The position numbers were made by a program, and so were the translations under genes. From NCBI GenBank assembly GCA_945882415.1, contig CAMCWC010000002.1:124001-188000 (forward strand): DNA of 64,000 bases, written 5' to 3'. Source of the stretch: Chthonomonas calidirosea. Lineage in GTDB: Bacteria > Armatimonadota > Fimbriimonadia > Fimbriimonadales > Fimbriimonadaceae. Positions 1 through 64,000 of the stretch are shown piece after piece. The number at the start of each line of letters is the position of its first letter. Positions within the stretch are counted from its first letter, which is position 1. The notes beneath the pieces were generated by a model. The model was not told the DNA's origin and did not search any database. It was given only the letters and a program-made list of their open reading frames with translations.

Positions 1-1
1 G

Positions 2-3000
2 GACGACGACTCGGCCAAAGGGGTTGAGGCTCCGCCACCAAATCTGCAGCGAATTATCAGTTTGGGCCATACCGACTCCGCCCGCTGCGTTGCCATTAGC
101 CCCGATGGGAACTTTGCGATCTCCGGATCAGACGACCGAACCCTTCGCAAGTGGGACCTGAAAAACGGACGATGTCTCAGCGTCATGGAAGGGCACTCTG
201 GAGGAATAAACTCAGTCGCTATCAGCCAAGACGGTAGATTTGCTCTTTCCGGAGCCGGTGACAAGACCATCAGAAAGTGGGATATCGAGACCGGAAGCTG
301 TCTCGGAGTTCTCTCGGGACACACGGACATCGTCTGGTCTGTTGCAATCAGCCAAGATGGGAAATTTGCGGTAACTGGCTCCGAGGACAATACCATTCGA
401 AAGTGGGACGTCGAAACTGGACAATGTCTCAAGGTCATCAAAGGCCACACGAGCGCCGTTTACTGCGCTGCCATTAGCCCCGATGGAAAATACGCTCTAT
501 CGGGATCAAAAGACATTTCCATACGTAAGTGGGACCTTGAAACAGGCACATGTCTCAAGGTCCTTACAGGCCACACAGATAGCGTGCGGTCCGTTGCCAT
601 CAGCCAAGACGGAAGATCTGCGCTCTCCGCCTCGGTAGACGACACCGTCCGAAAGTGGGACCTCGGAACCGGAAAGTGTCGGAAAGTACTGGATGCACAC
701 AAGGGCTCCGTTTGGTCCGTCGCCATCAGCCCAAATGGGAGAATGGCCTTTTCAGCGTCATTCGACAATACTGTCCGAAAGTGGGACACCGAAACTGGGC
801 AGTGCTCATTGGTCCTAAAGGGACACAAGGCCTCTGTCAACTGTGTTGCCATCAGCCAGGACGCAAAGTTTGCCATCTCTGCCTCAAAGGACAATACCCT
901 TCGGCAATGGGATACCGGTACCGGAGACTGCGTCAAAATATTAAAGGGACACACGGAGAGCGTGTGGTCGCTCGCCGTTAGCCAGGACGCACAATTCGCC
1001 GTCTCCGGATCATCCGACGGAAGCCTCATCAAGTGGGACCTGGAAACCGGTCAACTTATTAAGGTCCTAGAGGGTCATGCCTATCATGCTCTCTCCGTCG
1101 CAATAAGCCAGGACGACACTTTCGCAATCTCCGGTTCAGGAGACCGTACTCTTCGTAAGTGGGACCTCTCGACTGGTCGTTGTTCAATGGTGCTAGAGGG
1201 AAACAGAAGTTACGTCCACTCCGTTGCTATCAGTCAAGACGGCAAATTTGCAATCTCGGGAGGACACGATAATACCGTCCGAAAGTGGGACCTCCAAACC
1301 GGAAAATGTCTCCATGTACTTGAGGGACATGCCGATACCGTCGAAACCGTGGCAATCAGCCAAGACGGGAAAATAGCACTTTCCGGATCGATCGACAACA
1401 CTATACGAAAGTGGGATATTGAAACCGGAAAATGCTTGAAAGTCCTGCAAGGACACAACGGCACGGTCCGCTCCGTCGCTATCAGTCAAGATTCGAAATT
1501 TGCCATCACTGGAGGAAATGACAACACCCTCCGGAAATGGGACCTCGAAACCGGAAAATGCCTGCACGTACTCGAGGGACATACGGGTAACGTTTTGTCC
1601 GTTTGCACCACCCGGGACGGCAGATTCGCACTCTCGTGTGGAGCGGACAACACAATCCGAAAGTGGGATATCGAATTCGGAAAATGTCTCTTCTCCGTGA
1701 AAGGCCATGCTGGCTGGGTTCGCTCCATCGTTTTAAGCCAAGATGGAGAATCCGCCTATTCAGCTAGTAGTCACGGTGTCCTGCGGATTTGGCGTTTGCA
1801 ATCAACAACCCGTGTGGCTCCCGAGCAATTAGCCTATAAAAACGCCAAGGTGCTATTTGTCGGTGATTCTGGGGTAGGCAAATCAGGTCTAGCGCGTCGC
1901 ATCCGGTTCAAAAAGTTTCAAGACACTGCTTCGACCGACGGAGTTTGGGCTACTCAATGGGAGTTGCCTGCCGAATCAAGCGATGGTACGAAACAAGAAA
2001 TTTGGCTCTGGGACTTTGCTGGCCAAAATGACTACCGCCTGGTTCACCAACTCTTCATCCGAGATGCTCAAGCGGCCGTATTTGTATTCAATCCGCAACA
2101 AGGAAACCCGTTCGAGGTTCTCGGGAAATGGGACCGTGACCTTGAAAAATCCGCACCAAATGACTGCAAAAAGCTCCTTGTCGCAGGCCGAGTAGATCGT
2201 GGCGGATTGACGCGTAGTCAAAGCCACTACGATGAGTTCATGGTTGAACGCGGCTTTACAAAACCATTGCATCTCACAAGTGCCAAGACAGAGCAAGGAA
2301 TCGAGAAACTTGAGGCCGCAATCCAAGAAGCCATCGATTGGAACTCGATTCCAACTAACAGCTCCCCAATCATCTTTGAGCGCTTGAAGTCACACGTTCT
2401 CGAACTTCGTGACCAAGGAAAGATGCTCGTACCGGTTGCTGCCATAAAGCAACATTTGGATGTAGTTGGGGAAATAGCTACTCCCGACGATCTTAGCGCA
2501 GTGTTAAAGGGATTGGAAAGGCCCGGCCATATTATGCTGCTGTCTGGGGACATCGTCCTACTTCAGCCGGAAATCTTAAGCAGGTACACCGCTGCCGTTG
2601 TGCGGAGCCTTAGAGCTCACCCTCAAGAACTCGGCTGTATTTCAGAAAGTACGCTTTTAAGTGGTGTATTAGACTACCAAGACTTTAGCCCGGTAGACAA
2701 CGAAGACCATAGAACGCTATTAAAGAAACTGAACGAGCTCTGCGTGGAACGGAAATGGTGCCTTAGGCAACCCATCAATGGCGACGTCATCCTATCCTTT
2801 CCGAGCTATTTTCGTAGAGAACGCAAGAGTAAACCACGCCATCCTTCGATGGCTGTTACGTTTGAGTTCGACGGTCACATTGACGACATCTACGCGACTC
2901 TGGTTGTACTGTTGCATCACACGGAGGCATTTGACACCGTGGATCTTTGGAGAAACGCGGCGGATTTTAGAAACATTACTAACCAGCAACTGGGCATTAA

Positions 3001-3799
3001 CCTCATCAGCGAGAATGAAGGTCATGCGCGGTTAGAGATTCACTTTGACCCTGCGATATCGGACGATACTAAAGCCCTTTTCCAAAAGCAAATTGGCAAC
3101 CACCTCCTAGCAAACGGCAAGAACGTTTGCCGCGTTCGACATTACGCTTGTCTCAGCCAGAAATGTCGTAAATTTGATCTGCGCATTCCTCAAGAGATTA
3201 TCGATGAGGCAATCGACAACGGAGACCTCGAGGTTCTTTGCACAAAGTGCGGTTCGGAAATTTTATTAGTGGACACCATCGAGAAGATACTCGGGTCTGA
3301 TGACTTAAAGCAAAGGGCCCTCGACGAAAGAGCCCTTGCGGCTGTCTCGATCGACAACGAAAGTCGTGAGCTTCAGGCAGTTCATCATGCGGGTCTCGTG
3401 GTTAGTAGCGCGGGACAAATCATGCGCCTCTACGCCAACAGCGACCACGGCATCGACGCAGAAATTGAGTTTAGAGACGACAAAGGGAATGCGAGCGGCA
3501 AACGCCTTTACCTGCAGCTAAAATCCGGCGACTCCTACCTTCGTGCGCGGAAGCGCGACGACACCGAAATCTTCCAGGTCAAAAATCGCCGATGGGCTTC
3601 ATATTGGAAGAAACAGGCTTACCCTGTCTTGCTCGTGATTCGAACTTCAGACAAAGAGATCCGATGGATGGATGTCTCTGATTACCTAAAGCAAGAGGCC
3701 GCTCGTGGCAAGAACTCGCCAACCCAGATCGAATTCCGCGGCGAGCCCTTCAACGAGCTCAGCATCTTGAAGCTAAGAGCCAAGTATTTGGGACTCTAG
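2..3799 (+). CDS. WD40 (x14)-Roc GTPase-DUF4365-like multidomain protein, 5' truncated
   Basis: The frame is open from base 2, so the true start lies left of the window; the TTG at 62 is only the first in-window candidate. Bases 62-1800 encode fourteen WD40 repeats of about 42 residues (GH...VAISQDG...DNTIRKWD), enough for two seven-bladed propellers. A Roc/Ras-like GTPase follows: P-loop GDSGVGKS near 1861, G3 DFAGQ near 2013, a degenerate G4 (GRVD), and G5-like TSAK near 2279. A COR-like/unassigned region then leads to two Cys pairs (about 3149-3250, ending CTKC) that may bind zinc. The C-terminus (about 3380-3799) resembles DUF4365, with GIDAE and LQLKSG in the D...QxK pattern of PD-(D/E)xK nucleases. 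Inference: a GTP-switched sensor/effector with a nuclease-like output. Repeats are strongly self-similar, implying recent duplication. Domains are recognised by motif only. Confidence 0.85.
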   Translation, partial: DDDSAKGVEAPPPNLQRIISLGHTDSARCVAISPDGNFAISGSDDRTLRKWDLKNGRCLSVMEGHSGGINSVAISQDGRFALSGAGDKTIRKWDIETGSCLGVLSGHTDIVWSVAISQDGKFAVTGSEDNTIRKWDVETGQCLKVIKGHTSAVYCAAISPDGKYALSGSKDISIRKWDLETGTCLKVLTGHTDSVRSVAISQDGRSALSASVDDTVRKWDLGTGKCRKVLDAHKGSVWSVAISPNGRMAFSASFDNTVRKWDTETGQCSLVLKGHKASVNCVAISQDAKFAISASKDNTLRQWDTGTGDCVKILKGHTESVWSLAVSQDAQFAVSGSSDGSLIKWDLETGQLIKVLEGHAYHALSVAISQDDTFAISGSGDRTLRKWDLSTGRCSMVLEGNRSYVHSVAISQDGKFAISGGHDNTVRKWDLQTGKCLHVLEGHADTVETVAISQDGKIALSGSIDNTIRKWDIETGKCLKVLQGHNGTVRSVAISQDSKFAITGGNDNTLRKWDLETGKCLHVLEGHTGNVLSVCTTRDGRFALSCGADNTIRKWDIEFGKCLFSVKGHAGWVRSIVLSQDGESAYSASSHGVLRIWRLQSTTRVAPEQLAYKNAKVLFVGDSGVGKSGLARRIRFKKFQDTASTDGVWATQWELPAESSDGTKQEIWLWDFAGQNDYRLVHQLFIRDAQAAVFVFNPQQGNPFEVLGKWDRDLEKSAPNDCKKLLVAGRVDRGGLTRSQSHYDEFMVERGFTKPLHLTSAKTEQGIEKLEAAIQEAIDWNSIPTNSSPIIFERLKSHVLELRDQGKMLVPVAAIKQHLDVVGEIATPDDLSAVLKGLERPGHIMLLSGDIVLLQPEILSRYTAAVVRSLRAHPQELGCISESTLLSGVLDYQDFSPVDNEDHRTLLKKLNELCVERKWCLRQPINGDVILSFPSYFRRERKSKPRHPSMAVTFEFDGHIDDIYATLVVLLHHTEAFDTVDLWRNAADFRNITNQQLGINLISENEGHARLEIHFDPAISDDTKALFQKQIGNHLLANGKNVCRVRHYACLSQKCRKFDLRIPQEIIDEAIDNGDLEVLCTKCGSEILLVDTIEKILGSDDLKQRALDERALAAVSIDNESRELQAVHHAGLVVSSAGQIMRLYANSDHGIDAEIEFRDDKGNASGKRLYLQLKSGDSYLRARKRDDTEIFQVKNRRWASYWKKQAYPVLLVIRTSDKEIRWMDVSDYLKQEAARGKNSPTQIEFRGEPFNELSILKLRAKYLGL

Positions 3800-3851
3800 G
3801 CATGCTTCCGAGTCTTGTAACAAATAAATCTTAGGGTATCGTCCACGAACA

Positions 3852-4241
3852 ATGACGGCCGCGATGCGCACATTGATTGTTATCTTTTGTTGCGTCGGCG
3901 TTCTGCTGTTTCTTGGTATCCAGTGCTGGCGCGGTCCTTATCGGTACCGGCCCTTCGCGATCCGGATTAAGAATGATCTGACGAACGAAATGATTGTTAA
4001 GATCGATGGCCACACGTGTGGCGGAAAGGTAAAGCCGAACACCTTCCTGCCGTGCGATCCGATCATCTTTGATCCCGTGGATCGGACGATTGAGCTGTCA
4101 GACAAGACCGCCGGTATTTCTTACCGAAGCGATATGGAGTTCGTTGTGGTAGCGCATCGTTACAACGATAACAAATTGGAACCGGCTCTGATTTTGATGT
4201 CCGACATCATTAAATCAGCGCGAAAATTGCAGCCAAAATGA
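3852..4241 (+). CDS. small membrane-anchored hypothetical protein
   Basis: A 129-aa protein of unrecognised family. Residues about 6-24 form one hydrophobic segment (LIVIFCCVGVLLFLGI), either an uncleaved signal anchor or a signal peptide. The rest is a soluble domain rich in beta-forming stretches, with a Cys pair in HTCGGK...LPCDP. It lies 52 nt downstream of the WD40-Roc gene on the same strand. A TATCGT box at 3837-3842, nine nt before the ATG, could give it its own promoter. An in-frame ATG five codons downstream (MRTLIV) is an alternative start. No function can be assigned. Confidence 0.6.
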   Translation: MTAAMRTLIVIFCCVGVLLFLGIQCWRGPYRYRPFAIRIKNDLTNEMIVKIDGHTCGGKVKPNTFLPCDPIIFDPVDRTIELSDKTAGISYRSDMEFVVVAHRYNDNKLEPALILMSDIIKSARKLQPK

Positions 4242-4361
4242 CCTTACTTTCAGCCCTCGAATCGCAAAGCAACTTCTGAGGAGCTAAAGAACTAGAGACA
4301 GCATGCAAGTACCAACACATCGACTGAGGACATAGCCGTAAAAGGGCTTGAGCTCTGACGG

Positions 4362-5165
4362 CTAAGTGGATGCACTCACCGCCACCAACTCCACCTCTTT
4401 CTCACGCCCCTTCAACCCAAAGCTCCCCAGCGACCGTAACCCATCCCACGACCCCAGCTTCGCCGAGAGCTCCCCGGAAATCAAGAACTCCTCCCCCAGC
4501 CCCGCGCACATGCCTTGGATTCGGGCGGCGGTGTTGAGCACGTCGCCGTGGTACACAATCTCGCTCTTGATCTCTCCGACCTCTGTGGTCACCACTTGGC
4601 CGTAGTGCGCGCCCGCTTTGAAGCCGGGCAGGAGGCCGTAGTTACGTTCGTAATACGCTCGGCGCGATTCCAGCCGGGATTGGAACAAGAAAAAGAACCG
4701 CAAGCAGTTCGCATTCGCAAGCCCGCGTTCCATTTGCCACGTGATCACCGCTTCGTCGCCAATGTAGTGGCTCACTTCCGCCTTCGTTGCCAGCACCGGC
4801 GCCGTGAGGTCGGCCATGAAGTCCCGCACCAGCGCGCTGAATTTCATGTGCCCCAGCGCCTCCGCCAAAGTCGTCGAGTCCTTCATGTCCAGAAACATGA
4901 AAATTCGCGTCTCCTCCCGCGGCTCGTGGTAGTAACCGCGCAACCAGTTGGTCAGCACCCCCGGGCCGAGCTTTCGCGATATCGCTTGAATACTAGAAGT
5001 CAGAAAAGCAATACAAATCGCCGCCGCACCCGAAACCTGGAAGTACGACTGCGTGACGATGCTCTGAATAATCGACACCACATCCGCCTCCCAAGGCATC
5101 CGCTGGGTGCGCAAGGAGATATTGCAAAGCAGCGCGATGAAGAACGCGACAAAGACCGCCGTCAA
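4362..5165 (-). CDS. class III adenylate/guanylate cyclase, catalytic part (frameshifted gene)
   Basis: Predicted nucleotide cyclase making cAMP (or cGMP) at the inner membrane. Residues about 1-65 hold hydrophobic segments; the cyclase homology domain follows from about residue 85. Visible active-site features are FMFLDMKDSTTLAE (first metal Asp), YIGDEAVITW (second metal Asp) and GDVLNTAARIQ (Asn and Arg of the transition-state pair), so the catalytic site looks intact. The only in-frame start is a TTG in the middle of a hydrophobic run, and the upstream ORF (4993-5406) supplies a matching N-terminal membrane region in the other frame. This suggests one gene split by a single-base frameshift near 5160-5180. 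Substrate specificity cannot be read with confidence. Confidence 0.75.
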   Translation of the reverse strand: MTAVFVAFFIALLCNISLRTQRMPWEADVVSIIQSIVTQSYFQVSGAAAICIAFLTSSIQAISRKLGPGVLTNWLRGYYHEPREETRIFMFLDMKDSTTLAEALGHMKFSALVRDFMADLTAPVLATKAEVSHYIGDEAVITWQMERGLANANCLRFFFLFQSRLESRRAYYERNYGLLPGFKAGAHYGQVVTTEVGEIKSEIVYHGDVLNTAARIQGMCAGLGEEFLISGELSAKLGSWDGLRSLGSFGLKGREKEVELVAVSAST

Positions 5166-5406
5166 GTAAGATAAGAACGCGCAGGAAAACCGTGGCGAGA
5201 TAGCTCTTCAGCCGAAACTCGTCCAGCCGCAACATCGAGACGGTGCCGAAACAGATGCCAAACGGCGTGCCGTACATCAGCACCGCCAACCAAATCGGCG
5301 CCCCAATCACGTTCCGCAGGACCAAAGAAGTGATCAGCGACAAGCCGTAAGACAGCGCAAAGACCCGGACCAAATCCTTCGCCCCCCGCTGGCTCCCCTG
5401 ATTCAC
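4993..5406 (-). pseudogene. N-terminal membrane region of the cyclase, in another frame
   Basis: The first ~80 residues (MNQGSQRGAKDLVRVF... to ...LATVFLRVLILL) contain at least two or three hydrophobic helices and read like a normal membrane protein. After about 5165 the translation becomes Cys/His/Gly-rich (HPADALGGGCG) and no longer protein-like, while the overlapping frame continues with TAVFVAFFIALLCNISL and the cyclase domain. Joining the frames restores a continuous transmembrane helix and a cyclase of about 345 aa with four to five helices. The change needed is one base; no canonical slippery heptamer is seen, so sequencing error or a recent mutation is likelier than programmed shifting. 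Confidence 0.6.
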
Positions 5407-5438
5407 CCTTCCACTTTAACCCAGATCAGCCGTCCGAG

Positions 5439-5477
5439 CCCCTCCCTTTCGCCGTTGAAAACGGCGAGAGGGAGGGG
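5439..5477. repeat. 18-bp perfect-stem intergenic hairpin (REP-like)
   Basis: Bases 5439-5456 and 5460-5477 pair over 18 bp (one G-T wobble) around a 3-nt loop, with pyrimidine-rich CCCCTCCC on one side and GGGAGGGG on the other. It lies upstream of the split cyclase and has no T-tract, so it is not a classical terminator. The shape resembles dispersed palindromic intergenic repeats of other bacteria; there is no second copy in this window. Confidence 0.6.
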
Positions 5478-5540
5478 TTGGGGAGGGAGAGCCGCCCCGC
5501 CAAATCTCCTAGAACTAGCGAAAAATAAACTTCCCCCATA

Positions 5541-5580
5541 GCCACGCAAGGCAACACAAAGCCACCCAAGGCCAGGCAAA
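5541..5580. repeat. four imperfect 10-bp direct repeats
   Basis: Four consecutive decamers, GCCACGCAAG, GCAACACAAA, GCCACCCAAG and GCCAGGCAAA, sit head to tail with exact 10-bp period. They end 22 nt before the -10-like box of the next gene, so they could be a phased protein-binding site, or simply a decaying microsatellite. Confidence 0.55.
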
Positions 5581-5602
5581 GCGTTCGCAGGTTCCCCCGA
5601 AG

Positions 5603-5608
5603 TAAAAT
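5603..5608 (+). promoter_or_regulatory. -10-like box TAAAAT, 8 nt before ATG
   Basis: TAAAAT followed by 8 nt and the ATG at 5617. With usual -10 to +1 spacing, transcription would start at or next to the start codon. No Shine-Dalgarno sequence or -35 box is evident. Confidence 0.4.
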
Positions 5609-5616
5609 TGACGGCG

Positions 5617-5847
5617 ATGAAGCAGATCCGGGACAACATTTTCGAAATCTCCCACACCGAGTTGGGCAGCCCGGACGAATATGGCCGCTACAAGGTCGAA
5701 GGCCTCGGCACCGTCCACATCGACATCGCCGACGTCCGCTACATCGCCGACCACAAGAGCCAAGGCTACGAGCCCACCTTCTTCGTCAGCCGCGCCCCAG
5801 CGATGAATAACGACTTCGTCGTTGTCGCAAGAAACCGAAAAGCCTGA
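5617..5847 (+). CDS. small hypothetical protein (76 aa)
   Basis: Begins MKQIRDNIFEISHTELGSPDEYGRY and has no membrane segment or signal peptide. It contains an acidic beta-rich stretch (GTVHIDIADVRYI) and a C-terminal FVVVARNRK. The ATG at 5617 is preferred over the TTG at 5608 because a TAAAAT box overlaps the latter. It sits 23 nt before the cNMP-binding protein gene and may be functionally linked with it. The family is not recognised. Confidence 0.6.
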   Translation: MKQIRDNIFEISHTELGSPDEYGRYKVEGLGTVHIDIADVRYIADHKSQGYEPTFFVSRAPAMNNDFVVVARNRKA

Positions 5848-5856
5848 ATTTTCGGC

Positions 5857-5862
5857 TATGAT
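5857..5862 (+). promoter_or_regulatory. -10-like box TATGAT, 8 nt before ATG
   Basis: TATGAT lies at 5857-5862, overlapping the end of the intergenic gap, and is followed by 8 nt and the ATG at 5871. This predicts a leaderless or near-leaderless transcript for the cNMP-binding protein. No -35 consensus is seen. Confidence 0.45.
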
Positions 5863-5870
5863 TCCGACTA

Positions 5871-6338
5871 ATGTTGGACCTCGCTGCGCTCAAAAAAACT
5901 TATCTGGTCGTTGGACTCAGCGACGCACAAATCGAAGAGATCGCATCTCTCGCCACGATGAAGCGATTCCTGCCGCAGGAAACCCTCATCCGCAGCGGTG
6001 AACAAAGCAGCGACCTTTATCTGATCTTGGAAGGCCGCCTCAACGTCCTCACCTCCGACGGTCAAAAACTTAGCGAAGTCGGCCCCGGAAGCATCCTCGG
6101 CGAAATCGCCCTAATCGACGCCCGCCCTCGAACCGCCAACGTCGTCTGCACCGGCCTCGTCGACGCCGCCGTCATCCCCGCCAAGGAACTACGGGCAAAA
6201 ATGAACGCCAACCGAGAATGGGGTTTTGTCGTACTCGCCAACCTCTCCCGGGTCCTCGCCGGCCGCCTCCGCGTGGCAAACGACAAGATCGACGAGCTGT
6301 ACGACAAAACCACCGATACTTGGGATAACGCGTTATAA
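5871..6338 (+). CDS. cyclic nucleotide-binding domain protein
   Basis: A 155-aa single-domain protein of the CRP/CAP cNMP-binding fold. Residues about 10-125 show the beta-roll (GEQSSDLYLILEGRLNVL) and a clear phosphate-binding cassette, GEIALIDARPRTA, where the Glu and Arg that contact ribose and phosphate are present. The C-terminal ~30 residues form a helix/coiled coil (LAGRLRVANDKIDELYDK) and no helix-turn-helix, so it is probably not a transcription factor but a cNMP-responsive regulatory subunit. A nucleotide cyclase gene (frameshifted) is 0.5 kb away, a plausible signal source. Confidence 0.85.
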   Translation: MLDLAALKKTYLVVGLSDAQIEEIASLATMKRFLPQETLIRSGEQSSDLYLILEGRLNVLTSDGQKLSEVGPGSILGEIALIDARPRTANVVCTGLVDAAVIPAKELRAKMNANREWGFVVLANLSRVLAGRLRVANDKIDELYDKTTDTWDNAL

Positions 6339-7682
6339 GTCCGCGCCGTTGGACGCCATGACATCGCGGTACCAATACGCGCTGTCCTTTGGCGTACGAA
6401 CCTGCGTCTGGTAGTCCACGTGCACCAGACCAAACCGGTGCCGATACCCCTCGTACCACTCAAAGTTGTCCATGAGAGACCACTGGAAGTACCCCGCAAT
6501 CTCCACGCCATCTTCGCCCGCCCGAGCAAACGCCTGAAGGTGGCGATGCAGGAAGTCGATTCGCTGCGGGTCGTGAACCTTGCCGTCTAGGGCAACCCAG
6601 TCGGATAGTCCAAGCCCGTTTTCGGTGATGATGATCGGCTTCTTGTATCGCTCATACAAGAACCGCGGCCCCCAATACAGGCAGTCCGGTGTCACCGGCC
6701 AGTGGTAAATGGTGCGTCCAATCCCCAGCGGGTTCGGAATCTCTTCTGGCCCGTTCTCACTCGCTTTAACGGTCTGGCCGTTATAAATGTTCGCGCCAAA
6801 GAAGTCCATCGGCTGAGCAATCGTCTCCATATCCCCCGCCTTCGGCTTCGGAGCCAGCTCGCCATAGGCTTCAAGCCCTTCGGTCGGATACTCGCCAAAG
6901 AAGATCGGATCGTTCCACCAAGAGTTGCTCCAAACCGAATCCTTCTGGGTGGCGAACATTGACTCGCGTGCCGCTTCGATGTCTTCGGCCGAGTTTGTCG
7001 CTGGAATCTTTGCTGCCCCAACCGGCGCCCAGCCGATCATCGGCGCCGTCTTGGCATGCGCCCGAATAACCTGGCATGCCTTTCCGTGGGCGAGCAAAGC
7101 ATGGTGTCCCGCCAGCAAAACTTCGGCCATTCCCAGCTGGTCGCCCGGAGCATGAATCCCGCTCTGGAGCCCAAGCCCGATGAAGCACTGAGGCTCGTTC
7201 AGAGTCATCCAGTTCTGGACTCGGTCCGAAAGTCGGTCGACAACGATCTGGGTGTAATCCGCAAACCAATCCGCATGGTCCCGGTTCAACCAGCCGCCCT
7301 GAAGATAAAGCTCATAGGGCGCGTCCCAGTGGAAAAGCGTCACCCAGGGCGTGATGCCCTTGGCCAGAAGCTCGTCAATGAGCTGATCATAAAACGCCAA
7401 CCCCGCCTCGCTCGGCGCGCCGTGCCCGCCCGGCTGAATCCGTGGCCAAGATAGGCTGAGGCGGTAATGCTTCACGCCGAGCTCGGCCATCATCGCGACG
7501 TCTTCGCGGAACCGATTGAAGTGGTCGCAGGCGATGTCGCCGTTGGAAGCGTCGTTGATCTTCCCCGGGCGTCGGCAGAACATGTCCCAAACCGAATACC
7601 CACCTCCCGCCAAATACGGCGCACCCTCAATTTGGTAAGAAGCCGTCGCAACGCCCCAAGCAAAATTTGCCGGAAAACTCAT
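6333..7682 (-). CDS. family 1 glycoside hydrolase (beta-glucosidase)
   Basis: A 449-aa cytoplasmic (no signal peptide) GH1 enzyme, the usual family length. It hydrolyses terminal beta-glucosides, probably from imported oligosaccharides. The N-terminal signature FAWGVATASYQIEGA, the acid/base Glu in MTLNEP (about E163), the nucleophile Glu in IITENGLG (about residue 354) and the sugar-binding FQWSLMDNFEW near the C-terminus are all present. Its 3' end overlaps the convergent cNMP-binding gene by 6 nt. Confidence 0.95.
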   Translation of the reverse strand: MSFPANFAWGVATASYQIEGAPYLAGGGYSVWDMFCRRPGKINDASNGDIACDHFNRFREDVAMMAELGVKHYRLSLSWPRIQPGGHGAPSEAGLAFYDQLIDELLAKGITPWVTLFHWDAPYELYLQGGWLNRDHADWFADYTQIVVDRLSDRVQNWMTLNEPQCFIGLGLQSGIHAPGDQLGMAEVLLAGHHALLAHGKACQVIRAHAKTAPMIGWAPVGAAKIPATNSAEDIEAARESMFATQKDSVWSNSWWNDPIFFGEYPTEGLEAYGELAPKPKAGDMETIAQPMDFFGANIYNGQTVKASENGPEEIPNPLGIGRTIYHWPVTPDCLYWGPRFLYERYKKPIIITENGLGLSDWVALDGKVHDPQRIDFLHRHLQAFARAGEDGVEIAGYFQWSLMDNFEWYEGYRHRFGLVHVDYQTQVRTPKDSAYWYRDVMASNGADL

Positions 7683-7756
7683 TCCCTAAGTATGAGTCAG
7701 CGCGCCACAATACGGCCACGCCTCATATTCCGTTCGGAATATCTGGATCGGCTAGC

Positions 7757-7981
7757 TCAATCCGCGAGAGCTCGCAGAAGTTCGTGGTCTTCCTGCATTA
7801 TTCTCGTCAAATCGTCAAGCTGCCTTTTGGACACCGCATCAACCTTTGTCAGCTGAAAACCGTGCGGAGTCGTGGTCAGGATCAGTTCATCGCCAGCGCC
7901 CACCTGCAGCCTCTCCAGAATTTCCTGCGGAATGATCACTCCGAGCGAGTCGCCAACGCTTTGAACCTCGACCTTTTCCAC
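7757..7981 (-). CDS. AbrB/MazE-type antitoxin-like DNA-binding protein, without a toxin gene
   Basis: A 74-aa protein with an N-terminal SpoVT/AbrB swapped-hairpin DNA-binding domain (VQSVGDSLGVIIPQEILERLQVGAGDEL). The helical tail LTRIMQEDHELLRALAD resembles the toxin-binding tails of AbrB-type antitoxins that pair with Doc/Fic or PIN toxins. Antitoxin genes of this type are normally followed at once by the toxin; here only 74 nt separate its stop from the end of GH1 and no toxin ORF is seen. It is probably an orphan antitoxin or a free-standing regulator. Confidence 0.75.
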   Translation of the reverse strand: MEKVEVQSVGDSLGVIIPQEILERLQVGAGDELILTTTPHGFQLTKVDAVSKRQLDDLTRIMQEDHELLRALAD

Positions 7982-8055
7982 ACTTTGATTATAACAATCT
8001 CCAAACCCGCTCCAACCTTCGGCACAAAACCGCCGATTTCTCGCATATTGAACAC

Positions 8056-8490
8056 ATGACCAATCTGGAAATGGCGAACCGACTCCGCGACCTGCGAGAT
8101 TTCCTCATCATCGCCGGCTACGAGGAAAGCCACGCGACGCGCTACACCCAGATCGCTCGGACGATTGAGAAATTGCCGGAGCCAATCATGGATCTCCACG
8201 TGGAGCACCGACTCACCGAGATTCCCATGGTTGGCAAGCTCATCGCGCAATACATGAAAGAGATCATCCGCGACGGAGTCAGTAGCAAGCAGCTTGAGTG
8301 GGAAAAGGAAGCCCCGATTTCCGTGCTGGAACTCGTCCGCGTTCCCGGTCTCGGCGCGAAAACCGCCCGCCGACTCTGGCAAGAGCACCAGATTTCAACC
8401 CTCGCCCAGCTTCAGCAGACCGTCCAAGAACAAGACCTTCCTGGCATTGGACCCAAGATGAAGCAGGCGATCTTAGAGACGACGCTTTAG
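8056..8490 (+). CDS. stand-alone helix-hairpin-helix protein (PolX N-terminal-like)
   Basis: A 144-aa protein that matches the first part of bacterial family X DNA polymerases: an 8-kDa-like helical domain (LRDLRDFLIIAGYEESHATRY...) followed by HhH motifs, IPMVGKLIAQYMKEI, VPGLGAKTARRLW and LPGIGPKMKQAIL. It stops before any polymerase palm or PHP domain. Such fragments bind DNA or gapped ends. No remnant of the polymerase follows, so it looks like a deliberate short protein rather than a truncated gene. Its 3' end overlaps the convergent YdeI gene by 18 nt. Confidence 0.75.
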   Translation: MTNLEMANRLRDLRDFLIIAGYEESHATRYTQIARTIEKLPEPIMDLHVEHRLTEIPMVGKLIAQYMKEIIRDGVSSKQLEWEKEAPISVLELVRVPGLGAKTARRLWQEHQISTLAQLQQTVQEQDLPGIGPKMKQAILETTL

Positions 8491-9075
8491 CTTTTCTTTC
8501 TCGACCGGGAAGTTAGCCCGAAGGTTTTCTGCCGCCATGATTGCCGTGAGCTGCACACGCTTTTGGCGAGTCTCGGCGCCTTTCGCGTTCAGAATCCACT
8601 CCAGAATCCCGCGCTTCGCGGAGCGGGGAAACGCGTCGAAGTTGGCTCTCGCCAGAGGTTCAGCTTCAAGACAAGCGGCGAGATCATCCGGAAGGCTAAG
8701 CGATTCAACTTCGTCCAGCGCGGTCCAAGTGCCGTCGCGCTTGGCCTGCTCTATCTTCGCGATGCCGGGCGGCAAAAGTAAACCAAGCTTCTCGAGCTTT
8801 TCAACCCGGTCCTTGTTCACCTTCGACCATTTGCTTGTCCGCTTTCGCGGCGAAATTAGCAGCATCGATCGTTCCTCATCCAACTTCGCAGGCCGACTAT
8901 CGATCCAGCCAAAGCAAATGACCTCTTCGACGATGTCGTCGTAAGACACGTACTTTTCTGGAACGACCTTCTTGTACGTCACGAGCCAGACGCTGTCTTT
9001 CTGCTCGTAATTCGCCGAAAGCCAATTCCGCAGTTCGGCCCGCGAACTGACTTCAACCTGCTCGAACCTGTCCAT
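8473..9075 (-). CDS. YdeI/OmpD-associated family protein
   Basis: A cytoplasmic protein of about 200 aa. The N-terminal SSRAELRNWLSANYEQKDSVWLV, then EEVICFGWIDSRPAKLDEERSMLLISPRKRTSKWSKVNKDRVEKL, and the C-terminal YdeI region (FPRSAKRGILEWILNAKGAETRQKRV) are typical of the family. The biochemical role is poorly defined; members have been linked to resistance against membrane-active peptides. The ATG at 9075 overlaps the MFS stop codon (TGATG), so the two genes are translationally coupled; an alternative GTG lies at 9078. Confidence 0.85.
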   Translation of the reverse strand: MDRFEQVEVSSRAELRNWLSANYEQKDSVWLVTYKKVVPEKYVSYDDIVEEVICFGWIDSRPAKLDEERSMLLISPRKRTSKWSKVNKDRVEKLEKLGLLLPPGIAKIEQAKRDGTWTALDEVESLSLPDDLAACLEAEPLARANFDAFPRSAKRGILEWILNAKGAETRQKRVQLTAIMAAENLRANFPVEKEKLKRRL

Positions 9076-10265
9076 CACGCCTCAACGGTTGCCGGTGCTC
9101 GATCTGGAATGAATCGAGTCGCAATCAATGATCCCACCGCGATGACAACGCCAACCCAGAACGGCGCTTGATAGTTGCCCGCAACCTTCCAGAGGTACGC
9201 ACCACCAACTGGCACGGTGACGGCAGCGACGTGGTTCATCGTGATTCCCATGCTCACGCACGGCGTCAGCTCGCCGGGCCGAGCGATGCGGTGAAGATAG
9301 GTTGTGAATCCGTTACCGAAAGTGAACAGCACGTTGTCAAGAATGAAAAGGAAGTACAAGACTTCGATGCGCTTGATGGTCGCGTAACCGACGAACACAA
9401 AGACCAGCCCGAGGCCGTAATAGAGCAGCGGTCCGCGCTCTCCGTGCTTGTCTATCAACCGTCCCATCTTCGGCGCGGTGATAGCGATCAAGATGGCGTT
9501 CAAGAATTGCAGCGCAAGCATGTTCTGCACCGGCACCTTGTAGACAAGGATCAAGGTGAAGCTGGCGAAGATGGAGAAAATCTGTCGGCGCGAGCCTTCC
9601 AGGAAGCTCAGCAAATAGAAGAGTCCGTACTCTTTCCGGAAGACAATCGGTTGTCGCTTGCCGCCGGCCGAATGGTGAGAAAGCGTCCCGATGCAACACG
9701 CCGCACCAAGAATGGCCACACCCGCAATCCAGAAATACGGCTGATACGTGCCCTTCGGCAGAAGCTGAGAGAGGATGTAAGCCGTCCCGAGTCCGCCAAT
9801 CGTGGCCACCGCGCCGACGGAAGACATGTTGCCTAAGTGCCGCCCTCCTTCCTTGCCTTTCGCCAAGGCCAGCGTGATCGGGCTTTGCATGGTCGCGTAA
9901 AGGTGAAACCCAATCGACCAGAAAATCGAAATCCCAATGATGAAGCCCATCACCGGGAAAGAACCCGTCGCGGCGATTCCAAACGCCGTAATGGCAAGCC
10001 CAATCGCCGCAACCCGCGCTTCGGCAATCGCCGCCAGCAGTCCGGCCGTCAGCGCGGTCAAAAGACCCGGAACTTCGCGAAGACTCTCAAGGAGTCCCAG
10101 GTCGAACTCCTTCGCTCCGACGGCTTCTTTGAAGAAGTTCTGGAACACGCCGTTATACATCGCGAACCCAAAACCGAAGAGAAACACCCCCGCAACGAAC
10201 CGTTTCCAATCCTGCCGCAGCGATGCAGCTTCGGCTTCTAGGTTCAATTCAGCGGTTCCAGACAC
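9075..10265 (-). CDS. MFS transporter
   Basis: A 396-aa integral membrane protein with about 12 hydrophobic helices, the size of a standard major facilitator. Motifs include the loop GRLIDKHGERGPLLYYG after helix 6-7 (motif-A-like) and FTTYLHRIARPGELTP. The substrate cannot be inferred; the coupling with a YdeI-type gene hints at efflux or stress. The start is GTG at 10265; a TAAGCT box 6 nt upstream fits the start-proximal -10 pattern seen elsewhere in the window. Confidence 0.85.
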   Translation of the reverse strand: MSGTAELNLEAEAASLRQDWKRFVAGVFLFGFGFAMYNGVFQNFFKEAVGAKEFDLGLLESLREVPGLLTALTAGLLAAIAEARVAAIGLAITAFGIAATGSFPVMGFIIGISIFWSIGFHLYATMQSPITLALAKGKEGGRHLGNMSSVGAVATIGGLGTAYILSQLLPKGTYQPYFWIAGVAILGAACCIGTLSHHSAGGKRQPIVFRKEYGLFYLLSFLEGSRRQIFSIFASFTLILVYKVPVQNMLALQFLNAILIAITAPKMGRLIDKHGERGPLLYYGLGLVFVFVGYATIKRIEVLYFLFILDNVLFTFGNGFTTYLHRIARPGELTPCVSMGITMNHVAAVTVPVGGAYLWKVAGNYQAPFWVGVVIAVGSLIATRFIPDRAPATVEA

Positions 10266-10309
10266 CCGGCTAGCTTACCGGCAGTCTCGGCTATGTCATA
10301 ATCGTAAGT

Positions 10310-10397
<88 letters not shown>

Positions 10398-10482
10398 GCA
10401 GGCTCCGTTTCTCCCTTTGGCCCTGCGAAAACGACCGAACAAATCTCTCTGTTCAGAAGTGACTTTTCGATAACAAAGATAA

Positions 10483-10509
10483 CTTGTGGTCGCGGATTGC
10501 GACCACAAG
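10483..10509 (-). terminator. hairpin terminator of the serine hydrolase gene
   Basis: CTTGTGGTCGC pairs with GCGACCACAAG (11 bp, 5-nt loop), 8 nt after the minus-strand gene's stop at 10517. On that strand the stem is followed by TTATCTTTGTT, a moderately T-rich tail. Confidence 0.65.
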
Positions 10510-10516
10510 GGTGGGG

Positions 10517-11968
10517 TTACTTGGCGACGCCGGTGAAGGTTGCCTTCGGATTCCCGCCAAAGCTCACGTTGAACTGGCTGTCAACCGTCACTTGATTTCC
10601 AGAGAACTTCAACGTAAGGGTCTGCACGTATGGCGTTTCGTGGTTAGCAATCTTCAGCGTCAAGGTGTCTGAAGCCGTCCAGCCGCCCGAAACGGAGGCT
10701 TTCACGTTATCGATGATTTCACCGATGTCGGTCCATTTAGTGCCGCTGAACGCGATCTCTCGGACCTTGCCGCCGATCGTTAACTTCACCGCATTCTCGC
10801 CAACGCTGAGGTCCGAATAGTTAAGGACATTTGAGTCGAAGCTGAACTTCTTGCCAACCACTCCTGCCGCAGGCTTGGCCGAGCCTTTTGCCAAGGGCAG
10901 AACCAATGACCCCAGCTTTTGCACGAGCGCCTGATGATCTGCTTCTGAAGTCGGTAGTTTTCCGGCGCGAAGCTCTGGCACGAACTGATCCCAAAGGATG
11001 CTCATGATCGTGCCCATGTCGTTCGTTCCCGACGTGATCGCCACAACCGTATCCTGCTCTGGCATCACGATGCAGTACTGACCAAACGCGCCATCGCCGC
11101 GATAGAAACCGCCCCGGCAGCGCCAGAACTGGTAGCCGTAGCCCTGATCCCAGTCGCTGTTCGGGTTGCTTCCGTTGCTTGCTTGCTTCGAAGTCGCAAG
11201 GTCCACCCACGCGGAAGGAAGGAGCCGCTGACCGTTCCACTCTCCACGCTGAAGATAAAGCTGCCCAAACTTCGCAATATCTTCGGTCGTGATGTTGAGG
11301 CCAAAGCCACCAAGGTCCACGCCTTGCTCATCCTGGTTCCACTTCGGATTCTTGATTCCTAGCGGTTCAAACAATCGCGGCGTCAAGTACTGCGTCAGCG
11401 TGAGGCCGGTCACCTTCTGCGCGATCGCGCTCAGCATGTAGGTTGCCGCCGTGTTGTAGTAGAAAAGCGTTCCCGGCTTGTGCGCCACCGGAAGTGCAAG
11501 AAACTGCTTTGCAATCGACCCGGAGTTGAGGAATTTGACCTTATCGACCTCATCCCCGTGCTGTCCGGTAGACATGCAAAGCAAGTCCCGAATCCGCATC
11601 GCCTTCAAGTTGTCGGAAGGGTTCGCCGGGGCTTCCGTCGGAAAGTGCTTGATCACGGGATCGTCGAGGCTAATTTTCCCCTCGGCGATCAGCATTCCAA
11701 TTGCGGACGACGCGAAGCTTTTGCTCAGCGAATAAAGCTCGTGCGGCTTGTTTGCGGCGTACGGCGTCCACCAACCCTCCGCCACGACTTTGCCGTGACG
11801 AACAATCATGATGCTGTGAACATGATCAATCCGCTGCTCAAGGGTGTTGACGAGTTTAAGTAGCCCGGCAGAAGAAATTCCCTGCGCCTCGGGAGTGCTT
11901 CTCGGCAGGTCTGCCGCAACGCCAACGGATGCAATGCTCATCGAAAGTGCCATCAATAGTCTCTTCAT
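10517..11968 (-). CDS. secreted serine hydrolase, beta-lactamase/class C family
   Basis: A 483-aa exported protein. ATG at 11968 is chosen because it begins a clear signal peptide (MKRLLMALSMSIASVGVAA). The beta-lactamase/DD-peptidase fold follows with SxxK as SLSK (nucleophile Ser, general-base Lys, about residue 85) and YxN as YYN about 110 residues later. About 120 residues after the catalytic domain (from VGKKFSFDSNVLNYSDL) look like a beta-sandwich accessory domain. Such proteins are esterases, D-aminopeptidases or peptidoglycan enzymes; the substrate is unknown. It is flanked by hairpin terminators on both sides, so probably monocistronic. Confidence 0.88.
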   Translation of the reverse strand: MKRLLMALSMSIASVGVAADLPRSTPEAQGISSAGLLKLVNTLEQRIDHVHSIMIVRHGKVVAEGWWTPYAANKPHELYSLSKSFASSAIGMLIAEGKISLDDPVIKHFPTEAPANPSDNLKAMRIRDLLCMSTGQHGDEVDKVKFLNSGSIAKQFLALPVAHKPGTLFYYNTAATYMLSAIAQKVTGLTLTQYLTPRLFEPLGIKNPKWNQDEQGVDLGGFGLNITTEDIAKFGQLYLQRGEWNGQRLLPSAWVDLATSKQASNGSNPNSDWDQGYGYQFWRCRGGFYRGDGAFGQYCIVMPEQDTVVAITSGTNDMGTIMSILWDQFVPELRAGKLPTSEADHQALVQKLGSLVLPLAKGSAKPAAGVVGKKFSFDSNVLNYSDLSVGENAVKLTIGGKVREIAFSGTKWTDIGEIIDNVKASVSGGWTASDTLTLKIANHETPYVQTLTLKFSGNQVTVDSQFNVSFGGNPKATFTGVAK

Positions 11969-12039
11969 CGAGGGGAACCCCACTTGGCGGACTTTACCCG
12001 CCGAGGCAGAATCGAACTTGGATAGCACACCAAAAACAA

Positions 12040-12074
12040 AGCAGGGTCCTTGCCAATATGGCGAGGACCCTGCT
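12040..12074 (-). terminator. Rho-independent terminator of the FG-GAP protein gene
   Basis: On the minus strand AGCAGGGTCCT...AGGACCCTGCT (11 bp, extended by GCC/GGC near the loop) is followed by TTGTTTTT. It starts 15 nt after the stop codon at 12090. Confidence 0.85.
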
Positions 12075-12089
12075 TGATTCAGTTACCGA

Positions 12090-14975
12090 TTACGAAGCGG
12101 TAACGGTAAGGAGCGCACCGCGCGTGCCGTCGCCCGGAATGTTTCCGTAGATCCAGCTCGTTGCGGTCGTGGTTCGGGTGAACGTTGTCACGGTTGCCGT
12201 GGTCGAAGTCGATCCGGCAGGGATCGTTACCGAGACCGGAACGGTCGCCACTCCGGTCTTTTGGCTGGTGAGGTTAATCACCACGCCGCCGGCCGGTGCT
12301 GGTGCAGCAAGGGTTACCGTGAGAGTCGAACTCGTTCCGCCCTGAACCGAGGTCGGGCTAAGCGCAACGCTCACCAGAACTGGTCGGTTTACCGAAACGG
12401 TGGTGGTCTTACTCGTGGTGACTCGGGCGGTAATCGTTGCCGTCAGGTTAGACGTACCTACCGAAGTCACGGGGAAGATCATTGTTGAAACTCCCTGAGG
12501 AACGGTGACCGTTGAAGGCACCGTCACCTGTGAAGTGCTAGATGTTAGCTGGACGACCTGTCCGCCAACTCCCGCTGGTCCAACTAAAGTGACCGTTCCG
12601 GTTGTATTGCCGCCAGCTCGAATCGGGCTCGCCGCGACGGAAACGCTCAGTACGTCAACCGCAGGGACAACCGTTACCGTGCCAGTCTTGAAGCTATCGA
12701 TAAGCACGGCAATGATGCTAACGGCGGTGGAAGACCCCACCGATCCAGCCGTGGCGTTGAAGGTAACGCGCGCTTGACCGGCCGGGACTACCACCGAGCT
12801 TGGCACGGTGATCGCGGCATTATTGCTCGAAAGCGAAACAGTGGCACCGCCAGCGGGAGCAACGGTGTTCAACGTAACCGTTCCAACCACCGTACCGCCG
12901 GCATTCACCGTCGGGCTGGCAAACGTGACCGAATTCATTCGGGCAGTTTTCACCGTGATCTGTGCGGTGTCGGTATCGAATCCGGCCGCCGTGGCGGTGA
13001 CGGTGGCAAGGGTGTCAGCCGCAACGTTGAGCGAAGTGACATCAACGCTTGCCGAGGTCGCACCTTGTGGCACAACGATCGAAGCAGGAGCGGGGAAAGC
13101 TGCGCTATTGCTGGCCAGCGTCACCGTAGTTCCGCCAACAGGCGCGGCAGTGGTGAGGGTCACGTTCAGGCTAGCCTTTGCGCCACCCTTGACCGTTGCC
13201 GGCAAAGTGAGGTTAATCGCGTCGCCAAACTTGAAGGCATACGCTGCACCCTTAAAGCTCGTGTCGCCCGTTGCGCCGACTAGAGCATAGTCACCCGCGA
13301 GTGACACGAAGCCACCGAATCGCTTACTGGCCGCGATATCGGACGGAGTGATCTTTTGGGCTTGCGAGTACACGCCAGCCGTGGAGTTGAAGACATAGGC
13401 CGCACCTCGGAAGCTCAAATCGGCAATCGCGCCGATCAAAGCCTTCGTGCCATCAAGCGAAACGCTAAAGCCGAAGCAGATTAGCGCCGGGGCGTCGTTT
13501 GGTAGAAGCTTTTGGCTCTGTGACCAAACGCCAGCCGAACGAGTGAAGATGTATGCCGAACCGTAGTTCGAATCGTCTGCATAGGCACCCACGATCGCGG
13601 TGTCACCTTCGATATCGACAGCCCAACCAAAGTTATCCTGGGTAGCTCCATCGCTTGCGGTCAGCTTCTGCTGTTCGGTCCACACGCCAGCGGCGCGGGT
13701 GTAAACATAGGCCGCACCTTGGTTGTCTGCGTCGCCGAAAGCGCCGATGATTGTGGAGTCTCCGCTAACTGCGACGCGAACGCCGAAGTTGTCGCCGGCT
13801 GCGCCGTCAGAAGCAACGAGTTTCTGCTGCTCGGTGAAGGAAGCGCCACCGTCGACGAACACGTAAGCTGAACCCTGGATCGCATTCTCGACCGAAGCAC
13901 CAACAACGGCGGTCGTTCCATCGAGGTCAACCGCATTTCCAAATTCATCTCCAGAAATACCGTCGCTGGCAAGAAGCTTTTGCGACTGCGTGAAGGTTCC
14001 TGCGGCTTCGCGGAAGACATAAGCCGCGCCCTGTGAACTGTCGTCTAGAGGTGCGCCAACGACGATCGTTGGACCGTCGATTGCAACGGCGATTCCGAAA
14101 TTGTCATCGGCAACGCCGTCGGCTGCGACAAGCTTCTGGGTCTGCGTCCACGCGCTGCCGGTTCGGCGATACACATAAGCCGCGCCACGGGCCGAGTCGT
14201 TTTGGTACGAACCAACCACGGCAACATCTCCGTCCAAATCGACGCTGACGCCGAACGCATCGCCGCTATCCCCGTCACTTGCCGTGAGTTTTTGCTGCTG
14301 GAACCAAGTTGGGTCAATCGTGACCGGATAGACAGCCGCGCTATCGTCAACCGCGACTTCGATGCTCTGGCCAGAGACTTCAAGGCGAGCCGGGAGCTGG
14401 ATTCCGCGAGCGTCCCAAACCTTCAGGCCGGCATAAGTCAACGTCGAATTCGCTCCTCGAACTTCGACCGCATCGGTGGAAAGTGACTTCAGTTGAGTTG
14501 CTCCGGAAACGGAAAGCCGCACCCAAAGCGAGCCGCTAGCAATCGACGCACCGGGTCGGGTGGAGACTTTCATCCAGTGGTGAAGGCCGTCTGCACCGTT
14601 TACGAACCATTCAGAAAGACCGGTTCGTGCAAACGAGGCTACCGGCCAACCGGCCGTATCTTTGCCAAGCGTGGAAGACGTGTTGCCCAGCGCGCCTCGC
14701 GTCGAACCGCGACCAAAAGCGGCAACTCGAACGCCGATCTTGTCCGAGCCAGCCTTGAGGGTTAGCGCCCCCTGAGAAGAGAGTTCGCTTGAGTAACCCA
14801 AGCCCGGTTGACGAGAAACAACTGATCCAGACTCCTGCAACTCAAACGCGCGAACTGACCGTGCAATCGCATCGTTCAATCCTCCGCTTTGACCCGGACC
14901 AAAATCAGCCTGCGCCGACGCCGCTGATACGAGCAACAGCGGTAAAGCGCGCAAGAAAACATTGACGCGTGACAT
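12090..14975 (-). CDS. large secreted FG-GAP/Ig-like repeat protein
   Basis: A 961-aa exported protein; the ATG at 14975 begins a signal peptide (MSRVNVFLRALPLLLVSAASAQA). After an N-terminal region of about 200 residues come seven FG-GAP-type repeats of about 52 residues (KL.ASDG...DNFG.AV.IDGD..IVGA...RGAAYVF), expected to close one seven-bladed propeller. Four Ig/Calx-like repeats of about 93 residues follow (S+V...V.GG....GTVTL..PAPAGG...L.S.......P..V.VPAG). No sortase motif, PEP-CTERM or T9SS tail is obvious; the C-terminus ends in a beta strand. Likely surface-exposed or released, binding ligand or matrix. Short residue periodicity keeps GC high. Confidence 0.85.
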   Translation of the reverse strand: MSRVNVFLRALPLLLVSAASAQADFGPGQSGGLNDAIARSVRAFELQESGSVVSRQPGLGYSSELSSQGALTLKAGSDKIGVRVAAFGRGSTRGALGNTSSTLGKDTAGWPVASFARTGLSEWFVNGADGLHHWMKVSTRPGASIASGSLWVRLSVSGATQLKSLSTDAVEVRGANSTLTYAGLKVWDARGIQLPARLEVSGQSIEVAVDDSAAVYPVTIDPTWFQQQKLTASDGDSGDAFGVSVDLDGDVAVVGSYQNDSARGAAYVYRRTGSAWTQTQKLVAADGVADDNFGIAVAIDGPTIVVGAPLDDSSQGAAYVFREAAGTFTQSQKLLASDGISGDEFGNAVDLDGTTAVVGASVENAIQGSAYVFVDGGASFTEQQKLVASDGAAGDNFGVRVAVSGDSTIIGAFGDADNQGAAYVYTRAAGVWTEQQKLTASDGATQDNFGWAVDIEGDTAIVGAYADDSNYGSAYIFTRSAGVWSQSQKLLPNDAPALICFGFSVSLDGTKALIGAIADLSFRGAAYVFNSTAGVYSQAQKITPSDIAASKRFGGFVSLAGDYALVGATGDTSFKGAAYAFKFGDAINLTLPATVKGGAKASLNVTLTTAAPVGGTTVTLASNSAAFPAPASIVVPQGATSASVDVTSLNVAADTLATVTATAAGFDTDTAQITVKTARMNSVTFASPTVNAGGTVVGTVTLNTVAPAGGATVSLSSNNAAITVPSSVVVPAGQARVTFNATAGSVGSSTAVSIIAVLIDSFKTGTVTVVPAVDVLSVSVAASPIRAGGNTTGTVTLVGPAGVGGQVVQLTSSTSQVTVPSTVTVPQGVSTMIFPVTSVGTSNLTATITARVTTSKTTTVSVNRPVLVSVALSPTSVQGGTSSTLTVTLAAPAPAGGVVINLTSQKTGVATVPVSVTIPAGSTSTTATVTTFTRTTTATSWIYGNIPGDGTRGALLTVTAS

Positions 14976-15128
14976 ACCAGTTAAATGATGGGCCACGAGC
15001 GGACAAAGGATTCCTCTTTTTTCCGTCACACCTGAACTGTTTGATTGATGCTTCCGATTCTAAGGGATTTGTTCCAGAAATCCTTTGCAACGAATCAACG
15101 GCTCCCAAGGTCTTTACGTTGAGTTGCC

Positions 15129-16064
15129 ATGCAGTACGCGATCATTGCTTTTCTTGTAATCGTCGTCTTTTTGGGAGTCCGCACCATCAATCAAGGCACG
15201 ATCGGGGTCATTACTGTTTTTGGCAAATACCGTCGAATTCTCCGCCCCGGGCTTAACTTGGTGATCCCGTTCATCGAACAACTCCAGAGCCGCGTCAGCA
15301 TCCAAAACCGGTCCGTCGAGATGGAGTTCCAAGCCGTCACGCTGGACCAAGCGAACGTCTACTTTCGAAGCATGCTGCTCTACTCCGTCGAGAATGACGA
15401 TGAAGAGACGATCAAGAAGGTCGCGTTTAAGTTCATCGGTGAGCGCGATTTCATGCAGGCCCTCACCCGAACGATCGAGGGCACCATCCGCTCATTCGTC
15501 GCGACCAAGAAGCAAGCCGAAATTCTCGGCCAGCGCAAGGAAATCGTTGAGTACGTCAAGGACCAAATCGACCAACTTCTCAGTGAGTGGGGCTATCACC
15601 TGATGGACCTTCAGATCAACGACATCACCTTCGACCAGGCGATCATGGATTCGATGAGTAAGGTCGTCGCGAGCAACAACCTCAAGGCTGCCGCCGAAAA
15701 CGAAGGACAAGCCCTCCTCATCACCAAGACCAAGGGCGCGGAAGCCGAAGGCAACGCGATCAAAATCGCAGCGGAAGCCGAGCGAGAAGCCGCCCGATTA
15801 CGTGGTCAAGGCGTGGCGCTCTTTCGAGAAGAGGTCGCCAAAGGTATGACCGAAGCCGCCGAGCAGCTTCGAACGGTGAACCTGGATACGAATGTGATCC
15901 TCTTCACGATGTGGACAGAGGCAATCAAGAACTTCGCGGAGTACGGCAAAGGCAACGTGATCTTCCTCGATGGCAGCCCGGATTCGATGCAACGCGTTCT
16001 GGCGCAGATGCAATTGCTATCGAAGGACAGCGAGCATGCGACGATTCCCCCGCGGATTCAGTAA
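15129..16064 (+). CDS. SPFH/band 7 (stomatin-like) membrane protein
   Basis: A 311-aa protein. One N-terminal transmembrane helix (YAIIAFLVIVVFLGV) precedes the SPFH domain (GTIGVITVFGKYRRILRPGLNLVIPFIEQL...), then a long charged coiled coil rich in Ala/Glu (AENEGQALLITKTKGAEAEGNAIKIAAEAEREAARL), which mediates oligomeric ring formation. Stomatin-like proteins organise membrane microdomains and often pair with an NfeD protein; none is present here. A 9-bp inverted repeat (15062-15086) lies upstream. Confidence 0.9.
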   Translation: MQYAIIAFLVIVVFLGVRTINQGTIGVITVFGKYRRILRPGLNLVIPFIEQLQSRVSIQNRSVEMEFQAVTLDQANVYFRSMLLYSVENDDEETIKKVAFKFIGERDFMQALTRTIEGTIRSFVATKKQAEILGQRKEIVEYVKDQIDQLLSEWGYHLMDLQINDITFDQAIMDSMSKVVASNNLKAAAENEGQALLITKTKGAEAEGNAIKIAAEAEREAARLRGQGVALFREEVAKGMTEAAEQLRTVNLDTNVILFTMWTEAIKNFAEYGKGNVIFLDGSPDSMQRVLAQMQLLSKDSEHATIPPRIQ

Positions 16065-16122
16065 CTGAGGGCGCGTCCGACCATCGGTGGGTGTAGCCGA
16101 GCTTGGTGAGCTAAGCGGAAAG

Positions 16123-16197
16123 TGGAGCCTCCGACGAGAATCGAACCCGTGACCTCTTCTTTACCAAAGAAGTGCTCTGCCGCTGAGCTACGGAGGC
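16123..16197 (-). tRNA. tRNA-Thr (GGT)
   Basis: A 75-nt tRNA including encoded CCA. The acceptor GCCTCCG pairs with CGGAGGC, anticodon GGT is complementary to 16163-16165 in loop TTGGTAA, and the T arm is GGGTTCGATTC. It lies 6 nt downstream of tRNA-Tyr on the same strand, so both are probably cut from one transcript. Confidence 0.95.
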
Positions 16198-16203
16198 GGA
16201 TAT

Positions 16204-16289
16204 TGGTGGGTAGAGTAGGATTCGAACCTACGTAGGCTCTCGCCGACAGATTTACAGTCTGTTCCCATTGGCCACTCGGGCATCTACCC
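16204..16289 (-). tRNA. tRNA-Tyr (GTA)
   Basis: An 86-nt class II tRNA with CCA encoded. The acceptor GGGTAGA pairs with TCTACCC, discriminator A. Anticodon GTA is complementary to 16253-16255, and a long variable arm is present as expected for bacterial tRNA-Tyr. It begins 21 nt after the tyrS stop codon on the same strand, linking the enzyme and its substrate tRNA. Confidence 0.95.
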
Positions 16290-16310
16290 ACGGGAATCGA
16301 GATGATACCA

Positions 16311-17504
16311 TCAGCCCACGATTTTTCGGAAGGCATGCTTACCAACTTTCAAAACGCGCCCTAAAACCTGGTCTCGTTCCATTCGAAGGTCGGTCACTTT
16401 CTCGCCATCCAGGGCGATCGCTCCCGCCTTCACCAGGTCCTTAACCGCCCCGTTACTCTTCGCTAGTCCCAGTTCGACAATCAGCGCCGGAATCGACACG
16501 AAGCCGTCCGCGACAGCCGCATCGGGCAGGGTCACTTCCTCCGCCTCGACCGGTTGCTGCCGCTTGCTAAACGTGTCAACAAAGTACTGTTCAGCCTCGG
16601 CTCCTGCTTCCTCGCCGTGATAAAGAGCTACGATTTCTCGCGCCAGTCGAACCTTCGCGTTGCGCGGATTCTGTCCTTCGGCCGTTAACTCAGCCACTTC
16701 CGAGAGCGGAACGTCGGTGCAAAGCTCAAACCAGTTGCCGATCAAGTCGTCCGGAATCGACATCGTCTTGCCGAACATATCGTTCGGCGTATCCGAGATC
16801 GAAACGTAGTTTCCGATCGATTGCGACATCTTCTCTTTGCCGTCGGTGCCAACGAGCAGAGGGCAGGTCATGACAACCTGCGGCGCCTTGCCGTACTGCT
16901 CCATCAAGTTCCGGCCAACTAGGTTATTGAAAAGTTGATCGTTCCCGCCGAGCTCAATGTCGGCATCAATTTCTACGGAATCCATGCCCTGACAAAGGGG
17001 ATACAAAATCTCGTGCATCGAGATCGGTCGTTGCTCAGCCAAGCGCTTGGTGAAGTCATCGCGCTCAAGAATTCGCGCGACGGTGTACTTAGACGACAAC
17101 CGAATGACATCCGCAAAGGTCATCTTTCCGAGCCAGTCTTCGTTGAAGAAAAGTTGGGTTTTCTCGGGAATCAGGATCTTGTACAGCTTTTCCTGAATCG
17201 CCTCGAAGTACTCCATCACCTCTTCTCGGGTGAGTTGGCGACGGGTTTTACTCTTGCCCGTCGGGTCGCCAATCTGAGCCGTAAAATTCCCGACGATGAT
17301 GCAGCCGGTATGACCGAGTCGCTGGAAATCTCGAATCTTGCGAAGGACGACGGCCCAGCCAAGGGTGATATCTTTTGCCGTCGGGTCTAGGCCCAACTTA
17401 ACGCGAAGCGGGCGGCCGAGCGAGAGTTTCTTGCGAAGGTCCTCTTCGCTCACAATCGCGCTCGTACCGCGCCGCAAAATCGCAATCTGCTCGTCCACCG
17501 TCAT
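16311..17504 (-). CDS. tyrS: tyrosyl-tRNA synthetase
   Basis: A 397-aa class I synthetase that charges tRNA-Tyr. Residues about 39-52 carry the Rossmann start LDPTAKDITLGWAVVL; the usual HIGH-like IHLGH is read here as ITLGW. The second signature is KMSQS (for KMSKS) near residue 230 in GKEKMSQSIGN. A C-terminal S4-like RNA-binding domain (ELGLAKSNGAVKDLVKAGAIALDGEKV) closes the protein. Length is normal for the family. It heads a tyrS-tRNA-Tyr-tRNA-Thr unit. TAAACT lies 9 nt before the ATG; no T-box or long leader fits in the short upstream gap. Confidence 0.95.
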   Translation of the reverse strand: MTVDEQIAILRRGTSAIVSEEDLRKKLSLGRPLRVKLGLDPTAKDITLGWAVVLRKIRDFQRLGHTGCIIVGNFTAQIGDPTGKSKTRRQLTREEVMEYFEAIQEKLYKILIPEKTQLFFNEDWLGKMTFADVIRLSSKYTVARILERDDFTKRLAEQRPISMHEILYPLCQGMDSVEIDADIELGGNDQLFNNLVGRNLMEQYGKAPQVVMTCPLLVGTDGKEKMSQSIGNYVSISDTPNDMFGKTMSIPDDLIGNWFELCTDVPLSEVAELTAEGQNPRNAKVRLAREIVALYHGEEAGAEAEQYFVDTFSKRQQPVEAEEVTLPDAAVADGFVSIPALIVELGLAKSNGAVKDLVKAGAIALDGEKVTDLRMERDQVLGRVLKVGKHAFRKIVG

Positions 17505-17513
17505 GAGCCGAGA

Positions 17514-17519
17514 AGTTTA
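17514..17519 (-). promoter_or_regulatory. -10-like box TAAACT before tyrS
   Basis: On the minus strand TAAACT is followed by 9 nt and the tyrS ATG at 17504, predicting a very short or absent 5' leader. A -35 consensus is not seen. Confidence 0.35.
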
Positions 17520-17533
17520 CTTGGCAAGGCCGC

Positions 17534-17695
17534 TCAGACACGCCGGCGGCCAGTCAGAAGGGAAACCACAAAGAGGATTAGGAACACGAAGAACAGGATC
17601 TGCGCGATGCCAGAAGCACCCGCGGCCAGCCCACCAAACCCGAGCACGCCCGCGATGAGGGCAATGACGAAGAAAACAACCGCGTAGTACAGCAC
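17534..17695 (-). CDS. DUF1328 (YtjA-like) small membrane protein, copy 1
   Basis: A 53-aa protein starting at GTG 17695: [21 protein letters not shown]...[25 protein letters not shown]. Two hydrophobic helices around a Gly/Ala hairpin and a basic C-terminus match the DUF1328/YtjA family (usually 50-60 aa). AAGGAG overlaps the start region. The function of the family is not established; members are often stress-induced. A second copy lies 52 nt upstream. Confidence 0.8.
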
Positions 17696-17747
17696 TCCTT
17701 GCAGACTACTTTCTTTTTGCTATGTTCGGCGCAATTTGCCGATATAC

Positions 17748-17918
17748 CTACCGTCTTTGCGGTCCGCGCGGCTTAATCAGCAGAGAGCCGACGGCAAGGC
17801 AAACGAATAGGACGAAAAGGCCCTGCGCGAGCGCGGTTGCACTTCCGGCAATGCCGAGAAAGCCGAAGGCCGCCGCGACCAACGCCAAGATAAGGAAAAT
17901 CACCGCATTGTAAAGCAT
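17748..17918 (-). CDS. DUF1328 (YtjA-like) small membrane protein, copy 2
   Basis: A 56-aa protein starting at ATG 17918: MLYNAVIFLILALVAAAFGFLGIAGSA...LAQGLFVLFVCLAVGSLLIKPRGPQRR. It has the same two-helix layout and basic tail as the downstream copy and is clearly paralogous, so the pair arose by tandem duplication. It lies between the tyrS-side gene and the glycosyltransferase operon, whose stop is at 17944. Confidence 0.75.
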   Translation of the reverse strand: MLYNAVIFLILALVAAAFGFLGIAGSATALAQGLFVLFVCLAVGSLLIKPRGPQRR

Positions 17919-17943
17919 GTTAGTTTGAATTTACGCCTTGAAG

Positions 17944-19158
17944 TTAGGCGTTATTGCTACCGGGACGGCTATTTTCTGCAGCTCCCAGCAAGAAGGATTC
18001 CAGAGCTCGAGCGGCGTTGCCCGTCCCCCAATTCTCTACTACGTAGGTTCGTGCCGAGGCACCTAGGAGGTCCCTTTTTTCCGGGTTGTCCAACAACTCT
18101 TCGAGAGCTTTTGCGAGCGCGGCCGGGCTCGGATCGGAAAGGATGCCGTTAATGCCGTTCTTGACCGTCTCGCGAACACCGCCCTCGGCGACCGCCACCA
18201 CCGGAAGCCCGCACGCGTTCGCTTCCAGAGGGACAAGGCCGAAAGGCTCCAAGCGGCTGGTGTAAATGAGGGCTCCGGCGGTTTGCAGATGCCGCTCAAC
18301 TTCCGCGTCGGGAAGCATTCGCTCAAGCTGGAAGTCAACTTTGAGGGATTTCGCCAAAGGAATCAGTTCGGCAAGATAAATCTCGTCGACCATGTTCGCG
18401 CTCCAAACCAACTTCGGTCGCGGCTCTCGCATCGCACCGATCGCGAGAATGGCCTCACGAACCCCCTTCATCGGGCCACAGGTGCCAAGACCGAAGACAT
18501 ATCGTTCTCGCGGTTTCGGCGCGTACCGGAAGTGGTCAACGTCGATTCCGAGGTAGCAAACGCTTGCTGAAATCCCGAACGCCCGAAGAATAGCCTCGCG
18601 GCTGAAGTAAGAATTGCAAAGCACGAGATCGTAGGAACGGATGCTCTCCAACTCTTCCCAGGCTAACTTTCGGTACTGCGGCCAGTAGACGGCATCTTTA
18701 ATCTTTGCCTTCAAACTCGCGCCCGGCCCGGGCGGCAATAGGGGCAGCTTCGGCATCGGCTCATAAAGCGCCCGAAATGGGTCCTGCAGATAGACCACCT
18801 TCGGCATTCGATGAACGTAGCGGCCGATGAACGGGGTGTTGAAGTGCAGAGAGTTGTTTGCAAACAGGAGATCGCAGCCCGAAGCGTCGATCATCGGACC
18901 GACCTTCGCGGCGTGCGCCTTGAACTCCTTCATCATCCGCGGGAAACGAGTGAGCGCACTCTTCAGGTCGGGCCGCTCCTCGAATCCCTGCGGAACCACG
19001 TGGACCGGCCCGAACTGAGAGAGGTCCAAGTCGTCTTTCGGCAACGCTGGCTGCCAAATCTCAACATGGTGTCCAAGCTCAACGAGCCCTTTGAGGTGAT
19101 CGAACAAGGCACGCTTCGCGCCGCCGAACGGCAGATAGTGCCAAACGGCGATCTTCAT
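17944..19158 (-). CDS. glycosyltransferase family 4
   Basis: A 404-aa GT-B enzyme. The start MKIAVWHYLPFGGAKRALFDHLKGLVELGHHVE is typical, with the glycine-rich loop near the N-terminus. The C-terminal nucleotide-sugar site is visible: YTSRLEPFGLVPLEANACGLPVVAVAEGGVRETVKNGINGIL, with the E-x7-E motif (EPFGLVPLE). It transfers a sugar from an NDP-sugar to a glycan or lipid; acceptor unknown. The ATG at 19158 overlaps the upstream gene's stop by 4 nt (ATGA), so translation is coupled. Confidence 0.9.
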   Translation of the reverse strand: MKIAVWHYLPFGGAKRALFDHLKGLVELGHHVEIWQPALPKDDLDLSQFGPVHVVPQGFEERPDLKSALTRFPRMMKEFKAHAAKVGPMIDASGCDLLFANNSLHFNTPFIGRYVHRMPKVVYLQDPFRALYEPMPKLPLLPPGPGASLKAKIKDAVYWPQYRKLAWEELESIRSYDLVLCNSYFSREAILRAFGISASVCYLGIDVDHFRYAPKPRERYVFGLGTCGPMKGVREAILAIGAMREPRPKLVWSANMVDEIYLAELIPLAKSLKVDFQLERMLPDAEVERHLQTAGALIYTSRLEPFGLVPLEANACGLPVVAVAEGGVRETVKNGINGILSDPSPAALAKALEELLDNPEKRDLLGASARTYVVENWGTGNAARALESFLLGAAENSRPGSNNA

Positions 19159-20072
19159 ACGCCAAACCACTCGGCGACGGTTTTCTCTTCCATCGTCTCC
19201 ACGTTCACGAGCCGCGCATCCCGCATCGCGTGCTGGCGCTCTTTGAGCGTGGAGAGGGCAGTGAAATTGAAGTCCTTATCGCGACTGTCTCGATATCGCA
19301 CCTCGACCCAACTTTCCTTGGCAGTTCGAATCGGCAGATCGCCGCGGACGTCTTGCCGCACAAAGAAGGCGTTGTGCCACCCAGCAGTGCCGACCAGGTC
19401 ATAGCCCTTCTTCTTTCCGAGGTACTCCATCGCCGCGAGCGAACCGCCGAAACAGAGCCCGGTGAAATGGTTCTTGAAGCGCGAGAAGTTTGAAGAATAG
19501 GCTGGTGTGAGCGGCAAGTCTGGACCGAAATGACTCTGGTACTCGACCACCAGAATTCTCGGCGAAACAACGTCAATCGCTTCCCAGACCCAGTAGTCCA
19601 TGCCGTCGATATCCACCGACATCAGGCCAATGTCCCCCGCGACCGGCTTTAGGAGCTCGTTGATGTTCTCCCGCGTGATCATCGCTTGCTTAAAGTCGAT
19701 CGTATGGCGAATATGGAGTAGCCGCTCGGCAAAGAACTGCGCCGGAGATGGGTCCATATCGAGGATGTAGCCACGCCAGTTGTCCTTCTGAAGCAAAAAC
19801 CGCGTGTTGCTCTCGTCATAGTTGTCGGTACCGAACTCGACAAACAGGTCGTTCTCGATGGGCACGTGGCGGATAAGGTGCTGGATAACGCCGTCTTCCC
19901 CGGCCTGGGAGAACGCGCGGAAGGCGACTTCTTTCAACGGAGTGTCGGCTGGATAGGCTTGCCGAGACATTTGAACTCCGGCGAGGAATCTGGCTTCCTC
20001 TCTCGCCATCGCAATTTCGTTTTTGATCTCTCGGCTAAAAAAGGTTCGTGCCTGTCTGAGTAAGTTCCGCAT
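19155..20072 (-). CDS. FkbM-like methyltransferase-fold protein
   Basis: A 305-aa protein. ATG at 20072 is chosen because it overlaps the upstream stop as TAATG. The core shows a SAM-binding-like start VEFGTDNYDESNTRFLL, followed by WRGYILDMDPSPAQFF, GLMSVDIDGMDYWVWEA and LVVEYQSHFGP, the strand order of FkbM-type methyltransferases. The N-terminus (RQARTFFSREIKNEIAMAREEARFLA) is a helical extension. It could O-methylate the glycan assembled by the GT4 partner; some FkbM-like proteins have no shown activity. Confidence 0.65.
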   Translation of the reverse strand: MRNLLRQARTFFSREIKNEIAMAREEARFLAGVQMSRQAYPADTPLKEVAFRAFSQAGEDGVIQHLIRHVPIENDLFVEFGTDNYDESNTRFLLQKDNWRGYILDMDPSPAQFFAERLLHIRHTIDFKQAMITRENINELLKPVAGDIGLMSVDIDGMDYWVWEAIDVVSPRILVVEYQSHFGPDLPLTPAYSSNFSRFKNHFTGLCFGGSLAAMEYLGKKKGYDLVGTAGWHNAFFVRQDVRGDLPIRTAKESWVEVRYRDSRDKDFNFTALSTLKERQHAMRDARLVNVETMEEKTVAEWFGV

Positions 20073-21985
20073 TACTTCACCGTCACCGTTGTCGGCGTCA
20101 CCAAAACTTCGTGAGGCTTGCCGTCCCAAAACACATTTCGCAACTTCACCGACTGCCAGCCTTTCGGAAGGCTAGGCGTTATCGAAAGCGTCGCGCCAGA
20201 GTTTAGCCGGGTGACGTAGCCTGGCTTTCGGCCGAACCCAGATGTCGGCTTTGTATCCACCCGAATTCCCACAAATCCGTAAAGAACCGTCTGCAGCGAG
20301 CCTCCCGCGCCGGTCAGGAAGTAGTTCTTTTCGCTCGCTCTCTTTTCGCTGAAGAGCCCAAGCGGGTTATCCGTAAACGGAACCACGCCGTTCTTCCAAA
20401 ACTCGTACGCCTGATCCGGCTCTCCCAGTCGTGCCGCAATCGTCGCGTGGACGGAGTCCGTCATTGCCGGACCGTTCTCCGTGACTTTCCCAGAGAATCG
20501 ATCGAGCATCACTTTCGCCTGCTTCTCGGCAGGTTCGTACTGGAGCGGGTAGATCGCAAGAACGGCCGCGGCCTGCTTATAGCCCCGAAGTGGGTCGCCA
20601 TCGTAGGTTAGGAACGACGTTTCGTCTTGCGGCAGTTTGTACTTTGCGCCGGTAAATCGCTGAGCTAGGACGTTCGTGTACAGGTCGTTATCGCCCGTGT
20701 GAAACTCGTCGGGAGACATCGTCTCCTTGATCTCCGAACCGTTTGGACCAGGCTGGGACCGGGCCAAGAAGAACGCCGCTGCGCCAACCTTGATTGACTT
20801 GAATTCTTGATCGCTAACAATGCCGAGCCGGTTGGCGAGCTCAAGGCCAAACGCAACGCTGCCGGTGATGTGGTCTTCGAACTTGCTCGGACCTGGCACA
20901 GTTTCTCGACCCGACACGCTGGATTCCCATGCGAACTTCAGACCGTTCTCGGTCGCGAAGGCTGACGAAACTTTGCCGGAGGCCGTTGGTTTTCCGGCTT
21001 TCAACCAAGCCTGATAGTTCTTCGCCGCTTGACCAGCCGTATCCAAGCGGTACTTGGCAAGGGCTCTTGCCCGTGCTGGGTCCATGAGCGCCACCGCCGG
21101 AAGCATCCAAATGTCGGAATCCCAAAAGACGTGCCCGTTGTAAGTTGTCGAGCTCAGCCCCATCGGCCCGGTATGGCCAGATCGGGTGATTCCCATGTTC
21201 AGGTAGGTCACCAGCCGGTCCACGGTTTCCTGGTCCTCTTTCGGCCCATCAATCTCAACGCTGAACGTCGGCTTTGCAAACCCTTTTTGCGCGGATTCGA
21301 TTTTAATGGACCGCTCGAACTTGGCTGGCGCGCCCTTCTTGGCAATCGCCGTCCGTTCCACCGCGCCGGTGACTCGCCTCGAAACGCCGGTACTTTCTGC
21401 CCCGACGATCAACTCTTCCATCTGAACAAACAGCCGCGGATCGTTTTGGGAGACGAGAACGGCGTACGAACTTCCATCCGAACCGGGCCCTTCAATCCCA
21501 ATTCCCTCCGTTCTCGAGACAACGATCAAGTCTTTATCCGATGCGTTCGAGACTTCCATGATCTCTTTCAGGGCATCGGGCTCCGAGACGTGGGTGATCT
21601 TTACCGAGGCTTCGCCCAGCTTCCAAGTCGTGGTCAGGGTCCAGGTTTTAGGGTCGAAGGTCTGGCTTACGTCCGATACGTTTGCGGCGTCCACCACCGT
21701 CTCGCCAAGCTTGAGTGTTTGCTTGAAAGGATTGGGTAAGGCAAGGATCTTTTCTTCGCCGCTGGGCTGATAGCCTTGGAAGTGGAAGAAAGGCTGGTCG
21801 GTAACGATGCCCAAGGGACCAACTCGGGTGCCAACAAAAGCGTTCGCGATCCATCCGGCCGTCGCGCTCGGGTCCGATGTGCGCTGCGCGACACCGTTTG
21901 TCTCCGGTGCCGAGGTCTCCGTCTTTGGGCCGCCGCAACCGAGTGCCGCCACCAGAAGTGCAAGGCCGAGATACCGCTTTTGCAT
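20072..21985 (-). CDS. GH65-like glycoside hydrolase, predicted lipoprotein
   Basis: A 637-aa exported protein. The ATG at 21985 begins a lipoprotein signal (MQKRYLGLALLVAALGCGG; lipobox LAALGC). The body matches GH65 (acid trehalase/PGGHG-like): an N-terminal super-sandwich domain, then the (alpha/alpha)6 barrel with HVFWDSDIWMLPAVALMDPARA, FAWESSVSGRE and EDHITGSVAFGLEL. The Glu of the FEDHITG stretch is a candidate general acid. Substrate (alpha-glucoside) is not predictable. It is the first gene of a coupled operon with a FkbM-like protein and GT4, an unusual combination of a surface hydrolase with glycan-building enzymes. Confidence 0.82.
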   Translation of the reverse strand: MQKRYLGLALLVAALGCGGPKTETSAPETNGVAQRTSDPSATAGWIANAFVGTRVGPLGIVTDQPFFHFQGYQPSGEEKILALPNPFKQTLKLGETVVDAANVSDVSQTFDPKTWTLTTTWKLGEASVKITHVSEPDALKEIMEVSNASDKDLIVVSRTEGIGIEGPGSDGSSYAVLVSQNDPRLFVQMEELIVGAESTGVSRRVTGAVERTAIAKKGAPAKFERSIKIESAQKGFAKPTFSVEIDGPKEDQETVDRLVTYLNMGITRSGHTGPMGLSSTTYNGHVFWDSDIWMLPAVALMDPARARALAKYRLDTAGQAAKNYQAWLKAGKPTASGKVSSAFATENGLKFAWESSVSGRETVPGPSKFEDHITGSVAFGLELANRLGIVSDQEFKSIKVGAAAFFLARSQPGPNGSEIKETMSPDEFHTGDNDLYTNVLAQRFTGAKYKLPQDETSFLTYDGDPLRGYKQAAAVLAIYPLQYEPAEKQAKVMLDRFSGKVTENGPAMTDSVHATIAARLGEPDQAYEFWKNGVVPFTDNPLGLFSEKRASEKNYFLTGAGGSLQTVLYGFVGIRVDTKPTSGFGRKPGYVTRLNSGATLSITPSLPKGWQSVKLRNVFWDGKPHEVLVTPTTVTVK

Positions 21986-21994
21986 CGCAACCTG

Positions 21995-22001
21995 TATGAT
22001 A
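21995..22001. promoter_or_regulatory. shared bidirectional -10 element
   Basis: TATGATA reads TATGAT on the plus strand and TATCAT on the minus strand. It is exactly 10 nt from the ATG of the plus-strand transporter (22011) and 10 nt from the ATG of the minus-strand lipoprotein (21985). Only 25 nt separate the two starts, so one element must serve both genes if both starts are right. Confidence 0.45.
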
Positions 22002-22010
22002 GCCCTGCCG

Positions 22011-23567
22011 ATGGCCGAAATCGAATCTGGCACCCCATCCACCAGCGCACCAAATCCTTGGGGGTTTGTCCCGAGCCTGTACTTTTTACAGGGGTTGCCC
22101 GTCGTCATTGTTCAGACCCTCAGCGTGACTCTCTACAAATCAATGGGGGTGCCGAACGATCAGATTGGGCTCTGGACGAGCTTGATTGCTTGGCCATGGA
22201 CGGTGAAGATGCTCTGGGGGCCACTGGTAGACAACACTTCCACAAAGCGTGCTTGGATCATTGGAATGCAAGCGCTCATCATGGCCGCGCTCGGTCTGGT
22301 TTCATTTGCCGTACCGACCCCGGCGTTTGTGCCGCTAACCCTCGCCGGCTTCTTCCTGATCGCTTTCCTCAGCGCTACCCACGACATTGCCGCCGATGGC
22401 TTCTACTTGCTCTCGCTTCGTGAAGACTTGCAAGCCTTCTTTGTCGGTGTGCGCTCAGCATTCTTTCGTCTAGCCATGATTTTCGGTCCGGGCGTCTTGG
22501 TGATCATCGCCGGGCGGATTGCTGATCCAAAGACGGCCAGCCGCGCCCAGGTTGCCACGGGCTGGCAGATCGCGCTCTTGATCGGCACTGCAATTTACGC
22601 ACTCGGCTGGCTCTGGCACATGAAAGCACTGCCGCGCCCAGACGGCGACACGCCCCGGGATCGATTCAATCTTGCCACCGTGGCCCTTCGGTTTGGACAG
22701 GTGCTGCTGATGCTGCTGGCTCTGCTCGTAACAATCCAGTTCCTCGTGCTGGCCTTCAACTTTGCCTTAACTCGACCAATAGATTCGGTCTTCTGGATGG
22801 CGACGGGCGCCGACAACTCGCAGAACTCGTGGCAAATCCCAGTCGGTTTGGTCCTAGTCATTCTCGGCGGACTCTCCACCCGAAACATGTTTGCGAACAT
22901 CGGAATGGGTCCCGCGGCGAAGGAGTACTTTGGTCAAAACAGAATCCTCGCTGTGCTCGCCTTTATCTTGTTCTATCGATTTGGCGAAAGCATGATCGGG
23001 AAAATGAGCATCCCCTTTCTGCTCGACCCAATCGAAAAAGGTGGACTTGGCGTGAGCACGGAAATGAATGGCTTGCTCACCGGCACCATCGGCGTCATTG
23101 CCCTGACGGCAGGTGGCATTCTCGGCGGCACGGTGATCTCCAGGTTCGGCATCAAGAAAAGCATCTGGCCGATGGTGCTATCGCTCAACTTGCCAAATCT
23201 GCTGTACGTTTGGGCGGCATTCACGAAGCCCGGAATAGCGGGCGTTGGAGCCGTGATCGCATTTGACCAGTTCGGATACGGCTTCGGCTTCAGCGCCTAC
23301 ATGGTCTATCTGATGTTCATCTCGCAGGGATCGAACTTCAAAACGTCGCACTACGCGATCTCAACCGGCTTGATGGCGCTTGGGGCGATGCTCGCCGGAA
23401 TCATGAGTGGCTATCTCCAAACCGCGCTCGCGGCGCAGAATCCGAGCATGGGCTACGCCTGGTTCTTTGTCGCCGTATGCCTCTTCACGATTCCCGGAAT
23501 GCTTACGCTCTTCTTCATCCCGATGGACAAAGAAGATCTGAAGGTCGCTCCGGTCGAGTTGGACTAA
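22011..23567 (+). CDS. AmpG-like MFS permease
   Basis: A 518-aa integral membrane protein starting at ATG 22011 (MAEIESGTPSTSAPNPWGFVPSLYFLQGLPVVIVQTL). The N-terminal region LYFLQGLP...LWTSLIAWPWTVKMLWGPLVDNT resembles AmpG/PAT-family carriers, which take up peptidoglycan fragments (anhydro-muropeptides) or acetyl-CoA. About 12-14 helices are expected. Earlier in-frame ATGs (21807) are rejected since that stretch overlaps the divergent lipoprotein gene. Muropeptide import would fit the DgcA/DgcN-like and NlpC/P60 genes further right, but the substrate is inferred. Confidence 0.8.
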   Translation: MAEIESGTPSTSAPNPWGFVPSLYFLQGLPVVIVQTLSVTLYKSMGVPNDQIGLWTSLIAWPWTVKMLWGPLVDNTSTKRAWIIGMQALIMAALGLVSFAVPTPAFVPLTLAGFFLIAFLSATHDIAADGFYLLSLREDLQAFFVGVRSAFFRLAMIFGPGVLVIIAGRIADPKTASRAQVATGWQIALLIGTAIYALGWLWHMKALPRPDGDTPRDRFNLATVALRFGQVLLMLLALLVTIQFLVLAFNFALTRPIDSVFWMATGADNSQNSWQIPVGLVLVILGGLSTRNMFANIGMGPAAKEYFGQNRILAVLAFILFYRFGESMIGKMSIPFLLDPIEKGGLGVSTEMNGLLTGTIGVIALTAGGILGGTVISRFGIKKSIWPMVLSLNLPNLLYVWAAFTKPGIAGVGAVIAFDQFGYGFGFSAYMVYLMFISQGSNFKTSHYAISTGLMALGAMLAGIMSGYLQTALAAQNPSMGYAWFFVAVCLFTIPGMLTLFFIPMDKEDLKVAPVELD

Positions 23568-23570
23568 CGC

Positions 23571-24167
23571 CTACATTTCGCGACGATATTCGAGCGCGCT
23601 GAGCAGGGTCGCCGCATCGGCGTAATCCAGTTCACCGCCAACTGCCATGCCCTGGGCCAGTCGGGTGACGCGGATGCCAGAGGGTTTGAGCAACCGGGCC
23701 AGATACAGCGCCGTCGCATCGCCTTCGATCGTCGGATTGGTTGCCAGGATCAGTTCGTGAACGGAAGAATCTTGGAGCCGCTGGATGAGCTCGCGAATGC
23801 GCAGCTGCTCGGGGCCGATGCCATCCATCGGGTTCATGAGGCCATGGAGCACGTGATACAGGCCCTTAAATTCGTTGATCCGCTCGATGGCGGCGATGTC
23901 ACGGGCTTCCGCAACTACGCAGATGATGGAACCGTCTCGACGGCCGTCACGGCAAATGTCGCACTCCGGCTGCTCCGAGATGTTCTGACACTTCAAGCAG
24001 AAGCGCAGCTTGACCTTCGCGTCGCGAATGGAATCGGCGAGCCTCTGCGCATCGGCATCCGAGCCCTTCAAAAGGTGAAAGGCCAGGCGTTGTGCGGACT
24101 TAGGTCCGACCCCTGGAAGCTTCTCCAGTTCTGCGATGAGATCGCCCAGGGGCCGAGGAAACAGCAC
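23571..24167 (-). CDS. recR: recombination mediator RecR
   Basis: A 198-aa DNA repair protein that loads RecA at gaps with RecF/RecO. It has the N-terminal HhH region (LEKLPGVGPKSAQRLAFHLL), a C4 zinc finger (CLKCQ...CDIC), a Toprim domain (IICVVAEARDIAAIE...) and the C-terminal Walker-like tail. GTG start 24167 abuts the ybaB stop directly. Classic dnaX-ybaB-recR order. Confidence 0.97.
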   Translation of the reverse strand: MLFPRPLGDLIAELEKLPGVGPKSAQRLAFHLLKGSDADAQRLADSIRDAKVKLRFCLKCQNISEQPECDICRDGRRDGSIICVVAEARDIAAIERINEFKGLYHVLHGLMNPMDGIGPEQLRIRELIQRLQDSSVHELILATNPTIEGDATALYLARLLKPSGIRVTRLAQGMAVGGELDYADAATLLSALEYRREM

Positions 24168-24503
24168 TTAGCCGGAAAGTCCCGGAATATCGGGCACGTT
24201 TGGAAGGATGCCTTGCACCCGGTTGTTACGAAGCTCGGTGGCGATATCGAATCCAGTTCGGACCGCGCCAACGATCAAATCTTCCAACGCTTCAACGTCC
24301 TCTGGATCAACAACGGCGGGATCAAGCTTGATGGTGAGCAGCTGGCCGGTGCCATCAAACAGCGCCTTTACCGGGCCGCGGTCCACGGGGATTCGCTCGT
24401 TGGCAAGCTCGGCTTCAAGGGTCTGAGCCTTAGCCATGGCGTCCTGCATCTGCTTCATCACGCCGCCAAAGCCCTGCGGGCCAAAATTCTTGGGCAGTTT
24501 CAT
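24168..24503 (-). CDS. ybaB: nucleoid-associated YbaB/EbfC protein
   Basis: A 111-aa small DNA-binding protein (MKLPKNFGPQGFGGVMKQMQDAMAKAQTLEAEL...). The helix-rich N-terminus with a Gly/Met-rich start and the central VKALFDGTGQLLTIKLDPAVVDPEDVEALEDLIVGAV match YbaB. Its stop directly precedes recR and its start overlaps the dnaX stop by one base. Confidence 0.93.
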   Translation of the reverse strand: MKLPKNFGPQGFGGVMKQMQDAMAKAQTLEAELANERIPVDRGPVKALFDGTGQLLTIKLDPAVVDPEDVEALEDLIVGAVRTGFDIATELRNNRVQGILPNVPDIPGLSG

Positions 24504-26104
24504 TACGGTTTTGCCTCCGGGGTATCCGTTTGGAACGTCTCGCGAACGAGTTGCGCCAACTTGTCCCCTTCGTATGGCAATTCTACCGTTGAGTTCACAT
24601 CTTGGCTGCTATGATTCCGCTTGCCAACCCGAAACTCGACGCGCATCGGCGAGCCAACGAGCTTGGTGAGCTGGTCGTTGATGTAGCCTTCGCGCTTGGC
24701 GTTCTCCTTAAACCAGTCCACATCGAACTTGCGCGGATGCTCAAGCACGAGGTTTTCACCTTCAATGGTGATCGCCGACACGCCGTTGAGTTTCTTTTTA
24801 TGAGCGACTTCCGGGAGGACTCGTAAGAGCTCCGCAAGTAATCCCTCAGCCGAGCTGAGATCAGCCGGCACAACGGGCGCAGTCGGCACTTCAACTTCAG
24901 CGGCCGGCTCTTGGACAACCGGAGCTGTCTGAGCGGCCGGGGCCACCTCAACCGGTTTAGCCGCCGGTTTTGTAACGGCCGGAGCAGGAGCAGGAGCAGC
25001 CGCCACAACCGCAACCGGTGCCGCACCCGCGTGTTGCGCCAGCCGAACAAGTTCAGATTCCAACCAAAGCCGCGGCAATGAAATATCGCGAATGACCTTG
25101 TGCGCCTCAGCGAACGAAGACCGAAGCCAGAGCAGCGAATCGCGCCCAAGTTGAACGCTGACGTCGTGCATCGATGCCTCACGGGTGGCGTCCGGGTCGC
25201 GATCAATCTGATAGCTTGCGCGGGTTAGGTCGGAGAGCCGGTAAAGCGCGGATTCCAAAATCGCACGAGGATCGCGCCCGGCACGGGTCATGTCCTCAAC
25301 GAGCTTAATGACGCCAACGACGTCGTTCGCTTTGATAGCAAGCAGGAGTCGATCGGTACTTTCCTCGGGCACCAAGCCCAGTTGGTCGTAGACCGCTTGA
25401 AGCGTGATCTTGCCGTTGGTAGCGACAATCGCCTGCTCAAGCAGCGTCAAAGCATCTCGGTATCCGCCGTCGGCCATTCGGGCGATAGCCGTCACGGCCC
25501 CGGGTTCAATTGAGATCCCTTCTTGCTCGGCCACGTAACTCAGCCGCGAAACCAAGTCGGCCATCGAAGCCCGGTGAAACTCGTACTTTTGGCAGCGAGA
25601 GCGGATCGTCGGCGGAACCTTGTTGAACTCGGTCGTCGCAAGAATAAAGACCAGGTGCGCCGGCGGCTCTTCGATGGTTTTGAGCAAGGCATCAAACGCA
25701 GAGCGGCTGAGGTCGTGGACTTCATCGATGATGAAGATGCGGTACCGCGCGATCATCGGCCGGTACTCGGCGACCTCGACGATCTTCTCTCGGACCGAAT
25801 CAACTCCCGATTCCGAAGCGGCGTCTAGCTCGACAACATCAACGCAAGAGCCCTCGGCGATGCTCTTACAAATCGGATCGTCATCGCTTGGGTTCGGCGT
25901 CGGTCCATCGGTCGCGCAGAGGGCCTTTGCCAGCAATCGCGCGGTCGATGTTTTTCCGGTGCCACGCGGGCCAGTGAAGAGATAAGCGTGCGAGATTCGG
26001 CCCGAAGTGATGCCGTTCTGTAGCGTACGAATCACGTGATCTTGCCCAATCAGATCGTTAAAGGTCTGGCTGCGGTATTTGCGGTAGAGGGAAACCGTGC
26101 TCAA
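24503..26104 (-). CDS. dnaX: DNA polymerase III subunit gamma/tau
   Basis: A 533-aa clamp-loader ATPase. Visible features: Walker A GPRGTGKT (about residue 45), the IFIIDEVHDLSRSAFDALLKTIEEPPAHLVFILATTE stretch (Walker B plus SRC loop region), the SRC motif (IRSRCQKYEF), and domain III. A Pro/Ala-rich linker (APAPAPAVTKPAAKPVEVAPAAQTAP...) joins a C-terminal tau-like domain of about 130 residues. The start is TTG at 26104. Directly upstream lies the SRP RNA gene on the same strand. Confidence 0.96.
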   Translation of the reverse strand: MSTVSLYRKYRSQTFNDLIGQDHVIRTLQNGITSGRISHAYLFTGPRGTGKTSTARLLAKALCATDGPTPNPSDDDPICKSIAEGSCVDVVELDAASESGVDSVREKIVEVAEYRPMIARYRIFIIDEVHDLSRSAFDALLKTIEEPPAHLVFILATTEFNKVPPTIRSRCQKYEFHRASMADLVSRLSYVAEQEGISIEPGAVTAIARMADGGYRDALTLLEQAIVATNGKITLQAVYDQLGLVPEESTDRLLLAIKANDVVGVIKLVEDMTRAGRDPRAILESALYRLSDLTRASYQIDRDPDATREASMHDVSVQLGRDSLLWLRSSFAEAHKVIRDISLPRLWLESELVRLAQHAGAAPVAVVAAAPAPAPAVTKPAAKPVEVAPAAQTAPVVQEPAAEVEVPTAPVVPADLSSAEGLLAELLRVLPEVAHKKKLNGVSAITIEGENLVLEHPRKFDVDWFKENAKREGYINDQLTKLVGSPMRVEFRVGKRNHSSQDVNSTVELPYEGDKLAQLVRETFQTDTPEAKP

Positions 26105-26139
26105 TGGAAGAACCTGACCGAAGGGCTAACGCGAGAGTA

Positions 26140-26231
26140 CCGGGAAGAATGCGTCGCACGGAGAATCGACTTACCGTTGCTACCTTCCGATCCTGGCGGA
26201 GTTCACCAACCTGCCGCCGCGCAGTTCCCGG
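26140..26231 (-). ncRNA. ffs: bacterial small SRP RNA (4.5S-like)
   Basis: On the minus strand the 5' CCGGGAA pairs with 3' TTCCCGG at the ends, and the middle contains the conserved SRP54-binding helix 8 features: GCCAGGATCGGAAGGTAGCAAC, i.e. the GGAA tetraloop and symmetric-loop AGCA. The element is about 92 nt, as in bacteria lacking the Alu domain. It sits 36 nt upstream of dnaX, the usual neighbour of ffs in many lineages. Confidence 0.88.
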
Positions 26232-26399
26232 CTCACAGAAGGTACCCCGAACGGCTAAATCCTCGGGAACTCGTACCTATGTTTTCCCGTTACCGTGCAA
26301 GTGGCGGAACCTAGTATGTCGACGGCCTAGATTTAGGAATCGTCCCGCATAATGCAAACGGGTTTGTCGTAGAACCTCGGGGAAAGGGAGAACGGGAAT

Positions 26400-27350
26400 T
26401 TGGAGATCACAGAAGTTTCGCGTCTAGCAAGCAAGATCGTCGCCGCCGTAGAGACGGCCATCGTAGGTAAGCGGGAAACGGTTGAGCGCTCGGTTCTCAC
26501 CATGTTGTGCGGAGGGCACTTGTTGCTCGAAGACATTCCCGGCGTCGGAAAAACAACGCTCGCCAAGGCGCTTTCACGAGCCATTGGCGGCGAATTCCGC
26601 CGTGTGCAGTTCACGCCCGACCTCCTCCCGAGCGACGTTACCGGAAGCTCCATCTTCAACCAGAAGACATCCGAGTTCGAGTTCCGCCCCGGCCCTATTT
26701 TTGGAAACGTCGTCTTGGCGGATGAAATCAACCGCGCCACGCCGAAGACGCAAAGCTCGCTTCTGGAAGCCATGGAAGAGCGACAGGTCTCGCTAGACGG
26801 CGAGCCCCGCATGCTCCCGAACCCGTTCTTCGTCCTTGCCACGCAGAACAACCTGGAAATGACCGGCACCTATCCGCTGCCGGAAGCCCAGCTCGACCGA
26901 TTCTTTGCCCGACTCTCCCTTGGCTACCCCGATAAAGCCGGAGAAATCGCTGTCCTTTCCTCCCAGCAGAAGCACCACCCGGTCGACGACATCGTGCCGG
27001 TAGTCAGCCTCGAAGAAATGATCGCGATGCAAGAAGCGGTGCGAACCGTGTTTGTCCACGAAAAGCTTAAGGAGTACGTCGTTGACGTCGTCCGCGCCAC
27101 CCGGGAAAGCACGCAGTTGCTCATGGGCGCCTCGCCTCGCGGATCGCTGCACCTCATGCGCGCCGCCCAGGCTGCCGCCGCGATGGCCGGAGAAACCCAG
27201 GTTCGCCCCGAGCACGTGAAGTCCCTTGCGCCGGCCGTTCTGGCTCACCGAGTGATTGCACGAGCCGAACTTAGAAGTCAGGGCATTACGCCAGAAATGG
27301 CGATCATCAAGATGCTCGACAGCGTTCCTGCCCCGGTTCCAGTGAACTAA
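26400..27350 (+). CDS. MoxR-family AAA+ ATPase
   Basis: A 316-aa chaperone-like ATPase. Walker A GVGKTTLAKAL, Walker B VLADEINRATPKTQSSLLEAMEERQV, sensor FFVLATQNNLEMTGTYPLPEAQLDRF. MoxR proteins remodel or activate partner proteins, usually with DUF58/VWA proteins, as here. TTG at 26400 is used; AAAGGGAG ends 9-10 nt before it. First gene of a four-gene operon. Confidence 0.94.
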   Translation: MEITEVSRLASKIVAAVETAIVGKRETVERSVLTMLCGGHLLLEDIPGVGKTTLAKALSRAIGGEFRRVQFTPDLLPSDVTGSSIFNQKTSEFEFRPGPIFGNVVLADEINRATPKTQSSLLEAMEERQVSLDGEPRMLPNPFFVLATQNNLEMTGTYPLPEAQLDRFFARLSLGYPDKAGEIAVLSSQQKHHPVDDIVPVVSLEEMIAMQEAVRTVFVHEKLKEYVVDVVRATRESTQLLMGASPRGSLHLMRAAQAAAAMAGETQVRPEHVKSLAPAVLAHRVIARAELRSQGITPEMAIIKMLDSVPAPVPVN

Positions 27351-27354
27351 ACAA

Positions 27355-28551
27355 ATGCGAAACGTCGCCGGATTCTCGCTCACGCTGGCTTCCATTTTCC
27401 TTGCGGTGGTGGCGGTGCTCATTCAAGCGCCGTCGCTCTTCTACATGGGAACGGCGTTGTTTGCAACCATCGGCGGCAGTAACTTGCAGGCTTGGCTGGC
27501 CGTTCGAGGTCTTCGCTTCGAGCGAATCGCGCCGAGTTCGGTTCGGATTGGCGACTTGGTCACGATCGAAATCGCAATTTGGAGCGAACGCCGTATTCGC
27601 CGCCCACTCATTTCGGTGCTAGACAAGTTGCCGGGCCGACTGCGGGTGCAGAGCCTGACTCCCAGCCTTCCCGTTGCACCGGCCTTTGATACGCCCATCG
27701 TCACGCAGTACCAATTCCGCGCTCTTCGGCGCGGTCGGTATCGCTGGAGCGGACTCACCGTCTCCGGAACGGACGCCCTTGGGCTCGTGACCAAAAAGAA
27801 GGATTACGAGACGGAGACGACGGAGATCACGATTGTCCCACGTCCGATTCCGGTCTCAATCGAACTTCCCGTCGCCGCCGGCTGGGGCATAAGCGAAGCC
27901 GAAAGTGGCCAGACCCGAGGCGCGGGAATTGAACCTCGCGGTATTCGCGAATACTCGCACGGCGACTCCCTCCGGCACGTTCACTGGCGCTCCACCGCCC
28001 GAACCGGTCGCCTGCTGGTGAAAGAATTTGAAGCCGGTACTCACGCCGCCGCCGCATTCCTATTCCAAAGAACTAGGGGCACCGATCTCGCCAGCGATTC
28101 TATCGGCTCGCTCGACATGATGTGCGGGCACGTGCTCTTCCTGGCCGATATGTTCATCCAGCAAGGCGCGCGAGTGGAACTTCCGGGCTTGGACAATGCC
28201 GCAAGCCACTTGTTGCCAACCGAGCGGATTCGGGAAATCAGCGAAGTGCTCGCCACCATTGCCGACGACTCCGGCTCGACCGTCAGCGAGGAACTCGCTC
28301 GAACCGATGGCCAATTGCCGCCGGGCTCGGTTGTGTTTGTACTGCTTTCGGTCGCGGACCCGAACCTAGCCGGAATCATGCCTCGGCTAGCCGTTCGCGG
28401 CACGACGATCGTCCCGTTACTCTACGATGCTCACGCATTCGATCCGAAGTTTAAGGGGGTCAGCGCCACCAACCCGGACTTTATTGCCGGTCTCCGCGCC
28501 GGCGGGGCTAGCCCGTTTGTGATGCCAATCGACGGAGGGGAATATGCTTAA
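27355..28551 (+). CDS. DUF58 domain protein
   Basis: A 398-aa membrane protein starting 4 nt after the MoxR stop. Two N-terminal hydrophobic segments (FSLTLASIFLAVVAVLIQAPSLFYMGTALF) anchor it; then a beta-sandwich region (DLVTIEIAIWSERRIRRPLISVLDKLP). The DUF58 core motif is GIREYSHGDSLRHVHWRSTARTGRLLVKEFE. DUF58 proteins work with MoxR ATPases and DUF3488/transglutaminase proteins; their exact role is unknown. The last bases overlap the next gene by 8 nt. Confidence 0.92.
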   Translation: MRNVAGFSLTLASIFLAVVAVLIQAPSLFYMGTALFATIGGSNLQAWLAVRGLRFERIAPSSVRIGDLVTIEIAIWSERRIRRPLISVLDKLPGRLRVQSLTPSLPVAPAFDTPIVTQYQFRALRRGRYRWSGLTVSGTDALGLVTKKKDYETETTEITIVPRPIPVSIELPVAAGWGISEAESGQTRGAGIEPRGIREYSHGDSLRHVHWRSTARTGRLLVKEFEAGTHAAAAFLFQRTRGTDLASDSIGSLDMMCGHVLFLADMFIQQGARVELPGLDNAASHLLPTERIREISEVLATIADDSGSTVSEELARTDGQLPPGSVVFVLLSVADPNLAGIMPRLAVRGTTIVPLLYDAHAFDPKFKGVSATNPDFIAGLRAGGASPFVMPIDGGEYA

Positions 28552-30604
28552 TTTGAGCCTTCGCGCCTCAACCGCGCCGCGAGATCGAAGCAAGATCAAC
28601 ACGTTGGACTACCTGCTCATGACGGTTGGCAGCATGCTTGCGGCCTACTCCGCCGGCATGGGAATCAACCAGCCAGAGGTGGGCATGTTCTTCGTCCGCC
28701 TCATTGCCGTCGGCACCGTCTTCAGCTTCTTTGTCCGCCGATTGCTTGGGGATTCCTGGTTAATCAAAGCGGACGGATTTCTCTATGCCGTGCTTGGGCT
28801 GATTGCTGTCACCCAGTCTCAAAGCTTGAATAGCCTGCTTCCGGGCGAGCCGTTTCCTCGCGCGCTGTTGGCCGCGAGTTGGCTAGGCTGGATGCTGACC
28901 CTCGGCAGTTTTGTGACCTGGCGCGACGGAACGTTGCTCTTCCAGGCCATTCCGGCCATTGCCCTCTTCGGCCTGGTCGGCGTTTACGACACCTACCGAG
29001 ACGTTACGTTCAACTTCTTCGGATTCCTGTTGTGTCTGGCCACCCTCTTCTCCCGTGCTCACGGCCGAGACATGCTTCGGCTGGTCATCGAGTCCGGTTT
29101 TGCGGGTCGTGCCGAGCAAAAGAGCCGCGTCCAGTCGGCCGTGCGGCAAGACCAAGCCCTGTATGAACGGATGCGCATGGGTCCTTGGCAGTGGATGGCC
29201 GGGCCAGAATGGGCTTTGCTTTCCGCCCTCGTCATCGTTGGGCTCAGTTTGCTCGGCGCACCGGTGATCCAGGCCACCGTACAAACCGTAGCTTCGAACG
29301 TTAAGGTCACGGTTCCGACCTCGGCGGTGCCGCAAAATACACGCGGGAACACCATTCGGGATGTCGCCGAGCTCAGGGTCGGCAACGGCCCCAACGCGGG
29401 GCTCACCGCAAGACCGCTTTATGAGTACTCCGCCACCGGCGGAAACAGCTACCTCCGCTCGTCCATCTACGACAACTACACCGGCTCGGGATGGGATCGA
29501 GAATACAACGGAGCCTACAACCAAGCCCAGCAATGGATTGCTGAACCGGCTCAATTCACCTTTACAATCACCCGACTCACCCCCGCGTTCACCCTTCCCG
29601 CCCCGGCAGAGGTCGTGGTATGGAACGAGTCAGACGAGATTCGGCCTTCGAACTATGGCACCTACAACATAGATGCCCAATCCGGCCGAACGAGCTTCAC
29701 CGGAAGTGCCATCGAACCTGCAGAAGACTCCGGCTACGAAATTTCGCTTGCCACCGAGTTTGCGGAAACAACCCTTGTTCGGAAGCCGCGAGTTCCAAAG
29801 CGGGTGAAGGACTTCGTCGCAAAAGCCATTAAAGGGGCAAAGACCGACCGTGAGAAAGCTGACCGCTTGCGCGTCGCAATCGGCAACCAGTGCCTGTACA
29901 ACATCAAGGCAGAAGCCGTTCCGAGCGGCTCCGACCCGGTCGATCACTTCCTTTTCGAGAGTAAAGAAGGCTATTGCGACCTCTTCGCCACCACAATGAC
30001 CGTGTTAGCCCGCGAGGCCGGATTACCCGCTCGCTACGTCCAGGGCTTCTTGCCCGATCCGTTCAACAAGGATGGCGCGAGTCGCCAGTTGGTCCTTGAA
30101 AAGGACTATCACGCTTGGTGCGAGATTCTCTTTGAGGACTACGGCTGGGTGGTCTACGATGCGACGGGTGACGCCCAATCCGTTCCCGGCGGAGAACGGG
30201 GCACCGCCACATCTACCGTGCCGTTTTATCAAAGCGACGAGTTCCGGCGGTTGGTCGACGGCGGAGTGATCTTCCTCGGCGTAGTCGTAGTCGCAGCCGT
30301 TGCTTACGTTCGATTGCGCCCGAGCGGCACGATCGTTCGGCGCCGCGAGATTGACCGTGTGGCCGTTGAGTTTGTAAAAATGCTCGAGCGTCGCACGAAA
30401 CAGCGCCGCCGGGTGAGTCAAACCCTGGGCGAGTACGTGCGTTCGCTTGGAGATAAACTCACGAACCCAGAAGAAGCTAGCCGCTTAGCCGAGGTGATCG
30501 CGATCGGGATGTACGCCCCGGAACCTCCTGCAGACGAGACCGTTAAAACGATCCGTAAGCAGATCGCCGCGCTCAAAGCTAGTCTTCGAAACCAAAAATC
30601 GTGA
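28544..30604 (+). CDS. TgpA-like membrane transglutaminase-fold protein
   Basis: A 686-aa protein. The N-terminal ~250 residues hold several transmembrane helices (MTVGSMLAAYSAG..., LIAVGTVFSFFV, LLAASWLGWMLTLGSF, ALLSALVIVGLSLLGAPV), then a periplasmic region and a transglutaminase domain. The catalytic triad is visible: Cys in GYCDLFATTMTVLAREAGLPARYVQGF, His in KDYHAWCEI, Asp in YDATGD. A final helix (VIFLGVVVVAAVAYV) and cytoplasmic C-terminus follow. Likely a cysteine protease or crosslinker acting outside the membrane. Third gene of the MoxR-DUF58 operon. Confidence 0.9.
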   Translation: MLNLSLRASTAPRDRSKINTLDYLLMTVGSMLAAYSAGMGINQPEVGMFFVRLIAVGTVFSFFVRRLLGDSWLIKADGFLYAVLGLIAVTQSQSLNSLLPGEPFPRALLAASWLGWMLTLGSFVTWRDGTLLFQAIPAIALFGLVGVYDTYRDVTFNFFGFLLCLATLFSRAHGRDMLRLVIESGFAGRAEQKSRVQSAVRQDQALYERMRMGPWQWMAGPEWALLSALVIVGLSLLGAPVIQATVQTVASNVKVTVPTSAVPQNTRGNTIRDVAELRVGNGPNAGLTARPLYEYSATGGNSYLRSSIYDNYTGSGWDREYNGAYNQAQQWIAEPAQFTFTITRLTPAFTLPAPAEVVVWNESDEIRPSNYGTYNIDAQSGRTSFTGSAIEPAEDSGYEISLATEFAETTLVRKPRVPKRVKDFVAKAIKGAKTDREKADRLRVAIGNQCLYNIKAEAVPSGSDPVDHFLFESKEGYCDLFATTMTVLAREAGLPARYVQGFLPDPFNKDGASRQLVLEKDYHAWCEILFEDYGWVVYDATGDAQSVPGGERGTATSTVPFYQSDEFRRLVDGGVIFLGVVVVAAVAYVRLRPSGTIVRRREIDRVAVEFVKMLERRTKQRRRVSQTLGEYVRSLGDKLTNPEEASRLAEVIAIGMYAPEPPADETVKTIRKQIAALKASLRNQKS

Positions 30605-31674
30605 GTGATGTCAAGAAAGCCGCCGCCAAGAGCCTCGTCCTGATTTCGGGCGACGAGCCGACGCTGCGCGACCACGCCCTCACCGATTTGCTCTTTGCCG
30701 CCGAAGTCACGAAGGACGATTTTGAGACGGAGATGATGGACGGCGATACGTCTGACCCTGCCACCTGGGCCGCAAGCGCAGGGACCGCACCGTTCATGGC
30801 CGTGAGGCGAACCGTTATCGTTCGGCACCTCCTGCGCCGCGATGCTGACCTGAAATCCACCGCGTTGCACGGACTGCCCCCGACCGCGCTGGTCATTTTG
30901 ATGGCCGACGACGCCAGCGGGGACGAATCTCGCCTTGCCACGCGGCGAAAGAACTGGGAGAAGCTCGTTGTGGCGGCCGGTGGAGCCGTGTTGGCCCCGA
31001 ACGCGAGTGGAGAGAAGGCAGTCGACGAGCTTAAGGCGCTCGCGGCAAAGCAAGGCAAGCAGATCAGCGGCCCGGCGCTTGATACGCTGCTTGAGATGTG
31101 TGGCGGCGGATTCAGCCGAGCGGCGGAAGAGCTTGACAAGTTATGCCTTTATGCCAACGACGAAGCGCAGATCAAGGAGTCCGACGTCCGCGCCATCGTT
31201 GTTCCCGCCCGAGAATGGAACGTATTCTCCATGATGGACGGCATCCTCAAGAACGATGTCGCAAGCGCGTTGCGGCAGTTGCGCATTTTGGTGAACAACT
31301 CCGACAAGGCCGACGCCGCTATTTTTGGCAACATCCTGCCCCAGACCTTACGAGCGGTACGCCTGCTCTACCAAGCCCGGGTCTGCCATGAAGCGCAGGT
31401 TCAGCCTTCGAATGCATCCGAAAGCCTCGCCGCGCAGTTCCCCAGCAAGCCGAACATTTGCCGCGAAAAGCCGTACACCCAGCGCACCTACATGGCGGCC
31501 GCGCAAAACGTCTCCCTCGGGCGGATCGAAGGTTGCTTCCAGATTCTCGCCGATACGGATGCGAAGCTGAAAGGCGCCCTGCCTGCCTTCTCGCGGATTG
31601 AGACTTTGGAGATGATGATTTTGGAGATGGCAAACCGAATTCATCGCAAAGCGCCGGTTCGTTCCGGTCGCTAA
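30601..31674 (+). CDS. holA: DNA polymerase III subunit delta
   Basis: A 357-aa clamp-loader wrench subunit that opens the beta ring. The start LISGDEPTLRDHALTDLLF matches the holA N-terminus; LLEMCGGGFSRAAEELDKLCLYA and NVFSMMDGILKNDVASALRQLRILV are typical of domains II-III. The C-terminal AAQNVSLGRIEGCFQILADTDAKLKGA is family-like. The GTG start overlaps the transglutaminase stop by 4 nt, so an essential replication gene is coupled to the MoxR operon. Confidence 0.9.
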   Translation: MSDVKKAAAKSLVLISGDEPTLRDHALTDLLFAAEVTKDDFETEMMDGDTSDPATWAASAGTAPFMAVRRTVIVRHLLRRDADLKSTALHGLPPTALVILMADDASGDESRLATRRKNWEKLVVAAGGAVLAPNASGEKAVDELKALAAKQGKQISGPALDTLLEMCGGGFSRAAEELDKLCLYANDEAQIKESDVRAIVVPAREWNVFSMMDGILKNDVASALRQLRILVNNSDKADAAIFGNILPQTLRAVRLLYQARVCHEAQVQPSNASESLAAQFPSKPNICREKPYTQRTYMAAAQNVSLGRIEGCFQILADTDAKLKGALPAFSRIETLEMMILEMANRIHRKAPVRSGR

Positions 31675-31689
31675 TATCCAAAGCTGGCT

Positions 31690-31695
31690 TATACT
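31690..31695 (+). promoter_or_regulatory. -10-like box TATACT, 6 nt before GTG
   Basis: TATACT, then TTTTCG and the GTG at 31702. No -35 consensus at the expected distance. Predicts a leaderless mRNA for the first paralogue. Confidence 0.45.
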
Positions 31696-31701
31696 TTTTC
31701 G

Positions 31702-33063
31702 GTGGATGCGGCGGACAAACGGGCGCGGAGGATTAAGTTTTGGCGGGTTTTCCTTTCATGCCTGGCCGCTCTTACCGTGCTTGGTTCGATAGGAATATTC
31801 ACGTATGCTCGCATCGCAAAGAATGAGCGGGATACGGAACTGAAGCTCGCAGCTGAAGCTGGGCTACCCAAATCGTGGGAAGACCTTCGACGTCCGTACA
31901 ACCCAAACCGCGATGCTCGCGAACCGTTGCAGGCGTTCCAAGATGCCTGGAAAACTGCCAACCTCCCGGCAGCCGGCCAGATGGGCGCAAATTTCCGAGA
32001 CGAAAGGGGCCAGAGAGTTAAAGTTGTCCGTGCCCATCCAGAGCTGGAGCAATTAGCCGGGAATGTTTTAAGTCGAACCGAACTGAACATGTTCGACGCT
32101 CCCGAGCAGGGGTTTCAGGCCGATTTCAGTAGGCTCACGCAGACAAAGGCGGTTATGGATTACTGCCGAGCAAGGGCGACAATCCTTTCTGAGGACGGCG
32201 ATCCCCTCGCCGCCCTAGGTGTTTTGCAAGAATCCTCTAAGCTCGTCAAACTCACGCGACAAGAGTCGAGCAGTCTAATTGCAGAGCTAGTCGCCACGGC
32301 CATCGAAGCCATCCTGATCAAATCTACACTAGATATTCTTAAAAAGCATGGTCACCGGCCAGCGGTTCAGAGCAAAGCCTTATCCCTAGTGGATAACCTG
32401 GGCCGTCCGAGCGACGTTAAAAGAGCGCTGCAACTCGAATTTGCGGGTCAACTCGTCGAGGAATACAACCTCGCAACGAAAGGGCCGGAATACTACAATA
32501 AGTTCTTTGGACTAGAGCCGATGCCTTTTGAAGACGAGGAAGAACCAGAGGATCGGGACCCCCGAGTAGAAAAGCTTCTTTTAAGGATGCGGATACCAGG
32601 AACCAGAGACGTCTTGTTCAAAAACTTGTTCCGCGCCTTTCGCGAACTGTATCAAGACCTTCCCGACGATCCTTACGATGGATTCGCACGACTGCAGGTA
32701 GCGAAGAAACACTCGAAAATCGCTGACGAGAAGATGGGAGAGATGGAGTACCTCATTCCAATCATGATCGACACCGCTTGCAGTGAGGTGAAGTCTGACC
32801 TTCGCGGCATCGCTGAGCGACGAGCTTTGAAGGCGCTGATTCTCTCCCTCCAGATTCGGACAAAAACGGGTCGCTTCCCAACCGAGCTTCCATTATCAGG
32901 AGCTGAGGCGATCGACCCGTTCTCCGGAAAGCCTCTAAAATTTAAGCAGCTTGACGGTTATCTCGTTGCCTATAGTGTTGGTTACGACGGCGTGGATGAT
33001 GGAGGCCAGAACACAATCACTTCAGGTCTCCTTCCGAAAGATATAGGCTTCGGAGTCCAGTAG
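31702..33063 (+). CDS. paralogous envelope family protein A
   Basis: A 453-aa protein of unrecognised family. One N-terminal transmembrane helix (VFLSCLAALTVLGSIGIFTYARI) precedes a large extracytoplasmic part. It shares with the 34547 gene the opening GLPKSWEDLRRPYN...REPL.AFQ.. and with all three neighbours the ending AIDPFSGKPLKFKQ......YSVGYDGVDDGGQN. The latter resembles the C-terminal calcium-site region of GspG-type pseudopilins (DPFG...YSVG.D...DGG), but no pilin-type prepilin cleavage site is seen. TATACT lies 6 nt before the GTG start. Function unknown. Confidence 0.75.
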   Translation: MDAADKRARRIKFWRVFLSCLAALTVLGSIGIFTYARIAKNERDTELKLAAEAGLPKSWEDLRRPYNPNRDAREPLQAFQDAWKTANLPAAGQMGANFRDERGQRVKVVRAHPELEQLAGNVLSRTELNMFDAPEQGFQADFSRLTQTKAVMDYCRARATILSEDGDPLAALGVLQESSKLVKLTRQESSSLIAELVATAIEAILIKSTLDILKKHGHRPAVQSKALSLVDNLGRPSDVKRALQLEFAGQLVEEYNLATKGPEYYNKFFGLEPMPFEDEEEPEDRDPRVEKLLLRMRIPGTRDVLFKNLFRAFRELYQDLPDDPYDGFARLQVAKKHSKIADEKMGEMEYLIPIMIDTACSEVKSDLRGIAERRALKALILSLQIRTKTGRFPTELPLSGAEAIDPFSGKPLKFKQLDGYLVAYSVGYDGVDDGGQNTITSGLLPKDIGFGVQ

Positions 33064-33071
33064 ACCTCCCC

Positions 33072-34475
33072 ATGGCAACGCGGAAAGCCTCTAAGCAAAT
33101 TGCGTTGGCATTATCTGGCCTCCTCGCCGTGCTAGCCGGCATCTCCGCATGGGTCTTCATCGACCATGCCCGTACCTTTAAAAGTAAAGAATTGGCGAAA
33201 GGTGCCCAAGTCGGACTACCTCGCACCTACCAAGAGCTCCGCCGAGAAGTGATTGCTGAAAAGGATGCTAGGCCGTTACTCGTTCAATTCGACACGGAGT
33301 ACCAGAAAGCAAGAAACACGCTCCTGGGGCAAGAACTGGCAGAGGCCAGACGAAACTTGCCAACGACACATCAACGCTACTCTGAGCTGCTTCCCAAATT
33401 TGTTGCATCGAATATAAGGCTTACACAGCTATCGGGTCGCATCCGAACCAAGACCGAGCTCGTGACGTACACGCTGCCCCAACTCGGCTCTGATCCACGG
33501 ATTTTCAATTTCCGGCCCGCCTGGAACCTGATTCGCTTCTCAGTGCAACGTGCGACGATGCTGCGTAATCAGGGGCAACCGGATACCGCCATGCGGGTTC
33601 TATGTGAATCAGCACCGATTGCCCGACTCGTCAAACAGGACCCCACCTATCTCGGAAACACGATGTCAATTGGCATCGAGCGAGCGATCCTGCAAGCCGC
33701 GATGACAATCCTTGAGGAGCACGGGTCATCACGGTCGGTGCGCGACCAGGCACTACAACTGCTAAGGGAATTTCACGAGCCGGTCGATTTTCGCGCTTCG
33801 ATTCGGTACGAGTACGCCACTCTCTTGGCTTTCGAGAGCATGCTGAAAACGAATCCAAACCAGGCAATCAATCAGTTTTTCCGGATGCGAGAAGACTCCA
33901 AAAATCCACAACTGGTTTACGTGAAGCTCTTACTTTCAACTCCCGGGATACAAGACGACATCTTGGCTTTTCCTTTGAGCCAACTTCGGCAAGCGTTTGT
34001 AACTTTGCCAACTGACCCAAACCAGGCAAAGCAACGCATTCAGCTCATAAAGAAACTTGAGGTCGGTCAGCTGAATCTTCTTTCGAGATACACCGTCCTC
34101 AATGACCTATTGAGCCCCGTCCGAAGCGGACCGTATGAGGAAGCGGCCGCCCAAATTGCAGGACGCCGCGCATTTGAAGCGATTGTCGCCGCTTTGGCGC
34201 ATAAAGAAAAATTCGGCTCGTACCCAAGGCAGCTCCCCATCACCGGTGAAACGGCCCTGGACCCATTTTCGGAGAAGCCATTAAAGTACATTGCGACCCC
34301 AACATCCGTAAAAATTTACAGCGTCGGCAAGGACCTAGCCGACAACGGCGGCAACTTCACCGCGACTGATCGAAACAGAAGAGACATCGGATTTGGTCTC
34401 CCGATCCAGCGCTGGACCCCTCGGCGCACAAACGAACAATCCGCCTTTTCGCAGCAAAATCAAGCTATCAAGTAG
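33072..34475 (+). CDS. paralogous envelope family protein B
   Basis: A 467-aa protein, 8 nt after the first paralogue and probably cotranscribed. A single hydrophobic helix near the start (ALALSGLLAVLAGISAWVFI) and a long soluble part. It is the most divergent of the three: GLPRTYQELRREV replaces SWEDLRRPYN, but the ending ALDPFSEKPLKYIATP...IYSVGKDLADNGGN is conserved. Helical Gln/Arg-rich segments lie in the middle. Function unknown. Confidence 0.7.
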   Translation: MATRKASKQIALALSGLLAVLAGISAWVFIDHARTFKSKELAKGAQVGLPRTYQELRREVIAEKDARPLLVQFDTEYQKARNTLLGQELAEARRNLPTTHQRYSELLPKFVASNIRLTQLSGRIRTKTELVTYTLPQLGSDPRIFNFRPAWNLIRFSVQRATMLRNQGQPDTAMRVLCESAPIARLVKQDPTYLGNTMSIGIERAILQAAMTILEEHGSSRSVRDQALQLLREFHEPVDFRASIRYEYATLLAFESMLKTNPNQAINQFFRMREDSKNPQLVYVKLLLSTPGIQDDILAFPLSQLRQAFVTLPTDPNQAKQRIQLIKKLEVGQLNLLSRYTVLNDLLSPVRSGPYEEAAAQIAGRRAFEAIVAALAHKEKFGSYPRQLPITGETALDPFSEKPLKYIATPTSVKIYSVGKDLADNGGNFTATDRNRRDIGFGLPIQRWTPRRTNEQSAFSQQNQAIK

Positions 34476-34534
34476 TGCCGAGCCGCAGAAAAAGGATCAG
34501 CTATTTTTCCGGCTCCGAATTTCAATCAATGCCT

Positions 34535-34540
34535 TATAAT
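34535..34540 (+). promoter_or_regulatory. -10 box TATAAT, 6 nt before ATG
   Basis: A perfect TATAAT, then TTTCTC and the ATG at 34547. The ATG is the signal peptide start, so the TSS would fall at the start codon. No -35 box is evident. Confidence 0.5.
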
Positions 34541-34546
34541 TTTCTC

Positions 34547-35899
34547 ATGGATCAGTTCAAGAAGCGCCCGAGAACACCGAGTCACCTCATTCTTTCCGGC
34601 CTTCTTGTCACATTTGTCCTTGCGACCGGCTGTGTTTCGGGATCAAAGTCATCCACCCGCAACGAGGAGTTCAAGCTCGCAACGGCGGCCGGGTTCCCGA
34701 AATCGTGGGAAGACCTACGCCAACCCTACAACAGAAAACAGGACATGCGTGAACCGTTGGCCGAGTTTGGGAGTGTGTGGAAACCGGAATGGGCGAATGC
34801 AGGGCGCACGTCTCCTACGTCAGGGGCAGGCTATGGTGACCAGACTCCTGTCCGTATCGGTGAGCCCGGCTATAACCTAAGACCACTGACCGAAAAAATC
34901 CTCCAAAGCACGGAACTCACTGTCTTTGAAAAGCCGGAACAAGGCTTCGATGGAACTACCGACTTCGTTTGGCAGACCTGCGCACCATCGGATTACCTCG
35001 CAGCCAGAGCGCGGGTTCTATGCGATCGAGGCCGACCTGTTGAGGCGCTCGAAGTACTCACTGCCGCAACCAAACTCGTTCGAGTACTTCGTCCAGAGGT
35101 GAGCTTAATGGACTCCGAACTGGTAGCGAAGGTGAATGAACGACTCCTGATTGGAGCGGCAATTCAAGTTCTCAACCAACATGGGTCCAATCCGAAGGTA
35201 CAAACTTTATCACTGAAGTTTTTGGAAGCGCTCGGACGGCCACCGGACGTTAGACGCACCATGCAGGCCAAGTTTGCCAGTGTCCTGTTAGACGAGAACC
35301 GTCTCAATACGAAAGGCGAAGCCGAAATCGACGTGTTCTTGCGAGTCGAAGAGACCCTTGACGAAAGTTTCGAAGGGAAGCTAGATCCAATTGTTGAGCA
35401 ACTTCGAACAGAGTTGAAAGACCCGGCCAAACGGGATTCCATGTTCGAGCGATACTTCCGCGCTGCGCGACTCCTCTACCAGGATCTCCCAGAGGACCCG
35501 AACGACGGCTATGGGCGACTACAAGCAGCCAAAAAGCATGATGCCCTAAACGCAAAACGAACTGAGCCGCTGGACTACCATGTGTCTTTCGAGATACGTG
35601 AAACCTACGCGAACGTTGATGGCGATCTCCGCGATCTGGTTAATCGACGTAGTTTGAAGGCACTTGTGCTTGCGCTACAGGCTCACACTAAGACTGGAAG
35701 TTTTCCTCAGGAGTTGCCGTTGTCAGGACTGGAGGCCATTGACCCGTTCTCTGGAAAGAAGTTGATCTACAAGCAAATCGATGACCGTCTCGTGGTCTAC
35801 AGCATCGGTCCCGACAACGAGGATAATGGCGGGGCCGATGTCGGCTCCATCAGTAACAACCCAACGGACGTCGGACTTCGCGTAGTCGCTCCTCGCTAA
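34547..35899 (+). CDS. paralogous envelope family protein C, predicted lipoprotein
   Basis: A 450-aa protein. ATG at 34547 is chosen because it starts a lipoprotein signal (MDQFKKRPRTPSHLILSGLLVTFVLATGC, lipobox LATGC) and follows TATAAT by 6 nt; the longer frame from 34475 would add only basic residues. It matches the first paralogue over GFPKSWEDLRQPYNRKQDMREPL and DPFSGKKLIYKQIDDRLVVYSIGPDNEDNGG. So the family has two membrane-anchored and one lipidated member, all presumably outside the cytoplasmic membrane. Confidence 0.75.
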   Translation: MDQFKKRPRTPSHLILSGLLVTFVLATGCVSGSKSSTRNEEFKLATAAGFPKSWEDLRQPYNRKQDMREPLAEFGSVWKPEWANAGRTSPTSGAGYGDQTPVRIGEPGYNLRPLTEKILQSTELTVFEKPEQGFDGTTDFVWQTCAPSDYLAARARVLCDRGRPVEALEVLTAATKLVRVLRPEVSLMDSELVAKVNERLLIGAAIQVLNQHGSNPKVQTLSLKFLEALGRPPDVRRTMQAKFASVLLDENRLNTKGEAEIDVFLRVEETLDESFEGKLDPIVEQLRTELKDPAKRDSMFERYFRAARLLYQDLPEDPNDGYGRLQAAKKHDALNAKRTEPLDYHVSFEIRETYANVDGDLRDLVNRRSLKALVLALQAHTKTGSFPQELPLSGLEAIDPFSGKKLIYKQIDDRLVVYSIGPDNEDNGGADVGSISNNPTDVGLRVVAPR

Positions 35900-35932
35900 G
35901 CTAGGCCCGGGCTTCTCGAATCAAAACTCGTA

Positions 35933-37462
35933 CTAGCGCAGAACCTCAACCGACACCACGCTCTCCGGGGCGGCGGTGAAGTTGACCGTTGTGCCGACTT
36001 TCACCGGTACGGCTCTCGCGATCTCAAAGGTCGGTGCGCCAAACGCGAATCCCCTCGCTCGTCGTCCCTTGAAGCCTTTGGTTGCAACCGCAAAACTCAT
36101 CGGCTCCTTTGTTTTGTTGATCGCGACGAGGGTGAGTCGTCGTGAGTTTCGCTTGTCCACTGCTGCATACACTGAGTTCAATTCGGGCCGCTGACCGGTG
36201 ACCGCGAGGGCGGTGTCGCCGAACTTTGCGCCTTTGCCATCAAAGTTGATGTAGGCCCGAAAGCCGCCAAGCTGCGCGGTATCCGTGGCGCTCATTCCCC
36301 AGTTGCATGCGGCGAATACCCCGTATCGGCCAAAGAGCCCGAGCACGTCGGCCTGCGCGACGAGTCCACTGGCAACCTTTCCGCCACCGTAGTTGTACTC
36401 AGAGATGCCGAGCTTAGTACCCGGATAGTTCTTCGAAATCTGCGCCTGAACGCGAGGAAGCAGCACGATCGGCTTCTTACCCAGCACGTCGGCAATCCAA
36501 CTTGTTTCCACGTAAGACGCGTCCCAAAGCGAACGGGGGGCTTGAATTCTTGCCGCCGGGGTTCCTGGCTTGTCCTCTCCCCAAGCAATGCGAACATCGT
36601 CCCCGCGAGCTTCTGGGTACCAGTGTATGTCGACGACATCAAGGAGTCGCTTGCCGGCTTTCAGCTCGGCGCGCCGCATTTCCTGCAGGTACACGTCTAG
36701 AAAGTCGCGGCCGTTGCCGTCCGGGGCACCTTGGAACGTGCGGAAACCCTGCCAGCCATAGTTCGCAGGTCCAAAGACAAGTGCTCTTGGGGCGACCGCC
36801 TTGATGGCGCTTGCGTACTCCTGATTGATCGAAATGATTTGAGCGTAGGTCGGGTTCTTTTGCCAAACCCGCTGGTGGGTGCTTCCCCAAAGGTCCGGCT
36901 CGTTATCGACGCTGTACCAAGCGGCCGTATTCCGCGCCCGCGTTTTCTCGACCCAAGCGACAAACTCATCCTGAAAGACCAGCTTATCGTCCAAATCAGG
37001 TGGGTATTGGAACTTGCCCGGCTTACGGGCGAACGACTTGTGGAAGCGCACGTTCAAGTAGTCGGGCGTTTTGGCGACATCACCATCGGCGTTCTTATCC
37101 GCGGAAACATGGCCCATGGCGGGCACGGTGAGAAGCAGAGTGGCACCGTTTGCTTGCGCAGGTCGAACGAAGTTACTGACCGTCCAGCCGGGCTCGTTGC
37201 TGGTGCCCATGTAGCCGTCGTTCTGGTGTTGGTAATCGTTGCCGGCGTTGCTGGCGTTTGTTTCCCAGTTGTACGCCGACATCCGGTTTCCGCCCTGTCG
37301 CGCCAAGGTGAAACCGCGGCCCATCTTTGACCAGTCCGGGAAGTTCAGCCCGTAAATGTACGGCGAGATCGGCTTCTTCACCGTCGCATCAACGGTGATC
37401 GTCGCCGTAGTCTGGACGGCGGGCAAGACAACAAGGGCCGAAACTAGATTCAACATCGACAT
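35933..37462 (-). CDS. GH44 endoglucanase/xyloglucanase-like enzyme
   Basis: A 509-aa exported enzyme (short signal peptide MSMLNLVSALVVLPAVQTTA). The GH44 fold is clear: ISPYIYGLNFPDW...RQGGNRMSAYNWETNASNAGNDYQ, the acid/base Glu in YSVDNEPDLWG, and the nucleophile Glu in LGISEYNYGGG, followed by CNWGMSATDT. GH44 enzymes cleave beta-1,4-glucans (cellulose, xyloglucan). The C-terminal ~110 residues form the beta-sandwich domain typical of the family. TATGGT lies 10 nt upstream of the ATG. Divergent to the beta-helix gene. Confidence 0.92.
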   Translation of the reverse strand: MSMLNLVSALVVLPAVQTTATITVDATVKKPISPYIYGLNFPDWSKMGRGFTLARQGGNRMSAYNWETNASNAGNDYQHQNDGYMGTSNEPGWTVSNFVRPAQANGATLLLTVPAMGHVSADKNADGDVAKTPDYLNVRFHKSFARKPGKFQYPPDLDDKLVFQDEFVAWVEKTRARNTAAWYSVDNEPDLWGSTHQRVWQKNPTYAQIISINQEYASAIKAVAPRALVFGPANYGWQGFRTFQGAPDGNGRDFLDVYLQEMRRAELKAGKRLLDVVDIHWYPEARGDDVRIAWGEDKPGTPAARIQAPRSLWDASYVETSWIADVLGKKPIVLLPRVQAQISKNYPGTKLGISEYNYGGGKVASGLVAQADVLGLFGRYGVFAACNWGMSATDTAQLGGFRAYINFDGKGAKFGDTALAVTGQRPELNSVYAAVDKRNSRRLTLVAINKTKEPMSFAVATKGFKGRRARGFAFGAPTFEIARAVPVKVGTTVNFTAAPESVVSVEVLR

Positions 37463-37494
37463 CTATTTCGTCACCATACCCCCGGCTTCAGTCG

Positions 37495-37500
37495 CATACT
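37495..37500 (+). promoter_or_regulatory. -10-like box CATACT, 6 nt before ATG
   Basis: CATACT, then AATGAT and the ATG at 37507. The identical box and spacing occur before the HIT gene at 56931, supporting the reading. Confidence 0.35.
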
Positions 37501-37506
37501 AATGAT

Positions 37507-39900
37507 ATGTTCCTGCTCGCTGCCGTCTCCGCGATGCAAACGGGTTTCCCAACCCAGATCGATTCGAAAACGAAGATTCCCCGTGGTGAGTTCATCGTTT
37601 CGAGTTCCGCCGACGAGCGCGGAACCTCTGCGGCCGTCGTGATCTCCGGGGACAACATGACGGTTGACCTGAAGGGAGTCGTGCTTCGCGGAGGGCTATC
37701 GACCACCGAGCCAGACGAGCGCACCGGAATCGGAATCGAAATCCGCGGCAAAAACATCACGCTCAAGAACGCTCGAGTTCATGGCTACAAGGTAGCCGTC
37801 TTTGCCCGAAATGCTCCAGGGCTGAAAATCCTAGACTCCGACTTCTCCTACAACTGGAAGCAACGCCTGAAATCCACGCCCGAGAAGGAAGACCTAAGCG
37901 ATTGGCTGAGCTATCACAACAACGAAGCGGGCGAATGGCTGCGGTACGGCGGCGCGATCTACCTTGAGAACTGCGACAAATTTGAAGTGCGCGGCAACCG
38001 CGCGGTTGGCGGTCAAAACGGCCTTATGCTCACCGGCTGCGACGACGGCCTCGTTTGGAACAACAACTTTTCGTACCTGAGCTCGCTTGGCATCGGCATG
38101 TATCGCTCCAGCGACAACCGGATCATGCACAACCGACTGGACTACTGCCTCCGAGGTTTCAGCTACGGCGTCTACAACCGAGGCCAGGACAGCGCGGGCA
38201 TCCTCATTTATGAACAGTCGAACGACAACGTTTTTGCGTACAACTCGGTGACCCACGGAGGTGATGGGTTCTTCCTTTGGGCCGGGCAGGAGACCATGGA
38301 CTCTGGAAAGGGCGGTTGCAACAACAACCTGCTGTACGGCAACGACTTCAGCCATGCCCCGACAAACGGCATCGAAGCCACGTTCAGTAAGAACACCTTC
38401 GCCAACAACTTAATCTTGGAGTGTTGGCACGGCCTTTGGGGTGGATACAGTTACAGCTCATCGGTCATCGGCAACCTGTTTGGTTACAACGCCGAAGGCA
38501 TCGCGATTGAACACGGCCAGCAGAACGTGATCCAGGACAACGCGTTCTTCCGCGACGGCACGTCGATCCGGCTTTGGATGAACGAAAAGCAAGACCCAAC
38601 CTGGGGCTACGCGAAGGTCCGCGATACCGTGAGCAAGGGCTATCGCATCCTTGACAACACGTTTTCGCAAGTGACTCAGGGCATCACGAACTCACCCGAT
38701 GGGCTGGTGGATTACGGCGCCGTCTTACAACTCACCGCAACCTCGGACGTGGAAGTTGGGAAGAACCGCTTCGAACCCAGCGGAACCTTGCTCGACCTGC
38801 GCGGCCCATTTAAGAACTTCACCTTTGCCGGAACTGGACCGGTCCAGGCAGTCAATCTTCCCGCTTTCGGCACTGGCTTCGCAAAGGAGTACCAGGGGCA
38901 CTATTTCGTCGCCGGAAACCACGAAGGGCTACTCGCACCGGCGTCCCCACTCTTGGGCGCGAAGCTCCCCGATGACCCAGCAGACCCGTACGCCGACCGG
39001 TTCCTGACCAACTGGCACCCCCTCAAGAACAAGGTCGGCGACTACCTGAGCCTCGGCAAGCGACTAGAAGGGATGAATATCCTTCAGGTGCAGGCCGAAA
39101 CGCTAAACCTTGCCCCACGTCCGCTCCCGAACGGAATCGATCCGTTCCTCAAACCAGGCACGCCGCGTGGCTGGCGAACCATGATCGTTGACGAATGGGG
39201 ACCTTATGATTTTAAGCGCCCCATTCTTCGTGTCAAGCCGATGTCCGACACCTCGACCGGCCTTGTGCTGCAGTTGCTTGGTCCAAAAGGGACTTGGAAG
39301 ATCAAGAGCAGCAAAGGCGTAACCGCCGTGCTCAACTCCAAGGTCAGCCCCGCCGAGATCACGCTGCAACGCGATGCAAAGGTGCCAGACCGGAATCTCA
39401 CCGTCACGTACAACGGCGCGGAAACCGTGGACTATCGTGGAGTTCAGACGCCAAAGAACACCGACGTCGACGTGACGTGGCGCGAGTTTCGTGCCGAGGC
39501 CGAGTGGGACGTAAACTTTTACCTCTGGGATCCGGCCACCCAAGATCCGCGCAAGGACGACCAAGCCTTCCGCCGCAACCCCGTCCTGACCAGCGAGAAG
39601 TTCAAAGAACTCGACTTCGCGGGCTACGGCAGGTTTGCGAAGGGTGTCCCAGCAACGCACTTTGCCACCACCGCCGAGACGGAGATCGAGCTTCCATCTG
39701 GCCGCTACGAGTTCTCCGTCGTCGCCGATGACGGCATTCGCTTGTATGTTGATGGCGAACTAGTCATCAAAGACGGTTGGAAGTACCAAGGACCGACGGA
39801 GTACAAAACCGTGTTCTCGGGCGGGAAGCGGAAGCTCAGGATCGAACACTTTCAGATCGACGGATATGCGTCGTTAAAGACAAAAATTCGAAGACTGTGA
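37507..39900 (+). CDS. secreted parallel beta-helix protein with C-terminal PA14 domain
   Basis: A 797-aa protein. A very short hydrophobic N-terminus (MFLLAAVSAMQTGFP) may be a minimal signal peptide. From about residue 60 right-handed beta-helix turns of PbH1 type run to about 430 (LKNARVHGYKVAVFARNAPGLKILDSDFS, VRGNRAVGGQNGLMLTGCDDGLVWNNNFS, FAYNSVTHGGDGFFLW), as in carbohydrate-binding/NosD-like and polysaccharide lyase proteins. The last ~110 residues form a PA14-like domain (VVADDGIRLYVDGELVIKDGW...KTVFSGGKRKLRIEHFQIDG), a carbohydrate-binding module. Likely acts on or binds a polysaccharide. Confidence 0.85.
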   Translation: MFLLAAVSAMQTGFPTQIDSKTKIPRGEFIVSSSADERGTSAAVVISGDNMTVDLKGVVLRGGLSTTEPDERTGIGIEIRGKNITLKNARVHGYKVAVFARNAPGLKILDSDFSYNWKQRLKSTPEKEDLSDWLSYHNNEAGEWLRYGGAIYLENCDKFEVRGNRAVGGQNGLMLTGCDDGLVWNNNFSYLSSLGIGMYRSSDNRIMHNRLDYCLRGFSYGVYNRGQDSAGILIYEQSNDNVFAYNSVTHGGDGFFLWAGQETMDSGKGGCNNNLLYGNDFSHAPTNGIEATFSKNTFANNLILECWHGLWGGYSYSSSVIGNLFGYNAEGIAIEHGQQNVIQDNAFFRDGTSIRLWMNEKQDPTWGYAKVRDTVSKGYRILDNTFSQVTQGITNSPDGLVDYGAVLQLTATSDVEVGKNRFEPSGTLLDLRGPFKNFTFAGTGPVQAVNLPAFGTGFAKEYQGHYFVAGNHEGLLAPASPLLGAKLPDDPADPYADRFLTNWHPLKNKVGDYLSLGKRLEGMNILQVQAETLNLAPRPLPNGIDPFLKPGTPRGWRTMIVDEWGPYDFKRPILRVKPMSDTSTGLVLQLLGPKGTWKIKSSKGVTAVLNSKVSPAEITLQRDAKVPDRNLTVTYNGAETVDYRGVQTPKNTDVDVTWREFRAEAEWDVNFYLWDPATQDPRKDDQAFRRNPVLTSEKFKELDFAGYGRFAKGVPATHFATTAETEIELPSGRYEFSVVADDGIRLYVDGELVIKDGWKYQGPTEYKTVFSGGKRKLRIEHFQIDGYASLKTKIRRL

Positions 39901-39942
39901 GCCGGAAAGACAAAACTGTGCGGGGAATTGTCAACTCCTTTG

Positions 39943-39948
39943 TATAAT
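39943..39948 (+). promoter_or_regulatory. -10 box TATAAT upstream of the ATP-grasp operon
   Basis: TATAAT lies 47 nt before the ATG at 39996, so this transcript would have an ordinary leader, unlike several other genes here. A -35 box is not evident at 17-18 nt. Confidence 0.45.
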
Positions 39949-39995
39949 GCGGCATCTCCAAGGCGCGCAACGAGGCTCGCCCGCGATTCTTCCTA

Positions 39996-41507
39996 ATGCA
40001 AAACGAGTCTCCTTCGCTGTTTGACGCCTACGATCGAGGCGGGTTTTACGATGAGATGCTGACCGAAAATGGTCCGCGCGCTCATTACCAAAAGCTGTTT
40101 CAGAACCTTTCGGCGATGTCCCCGCACGACTTCCGGGCGCGGACCGAGTTGGCGGATTTGACGTTGATGAATCAAGGAATTACCTTCACGGTGTACGGAG
40201 ACGAGGAAGGTACGGAGAAACCCTTCCCGGTTGACTTGGTGCCCCGCATTATCCCGGCAAACGAATGGGCACACCTCGAGCGAGGTCTCGGCCAGCGCGT
40301 TCGCGCATTGAACCTGTTTCTCCACGACGTTTATCACGAAGCCAAAATCCTTTCGGACGGCCCCATCCCTCGCGACCTTGTCGTCAATGCGCCGAACTTC
40401 CGGCGAAACTTCATCGGCGCAAACGTGCCGGGCGATATCTATATCCACATTTGTGGCTCGGACTTGATCCGTGATGGGGATGGAACCTACCGCGTCCTGG
40501 AAGACAACTGCCGAACCCCGAGTGGTGTGAGCTACATGCTGGAAAACCGGCTGATCCTCACCCGAGTATTTCCGGGTCTGTTCCGGGAAAACAGCGTTCG
40601 CCCGATCGATGACTACCCGAGCGTGCTGCTCAACAACCTCCGATCGTTTGCCCCGCCAGGACGCGAAGAGCCGAACGTTGTACTGCTTACACCGGGTGTC
40701 TATAACTCGGCTTACTTCGAGCACGCTTTCCTTGCCCAACAAATGGGCATCGAATTGGTCGAAGGGCGCGACCTGTTTGTGGACGACAATATGGTCTTCG
40801 TCAAGACCACCCGCGGACCGCAGCGGGTCGATGTCATTTACCGCCGCATCGACGACGATTTCTTAGATCCGCTTGTCTTCCGCCCCGAGAGCGCGCTTGG
40901 CGTTCCCGGCATCGTGAATGCCTATCGCAGCGGCAACGTCGTTTTGGCCAACGGAATTGGAACCGGCGTTGCCGATGACAAGGCGATCTACCCGTTCGTG
41001 CCCGACATGATTCGCTACTACCTTGGCGAAGAGCCGATCTTGGAGCAAGTTCCAACCTATCTCGGCTGGCGCGAAAGCGATTTGCAGTACATGAAAGACC
41101 ACGCCAAGGATCTCGTTTTCAAGGCCACCAACGAGAGTGGCGGTTACGGCATGCTCATTGGTCCCCAAGCCAGCCCAACCGAAATTTCGGACTACCTGAA
41201 TCAAGTCATGGCCGACCCGCGCAACTACATCGCCCAACCACTGATTGCCCTTTCCCGAAGCCCGTGCTTTGTGGAGGATAAGTTTGAAGGGCGGCACGTC
41301 GACCTTCGGCCATTTATTCTCTGCGGTAAAGATTCCGTCACGATCATGCCTGGAGGGCTCACGCGAGTGGCGCTTCGAAAAGGATCGTACGTCGTCAACT
41401 CAAGCCAGGGCGGCGGCAGCAAAGACACATGGGTCTTGGGAGAATCGCGAAACGCAATGCAGCAAAGCATGGGCTCAATGGTCCAGCGCATGGAGGGAGG
41501 ATGCTAA
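39996..41507 (+). CDS. circularly permuted ATP-grasp protein (DUF404/DUF407 type)
   Basis: A 503-aa cytoplasmic protein. Start MQNESPSLFDAYDRGGFYDEML, then TYRVLEDNCRTPSGVSYMLENR (permuted ATP-grasp motif), KATNESGGYGMLIGP and FVEDKFEGRHVDLRPFI are typical of the CP-ATP-grasp type 2 family that precedes alpha-E proteins. It is thought to ligate an amino acid or peptide with ATP. Its stop lies 4 nt beyond the start of the next gene (7-nt overlap), so translation is coupled. Confidence 0.92.
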   Translation: MQNESPSLFDAYDRGGFYDEMLTENGPRAHYQKLFQNLSAMSPHDFRARTELADLTLMNQGITFTVYGDEEGTEKPFPVDLVPRIIPANEWAHLERGLGQRVRALNLFLHDVYHEAKILSDGPIPRDLVVNAPNFRRNFIGANVPGDIYIHICGSDLIRDGDGTYRVLEDNCRTPSGVSYMLENRLILTRVFPGLFRENSVRPIDDYPSVLLNNLRSFAPPGREEPNVVLLTPGVYNSAYFEHAFLAQQMGIELVEGRDLFVDDNMVFVKTTRGPQRVDVIYRRIDDDFLDPLVFRPESALGVPGIVNAYRSGNVVLANGIGTGVADDKAIYPFVPDMIRYYLGEEPILEQVPTYLGWRESDLQYMKDHAKDLVFKATNESGGYGMLIGPQASPTEISDYLNQVMADPRNYIAQPLIALSRSPCFVEDKFEGRHVDLRPFILCGKDSVTIMPGGLTRVALRKGSYVVNSSQGGGSKDTWVLGESRNAMQQSMGSMVQRMEGGC

Positions 41508-42499
41508 GCCGACACGCCGACTGCGCTTTTTGGATTGGTCGCTATATCGAGCGTGCGGAGGCAACCGCGCGAATGATCGACGTGCACTATCACTTCGGCC
41601 TAGAAAGTCCACTCGTGGGCCGAGCGCTCACGTGGGAGGCGATCCTTGCCATCTCGGGCCAGAAGAAGAAATTCAACTTGCGCTACCAAGAGATCAACGA
41701 GCGCAATATCCTGCATTTCTTCGCGTTCGACCAAAACAATTCGAACTCGATTCTGAACTGCGTCCGTTTGGCCCGCGAGAACGGGCGAGCAATCCGAGAC
41801 CAGATTTCCAGCGAAATGTGGGAATCGCTCAATCGCTACTATCTCGACTATCGGCGTTGGAACGTGGATCGGGTCATCTCCGAGTCGCCGTTTGCGTTCT
41901 TCCAAAGCGTCAAGAACGGCTCTCACCTTTTCCAAGGCATCACCAACCGAACGCTCATGATGGGCGAGACCCGCGACTTTCACGACGCTGGACGATTCTT
42001 AGAGCGAGCCGACCAAACGGCCCGAATTCTGGACGTGAAGTACCACGACTTGCTTCCACGATTTACTTCTGATGTCTCTATTCCGGCACCCACCGATCCG
42101 GCGGTTGTAGATCCGTTCTCGGTTGGCGGCACGGTCGATACCCACGGCTGGACGGCCGTTCTCAAGTCCGTTGGCGCTTTCGAAGCCTTCCGCAAGACTT
42201 ATCGGCAAGGGGTCACCCCCGCGCGGGTCGCTGAGTTTCTGATCCTCAATCCGCAGTTCCCGGCCTCGGTTCGGCACAGCATCGGTCGCGTCGAAGGCTG
42301 CGTTCGGCGAGTAAGTGGAAATCGCGACCTCAGCCCGAGTAACCCAGCCGAGCGCGCCGTCGGGCGCCTTTACAACGACCTCAATTATCTGCGCGCGGAT
42401 GAGATCATCGCTTCTGGACTTCACGAGTTTTTGGAGACGGTCGAGAAAAGGTGTGCGGAAATCGGCTTTGCAATCGGCGCAACCTATCTAAAATATTAG
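41501..42499 (+). CDS. alpha-E domain protein (DUF403)
   Basis: A 332-aa all-helical protein; ATG 41501 follows GGAGGG and starts MLSRHADCAFWIGRYIERAEATARMIDVHYHFGLE, the classic alpha-E N-terminus. The region RDFHDAGRFLERADQTARILDVKYH repeats this pattern. Alpha-E proteins always pair with the permuted ATP-grasp protein; the product of the pair is unknown. Confidence 0.9.
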   Translation: MLSRHADCAFWIGRYIERAEATARMIDVHYHFGLESPLVGRALTWEAILAISGQKKKFNLRYQEINERNILHFFAFDQNNSNSILNCVRLARENGRAIRDQISSEMWESLNRYYLDYRRWNVDRVISESPFAFFQSVKNGSHLFQGITNRTLMMGETRDFHDAGRFLERADQTARILDVKYHDLLPRFTSDVSIPAPTDPAVVDPFSVGGTVDTHGWTAVLKSVGAFEAFRKTYRQGVTPARVAEFLILNPQFPASVRHSIGRVEGCVRRVSGNRDLSPSNPAERAVGRLYNDLNYLRADEIIASGLHEFLETVEKRCAEIGFAIGATYLKY

Positions 42500-42539
42500 T
42501 CCTTTTGGGACCAACGCTCGTCCGTATTTCACCTTTACC

Positions 42540-43427
42540 ATGTACCTTCAAATTCGGCACCAAACGGAGTATCGCTACTCCGGAGTGTGCAGCGAGAGCC
42601 ATAACGAAATTCGAGTGCAACCGTTCGACAATGAGTTTCAACGGCTTCTTGAGTTTAAACTCCAAACCTCACCGGCCGTACGCATCTATCATCACCAGGA
42701 AATTGGCGGCACGGTTCACCACTTCAGCATTCGGGCGTGGCACGAGCGGCTCGTCATCGAAGCCAGCGCGACTGTCGAAACCCTCGCGTTCAATCCATTT
42801 TCGCGGGTCAATCTGGTTAACCTTGATTTCGACTTCTACAAGACTGACTTCGTAAAACAAAACTACGCCGAGTTCCTTGTTCCGTCCCTCTACGTTCCAC
42901 ACTTGCCCGAAGCGCATCAACTCGCCGTGCCGTTTCTAGACCCTAGTAAGCCAACGGCCGTTGGCCTGCTGGACCTCAATCGACATTTCCACGAGTGGCT
43001 CTCATACGACACGGACGCGACTCACGTGCAGTCCACCTTGCCCGAGGTGCTCCACAAGCGGGCGGGCGTTTGCCAGGACTTTGCCCACCTTATGCTTGCG
43101 GCTTGTCGGAGCCACGGAATCCCCGCGCGCTACGTCAGCGGATACTTGTACATCGGTAAGGATTCCAGCATGCGTGGAGAGCAAGCCACGCACGCGTGGA
43201 TTGAATGCCTAATGCCAGATGGAAAGTGGGTTGGCTTTGACCCTACGAACAATCTGCTCGTGAACAATCAGTACGTGAAAATTCACTGGGGCCTCGACTA
43301 CGGCGATGTATCACCCACGAAGGGCGTTTACATCGGTCCGAAAACCGAGAGCCTCTCGATCCATGTTGGAATCAAAGAACTCGTGCCGTCAGAAGTCTCG
43401 GTTCTAAACTACACGCCTATCGCTTGA
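42540..43427 (+). CDS. transglutaminase-like protein of the ATP-grasp/alpha-E cluster
   Basis: A 295-aa protein. The N-terminus MYLQIRHQTEYRYSGVCSESHNEIRV is the beta domain typical of bacterial transglutaminase-like proteins, followed by the core with Cys in RAGVCQDFAHLMLAACRSHGIPARYVSGYL, His in THAWIECLMPDGKWVGFDPTNN and the Asp therein. All three catalytic residues are present. No signal peptide, so it acts in the cytosol. Completes the conserved three-gene cluster; 3' end overlaps bioY by 11 nt. Confidence 0.9.
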   Translation: MYLQIRHQTEYRYSGVCSESHNEIRVQPFDNEFQRLLEFKLQTSPAVRIYHHQEIGGTVHHFSIRAWHERLVIEASATVETLAFNPFSRVNLVNLDFDFYKTDFVKQNYAEFLVPSLYVPHLPEAHQLAVPFLDPSKPTAVGLLDLNRHFHEWLSYDTDATHVQSTLPEVLHKRAGVCQDFAHLMLAACRSHGIPARYVSGYLYIGKDSSMRGEQATHAWIECLMPDGKWVGFDPTNNLLVNNQYVKIHWGLDYGDVSPTKGVYIGPKTESLSIHVGIKELVPSEVSVLNYTPIA

Positions 43428-43977
43428 CGAGTTTCCAAGCCGCCGGCAACATGCCCCAAGCGATCACGGACTTCGCAAATGCGCCGGAAATAAAGGGCGC
43501 GACGCCAAGGTTCCAAGCCTGGCCGGAAGGAATAAAGAAGCTCAGCCAAGTGGCACCCACGGCGAGAATCACGACGTTGGAAATCACCAATCCGATTCCA
43601 AGTCCCCAGACATTCTTGGTCCAACCACGCTCGGTTGCCCAGCCAAGAAGCCAAGCTGCCATTACGAAAGCCACGAGGTATCCACCCGTTGGCCCCATCA
43701 ACTTTGCCGGTCCACCCGAGAACTCTGCAAAGATCGGTAATCCAGCCGCCCCGGCAAGCACGTATGAAACCTGAGTCGCTGCCGCCAAACGTGCTCCATA
43801 AGTGAGACCGCAGACCGTAACCGCGAGCGTTTGCAGCGTAAATGGCACCGGCTGCCACGGCAACGAACATTGCGCTGCGAGTGCGGTGAACAGCACGCCA
43901 AAGATCACTAACCCGATGTCTCGAACCAAAGTCCGGTTCGGCAAGACGTGTGACACCAAGGTCGCCTCTGAGTTCAT
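43417..43977 (-). CDS. bioY: biotin transporter S component BioY
   Basis: A 186-aa membrane protein with about six helices. The motif LPWQPVPFTLQTLAVTVCGLTYGARLAAATQVSYVLAGAAGLPIFAEFSGG and PTGGYLVAFVMAAWLLGWATERGW are diagnostic for BioY, the biotin-binding subunit of an ECF transporter. The energising EcfA/EcfT genes are not in the window. TACAAA lies 8 nt before the ATG on the minus strand. No BirA operator was identified. Confidence 0.95.
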   Translation of the reverse strand: MNSEATLVSHVLPNRTLVRDIGLVIFGVLFTALAAQCSLPWQPVPFTLQTLAVTVCGLTYGARLAAATQVSYVLAGAAGLPIFAEFSGGPAKLMGPTGGYLVAFVMAAWLLGWATERGWTKNVWGLGIGLVISNVVILAVGATWLSFFIPSGQAWNLGVAPFISGAFAKSVIAWGMLPAAWKLVKR

Positions 43978-44022
43978 ATCAAGAGTTTGTACCCGTATGC
44001 AGGGTTGGGTAACTTCCCAGAC

Positions 44023-45075
44023 ATGCCTTCGGTTTCGTTTTCCGTGCTATCCCTACAGAAGTTGTATCCATTGGCGATCAGCCGCGGAGTGATGACATCG
44101 TCGGACAACCTCTTTGTCACGGTTCGAGATGGCCATCTGGAAGGCATTGGCGAACTTTCTCCCGCAACTGGGTCGGCCTGGACCGCCGTCTCCGGCCAAG
44201 CTCAACTGACGGCCTTCGTTGATCGCTGGAGTGCGGACCCAGATTTTCTTTCGCCCCACGTGACGTACCAGCGCATGTTAGGGGCCAATATCGATCCTCC
44301 GGCCATTGCCGCCTTAGATGTTGCGCTTTGGGATCTCCTGGCAAAGCGAGCGGGACTGCCCTTGTACCGCCTTCTGGGCTTGCCATTGCCGACCGTGCCG
44401 ACCAGCGTCACGATCGGCATCAATCCACCCGAAGTCACTCGCGAAAGGGTGCCAGACATTCTTCGCCGAACCGGCGCGAAGTGCCTAAAGATCAAGCTCG
44501 GTTCGCCGGATGGGCGCGAACACGACCGCGCCCATTTCCTCGCCGCTGCTGAAGTGGCAGCACCCTTCAACGCCGCCCTCCGGGTTGACGCTAACGGCGG
44601 CTGGACGGTGGATGAAACCAATGAGATGATTCCTTGGCTTGCGGATCGCGGTGTGGAATATGTCGAGCAGCCTTTGCCGAAGGGAGCGGAAGCAGACCTT
44701 CCACGCGTGTTTGAGAACCGCAAACTGCCCATCTTCGTGGATGAAAGTTGCCGCACCAGCCACGACATTCCGAGCTTCGTCAAATACACCGACGGCGTAA
44801 ACCTGAAGCTCATGAAATGCGGCGGAATAACGGAAGCCTTGCGAATCGTGGGGACGGCTCGCGCTCATGGCCTACAAACGATGATCGGCTGCATGAGTGA
44901 GGCATCCATTGCGATTGCCGCCGGAGCCGCGATCGGGGCGCTCTTCGACTACATCGATTTGGACAGCCACTTGAATCTGAATCCAGACCCCGCATCTGGT
45001 GCTCCGATCATCGATGGCGTTGTCATTCCAACCGAGGCACCAGGTCATGGAGCTCAACTCAATGCTTCCAACTAA
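44023..45075 (+). CDS. enolase-superfamily dipeptide epimerase/DgcA-like racemase
   Basis: A 350-aa enzyme of the mandelate racemase/muconate lactonizing group. Catalytic features: KxK (CLKIKLG), metal ligands D (LRVDANGG), E (VEQPLP), D (IFVDESC), and the second-base Lys in NLKLMKCGG. This pattern fits L-Ala-D/L-Glu epimerases. The overlapping downstream gene is DUF1611 (DgcN type), and in that published pathway the enolase partner (DgcA) racemises N-acetyl-D-glutamate. So either peptide epimerase or DgcA. The ATG at 44023 (MPSVSFSVLSLQKLY) is preferred to the TTG at 43987. Confidence 0.85.
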   Translation: MPSVSFSVLSLQKLYPLAISRGVMTSSDNLFVTVRDGHLEGIGELSPATGSAWTAVSGQAQLTAFVDRWSADPDFLSPHVTYQRMLGANIDPPAIAALDVALWDLLAKRAGLPLYRLLGLPLPTVPTSVTIGINPPEVTRERVPDILRRTGAKCLKIKLGSPDGREHDRAHFLAAAEVAAPFNAALRVDANGGWTVDETNEMIPWLADRGVEYVEQPLPKGAEADLPRVFENRKLPIFVDESCRTSHDIPSFVKYTDGVNLKLMKCGGITEALRIVGTARAHGLQTMIGCMSEASIAIAAGAAIGALFDYIDLDSHLNLNPDPASGAPIIDGVVIPTEAPGHGAQLNASN

Positions 45076-46117
45076 CGCCAACCTCGCGCTATACATGGAG
45101 CAGAGCCTCACCATTCCCGCCGGGAAGATGGGGCACGGCGTTCTTCGGTACTCGCCAAACGAGATCAGCGCCGTGATTGACTCCGAATTCGCCGGAAGAT
45201 CAACCGGCGAGTTCGGTTTCCCGCGAGATGTTCCGATTGTCGCATCCGTTGAGGATGCCGCCGCCCTCGGTGCAAATGTCTTCGTTCTTGGGATTGCACC
45301 TTCTGGAGGCGCAATTCCTGCCGAATGGTTTACGGTCATCGATCGGGCAGTTGAACTCAAAATGTCGCTGGTGAACGGACTTCACGACCGTCTAGGCGCA
45401 CGCTATACCGACCTCCCACGCCTTGAAGATGCCAAGGGCCGTGCCCAGTGGGTTTGGGATATCCGAGTTGAGCCAAGTGGATTAGTGAACGGCACTGGGC
45501 TCGCCGCAAAGTTTGAGAATCGCCGTGTTTTGATCATCGGAACCGATATGGCGGTGGGCAAAATGACCGCCGGTCTAGAGATCAATCGCCTTGCGCTTGA
45601 GCGAGGCATCAAATCCGCGTTCGTCGCTACTGGCCAGATCGGAATCACGATCACCGGTGGCGGAGTTCCGCTCGATTGCGTCCGCGTGGACTTTGCGAGT
45701 GGCTCCATTGAGCGAGAAGTAGTCGCCGCTAGTTCAGCTGGCGCGGACTTGGTGATCATCGAGGGCCAAGGCTCCCTGGCACATCCGAGCAGCACGGCCA
45801 ACCTTCCACTTTTGCGGGGCTCTTGCCCAACGCATCTGCTGCTTTGCGTTCGAGCCAAGCAAGAGCACTTGAAGATGCTTGAGCACATCAAGGTTCCGGA
45901 CCTGCGTGAGTTCATCACGTTGTATGAGGACCTTGCGGAGGCTGCTGGAACCTACCTACGCCCGAAAACGATGGCGGTCGCCGTGAACACGGCTCATCTT
46001 CCAGAAGCGGAAGCCATTCCGGCGATTGAGGAGATTGAGGATCGGCTGCAGTTGCCTGCCGCCGATCCAGTTCGTCAGGGTCCAGCGCGATTGCTGGATG
46101 CCCTCGTCAGCCCATAG
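45062..46117 (+). CDS. DUF1611 protein, DgcN-like
   Basis: A 351-aa protein. The start MLPTNANLALYMEQSLTIPAGKMGHGVLRYSPNEISAVIDSEFAG is typical of DUF1611; the C-terminal half has the P-loop-like RRVLIIGTDMAVGKMTAGLEI, and VIIEGQGSLAHPSSTANLPLLRG. The DgcN member of this family is a D-glutamate N-acetyltransferase acting with DgcA. GGAG ends 9 nt before ATG 45062; an alternative ATG lies at 45047. The 14-nt overlap with the upstream epimerase gene indicates translational coupling. Confidence 0.83.
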   Translation: MLPTNANLALYMEQSLTIPAGKMGHGVLRYSPNEISAVIDSEFAGRSTGEFGFPRDVPIVASVEDAAALGANVFVLGIAPSGGAIPAEWFTVIDRAVELKMSLVNGLHDRLGARYTDLPRLEDAKGRAQWVWDIRVEPSGLVNGTGLAAKFENRRVLIIGTDMAVGKMTAGLEINRLALERGIKSAFVATGQIGITITGGGVPLDCVRVDFASGSIEREVVAASSAGADLVIIEGQGSLAHPSSTANLPLLRGSCPTHLLLCVRAKQEHLKMLEHIKVPDLREFITLYEDLAEAAGTYLRPKTMAVAVNTAHLPEAEAIPAIEEIEDRLQLPAADPVRQGPARLLDALVSP

Positions 46118-47339
46118 GAGCAACGTTCCACAGGGCTGCCATCGGCAAGCCGATGATGTGCTTGTTAATGCGAACCGTCCGAGTGCCATCGTACAAAATG
46201 ACCCCGCGATGGAATCGGTCGGGATCGAGCGACTGGAGGTACTCCAGCCCGTGCGAGTCACTCGGACTTAGGCTTCGAGACGACTTGACTTCGATTCCAA
46301 CAATCTTTCGATCACCGACTTCCAGAACAAAGTCGACCTCTTTCTGACGCACCGTTCGCAGGTGGTGCAGCCATGGACGAACATCAGAGTACGTCTGTAG
46401 CCGAGCAAGCTCATTCGCCACAAAGCCCTCCAAAATCGGCCCAAGCCGCAGTCGATCCTGCTTCAGATGACTCGCCTCGATGTGCAGGAGGTGACTCGTC
46501 AGCAACGAATCACACAGGTACACCTTCGGTGACTTGACGAACCTCGTGCCGATGTTGCCGGACCACGCAGGTACCTGCTGGACCAAGAACATCTTCGCCA
46601 TGAGATCGATGTAGCGTCGAACCGTGGTGGACGGAATCCCGGTGTCTCGCGAAAGACTGTCGATGTTCAACGTGCCGCCGTTTCTTGCGGCCAGCAGGCG
46701 AAAAATCTGAGGAAACTGACGCGCCCCTTCGATATTTGCCAAGTCGCGAACGTCACGATCAAGCAGCGTTCTAATGTACGAATCTGCCCAGTCCCTACGC
46801 CGATCTGCCCTTCGAGCGAGGGCAGGCTGCGGAAATCCGCCCCGGACAACGCGGTCGATGAGATCGTCCTCCTCCGGCCAGGTCCCGGCCTGAATCGGAT
46901 CATCCGAAAAGATGCGGTCGATGAAGTTTCCATCATAACCGTCAATTTCAGCCTGAGTAAGTGGAAGAAGATCGAGCACCTCCATCCTGCCTGCAAGACT
47001 TTCCGAGACCTTCGGTAGCGTCAGTACGTTCGCCGAGCCGGTGAGGAGGTAGCGACCCGCTGTCCGGTTTCGATCAACCCGAAGTTTGATCGGAAGCAAC
47101 ATCTTCGGCGCGCGCTGCACTTCGTCGATGGTCACCGCCCCCGGAAAGCTATCCAAGAAATCGCCGGCGTTCGTGGTGATCTGCTCAAGAATGACCGGAT
47201 CGTCAAGCGTGACGTACTCGCGGTCGGTCAGCTCCTCGACCAGCGTGCTCTTGCCCGCCTGTCGGGGACCAACGATCATCGCTACCGGATTGTCCGAGAG
47301 CGCATCACGCAGCTTCTTGATAAGTCTTCGCCTGACCAC
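46107..47339 (-). CDS. ATPase with DUF4143 domain (AAA_14 type)
   Basis: A 410-aa protein. N-terminal P-loop IVGPRQAGKSTLVEEL, Walker B AVTIDEVQRAPKML, sensor YLLTGSANVL; then a winged-helix-like region (LSRDTGIPSTTVRRYIDLMAKMFLVQQVPAW) and the C-terminal DUF4143 nuclease-like domain (LHHLRTVRQKEVDFVLEVGDRKIVGIEVKSS, with E...D...ExK). The family is widespread, its function poorly known; it is often horizontally transferred. GTG start 47339, preceded at 6 nt by TAAATT. Its promoter region is covered by a 22-bp-period repeat array. The 3' end overlaps the DUF1611 gene by 11 nt. Confidence 0.9.
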   Translation of the reverse strand: MVRRRLIKKLRDALSDNPVAMIVGPRQAGKSTLVEELTDREYVTLDDPVILEQITTNAGDFLDSFPGAVTIDEVQRAPKMLLPIKLRVDRNRTAGRYLLTGSANVLTLPKVSESLAGRMEVLDLLPLTQAEIDGYDGNFIDRIFSDDPIQAGTWPEEDDLIDRVVRGGFPQPALARRADRRRDWADSYIRTLLDRDVRDLANIEGARQFPQIFRLLAARNGGTLNIDSLSRDTGIPSTTVRRYIDLMAKMFLVQQVPAWSGNIGTRFVKSPKVYLCDSLLTSHLLHIEASHLKQDRLRLGPILEGFVANELARLQTYSDVRPWLHHLRTVRQKEVDFVLEVGDRKIVGIEVKSSRSLSPSDSHGLEYLQSLDPDRFHRGVILYDGTRTVRINKHIIGLPMAALWNVAPMG

Positions 47340-47345
47340 AAGAAT

Positions 47346-47351
47346 AATTTA
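47346..47351 (-). promoter_or_regulatory. -10-like box TAAATT before the DUF4143 ATPase gene
   Basis: On the minus strand TAAATT is followed by 6 nt and the GTG at 47339. The first repeat unit of the adjacent array (from 47369) occupies the expected -35 position, so array binding would block or activate this promoter. Confidence 0.45.
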
Positions 47352-47368
47352 CCTGACAGCCTGCACAA

Positions 47369-47522
47369 TTCCACCATCAAGTGGCGGATTTTACACCACT
47401 AGATGGAGGATTTTACGCCAATTGCAGACGATGGACATCACAACTCGTGGCGCAGAATTCGCCGATCCACGAAGGATAATCCTCCCCTTGGTGGCGGATT
47501 ATCCACCATCAAGTGGAGGATT
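47369..47522. repeat. 22-bp-period operator-like repeat array (seven units)
   Basis: Seven consecutive 22-bp rows start at 47369, 47391, 47413, 47435, 47457, 47479 and 47501. Rows 1, 2, 6 and 7 fit the pattern TTCCACC(N5)GTGG(C/A)GGATT; rows 3-5 are degenerate but keep phase. In row 7 ATCCACCA and TGGAGGAT are near-perfect inverted arms around a 5-nt loop. 22 bp is two helical turns, so bound proteins would line up on one face of the DNA. The array lies directly upstream of the ATPase -10 box. No unique spacers, so it is not a CRISPR. Confidence 0.75.
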
Positions 47523-47537
47523 GTGACAAATTTTATC

Positions 47538-47557
47538 AGAAATCAAATTCGATTTCT
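47538..47557 (-). terminator. weak hairpin after the NlpC/P60 gene
   Basis: AGAAATC pairs with GATTTCT (7 bp, 6-nt loop), 17 nt past the stop at 47575. On the minus strand it is followed only by GATAAAATTTG, so it would be a poor terminator. Confidence 0.3.
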
Positions 47558-47574
47558 AAGAAGGAACTGAAAAG

Positions 47575-48276
47575 TCAGCGACGAGCGGCTACGAGAATTT
47601 TCCGCCAGCGCTCAGACAAAAAGTCGGTCGAAACGCCTTTCTTGCCGCTCGAGCTATGAACAAAGTAGCCATTGCCCAGATAGATACCGGTATGACCAAT
47701 CTTCCAGCGTCGGTTCTCCCAGAAGTACAACCTATCGCCCTTCTGCAAATCCTCTAAACGCTCGATTGGTTGCCCCACCATGGCTTGCTCAGAGGCCGTT
47801 CGAGGGAGCTTTAAACCGATCTCGCCGTAAAGTTTCTGAACGAAGGCGCTGCAGTCGATTCCATTCTGGATATCGTTTCCACCCCACTTGTACGGCGTGC
47901 CGATGAAATTCAACGACCATTGCGCCACCGCGCCACGAGAGGTGGTGCTTGCCAAAGGCAACCCTTTGGATCGCGTATTCGACGCGCGAGACACCGTGAC
48001 TTCATACGGGAGTACGGCAACTTTTGCGGATGGAACGTAGCCTTGGGTGCCGTTTGACATCAAGACTTTTAACCATTTCGGGTTGCTGTACCAATTGACG
48101 CAGATGTACTCAAACGCCTTGGCGGTGTAATAGGCGCGACTCTGGCTGTTGGGTGCGCGATAGATTTTGGTCGTTTCGACGGTTTGGCCATACCGGCCGA
48201 GGACCGACTTGGTGTCAGCCGCAAGTACGCCTTGAGCAATCGCTAAGGCGGTTACGGTTAACACCAACGTTTTCAT
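47575..48276 (-). CDS. secreted NlpC/P60 cell-wall peptidase
   Basis: A 233-aa exported protein (signal MKTLVLTVTALAIAQGVLAADTKS). SH3-like region about residues 30-100 (KAFEYICVNWYSNPKWLKVLMSNGTQGYVPSAKV), then the NlpC/P60 domain with Cys in NGIDCSAFVQKLYGEIGLKLPRTASEQ and His in IGHTGIYLGNGYFVHSS. It probably cleaves peptidoglycan stem peptides. Its ATG overlaps the purQ stop by 4 nt (ATGA). Confidence 0.92.
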   Translation of the reverse strand: MKTLVLTVTALAIAQGVLAADTKSVLGRYGQTVETTKIYRAPNSQSRAYYTAKAFEYICVNWYSNPKWLKVLMSNGTQGYVPSAKVAVLPYEVTVSRASNTRSKGLPLASTTSRGAVAQWSLNFIGTPYKWGGNDIQNGIDCSAFVQKLYGEIGLKLPRTASEQAMVGQPIERLEDLQKGDRLYFWENRRWKIGHTGIYLGNGYFVHSSSGKKGVSTDFLSERWRKILVAARR

Positions 48277-48959
48277 TTCGCCATCACCAACTGAAAGCCC
48301 TTCAAAATCCCAATACCGTCCGTTCCACCCAAGATCGATCGCGTTGCTCGTTCTGGGTGTGGCATTAGGCCAAGAACGTTCCCAGCCTCATTCAATACGC
48401 CCGCAATTCCGTCAACGCTCCCGTTCGGGTTTGAGTCCTCATCAGAGGCTCCAGAAGCATTGACGTATCGAAACGCGATTTGTGCACGATCTTCCATGCG
48501 TTTCAGATCATCGGGCTCGACAACGTAGCGACCTTCCCCGTGAGCGATTGGGATTCGAACGATGTCGGCGGCTTCCGCGGTCCACACAGACCGGCGGGTT
48601 TCGGTCTTTAAAAAGACATCGCAACATACAAACTTCTGCTGCTCATTTAGCAGCAATGCTCCCGGAAGCAGACCTGCCTCACAAAGAATCTGGAAGCCGT
48701 TGCAGGCGCCCAGCACGGGTCCGCCTTCTGCCGCAAAGCGAACAACTTCTTGCATCACATTCGAGCGCGAGGCCATCGCGCCACATCGAAGATAGTCGCC
48801 GTAGCTGAAGCCGCCCGGAACAAATACTCCGTCGAACCCCTTAATAGAAGTCTCTTCGTGCCAAACGTACGCGGCATCAATTCCCATGTCTGCGGTCAGG
48901 GCGAAAAACGCGTCCTGATCGCAATTTGAACCGGGGAATCGGAGAACCGCGACTTTCAA
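48273..48959 (-). CDS. purQ: phosphoribosylformylglycinamidine synthase subunit PurQ
   Basis: A 228-aa glutamine amidotransferase providing ammonia to PurL in purine synthesis. The N-terminus MKVAVLRFPGSNCDQD, the nucleophile Cys in GACNGFQILCEAGLLPG, and the C-terminal LMPHPERAT (His, Glu) form the triad. Start is TTG at 48959, with AAGGAG 11 nt before it inside purS. PurL is not in the window. Confidence 0.95.
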   Translation of the reverse strand: MKVAVLRFPGSNCDQDAFFALTADMGIDAAYVWHEETSIKGFDGVFVPGGFSYGDYLRCGAMASRSNVMQEVVRFAAEGGPVLGACNGFQILCEAGLLPGALLLNEQQKFVCCDVFLKTETRRSVWTAEAADIVRIPIAHGEGRYVVEPDDLKRMEDRAQIAFRYVNASGASDEDSNPNGSVDGIAGVLNEAGNVLGLMPHPERATRSILGGTDGIGILKGFQLVMAK

Positions 48960-48961
48960 GG

Positions 48962-49195
48962 TCAGACAATCTCCTTGATTTCGAACCGCTCAATGACTGG
49001 GTTTGCCAAGAGCTTCTCGCACATTTCCTTGACGCGAGCTTCCGAGTACTCAGCAAGTTCGATCTCGATCAGCTTGCCCACTCGCACTTCGCTCACTTCG
49101 GTGAAACCAAGATTTTGGAGCGAGCCGGCCACGGTTCTCCCTGCGGAGTCAAGCAATGAGGGCTTTAGCGTAACGAGAATTTGAGCGCGGGCCAC
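48962..49195 (-). CDS. purS: phosphoribosylformylglycinamidine synthase subunit PurS
   Basis: A 77-aa subunit that bridges PurQ and PurL. ARAQILVTLKPSLLDSAGRTVAGSLQNLGF...EVRVGKLIEIEL is diagnostic. GTG at 49195 (VARAQIL) gives the family's normal length and start; a GTG 9 codons upstream (49222) is possible but would lengthen it. Two nt before purQ. A TATAGT box at 49199-49204 on the plus strand lies between purS and hisG and could serve hisG. Confidence 0.88.
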   Translation of the reverse strand: MARAQILVTLKPSLLDSAGRTVAGSLQNLGFTEVSEVRVGKLIEIELAEYSEARVKEMCEKLLANPVIERFEIKEIV

Positions 49196-49240
49196 ATCTA
49201 TAGTTTGGCTTATTCTGGCCACACCGGTAGACTTCCGCCA

Positions 49241-50110
49241 ATGAAACTGAAGCTAGGATTACCGAAAGGCAGCTTACAAGAGGCCACATTTGCGCTTTTT
49301 GCTCGTGCCGGCTATTCGATCAAGGTCGACGGACGATCCTATCAACCTATCGTTGACGACGAAACGCTGGAGCCAGTCCTCCTCCGTCCGCAAGAGATTC
49401 CGCTCTACGTTGCCGACGGCGTGATTGATGCTGGCCTTACAGGTAAGGACTGGATTGAGGACACGGGCGCGGACCTCCAAGAGATCTGCGAACTGCGTTA
49501 CAGCAAGCTCACGAACAATCCAATTCGCATTGTTCTCGCCGTTCACCAGGACAGCGACATCCACTCTGCTGCAGACCTCGCCGGAAAGCGATTGGCCAGC
49601 GAGTACGTTCGTCTCACGCAGCGATACCTCGACAAGCACGGTGTCCAAGCCGAAGTCGAATTTAGCTGGGGGGCCGATGAAGTAAAGGTACCGACGCTCG
49701 TTGACGCGATCGTCGTAAACACCGAAACCGGAAACTCCCTGCGAGCCCACAACCTCCGGATCGTGGACACGCTGCTGACTTCCACCACTCGCTTTGTGGC
49801 TTCTAACCAAGCTTGGGCCGATCCTTGGAAACGAGAACGGATCGAGTCGCTCCAGATTCTGCTCACCGGCGCAATGAACGCTTCGAAGCTGGTGGGACTG
49901 AAAATGAACTTGCCAAAAGCGAGCCAATCTGAAATCCTATCGATTCTCCCGGCGTTGAACACTCCAACGCTATCCACCCTGTCCGATGAGAATTGGGTGG
50001 CGGCCGAGGTCATTCTCAGCGAAAAGGAAGTGCGAGACCTGATCCCGGCTCTAAAGCGCGCCGGCGCAACCGGATTGGTGGAGTACCCACTAAATAAGGT
50101 CATCTATTAG
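49241..50110 (+). CDS. hisG: ATP phosphoribosyltransferase, long form
   Basis: A 289-aa enzyme making PR-ATP, the first step of histidine synthesis. N-terminus MKLKLGLPKGSLQEATFALFARAGY, then DAGLTGKDWIEDTGAD, VNTETGNSLRAHNLRIVDTLLTSTTRFVASN. The extra C-terminal ~75 residues (VGLKMNLPKASQSEILSILPALNTPTLSTL...) are the ACT-like regulatory domain of long-form HisG. ATG at 49241 fits the conserved start better than upstream codons. No other his genes are close by. Confidence 0.95.
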   Translation: MKLKLGLPKGSLQEATFALFARAGYSIKVDGRSYQPIVDDETLEPVLLRPQEIPLYVADGVIDAGLTGKDWIEDTGADLQEICELRYSKLTNNPIRIVLAVHQDSDIHSAADLAGKRLASEYVRLTQRYLDKHGVQAEVEFSWGADEVKVPTLVDAIVVNTETGNSLRAHNLRIVDTLLTSTTRFVASNQAWADPWKRERIESLQILLTGAMNASKLVGLKMNLPKASQSEILSILPALNTPTLSTLSDENWVAAEVILSEKEVRDLIPALKRAGATGLVEYPLNKVIY

Positions 50111-50127
50111 GTCACACTAAACACTAG

Positions 50128-51192
50128 ATGACCACTCCCCTCGATCTCGGAAATCGCCAAGTACTGACCGAACTTGACCCGCTCGGCATGCTCGCCTTGA
50201 TCGAGGACTTTCCTGATCAGTGCCGACGGGCCTATGCGATCGCATTGGCCGCCGAAGTAGGCAGCCTCAACTTCGAGCCATCGTTCGCCGTGCTGAGCGG
50301 CATGGGTGGATCTGCGGCAGGCGGAGATTTTGTCAAAGCCGTTTTCGAAGCGCAAGGCACGATTCCGTTCCAAGTGATCCGAGATTACGACGTTCCGAAC
50401 GGCGTTGGACCTAACACGGTTGTGTTCATCGCAAGCTATTCGGGAAACACCGAAGAAACCCTCAGCGCATACGAGCAGGCAACCGAGCGCGGAGCGCACA
50501 TCGTTGTCGTGAGCAGCGGCGGGAAGATTTCTGAGCTCGCAAAAGAGCGCAATCAAACGTTGATCACGGTTCCCGGAGGCCAGCCGCCTAGATCGGCACT
50601 GGGCTACATGTTGATTCCCGTTCTCGTGGCTTGCGAAAAGCTCGGACTCATTCCGGCTCAGCCGTACGAATCAGCTTTCGCTCTGCTCGACCAGGTAACG
50701 GCCGACCTTGGTCCAGACGCACAAAACAACGAGGCGATGGCGCTTGCGAACCAGTTCCACGGAAAAGTTGGCCTCTGCTACGGCCTTGGCGGATACCGCG
50801 GCTACATCGGAAATCGCTGGCGATGCCAGTTCAACGAGAACGCGAAATACCTGCTGTTTGCAAACTCGTATCCCGAGCTTTGCCACAACGAAATCGTGGG
50901 CTGGGTCGAGGCGAAGCAACAAGCCGATGCTTTCTTTGGCGTCGTTTTGCAAGATGGAACTGAGCCGGAGCGCATGAAAGTTCGGGCACAGGTTACGGCC
51001 CAGGTCATCGGCGAGGACGTGGCCACGTTTGCCCCGGTTTTTGCTCGGGGAGAAGCCTTGCTTGAGCGCATGTTGACCCTCACGTTCATCGGTGACTGGG
51101 TAAGCATTTATCTGGCGCGACTAAATGGCGCGGATCCAACCCAGATTGCCAACATCGACACCCTGAAGACCGAGCTGGCCAAACTCGGATAA
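50128..51192 (+). CDS. bifunctional phosphoglucose/phosphomannose isomerase
   Basis: A 354-aa two-SIS-domain sugar isomerase. GMGGSAAGGDFVKAVFE, IASYSGNTEETLSAYEQATERGA and PPRSALGYMLIPVL are the hallmark stretches; the catalytic Glu is in the C-terminal domain (ELCHNEIVGWVEAK). It interconverts F6P with G6P and M6P, feeding sugar nucleotides for the envelope. It starts 17 nt after hisG and its stop overlaps the next gene's start codon. Confidence 0.9.
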   Translation: MTTPLDLGNRQVLTELDPLGMLALIEDFPDQCRRAYAIALAAEVGSLNFEPSFAVLSGMGGSAAGGDFVKAVFEAQGTIPFQVIRDYDVPNGVGPNTVVFIASYSGNTEETLSAYEQATERGAHIVVVSSGGKISELAKERNQTLITVPGGQPPRSALGYMLIPVLVACEKLGLIPAQPYESAFALLDQVTADLGPDAQNNEAMALANQFHGKVGLCYGLGGYRGYIGNRWRCQFNENAKYLLFANSYPELCHNEIVGWVEAKQQADAFFGVVLQDGTEPERMKVRAQVTAQVIGEDVATFAPVFARGEALLERMLTLTFIGDWVSIYLARLNGADPTQIANIDTLKTELAKLG

Positions 51193-52403
51193 TGGCAACG
51201 CGTAGCCATTCCGAGATTCGCGAACGGTTTCCGGCCTTGGCTTCCGGCTACGTCTTCATGGACAACGCCGGCGGGTCACAGGTCCCGATCGACGTGATCG
51301 AAGCGACGACCCGCTACTTCCACGAAACCTATGTACAGGTCGGTGGGGCGTATCCGGCGTCCATCGCGGCGACCGAGAACATTCAACTCGCACGAGAATT
51401 CCTCCGCCAATTCTTTGGGGACGATGTTGCTCAAGCACAGGGTGAGGTGATTCTCGGTTCGTCGACGACCGTGCTCATGAACCTGCTAGCGGACGCGATC
51501 GCAAACCAGCTGCCTGCCGGTGCCGAGATCATCGTTGCAGAAAGCGGTCACGAAGCGAACGTTGGCCCCTGGGTGCGGCTTGAGGATCGTGGGTTCAAAG
51601 TGACACTTTGGCCGATCGATTCCGAAACGGGCCACTGTCGGCCCGAGACCCTAGCCTCGCTCGTGACCGAGAAGACGGCCATCGTTGCCTGCCCGCACGT
51701 TTCGAACCTTCTCGGGTCGGTCGAAGACATCCGGACCGTAACGGCAATTGCTCACAAGGTCGGCGCGCAGGTGGTGGTAGACGGCGTTGCCTTCGCTCCG
51801 CATCTTCCGCTTCAAGTTCTGGACTGGGGCGTCGATTGGTACGTGTTCAGCACCTATAAGGTTTTCGGGCCACACATGGCCGCGCTTTGGGGCAGGACAT
51901 CTCACCTTCGAGCACTGAAAGGTCCAAATCACTTCTTCATCCCGCAGGACGGAACGGCGTATGCATTCGAACCTGGTGGACCGAACCACGAGGGTTGCGC
52001 CGGAATTCGCGGACTTGAACGCTACTTGGAGTGGCTCGCTCCCGGCGGCAAGCAAGCCGCCATGGCCCGAGTTGGCGAGATTGAAGCACCCCTTACCGAG
52101 CAGCTTCTGACGTTTCTAAACTCGAAGCCGAATGTCCGCATCATCGGGCCAAAGGACGCATCTTCCGAACGGCTACCGACAATCTCCTTCATCCACGCTA
52201 GCCTAAGCAACGCTCAAATTGTGGCTACCGCTGCCGAGCACGGCATCGGAATCAAGTCGGGGCATTTCTACTCTTATCGACTGTGCAAAGGGCTCGGACT
52301 TTCACCCGAAGAAGGTGTCTCTAGAATTAGCCTGTCGCACACGACGAGCCAATTCGAGTTGGAAAAGCTGTTCGACGTGCTCGGACCAATCCTGTCGGCT
52401 TAA
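51192..52403 (+). CDS. class V aminotransferase (cysteine desulfurase-like)
   Basis: A 403-aa PLP enzyme of the SufS/CsdA-related class V family. N-terminus IRERFPALASGYVFMDNAGGSQVPIDVIEAT; the PLP Lys is in YVFSTYKVFGPHMAALWG (S-x-x-K); C-terminal GIGIKSGHFYSYRLCKGLGLSPEEGVSRISLSHTT. The sequence looks closer to the desulfurase-like enzymes of unknown substrate than to IscS/SufS; no active-site Cys loop is obvious. Start overlaps the upstream stop (TAATGG). Confidence 0.88.
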   Translation: MATRSHSEIRERFPALASGYVFMDNAGGSQVPIDVIEATTRYFHETYVQVGGAYPASIAATENIQLAREFLRQFFGDDVAQAQGEVILGSSTTVLMNLLADAIANQLPAGAEIIVAESGHEANVGPWVRLEDRGFKVTLWPIDSETGHCRPETLASLVTEKTAIVACPHVSNLLGSVEDIRTVTAIAHKVGAQVVVDGVAFAPHLPLQVLDWGVDWYVFSTYKVFGPHMAALWGRTSHLRALKGPNHFFIPQDGTAYAFEPGGPNHEGCAGIRGLERYLEWLAPGGKQAAMARVGEIEAPLTEQLLTFLNSKPNVRIIGPKDASSERLPTISFIHASLSNAQIVATAAEHGIGIKSGHFYSYRLCKGLGLSPEEGVSRISLSHTTSQFELEKLFDVLGPILSA

Positions 52404-53014
52404 GCCGGGACTGAAATCCGGTCGTCGATAAAGTTCAGGACCGCGGCGACGTTAAGGTCGGTATCGACTTCGCCACTGACCACGACGTCCGCAAGGTCGC
52501 GGATCGGCTGTACGTAGCGATAAAACATCGGCGTGACCTGGTTTCGGAACCGGGCCATGACTTCTTTCTCGTCACGTCCCCGCTCGCGAACGTCTCTGTC
52601 CAATCGGCGGCGTAGGCATTCTTCCTCTCCGGTGTCAACGAAGATGCTAACGTCGCAGATTTCGCGAATCGGGGAATAGCAGAGGGAGAAGATGCCTTCA
52701 ATCATCACCGTCTTGCGAGGAAGTACCTTGTGACGGCGTGGGCTGCGGGTGTGCTTCGTAAAATCGTAGCGTGGCGCATCGATGGCTCGTCCGGCGCGGA
52801 GGAGTTCAATGTGCTGTTGCAGAAGCTCGTGATCGATGGCCTCCGGGTCGTCAAAGTTGACCCGGCATCGCTCTTCGAACGGGAGATGGTCCAGCGGACG
52901 GTAGTAGTCGTCCGTGCGAATAATCACGGCTTCCAATCGTGCCGCAAGCGCGTCGGCAAGCGTAGTTTTCCCGCTCGCTGATCCCCCTGCTATTCCGATT
53001 GTTGTACGATACAT
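52400..53014 (-). CDS. udk: uridine kinase
   Basis: A 204-aa P-loop nucleoside kinase that phosphorylates uridine/cytidine. TIGIAGGSASGKTTLADALAARLEAVIIRTDDYYRPLDHLPFEER and VNFDDPEAIDHELL are family motifs. ATG at 53014 (MYRTTIGIAGG) is chosen over the TTG at 53056, since it gives the normal start. Convergent with the aminotransferase, overlapping by 4 nt. Confidence 0.9.
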   Translation of the reverse strand: MYRTTIGIAGGSASGKTTLADALAARLEAVIIRTDDYYRPLDHLPFEERCRVNFDDPEAIDHELLQQHIELLRAGRAIDAPRYDFTKHTRSPRRHKVLPRKTVMIEGIFSLCYSPIREICDVSIFVDTGEEECLRRRLDRDVRERGRDEKEVMARFRNQVTPMFYRYVQPIRDLADVVVSGEVDTDLNVAAVLNFIDDRISVPA

Positions 53015-53168
53015 CCCCGTCGGTGAGGGTACCAGCAAAGGGCTGGGGGTATCCAAGCTTGGCTAATCTTGCGGCTGGAAGCACAAAATCGTTTACTGCC
53101 AACTTCGAGACTCACACACGATCGACGGTTGGTGAACTCAAAAGATCTTCGCACGCCGTGGGAGACGC

Positions 53169-54110
53169 CTACTTTGAACTGAGCTTCAGAGAATGGCTTA
53201 TGCGGATCAGAACATCGTCCACCGAAATCCCGCTCAGCGACTCGGCATTGTATAAGCAGTTCTCGACTTGGCCATATGGGCAAGATCGCTTTGGACGCGT
53301 GATGCTGTAAAGCCCGATGGCAGGAGTGCCAACAGCAGCGGCAATGTGCGTGCTGCCCGTGTCTCCCCCGACGTGGATGGACGCCATTCGGATCAGTGCT
53401 ACCAATTCACGAACATTCGTTTCACCGATAAGATCAACAAACGTGCCTCCGGCAGCGGCGACTTCCGCGCCGGCCGCGCGATCAGCAGCCGCTGGGCCAC
53501 CGACCAGAACCGTCGGCAGATCTTCGGAACGGCAAGCCTCAATAAGCTTGGCAAAGCTTTCTGCCGGCCAACGCTTGGTCGCCCAGCCCGCACCCGCGTT
53601 CATTACGGCGAACCGACCGACGAGACCGCGCTCCTTAAGCTTCTTTCTTACCGACAGCACGTCGGCTTCCGGGGCTTTTAGCCGAAACTCAGCTTGATCA
53701 ACTTCAACCCCATAGGCTCGGACCACGTCAACGTACTGATCAACAATGTGGAACGAGGTCGGGTCTGGCTTAACCGCGCCAGAAAAGAGCCAACTTCCCT
53801 CTCGCTGCCAGTGGTAGCCAAGCTTGACCTCCGCCTTTGCACGCGCAAGGCAAAGGCCGCTCTTTAAAAGCCCTTGAAGATCAAACGCCGCATCAAATCG
53901 TTCTGGCCAACTAGGGATCGCCGAGAGCCCCGGCTTCACGACGGCCACTTCGTCCACCGCATCACAGCACTCGACGATGCCCGCAAAACGACGATCAACC
54001 GCCCACGTGATGTGGCAGTCCGGATGGGCCGATTTGAGGGCACTCGCCACCGGGAGCGAACAAACAACGTCTCCCAGCGCGGAAAGACGAGCGATCAGAA
54101 AGCGTTTCAA
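53169..54110 (-). CDS. family 9 glycosyltransferase (heptosyltransferase-like) 1
   Basis: A 313-aa cytoplasmic GT9 enzyme. Start RFLIARLSALGDVVCSLPVASALKSAHPDCHITWAVDRRFAGIV, and the ADP-heptose site-like MASIHVGGDTGSTHIAAAVGTPAIGLYSITRPKRSCPYG. GT9 enzymes add core heptose (or similar sugar) to lipid A-Kdo. Overlaps the second GT9 gene by 4 nt. Whether the sugar is heptose is not known. Confidence 0.88.
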   Translation of the reverse strand: MKRFLIARLSALGDVVCSLPVASALKSAHPDCHITWAVDRRFAGIVECCDAVDEVAVVKPGLSAIPSWPERFDAAFDLQGLLKSGLCLARAKAEVKLGYHWQREGSWLFSGAVKPDPTSFHIVDQYVDVVRAYGVEVDQAEFRLKAPEADVLSVRKKLKERGLVGRFAVMNAGAGWATKRWPAESFAKLIEACRSEDLPTVLVGGPAAADRAAGAEVAAAGGTFVDLIGETNVRELVALIRMASIHVGGDTGSTHIAAAVGTPAIGLYSITRPKRSCPYGQVENCLYNAESLSGISVDDVLIRISHSLKLSSK

Positions 54111-55039
54111 GCGTTCACCGCTTGAGACAATTGGTGAAAGGCAGCGAGAACTTCATCTGCAGAAACCGAGGACGTGTCCTCCCCGTGCTTGAGAACAATG
54201 CCATTTGTCGCGTACGGACGAAAAGTGTTCGGGTCAGTTGGACCAAACACGCTCACCACCGGGGTGCCAAGCGCTGCCGCCATGTGCCCGGTACCCGTGT
54301 CCGCCGCTAGGTGGACCACGCTCCTTGCAACAACGCTCAACGTATCTTTCAATCGCAGTTTCCCGACCTCGTTCGTAACGCCCGGCACATCAAAGCCTTT
54401 GTCGGTTCGACCGCCAAGCAGCGTCACTTCGTAACCGGCAGCGACCACTTGTTCTGCAATTTGCTGCCATCGCTCCAAAGGAAAGGCCTTAAATTCTTGC
54501 CCGGCGGAAACCGAAATGCTCACTAACTTCGGATTTGTCTCGGACGAAACAGCGGGCATCACCGGCATCTTGGGAAGACTATAGTCCCCCATTGTTTGCA
54601 GGACACGCTGAAACCACTCGATTTGATGAAGCCCTTCCGGGCGATTGCCAAGGACAGGATTCAACTTCGCCGCGAAGCCATCTGTTGCCACCGCAGAAAT
54701 ACGTCGCTTCGGGGAGGCAATGCGAAGGCAAATGGCAGTTTTAGAGTGTCCTTGAAGATCGATGCCGAAGTCGAAGCCGATCTTCCGTAATCGGGTGTGC
54801 TTTAAAACTTGCTCCTGCCAGGTTGTAGGAGACCATTTTTTCAGCCGCCATCGATCGCGCGGAAACTCAACCCGCTGGCTTACGAGCCGGTGCCGATCGA
54901 TCACCGGAGCGCAACGGCCCTCAACGGCCCACACCAAGAATGCATCCGGATGCCGTTCTTTTATCGAGGTCGCCGTCCACGCCGCCATCACGCAGTCACC
55001 GATTGCGCTGAAGCGAACCAACAGAATCTTTGGCCCCAT
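54107..55039 (-). CDS. family 9 glycosyltransferase (heptosyltransferase-like) 2
   Basis: A 310-aa GT9 paralogue. MGPKILLVRFSAIGDCVMAAWTATSIKERHPDAFLVWAVEGRC and VHLAADTGTGHMAAALGTPVVSVFGPTDPNTFRPYA define it. It lies between the acyltransferase and the first GT9 and overlaps the latter by 4 nt, so a core-assembly pair with different acceptor specificity is likely. Confidence 0.88.
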   Translation of the reverse strand: MGPKILLVRFSAIGDCVMAAWTATSIKERHPDAFLVWAVEGRCAPVIDRHRLVSQRVEFPRDRWRLKKWSPTTWQEQVLKHTRLRKIGFDFGIDLQGHSKTAICLRIASPKRRISAVATDGFAAKLNPVLGNRPEGLHQIEWFQRVLQTMGDYSLPKMPVMPAVSSETNPKLVSISVSAGQEFKAFPLERWQQIAEQVVAAGYEVTLLGGRTDKGFDVPGVTNEVGKLRLKDTLSVVARSVVHLAADTGTGHMAAALGTPVVSVFGPTDPNTFRPYATNGIVLKHGEDTSSVSADEVLAAFHQLSQAVNA

Positions 55040-55050
55040 GTACTTTTAGT

Positions 55051-55950
55051 TTAACGCGATGTGATAAGTCCAGCACGTTTTGCGCTTCGCCAACGATCGT
55101 GGAGCCATAGATACTGCTCCGGATACTCGCGAATGACTGATTCAAGGACTGCGTTCATCTCAGCCGCGATCTGGGTCGGATCATCGCACGTATTGTCCGG
55201 GTCGATCATTGGTTTCACGATGCAGTGGAATTTGCCGACGCCAACTTTTGCACAATACACCGGGACCAGCGGCGCGCCGCTGCGCTTGTGAATAATCGCT
55301 GGACCAAGGACCGTGCCGCAGGGGTAGCCGAAGAACGGAACGAAGCACTCAGAAGAGTTCTGATCCGGTAGCACCGCCACCAGCCGCTTGGATTTGAGCG
55401 CGCTCAGCATCCCGCGGGCCGCGCTGCCTCGGCTCAAGACTTCAATCCCGGTGCTTTCCCGAAATTTCAGAACCTTGCTCTGAAAGCCCTCATCCTCAAC
55501 GTCGCGAGCGACCACCGTGATGGGCCAATCCAAGGCCGTGCCAAAAGCCGCAAACCGCTCCCAGTTCCCGAAGTGCGCGGTGAGGGCAAGGATGCCTTTG
55601 TCTTGCTCTTTCGCAGCATTGATGTACTCCTCCCCTTCGTAGGTGGTGCTGGCGATCATCTGCTCCTTCGTTCGCAGTCGGCTACGAAGAAAATCCGCCA
55701 TCAAAATTCCGAAATGCTCAAAGGTTCGTGTCCCCAAACGAAGAACCTGAGCCTCGTTGAGTTCTGGAAATGCCATCGAGACGTTAGCAAGCGTTTGGGT
55801 GCGGTGCTTTTTGTCCAGGCGCATGAAGAGACGCCCTAATTGAGCACCTCGGCGCTCGGCCTCTGCTTCAGTTTTCTTCTCAAAGTGCCGGACCGCGTGG
55901 TCAAACACGTTGCTTGCCAGCTTATTAAGAGCTTGCTTCTTAGTGATCAT
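55051..55950 (-). CDS. lipid A acyltransferase, LpxL/LpxM-like
   Basis: A 299-aa membrane-associated acyltransferase. The catalytic HX4E motif is LTAHFGNWERFAAFG; KRLVAVLPDQNSSECFVPFFGYPCGTVLGPAIIHKRSGAPLVPVYCAKVGVGKFHCIVKPMID is characteristic of the lysophospholipid/lauroyl acyltransferase family. It adds a secondary acyl chain to lipid A. Which position cannot be told. Start overlaps lpxK by 11 nt. Confidence 0.88.
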   Translation of the reverse strand: MITKKQALNKLASNVFDHAVRHFEKKTEAEAERRGAQLGRLFMRLDKKHRTQTLANVSMAFPELNEAQVLRLGTRTFEHFGILMADFLRSRLRTKEQMIASTTYEGEEYINAAKEQDKGILALTAHFGNWERFAAFGTALDWPITVVARDVEDEGFQSKVLKFRESTGIEVLSRGSAARGMLSALKSKRLVAVLPDQNSSECFVPFFGYPCGTVLGPAIIHKRSGAPLVPVYCAKVGVGKFHCIVKPMIDPDNTCDDPTQIAAEMNAVLESVIREYPEQYLWLHDRWRSAKRAGLITSR

Positions 55951-56905
55951 TCAACCGCTCTTCGATCCAAGACAAGAATCCTTCAGAAGGCTCAATGCGA
56001 ACGGAATGCCTCGCAACAAGCACCTTCCGGTCCGCGATGTCGGATCGCTCGCGAAGTTTGACCCAGTCCTTCTGTGTGGTGATGATGGGCATATCGACCG
56101 GCACGGGAGCCAAAAGGTTACCAGCCTGCAAATCGTCATGGTCCGGTAAGCGAAGGTCTAGCGCCGGGGGGCCGGAAACCTTACCGCTCGCCAGCAAACT
56201 TTGTAAAAAGCGCTCGGGTTGCCCGATTGCGCTCAGAACCGCGTACGCACCGGCGACAGGGTCAACTGCGAGCGGATTGGCAACCACGCGAAAGTCTCCG
56301 GGGATGACCAAATCCGCACGTCGCTTGCGCCAGCGGGGCTCGCGGTACGGCCCGGCCGGAAGACAGAATCGATTTCGTCTAGGCGGATCGAGCACGACCG
56401 AGACCCGTTTGGCCACGGGCAAGTGCTGAAAGCCATCGTCCATCACCAGAATCGAATCCGCAAACTGCTCTCCGGCAATCGTAGCCGCCGCGAGCCGGTC
56501 CCGCCCCACGATGATCGGGACGTTCGGGAGTTCTTCGCGAAAGAGCGCTGGCTCATCTCCCCAAGCAGAAGCTAGGATGGGGCCATCTGGGGCAAGCTGG
56601 GCCCCGGTCGACATGGGCCCACCGTATCCGCTGCTGCTGATCACAACCCGATGTCCACGAGCCAAGAGTTGTTGGGCTACGAACACTACCGTCGGCGTCT
56701 TTCCAACCCCGCCGACTACCAGATTGCCGATGCACAAAGTCTTTGGGTGAGGCATCTTCGCCCGCTTGAGTCCGAGCTTGTACCACGCTAGATAGCACTC
56801 CCATCCGATTGCATAAAGTCCGGCGAGCGGAAGGAGCGCGATCCGCCCTAGAACCGGGCCGATGGCACGTGATTCCCAGAACTCCTCGACGTGCATGGGA
56901 CTCAT
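55940..56905 (-). CDS. lpxK: tetraacyldisaccharide 4'-kinase LpxK
   Basis: A 321-aa P-loop kinase in lipid A synthesis. The N-terminal helix (GRIALLPLAGLYAIGWECYL) anchors it; CIGNLVVGGVGKTPTVVFVAQQL is the modified Walker A, followed by SSGYGGPMSTGAQL, DEPALFREELPNVPIIVGRDR and LVMDDGFQH, all LpxK signatures. The start at 56905 is the longest; ATG 56896 (MHVEEFW) is also possible. First gene of the lipid A/core operon. Confidence 0.9.
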   Translation of the reverse strand: MSPMHVEEFWESRAIGPVLGRIALLPLAGLYAIGWECYLAWYKLGLKRAKMPHPKTLCIGNLVVGGVGKTPTVVFVAQQLLARGHRVVISSSGYGGPMSTGAQLAPDGPILASAWGDEPALFREELPNVPIIVGRDRLAAATIAGEQFADSILVMDDGFQHLPVAKRVSVVLDPPRRNRFCLPAGPYREPRWRKRRADLVIPGDFRVVANPLAVDPVAGAYAVLSAIGQPERFLQSLLASGKVSGPPALDLRLPDHDDLQAGNLLAPVPVDMPIITTQKDWVKLRERSDIADRKVLVARHSVRIEPSEGFLSWIEERLNDH

Positions 56906-56918
56906 TCTGGCAAGGTTC

Positions 56919-56924
56919 CATACT
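56919..56924 (+). promoter_or_regulatory. -10-like box CATACT, 6 nt before ATG
   Basis: CATACT, then CAAGAT and the ATG at 56931. Identical box and spacing to the one before the beta-helix gene at 37507. Confidence 0.35.
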
Positions 56925-56930
56925 CAAGAT

Positions 56931-57263
56931 ATGGCGACCCTCTTCACCAAGATCATTGCCCGCGAGATACCGGCCGAGATCGTGTATGAAAATGAGCATG
57001 TCGTGGCGTTTAAGGACATCGCGCCACAAGCACCCGTGCACATCGTCATCGTGCCGCGCCAAGAGATTTCCGGGCTCGCATCCTTACCCGAGACAGGTGA
57101 CCACCTGGCCATCTTGAATGCGGCAAAAACTATCGCCGAACAGTTCGGGCTCACATCCGGCTATCGGCTGGTGATCAACCAAGGCGAAGACGCCGGACAG
57201 TCGGTGCCCCACCTTCACGCGCATTTGCTTGGCGGACGGACTTTGAGTTGGCCTCCTGGCTAA
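56931..57263 (+). CDS. HIT family nucleotide hydrolase/transferase
   Basis: A 110-aa protein with the histidine triad QSVPHLHAHLLGG, and the Hint-like start MATLFTKIIAREIPAEIVYENEHVVAFKDIAPQAPVHIVIVPRQEI. Such enzymes hydrolyse AMP-lysine or other AMP adducts. ATG at 56931 is used; the earlier frame start at 56862 would add sequence that overlaps the divergent lpxK. Confidence 0.93.
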   Translation: MATLFTKIIAREIPAEIVYENEHVVAFKDIAPQAPVHIVIVPRQEISGLASLPETGDHLAILNAAKTIAEQFGLTSGYRLVINQGEDAGQSVPHLHAHLLGGRTLSWPPG

Positions 57264-57272
57264 AGAGTGCGA

Positions 57273-57278
57273 TATAGT
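57273..57278 (+). promoter_or_regulatory. -10-like box TATAGT, 7 nt before ATG
   Basis: TATAGT, then GACGCGT and the ATG at 57286 that starts the signal peptide of the M24 peptidase. Confidence 0.45.
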
Positions 57279-57285
57279 GACGCGT

Positions 57286-58665
57286 ATGCGTCGTCTCGCC
57301 ATCGCCCTAATGTTCGTTCTCGGTGCAGCCGTTCCGGCCGATTACCCAATCTTCGAGACGGACTTCATTCCCCCCGCCGAGCATAAAGAGCGGAGAGATA
57401 AGGTGCGGACGGCGATTGCCCCGGGCGGGGTTGCGGTCTTCTTTAGCAACCCGGAGCGAAACCGCAACAACGACGTTGACTTTCAGTTTCGTCAGGACTC
57501 AAACCTCCTCTACTTGACGGGTTTCAACGAACCGGACAGCGCCCTGGTCTTGATACCAAATGGCATCGAGGTGAACGGCAAAACGGTCAAAGAAGTTTTG
57601 TTCTGCAATGTTGCGACTCCGATGTCGGAAACATGGCTCGGCTACCGCATGCAGCCCAAGGGAGCTGAATCGATCCTGAAGATCGAGGCAGCGCTTCCGA
57701 ACACCGACTTTGCGAATTTCCTGAACCGATTGCCGACCGGAAGCGCAGTAAAGGCGACTCTCCCAGATGGTCCAACCGGGCAACTGTCTCGGATGGTAGA
57801 CGCTTACCGGACTTGGGAGGCAAAGACTTCAGCGCCAAAACCAAGCCTGAACGATACGATCGCGAAGTACCGGGTCATCAAATCTCCCGATGAGCTGCGA
57901 CTGATGCGCCGGGCCATCTCCGCTTCGGTTGACGGACACATTGAAATGATGCGGAGCGCGGAAAAGGGCATGAACGAGTACGACCTTGGCGCGATCTTCC
58001 ACTACGTGATCGGGCGTCGAGGGTGCGAGTACGTGGGCTATCCGAACATCGTCGGTAGCGGCCCGAACGCTTGCACTTTGCACTACACGGCGAATCGCCG
58101 AAAAGTGACCGGAGATGACCTCATCTGTGTGGATGCCGGGGGCGAGTACCACGGCTACACCGCCGACGTCACCCGAACCTGGCCCATCGATGGCACATTC
58201 AACCCGGAACAAAAGGCGATTTACGAACTCGTGCGAGAGGCCCAAGAAGCTGGAATCCGCGAATGCGTCAGCGGCAAGCCATTCAGTGGTACCGATCGAG
58301 CCGCGCGATCGGTGATTGCGAAAGGGTTGGTCAAACTTGGAATCATCAAGAAGGAGAATGAGGCCGGGATGTACTTCATGCACGGCACCTCGCACTTCCT
58401 GGGACTTGACGTCCACGATTCACAAGGCGCCAACGTGCTGGCACCGAACATGGTGCTCACGGTGGAGCCGGGCATTTACATCAAGGCAGGCAGCCCGTGC
58501 GACCAAAAGTGGTGGAACATTGGCGTGCGCATTGAGGACGACATTCTGGTGACGAGCGGCGCACCCGTGAATCTAAGCGCCAAAGCCCCACGTACGATCG
58601 CGGAGATTGAGAAGCTGATGGCACAGACCGGGATCGGAAACGTCCTCTTCGGCACGGACAAGTAA
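57286..58665 (+). CDS. exported Xaa-Pro aminopeptidase (M24B)
   Basis: A 459-aa protein with a probable signal peptide (MRRLAIALMFVLGAAVPA). The N-terminal creatinase-like domain (FFSNPERNRNNDVDFQFRQDSNLLYLTGFNEPDSALVL) and the pita-bread domain follow. The five metal ligands are visible: D in VDAGGEYHGYTADVTRTW (two Asp), H in GTSHFLGLDVHD, E in VEPGIYIK, E in VRIEDD. It removes N-terminal residues before proline from peptides outside the cytoplasm. GTG at 57277 is an alternative start, but TATAGT overlaps it. Confidence 0.93.
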   Translation: MRRLAIALMFVLGAAVPADYPIFETDFIPPAEHKERRDKVRTAIAPGGVAVFFSNPERNRNNDVDFQFRQDSNLLYLTGFNEPDSALVLIPNGIEVNGKTVKEVLFCNVATPMSETWLGYRMQPKGAESILKIEAALPNTDFANFLNRLPTGSAVKATLPDGPTGQLSRMVDAYRTWEAKTSAPKPSLNDTIAKYRVIKSPDELRLMRRAISASVDGHIEMMRSAEKGMNEYDLGAIFHYVIGRRGCEYVGYPNIVGSGPNACTLHYTANRRKVTGDDLICVDAGGEYHGYTADVTRTWPIDGTFNPEQKAIYELVREAQEAGIRECVSGKPFSGTDRAARSVIAKGLVKLGIIKKENEAGMYFMHGTSHFLGLDVHDSQGANVLAPNMVLTVEPGIYIKAGSPCDQKWWNIGVRIEDDILVTSGAPVNLSAKAPRTIAEIEKLMAQTGIGNVLFGTDK

Positions 58666-58669
58666 AGCC

Positions 58670-58700
58670 ACGGTCCCTGGCAAATTTTGCCAGGGACCGT
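58670..58700. terminator. bidirectional hairpin between convergent genes
   Basis: ACGGTCCCTGGC pairs with GCCAGGGACCGT (12 bp, loop AAATTTT), midway between the M24 peptidase stop (58665) and the DUF1800 stop (58705). It lacks a T-tract on either side, so termination may be Rho-assisted or the hairpin may stabilise 3' ends. Confidence 0.6.
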
Positions 58701-58704
58701 CAAC

Positions 58705-60111
58705 TCAGGCGAACTGGAATTCGGGAGTAGCGAACAGAAGTCGAGAAACCGATGAGCCGACCTTCTGCGCCATCACGCGGTTCATCGGACCGGTCATTTC
58801 TTTTTCGGCATTTGCAACCAAGATCTTTCGACGATCTGGATTCAGCTTCGCGTCGAAGAGGGAGGCAAGGCGATCCACGACTTCAGACGGCGTTGTTGCA
58901 CCGTTGAAGAGGGCTTCATACGGATATCCATTCCCAATTCGTCGACCTTTGCCGGTACCGAAGAGCGCCGCAGACCAGCCCATCCTCTCCACCATCGTCG
59001 CCGACGAAATCCAACCTTCGCCGCCCTCCCAACCCGCGACGTCCGGCGGATAGAGCAGTTGCATTCCCATGTTTTTCATCGTTGTTCCTGCTCCATAAGC
59101 TGGGAGGAGCGCAACGCGTTTGTCCAAGCCTCGGCTCGTGGATTCACGCATGATAGGCCCGAACCCGAGTTGCCGCAAGGTGGGAACGACAAAGTCAACG
59201 GGTGTCTTCACAACCGCACGCTCCGCCTTGTCCGAGTAGAACTCGCTCGAACGCATGATCGCCTTCAGCGTGGTCTTAATGTCGAGGTTCGAATCACGGA
59301 AAACCTTTGCGATTCGGGCGACGAACTTGGGCTCGGGCTCCGGATAGACAAACCAAGCGAGGAGCTTTTCTGTGATGTACTCCGCGGTTCGAGGCATTTC
59401 GCAAAGATGATTTAATACGTCTTCACCGGTGAGCGGGCCGGACTTGCCGAGGACGACCTTCATGCCGGCGTCGTGTAAGCGCGGACGGAAGAGGAATTCC
59501 CCCTTGGGCGGTTGTCCGTCATCCACGTTTCGGCGAGATCTCATCACGGACCATCCCGTAAATGCCCTTGCTGCCTCCTGTACGTCTTTTTCCGAGTAGT
59601 TTCCGACCCCGAGGGTGAAAAGCTCCATGACTTCTCGCGCGAAGTTCTCGTTGGGCTTTCCACGGACGTTCTCCTGGTTGTCGAGCCAGAACAGCATCGC
59701 CGGATCTTTGCTCATGTTGGTGAGCAAAGAGCGGTAGTTCCCCGTGGCGTACTGCCGAAGGGTCTCGTTCTGCTGGAGCATGAACTCGGAGGCTTTGACC
59801 TTGCTCGCGCTCGTGGCGAAATGGTCGTGCCAAAACAGGGTCATTTTCTCTTGCAACGGACGGCGAGTCGCGATCATGCGAGCAATCCACCAAGCCGTGA
59901 GAATCGGCATCGGGAGGTTTTTTGCCTTTTCTGGCTGCAAGTCGTACGGGTTGATGTTGAACCCTTCGTCGACCGATTCGTACTCCGTCAGGCGGTCAAC
60001 GGCTCCATTGAGACCATCCTTCAAGTAGTAGTCCAGTTCGGCCTCGCTTGCGCCAAGGCCAAACCTCCGTAGCAAGTGGGCTCCCTTTTCTCGATCGGTC
60101 TGAAGCGGCAT
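58705..60111 (-). CDS. DUF1800 family protein
   Basis: A 468-aa protein. REKGAHLLRRFGLGASEAELDYYLKDGLNGAVDRL, LPMPILTAWWIARMIATRRPLQEKMTLFWHDHFATSASKV, NENFAREVMELFTLGVGNYSEKDVQEAARAFTGW are DUF1800 hallmarks. Usually cotranscribed with a DUF1501 protein; none is here. No signal peptide is obvious. Function unknown; members are common in Planctomycetes and related bacteria. Confidence 0.9.
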   Translation of the reverse strand: MPLQTDREKGAHLLRRFGLGASEAELDYYLKDGLNGAVDRLTEYESVDEGFNINPYDLQPEKAKNLPMPILTAWWIARMIATRRPLQEKMTLFWHDHFATSASKVKASEFMLQQNETLRQYATGNYRSLLTNMSKDPAMLFWLDNQENVRGKPNENFAREVMELFTLGVGNYSEKDVQEAARAFTGWSVMRSRRNVDDGQPPKGEFLFRPRLHDAGMKVVLGKSGPLTGEDVLNHLCEMPRTAEYITEKLLAWFVYPEPEPKFVARIAKVFRDSNLDIKTTLKAIMRSSEFYSDKAERAVVKTPVDFVVPTLRQLGFGPIMRESTSRGLDKRVALLPAYGAGTTMKNMGMQLLYPPDVAGWEGGEGWISSATMVERMGWSAALFGTGKGRRIGNGYPYEALFNGATTPSEVVDRLASLFDAKLNPDRRKILVANAEKEMTGPMNRVMAQKVGSSVSRLLFATPEFQFA

Positions 60112-60162
60112 GAAAGCTAATGACGGTCAAACGCAGATGAGGTTCACCGCGGAGACACGAAA

Positions 60163-60189
60163 AAGGTCAGCCGATTGTTTCGGCTGACC
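60163..60189 (-). terminator. Rho-independent terminator of the 65-aa protein gene
   Basis: On the minus strand AGGTCAGCCGA pairs with TCGGCTGACCT (11 bp, 5-nt loop) followed by TTTTTCG. It lies 34 nt after the stop codon at 60224. Confidence 0.85.
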
Positions 60190-60223
60190 TATGGAAGCGG
60201 CTTGAAGAAAGAAGCGAACTCGC

Positions 60224-60421
60224 TTACTGAATCTCTTCGCCGTCGAAAGCGGTGTAATCCTTCTCGGAGCACAGCTTGTACAACGGCGTGCCGTTCTCTT
60301 CGGCAACGAACTGGTAGCGCACCTGCTCAGCAGACTTGGTCTTGATGAACACTTTTCGCTTCTTGACTTTGCTGTCTTCTACCTCAACGTGAGTACGGGT
60401 CTTAAGATTATAAAACTTCAT
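60224..60421 (-). CDS. small basic hypothetical protein (65 aa)
   Basis: MKFYNLKTRTHVEVEDSKVKKRKVFIKTKSAEQVRY...KLCSEKDYTAFDGEEIQ. Lysine-rich N-terminal half, acidic C-terminus, one Cys, no membrane segment. It has a good terminator right downstream, an ATG start and a 330-nt regulatory gap upstream, so it is probably a real, independently expressed gene. No family recognised; it may bind nucleic acid given its charge. Confidence 0.7.
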   Translation of the reverse strand: MKFYNLKTRTHVEVEDSKVKKRKVFIKTKSAEQVRYQFVAEENGTPLYKLCSEKDYTAFDGEEIQ

Positions 60422-60757
60422 CTATCCCTCGGGTGAACCAAACCAAACCTTTCATAGGTTCACTATAGTCGCTCACGATCATAACACACTCTTAGCTTCT
60501 CGGGAACACTTTTTTGACATTAACCCCGTGCTAAAAGTGTTTCCGAAAGATAAATCTACCTTCTAGCAAGATCATGAACCCGCATCTAACACTTTCATCA
60601 CCATTCCGGGTAGTGTTAAGTACACCAAGTAAATTGCCGTCAATCACAACGACGCAACTTACGCCGCTTGCGCGGCAAGGGAAAAAAAGTCGCCTATTGG
60701 ACCCAGTTCTTTCCAGGTTGGGATCATCCGTCCAAAGCAGGCGTCATAAAACTAATC
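60422..60757. promoter_or_regulatory. intergenic region with two dyads sharing an AACACT half-site
   Basis: This 336-nt gap separates the divergent 65-aa gene and the Fur-like gene and contains no credible ORF. AACACTTTT at 60505-60513 is mirrored by AAAAGTGTT at 60533-60541, and TAACACT at 60587-60593 by AGTGTTA at 60612-60618. A TTGACA at 60514-60519 lies between the first arms. This could be an operator, perhaps for the adjacent regulator. It does not resemble a canonical Fur box. Confidence 0.4.
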
Positions 60758-61243
60758 ATGAGACAAAGAAGAAGTAAAGAAGCTAAGGTTGCCCCAGTGG
60801 CACCCGTCATGAACGAAGCACGGCTTTACGAGGAACATGCCCTCACAGAACTCAAGAACGCGGGCTACCGAATCACCATGCCACGAGTTCAGGTCATCCG
60901 AGCGCTTTCGGACTCGGAGATCGCTCTGAGCGCGTACGCAATTCACGAGAAGATCGTGACTACCGGTGGCAAGATTGACGTCGTCAGCGTTTATCGAATT
61001 CTGAGCACCCTCCAAGAAGTCGGTCTAATTCACCACATCGGCATTGTTGACGGTTACTTCCCGGCTCGGACAACCAAGCCGGATGCAACCGCAACCGAAG
61101 TTGTCGTTGATGTCGACACAGACAAGGTTCGAGAGCTCACCCTCCCGTCCGAAATCATCGCTGCCATCGACAAGCAGGCCAAGGCACAGGGATTTGAAGC
61201 CCACTTGCTGAAGGTCGAAATCCGCGGCAAGTTTTCAAACTAA
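60758..61243 (+). CDS. Fur-family-like regulator lacking cysteines
   Basis: A 161-aa protein from ATG 60758 (alternative ATG 60809). The Fur winged helix is clear: LKNAGYRITMPRVQVIRALSDSEIALSAYAIHEKIVTTGGKIDVVSVYRILSTLQEVGLIHHI. The C-terminal half follows the Fur strand/helix order (EVVVDVDTDKVREL..., GFEAHLLKVEIRGKFSN) but has no Cys at all and lacks the usual HxHxxCxxC and metal-ligand clusters. It is thus likely a Fur-derived regulator with a changed or lost metal response. N-terminal ~17 residues are basic. Confidence 0.8.
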   Translation: MRQRRSKEAKVAPVAPVMNEARLYEEHALTELKNAGYRITMPRVQVIRALSDSEIALSAYAIHEKIVTTGGKIDVVSVYRILSTLQEVGLIHHIGIVDGYFPARTTKPDATATEVVVDVDTDKVRELTLPSEIIAAIDKQAKAQGFEAHLLKVEIRGKFSN

Positions 61244-61255
61244 AGCCCACGATAT

Positions 61256-61290
61256 AAAAAGCCCCGCTCACCTGGTGAGCGGGGCTTTTT
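61256..61290. terminator. bidirectional Rho-independent terminator
   Basis: GCCCCGCTCACC pairs with GGTGAGCGGGGC around a short loop, with A5 before and T6 after. It serves both the Fur-like gene (plus) and htrA (minus), which converge here. Confidence 0.92.
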
Positions 61291-61309
61291 TCTGTCTCTT
61301 CGTCTAGGG

Positions 61310-62878
61310 TTAGAACGTGACCGTTGCTTCTACCTTTGTCGTTGCTCCGTCCGAGAATCGGCTGTAAGCAACCGAAGTGCTTTCGCCCGACTTCATCTTG
61401 CTCACGACCTCTACGATTTCGTTCGACGAACTGATAGCTCGGCTGCCGATCTTCGTGATCACGTCACCAGGCTTCATGCCGAGGGTCGCCGCAGGGCTTC
61501 CAGGGCTTACGCTGAGCACTACAGCGCCCTTCGTTCCCTCTGGCACACCGAACTGCTTTCGCATCTCGGCGGTCACATCCGCAACGCTGACGCCAAGCCG
61601 TGGCCGCGAGGAGTCTGGCGTGATCGGCTGGACTGGCTTTTCCTCTGGGATCATTTTGCGGAGCTCCTCTGGAATCTCCATCCCGAACGGCGACTCAAGC
61701 TCGTCCGACTGCGGGCTGGTCATCTTAGGCGGTTCTGGTGCGGCTCCTAGCTTCACCTTAGCGCTCGCCGATTTTCCGTCACGAACGTACTTGACGTCCA
61801 CTTCGGTGCCCGGAGCGTAAACAAGCATCGAGTTGCGCAAATCAACCGAGGAGTCGATCTTTCGGTCTCCGATCTGGACGATAATATCGCCCGGTCGCAG
61901 ACCAGCTTTTCCGGCTGGCGTGTCGGATGCGGTGAAGCCAGGCATGTCTCGGCCCGGATCAACCACTTTCGCGCCACCAGACAATTTCATGTCTTTCTTC
62001 TCAAACTCTTTGAGAGATTCCATTCGGACGCCGAGATAAGCCCGGGTGACTTTGCCCTTCTCGAGCAGAATGTCTCCGATGAACTTGGCCTGATTGCTCG
62101 GAATCGCAAATCCGATGCCTGCCGATACTCCGCTTGGGCTGAAGATCGCGGTGTTCACCCCGACCACCTGACCATCAATGTTGATGAGCGGTCCGCCCGA
62201 GTTTCCTCGGTTGATCGACGCATCCGTCTGAATCAAGTCGGCATAAACCTTGTCTTGAATGAACTGCTCGCTTCGGTGCAGCGCACTGACGTGCCCAACC
62301 GTGACGGTGTTTTCGAGACCGAACGGCGCGCCAAGCGCCATCGCGAACTGCCCCGGCCGGACTTTGCTCGAGTCAGCGAAGCTAAGCGTCGGCAAGTCCT
62401 TCGCGTCAATCTTGACCAGCGCAATGTCAGCGAAGGGAGCGCGGGTAACCGTGCCCTTGAACTCTCGTCCGTCCTTCAGTGAGACGGTGACCTTGGTTGC
62501 ATCGCCCACGACGTGGTCGTTGGTCATGATGTAGCCATCAGCGCGGAAGATGAAGCCGGAACCTTCGCCTTGCGAAATCGGAACGCGTCGTCCGTCTTTC
62601 CCTTGGGCTCTCTCTTGGACCGCTTTAATGTCCACAATTGCCGCACCGGCGTATTCCGCCAGGTTGGCAAACGAAGTGTCGAGGTTGCGAAGCTCCGCCA
62701 TGCTTTCGGCAGAAGTTTCGGCGACAAGTCGAGGCGCGGCTACGGCCGGCTTTTCTTGCGCAATGACTTGAGGGAGCGCCTTGCCGCTAAAGACCGCCGC
62801 CATGCAGACGGCTCCCAAAGCAAACCCGGCTCCAATGGTGAGATACACCGACTTCGGTGTTCGAATGGATGGTTTCAT
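61310..62878 (-). CDS. HtrA/DegP-like serine protease with two PDZ domains
   Basis: A 522-aa membrane-anchored protease. An N-terminal hydrophobic segment (VYLTIGAGFALGAVCMAAVFSG) is followed by a trypsin-like domain with His in MTNDHVV, Asp in DIALVKI, Ser in NRGNSGGPL. Two PDZ domains follow (AYLGVRMESLKEF...AGLRPGDIIVQIGDRKI and PRLGVSVADV...ATLGMKPGDVITKIGSRAI). It degrades misfolded envelope proteins. 14 nt downstream of the RseB-like gene on the same strand. Confidence 0.93.
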   Translation of the reverse strand: MKPSIRTPKSVYLTIGAGFALGAVCMAAVFSGKALPQVIAQEKPAVAAPRLVAETSAESMAELRNLDTSFANLAEYAGAAIVDIKAVQERAQGKDGRRVPISQGEGSGFIFRADGYIMTNDHVVGDATKVTVSLKDGREFKGTVTRAPFADIALVKIDAKDLPTLSFADSSKVRPGQFAMALGAPFGLENTVTVGHVSALHRSEQFIQDKVYADLIQTDASINRGNSGGPLINIDGQVVGVNTAIFSPSGVSAGIGFAIPSNQAKFIGDILLEKGKVTRAYLGVRMESLKEFEKKDMKLSGGAKVVDPGRDMPGFTASDTPAGKAGLRPGDIIVQIGDRKIDSSVDLRNSMLVYAPGTEVDVKYVRDGKSASAKVKLGAAPEPPKMTSPQSDELESPFGMEIPEELRKMIPEEKPVQPITPDSSRPRLGVSVADVTAEMRKQFGVPEGTKGAVVLSVSPGSPAATLGMKPGDVITKIGSRAISSSNEIVEVVSKMKSGESTSVAYSRFSDGATTKVEATVTF

Positions 62879-62892
62879 GATTCTGTTTCGAT

Positions 62893-64000
62893 TTAGGGTC
62901 CGGCGCAGATCACCGTGCCCGAGTGCGATTTAATCGCGGTTAGCACGGTTAACTGCATTGGCGAGAAGTAGGGTTCCCAGCCGGTTAAAACTAGGTCCTG
63001 TGCCGGGTCAATCGGCTGGAAACACCACCCTGCAGGCTGCAAAGTGCCGATTTCGCCCGAGCGCGTGAAGGCACGAAGAAGGTCGCGACGAATGTCGTTG
63101 CTCATCTCGGAGACCACCAAGAGGCGCACGTCTCCGACGGTGCCCGAGGATCCCATCTCCATGCTCCGAATCTTCACGTCATTGGAACTCAGCCACTGAT
63201 AAACGGTTGCTTTCACAAGGCCATCCGAAATGCGGACGGCTAGCGCGCGCCACCGGTCGCTGGTGGTCAACTGCATGTCTTGGACCTTGAAGCCCATCGG
63301 CAGGTTTGGTGGCAGGATGGGTGCAAACCCTAGTTTGCGCTTGGCATCCGGGGCTTTGAGGCTCTGCGGCGGATCGTATGACAAGACCCTTGCGCCGCCG
63401 ACTGGTTTCATCTCAAACCGTTCCGGATCAATCTCCGACGGAAACTGGATCTCACGTGTATCGTAAATGATCCTTTTTCCCCCTTCGGGCGAACTCGTTT
63501 CCATCCGTAGTGGGTAACCCGTTTTTCGGTCAACGTAGTACCGACGAGTGTCCATTCGATCGTCATGCGGGGACGCAACGATGCAGTGCGTCTCGCGCCC
63601 CGCGATCTTTACACTTGTTCCGAACTTAAGATCGTAATTCTTCCTCGCTAGTTTCCAACGAGCCTCAGCGTCGTCCTCCTGCAAATGGGGAGAGGCCTGA
63701 TCGATCATCACGTTTTGGTCGGGCAAATACACCCGTAAGCGTTTGCCGTCGTCTACCGACTCGGTGCCTTGGCGTCGAAGCGGCTGCGTTACGACGTGGT
63801 GAACCTTTCCGTCCTTCGAGCGCTCAACACGAACGGTTTGATGCTGATCCTCGCCCGCAGGGTCGCGCTGGATGATCACGGCCGTAACGTGCGATGAGAA
63901 ACTGCGCCGCATGCTTTTCAAAAGCCAAGCGTCCGCGTCGTCGCCACAGGTTGGCACTCCGGGGCCAGCGGCAACCGCAATTGGAACAAGGCTCCAAGCA
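62893..64000 (-). CDS. RseB/MucB-like protein, 5' truncated
   Basis: The frame stays open to the right edge, so the N-terminus is missing; the in-window GTG at 63957 is probably not the start. Immediately before it the frame reads AWSLVPIAVAAGPG, signal-peptide-like. The protein resembles RseB N-terminal LolA-like domain (LLKSMRRSFSSHVTAVIIQRDPAG...HVVTQPL, YYVDRKTGYPLRMETSSPEGGKRIIYDTREIQFPSEID), then a C-terminal domain. It likely senses envelope lipid/LPS stress and modulates an anti-sigma factor; the adjacent htrA fits. Confidence in the family is moderate. Confidence 0.65.
   Translation of the reverse strand, partial: AWSLVPIAVAAGPGVPTCGDDADAWLLKSMRRSFSSHVTAVIIQRDPAGEDQHQTVRVERSKDGKVHHVVTQPLRRQGTESVDDGKRLRVYLPDQNVMIDQASPHLQEDDAEARWKLARKNYDLKFGTSVKIAGRETHCIVASPHDDRMDTRRYYVDRKTGYPLRMETSSPEGGKRIIYDTREIQFPSEIDPERFEMKPVGGARVLSYDPPQSLKAPDAKRKLGFAPILPPNLPMGFKVQDMQLTTSDRWRALAVRISDGLVKATVYQWLSSNDVKIRSMEMGSSGTVGDVRLLVVSEMSNDIRRDLLRAFTRSGEIGTLQPAGWCFQPIDPAQDLVLTGWEPYFSPMQLTVLTAIKSHSGTVICAGP

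What the first reader, a model, noticed from the sequence alone, without database searches (positions are those of the whole stretch)
47340..47522. 22-bp-period palindromic array at the DUF4143 ATPase promoter
Units recur at exact 22-bp steps (GTGG(C/A)GGATT at 47381, 47403, 47491 and 47513; weaker at 47447 and 47469), two helical turns apart, directly upstream of the -10 box and reaching the -35 position. Arms like ATCCACCA/TGGAGGAT form dyads. This looks like a cooperative operator or an iteron-like site for an unknown DNA-binding protein, perhaps the ATPase's own winged-helix.
Basis: seen in the sequence. Interest (0 to 1): 0.65.

Follow-up and report, generated by a model that had tools for sequence, protein, structure and literature searches.

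The report
Self-addressed operator array of DUF4143 ATPases
The repeat array is real and belongs to a rule that spans bacterial phyla: genes for this very common, uncharacterised candidate defence ATPase carry DNA boxes spaced 22 or 23 bp apart at their own promoter, and the letters of the boxes track the protein's own DNA-reading helix, so the ATPase probably recognises and controls its own gene.

Summary
Confirmed and extended. Window 47360-47530 holds eight 22-bp registers of a TGG-N11-CCA dyad (three full, two near-full, two half, one lost) between NlpC/P60 and a minus-strand AAA_14-DUF4143 ATPase. Phase score 38, shuffles at most 29. It is the only such site in the genome. The array is conserved in a same-genus genome, and related boxes lie at diverged DUF4143 genes in other families. 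In 294 non-redundant DUF4143 genes, direct repeats at exactly 22 or 23 bp occur in 119 promoters, against 0/294 coding, 5/236 downstream and 3/285 far-upstream stretches; three fresh samples repeated it. Class-I units sit at -16, -38, -60 from the start codon; the -10 hexamer sits at about -12. Half-sites differ between genes, even between paralogs of one genome. Half-site divergence tracks one protein region best: the winged-helix turn and recognition helix. Residue 237 predicts half-site base 6 in 40/43 genes (grouping chosen on these data) and in 10/11 fresh genes. AlphaFold (pLDDT 93) puts residue 237 first in that helix. The family is PADLOC's PDC-S01, a very common candidate defence gene with no tested function. 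Best reading: the ATPase binds and controls, probably represses, its own promoter. Binding and sign are untested.

The parts
47360..47530 (-). 22-bp-phased operator array, eight registers of TGG-N11-CCA
47360..47376 (-). innermost unit (half-site), -37 to -21 from the GTG, between -35 and -10
   Evidence: family register -38
47382..47398 (-). unit TGGCGGATTTTACACCA (plus-strand letters; full TGG/CCA)
47404..47420 (-). unit TGGAGGATTTTACGCCA (plus-strand letters; full TGG/CCA)
47448..47464 (-). unit TGGCGCAGAATTCGCCG (plus-strand letters; 5 of 6 TGG/CCA letters)
47470..47486 (-). unit CGAAGGATAATCCTCCC (plus-strand letters; core dyad kept)
47492..47508 (-). best unit TGGCGGATTATCCACCA (plus-strand letters; full, 7 of 8 pairs)
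   Evidence: inverted repeat 47478-47522
47514..47530 (-). outermost unit (half-site)
47346..47351 (-). -10-like hexamer TAAATT at -12 from the start codon
   Evidence: sequence; the commonest family position of the -10-like hexamer is -12
46107..47339 (-). AAA_14-wHTH-DUF4143 ATPase (410 aa), PADLOC PDC-S01
   Evidence: Pfam AAA_14 and DUF4143; PDC-S01 E=3.5e-144; AlphaFold pLDDT 93.2
46593..46664 (-). codons of residues 226-249: HTH helices 226-233 and 237-249 (the latter the recognition helix), with candidate specificity residues 237 and 241
   Evidence: structure; covariation
47575..48276 (-). upstream neighbour, NlpC/P60 protein (same strand)
   Evidence: same order of genes in G014

Best explanation
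The array is the cognate operator of the ATPase encoded next to it. The winged helix between the AAA+ and PD-(D/E)XK-like parts reads TGG-type half-sites; pairs of protomers sit on dyads that repeat every 22 bp, about two helical turns, so successive units lie on one face of the DNA and the AAA+ parts can assemble side by side. Since units fall on the -35/-10 region (in many homologues on the -10 box and start codon), the protein most likely represses its own promoter and is derepressed when nucleotide state or competing (foreign) DNA draws it off. Shown: array, conservation, family-wide 22/23-bp phasing at the promoter only, fixed register to the start codon, helix-base covariation. Inferred: binding, cooperativity, repression, and the link to defence.
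For: Array and chance controls. Same array in same-genus G014 (97% identical ATPase) and related boxes at a 40%-identical DUF4143 gene in another family, G049. Family-wide: palindromes in 37% of 142 promoters vs 6% of control genes, p=1.7e-14; 22- or 23-bp repeats in 119/294 promoters vs 8/521 downstream and far-upstream stretches pooled (p=1.7e-50, genes not phylogenetically independent) and 0/294 coding starts; repeated in fresh samples, 6/47, then 12 and 14 of 50 and 19 and 12 of 55 for lags 22 and 23. Motif-first search in 113 genomes: all 9 strong sites that were checked lie next to DUF4143, one of them beside a relic of the gene. Position: units peak at -16, -38, -60; -10-like hexamer most often at -12. 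Specificity: among protein segments, divergence of 229-241 best predicts half-site divergence with overall divergence held constant (Mantel p=0.002 for the HTH); residue 237 vs base 6 is the top residue-base pair of the protein (second in the smaller set), 40/43 agreement, 7/7 informative independent pairs. Residue 237 begins the recognition helix in the model. Paralogs of one genome have different palindromes.
Against: No binding or expression data. The residue grouping (Q/S/A/P/E/R/L to G, Y/H/N to A) was chosen on the same data; the fresh test (10/11) held mostly one class and is not significant alone (p=0.18). Covariation is modest in size (partial r about 0.2), and a nuclease-domain segment (323-333) also ranks high. 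About 60% of promoters show no 22/23-bp repeat at the cut-off used, many of them having a single long palindrome instead. Activation would fit the positions nearly as well as repression. Start codons were assigned from alignment.
Confidence: 0.78

Rival explanations
1. The array is an operator for a different, unlinked regulator, for example a general defence-island repressor.
For: No experiment names the binder; known defence genes are often controlled by separate repressors such as BrxR/CapW-type WYL proteins (PMC9122601, listed).
Against: Box letters differ from gene to gene, also between paralogs of one genome, and track the winged helix of the adjacent ATPase. Each HTH subtype goes with its own box type.
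Confidence: 0.1
2. The dyads act in RNA, as hairpins of an attenuator, terminator or leader element.
For: The strand folds better than shuffles as RNA (z about -5.8).
Against: Class-II arrays are non-palindromic direct repeats with similar phasing; spacing is locked to 22/23 bp; units lie upstream of or on the -10 box, so little or none is transcribed with the gene; no terminator found.
Confidence: 0.03
3. The array is an activator site or an assembly site with another main job (a filament nucleation, origin-like or self-recognition site), with autoregulation secondary.
For: AAA+ folds near Orc1/Cdc6, RuvB and MuB work on DNA as assemblies; the window's array runs far upstream of the promoter (to -191).
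Against: Arrays lie at the gene's own promoter, not downstream or farther upstream; many have only one or two units placed on the -10 box.
Confidence: 0.12

Closest known systems
PADLOC PDC-S01 (single-gene phage-defence candidate; Pfam AAA_14 + DUF4143)
   Same: The window protein is a full-length match (E=3.5e-144); ATPase fused to a PD-(D/E)XK fold as described for PDC-S01 (PMC12988326).
   Different: No operator, DNA site or regulation of this family was found in the papers searched.
BrxR/CapW WYL-type and RptR repressors of defence systems (PMC9122601, PMC12255303)
   Same: Repressors that act on defence promoters (from titles and abstracts and general knowledge).
   Different: Those repressors are separate proteins; here the candidate effector itself appears to be the binder.
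Iteron-binding plasmid Rep proteins and archaeal Orc1/Cdc6 origin boxes (own knowledge; Cdc6/Orc1 is a structural hit)
   Same: Winged-helix protein, repeated boxes of about 20 bp beside its own gene.
   Different: No origin features sought or seen; boxes sit on the promoter; a nuclease domain is fused.
PF01637 ATPase_2 family and the Pyrococcus abyssi Walker-type ATPase PABY2304 (PDB 2qen)
   Same: 2qen is the best structural match; PF01637 genes also often have palindromes at the promoter (36% of 28). That 2qen belongs to PF01637 is from own knowledge.
   Different: 22/23-bp phasing was not seen there (1 of 28).

Membership tests
PDC-S01 / DUF4143 ATPase | AAA_14 ATPase followed by DUF4143 | tested here: met
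   PADLOC model E=3.5e-144
PDC-S01 / DUF4143 ATPase | Walker motifs and E-x-D ... E-x-K nuclease motif intact | tested here: met
   G29, K30, D72, E73 and E334, D336, E350, K352 invariant in 45 homologues
PDC-S01 / DUF4143 ATPase | protects against phage | not testable with these tools
   candidate only, validation pending for most PDCs (PMC12988326)
Autoregulatory operator | site at the promoter of the binder's own gene | tested here: met
   (given that the ATPase is the binder)
Autoregulatory operator | site letters co-vary with the binder's recognition helix | tested here: met
   fresh set inconclusive alone
Autoregulatory operator | binding and change of transcription | not testable with these tools
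   needs EMSA and a reporter
Iteron replication origin | origin features (AT-rich unwinding region, DnaA boxes, Rep gene) | not tested
   site on a 368-kb contig; the gene is AAA_14-DUF4143
CRISPR or mobile-element repeat | copies elsewhere in the genome or at element ends | tested here: not met
   matches with up to one mismatch cluster only at this promoter

The most novel reading that the evidence does not exclude
PDC-S01, among the most common candidate defence genes of prokaryotes, is a self-addressing ATPase-nuclease: each copy carries a private 22/23-bp-phased operator, read by a residue-to-base code of its own winged helix, on which the AAA+ protein assembles in register to silence itself until invading DNA or a change of nucleotide state releases it.
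Probability: 0.4. Interest if true: 0.88.

Novelty: new variant of a known kind. Interest (0 to 1): 0.78.

Why it matters
[quoted passage not shown] A DNA site that can be predicted for many copies gives a direct assay for the family: a labelled operator for binding, a reporter for induction by phage or plasmid, and possibly orthogonal repressor-operator pairs that co-exist in one genome. In Thermus thermophilus one AAA_14-DUF4143 gene rose 6.6-fold when a plasmid was present (PMC4406477), which fits derepression.

Tried and rejected
RNA element: no Rfam match at the array, no terminator. Repeat family of the genome: none elsewhere. A simple code with residue 241 alone failed when more genes came in. 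Solved relatives by sequence: none. NCBIfam: no model. Literature on DUF4143 or COG1373 regulation: none found in the open library; subscription papers could not be searched. PF01637, meant as a negative control, has promoter palindromes too but not the 22/23-bp phasing, so phasing, not palindromes as such, is what this comparison finds specific to DUF4143.

Full report
What is there. The region between the NlpC/P60 gene (47575-48276, minus) and the AAA_14-DUF4143 ATPase (46107-47339, minus; Pfam) holds an array of a 17-bp dyad TGG-N11-CCA followed by 5 bp, so the step is 22 bp. Eight registers run from 47360 to 47530: half, full, full, lost, near-full, core, full, half. With the phase left free, the TGG/CCA score is 38; 5000 dinucleotide shuffles give a mean of 19 and a maximum of 29. 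It is the best 22-bp-lag site of the window, and in the 3.36-Mb genome matches with up to one mismatch cluster only here.

Conservation. A same-genus genome (G014) has the same gene order and array in front of a 97%-identical ATPase; the alignment of the two intergenic regions keeps most outer and innermost dyads and loses the middle. In another family of the order (G049) the dyad lies right before a DUF4143 gene only 40% identical.

A family rule. Upstream regions (-110 to +30 of the start codon) of 142 non-redundant DUF4143 genes from many phyla have strong palindromes in 37%, against 6% of control genes in the same loci and 1.4% of shuffles (p=1.7e-14). Scanning all lags from 8 to 69 bp, direct repeats stand out at 22, 23, 44, 46, 66 and 69 bp and hardly anywhere else. 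Three later samples repeated this: 6 of 47 at lag 22 (none at 23 there), 12 and 14 of 50 at lags 22 and 23, and 19 and 12 of 55 (prediction written down first). In all 294 genes 119 have 22- or 23-bp repeats at the promoter; the first 113 coding bases give 0/294, the first 113 downstream bases 5/236, and -360 to -247 gives 3/285. Promoter against the two flanking controls pooled gives Fisher p=1.7e-50; relatedness of the genes makes this p too small, but the contrast is plain. The genes fall into HTH types with box types: xTTLxRY with TGG-N11-CCA dyads at 22 bp; APFxLSRxTIRxY with direct repeats, mostly at 23 bp; NTAKxWLS with single palindromes such as TTGCATTCTGAATGCAC.

Motif first. A pattern for the window's dyad was run over 113 genomes of the order. 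Eighteen of its hit sites were examined: the nine with a strong extended palindrome all lie beside DUF4143, and the nine weak ones do not. One of the nine, in G041, looked like an orphan, but the 41 C-terminal residues of a DUF4143 gene lie right next to the palindrome, so it is most likely the operator of a gene that has been lost.

Geometry. Class-I units start most often at -16 (20 cases), -38 (15) and -60 (5), that is 22 bp apart and in fixed register to the start codon; a TATAAT-like hexamer is most often at -12 (58 of 64 genes have one with 4 of 6 letters, against 58% of shuffles, so the position is more telling than the presence). Leaderless or short-leader transcripts are implied (inference). 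Units therefore cover the -10 box or the -35/-10 spacer. In the window the innermost unit is at -37 to -21 and TAAATT is at -12.

Who binds. Across class-I genes, half-site divergence correlates with HTH divergence after removing overall protein divergence (Mantel p=0.0014, 0.002), and in a scan of the whole protein the best segments lie in 229-241. The strongest residue-base pair of the protein in the larger set is residue 237 with half-site base 6: Q gives G in 13 of 15, Y gives A in 10 of 10, H gives A in 9 of 10. Grouped after the fact, 40 of 43 genes agree, and 7 of 8 phylogenetically separate pairs switch as predicted with none opposite. Fresh genes agreed 10 of 11, but almost all were of one class. 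AlphaFold (pLDDT 93, pTM 0.93) gives AAA+, a winged helix with helices 226-233 and 237-249 and a strand at 253-256 that would be the wing, and a PD-(D/E)XK-like domain (motif conservation). Residue 237 opens the recognition helix. Foldseek finds archaeal ATPase 2qen, RuvB, MuB and Orc1/Cdc6, all at low TM-scores.

Private addresses. Ten DUF4143 genes taken from one genome (G280) mostly have clearly different upstream palindromes, as expected if each copy reads its own promoter.

Mechanism. The best account is that the ATPase binds its own promoter through its winged helix, one dyad per two turns, and represses it. Binding, cooperativity and sign are inferred. The family is PADLOC's PDC-S01, counted at about 39,000 copies and described as pending validation (PMC12988326). 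In Thermus an AAA_14-DUF4143 gene rises 6.6-fold with a plasmid (PMC4406477). A defence role is therefore plausible and unproven.

Limits. Start codons come from alignment. Genes are not independent. The residue-237 rule needs a balanced fresh test. About 60% of promoters lack 22/23-bp repeats at the cut-off. The paper library is open-access only.

Noticed in passing
L375-L395 (PF01637 ATPase_2 genes): Genes of the related PF01637 ATPase family also have long promoter palindromes or repeats, e.g. TTAGTATAA...TTATACTAA types in L377-L380 and L391, without 22/23-bp phasing; the self-addressing rule may hold for the wider class.
   Followed up: partly
L069 1343-1540 (G041): Operator left behind next to the last 41 codons of a DUF4143 gene whose other parts are gone: a relic that shows past presence.
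   Followed up: yes
G280: One genome carries about two dozen matches to DUF4143 ATPases, an unusual number of paralogs.
   Followed up: partly
A number of otherwise full-length DUF4143 copies have a single in-frame stop (TGA, TAG or TAA), suggesting decay.
   Followed up: no
window 1212-1686: Tandem 126/252-bp repeats, apparently coding; they look like WD40-type units but the translation was not examined.
   Followed up: no
window 5401-5520, 12001-12120, 58621-58740, 61201-61320: Other strong palindromes of the window read as terminator-like hairpins.
   Followed up: yes
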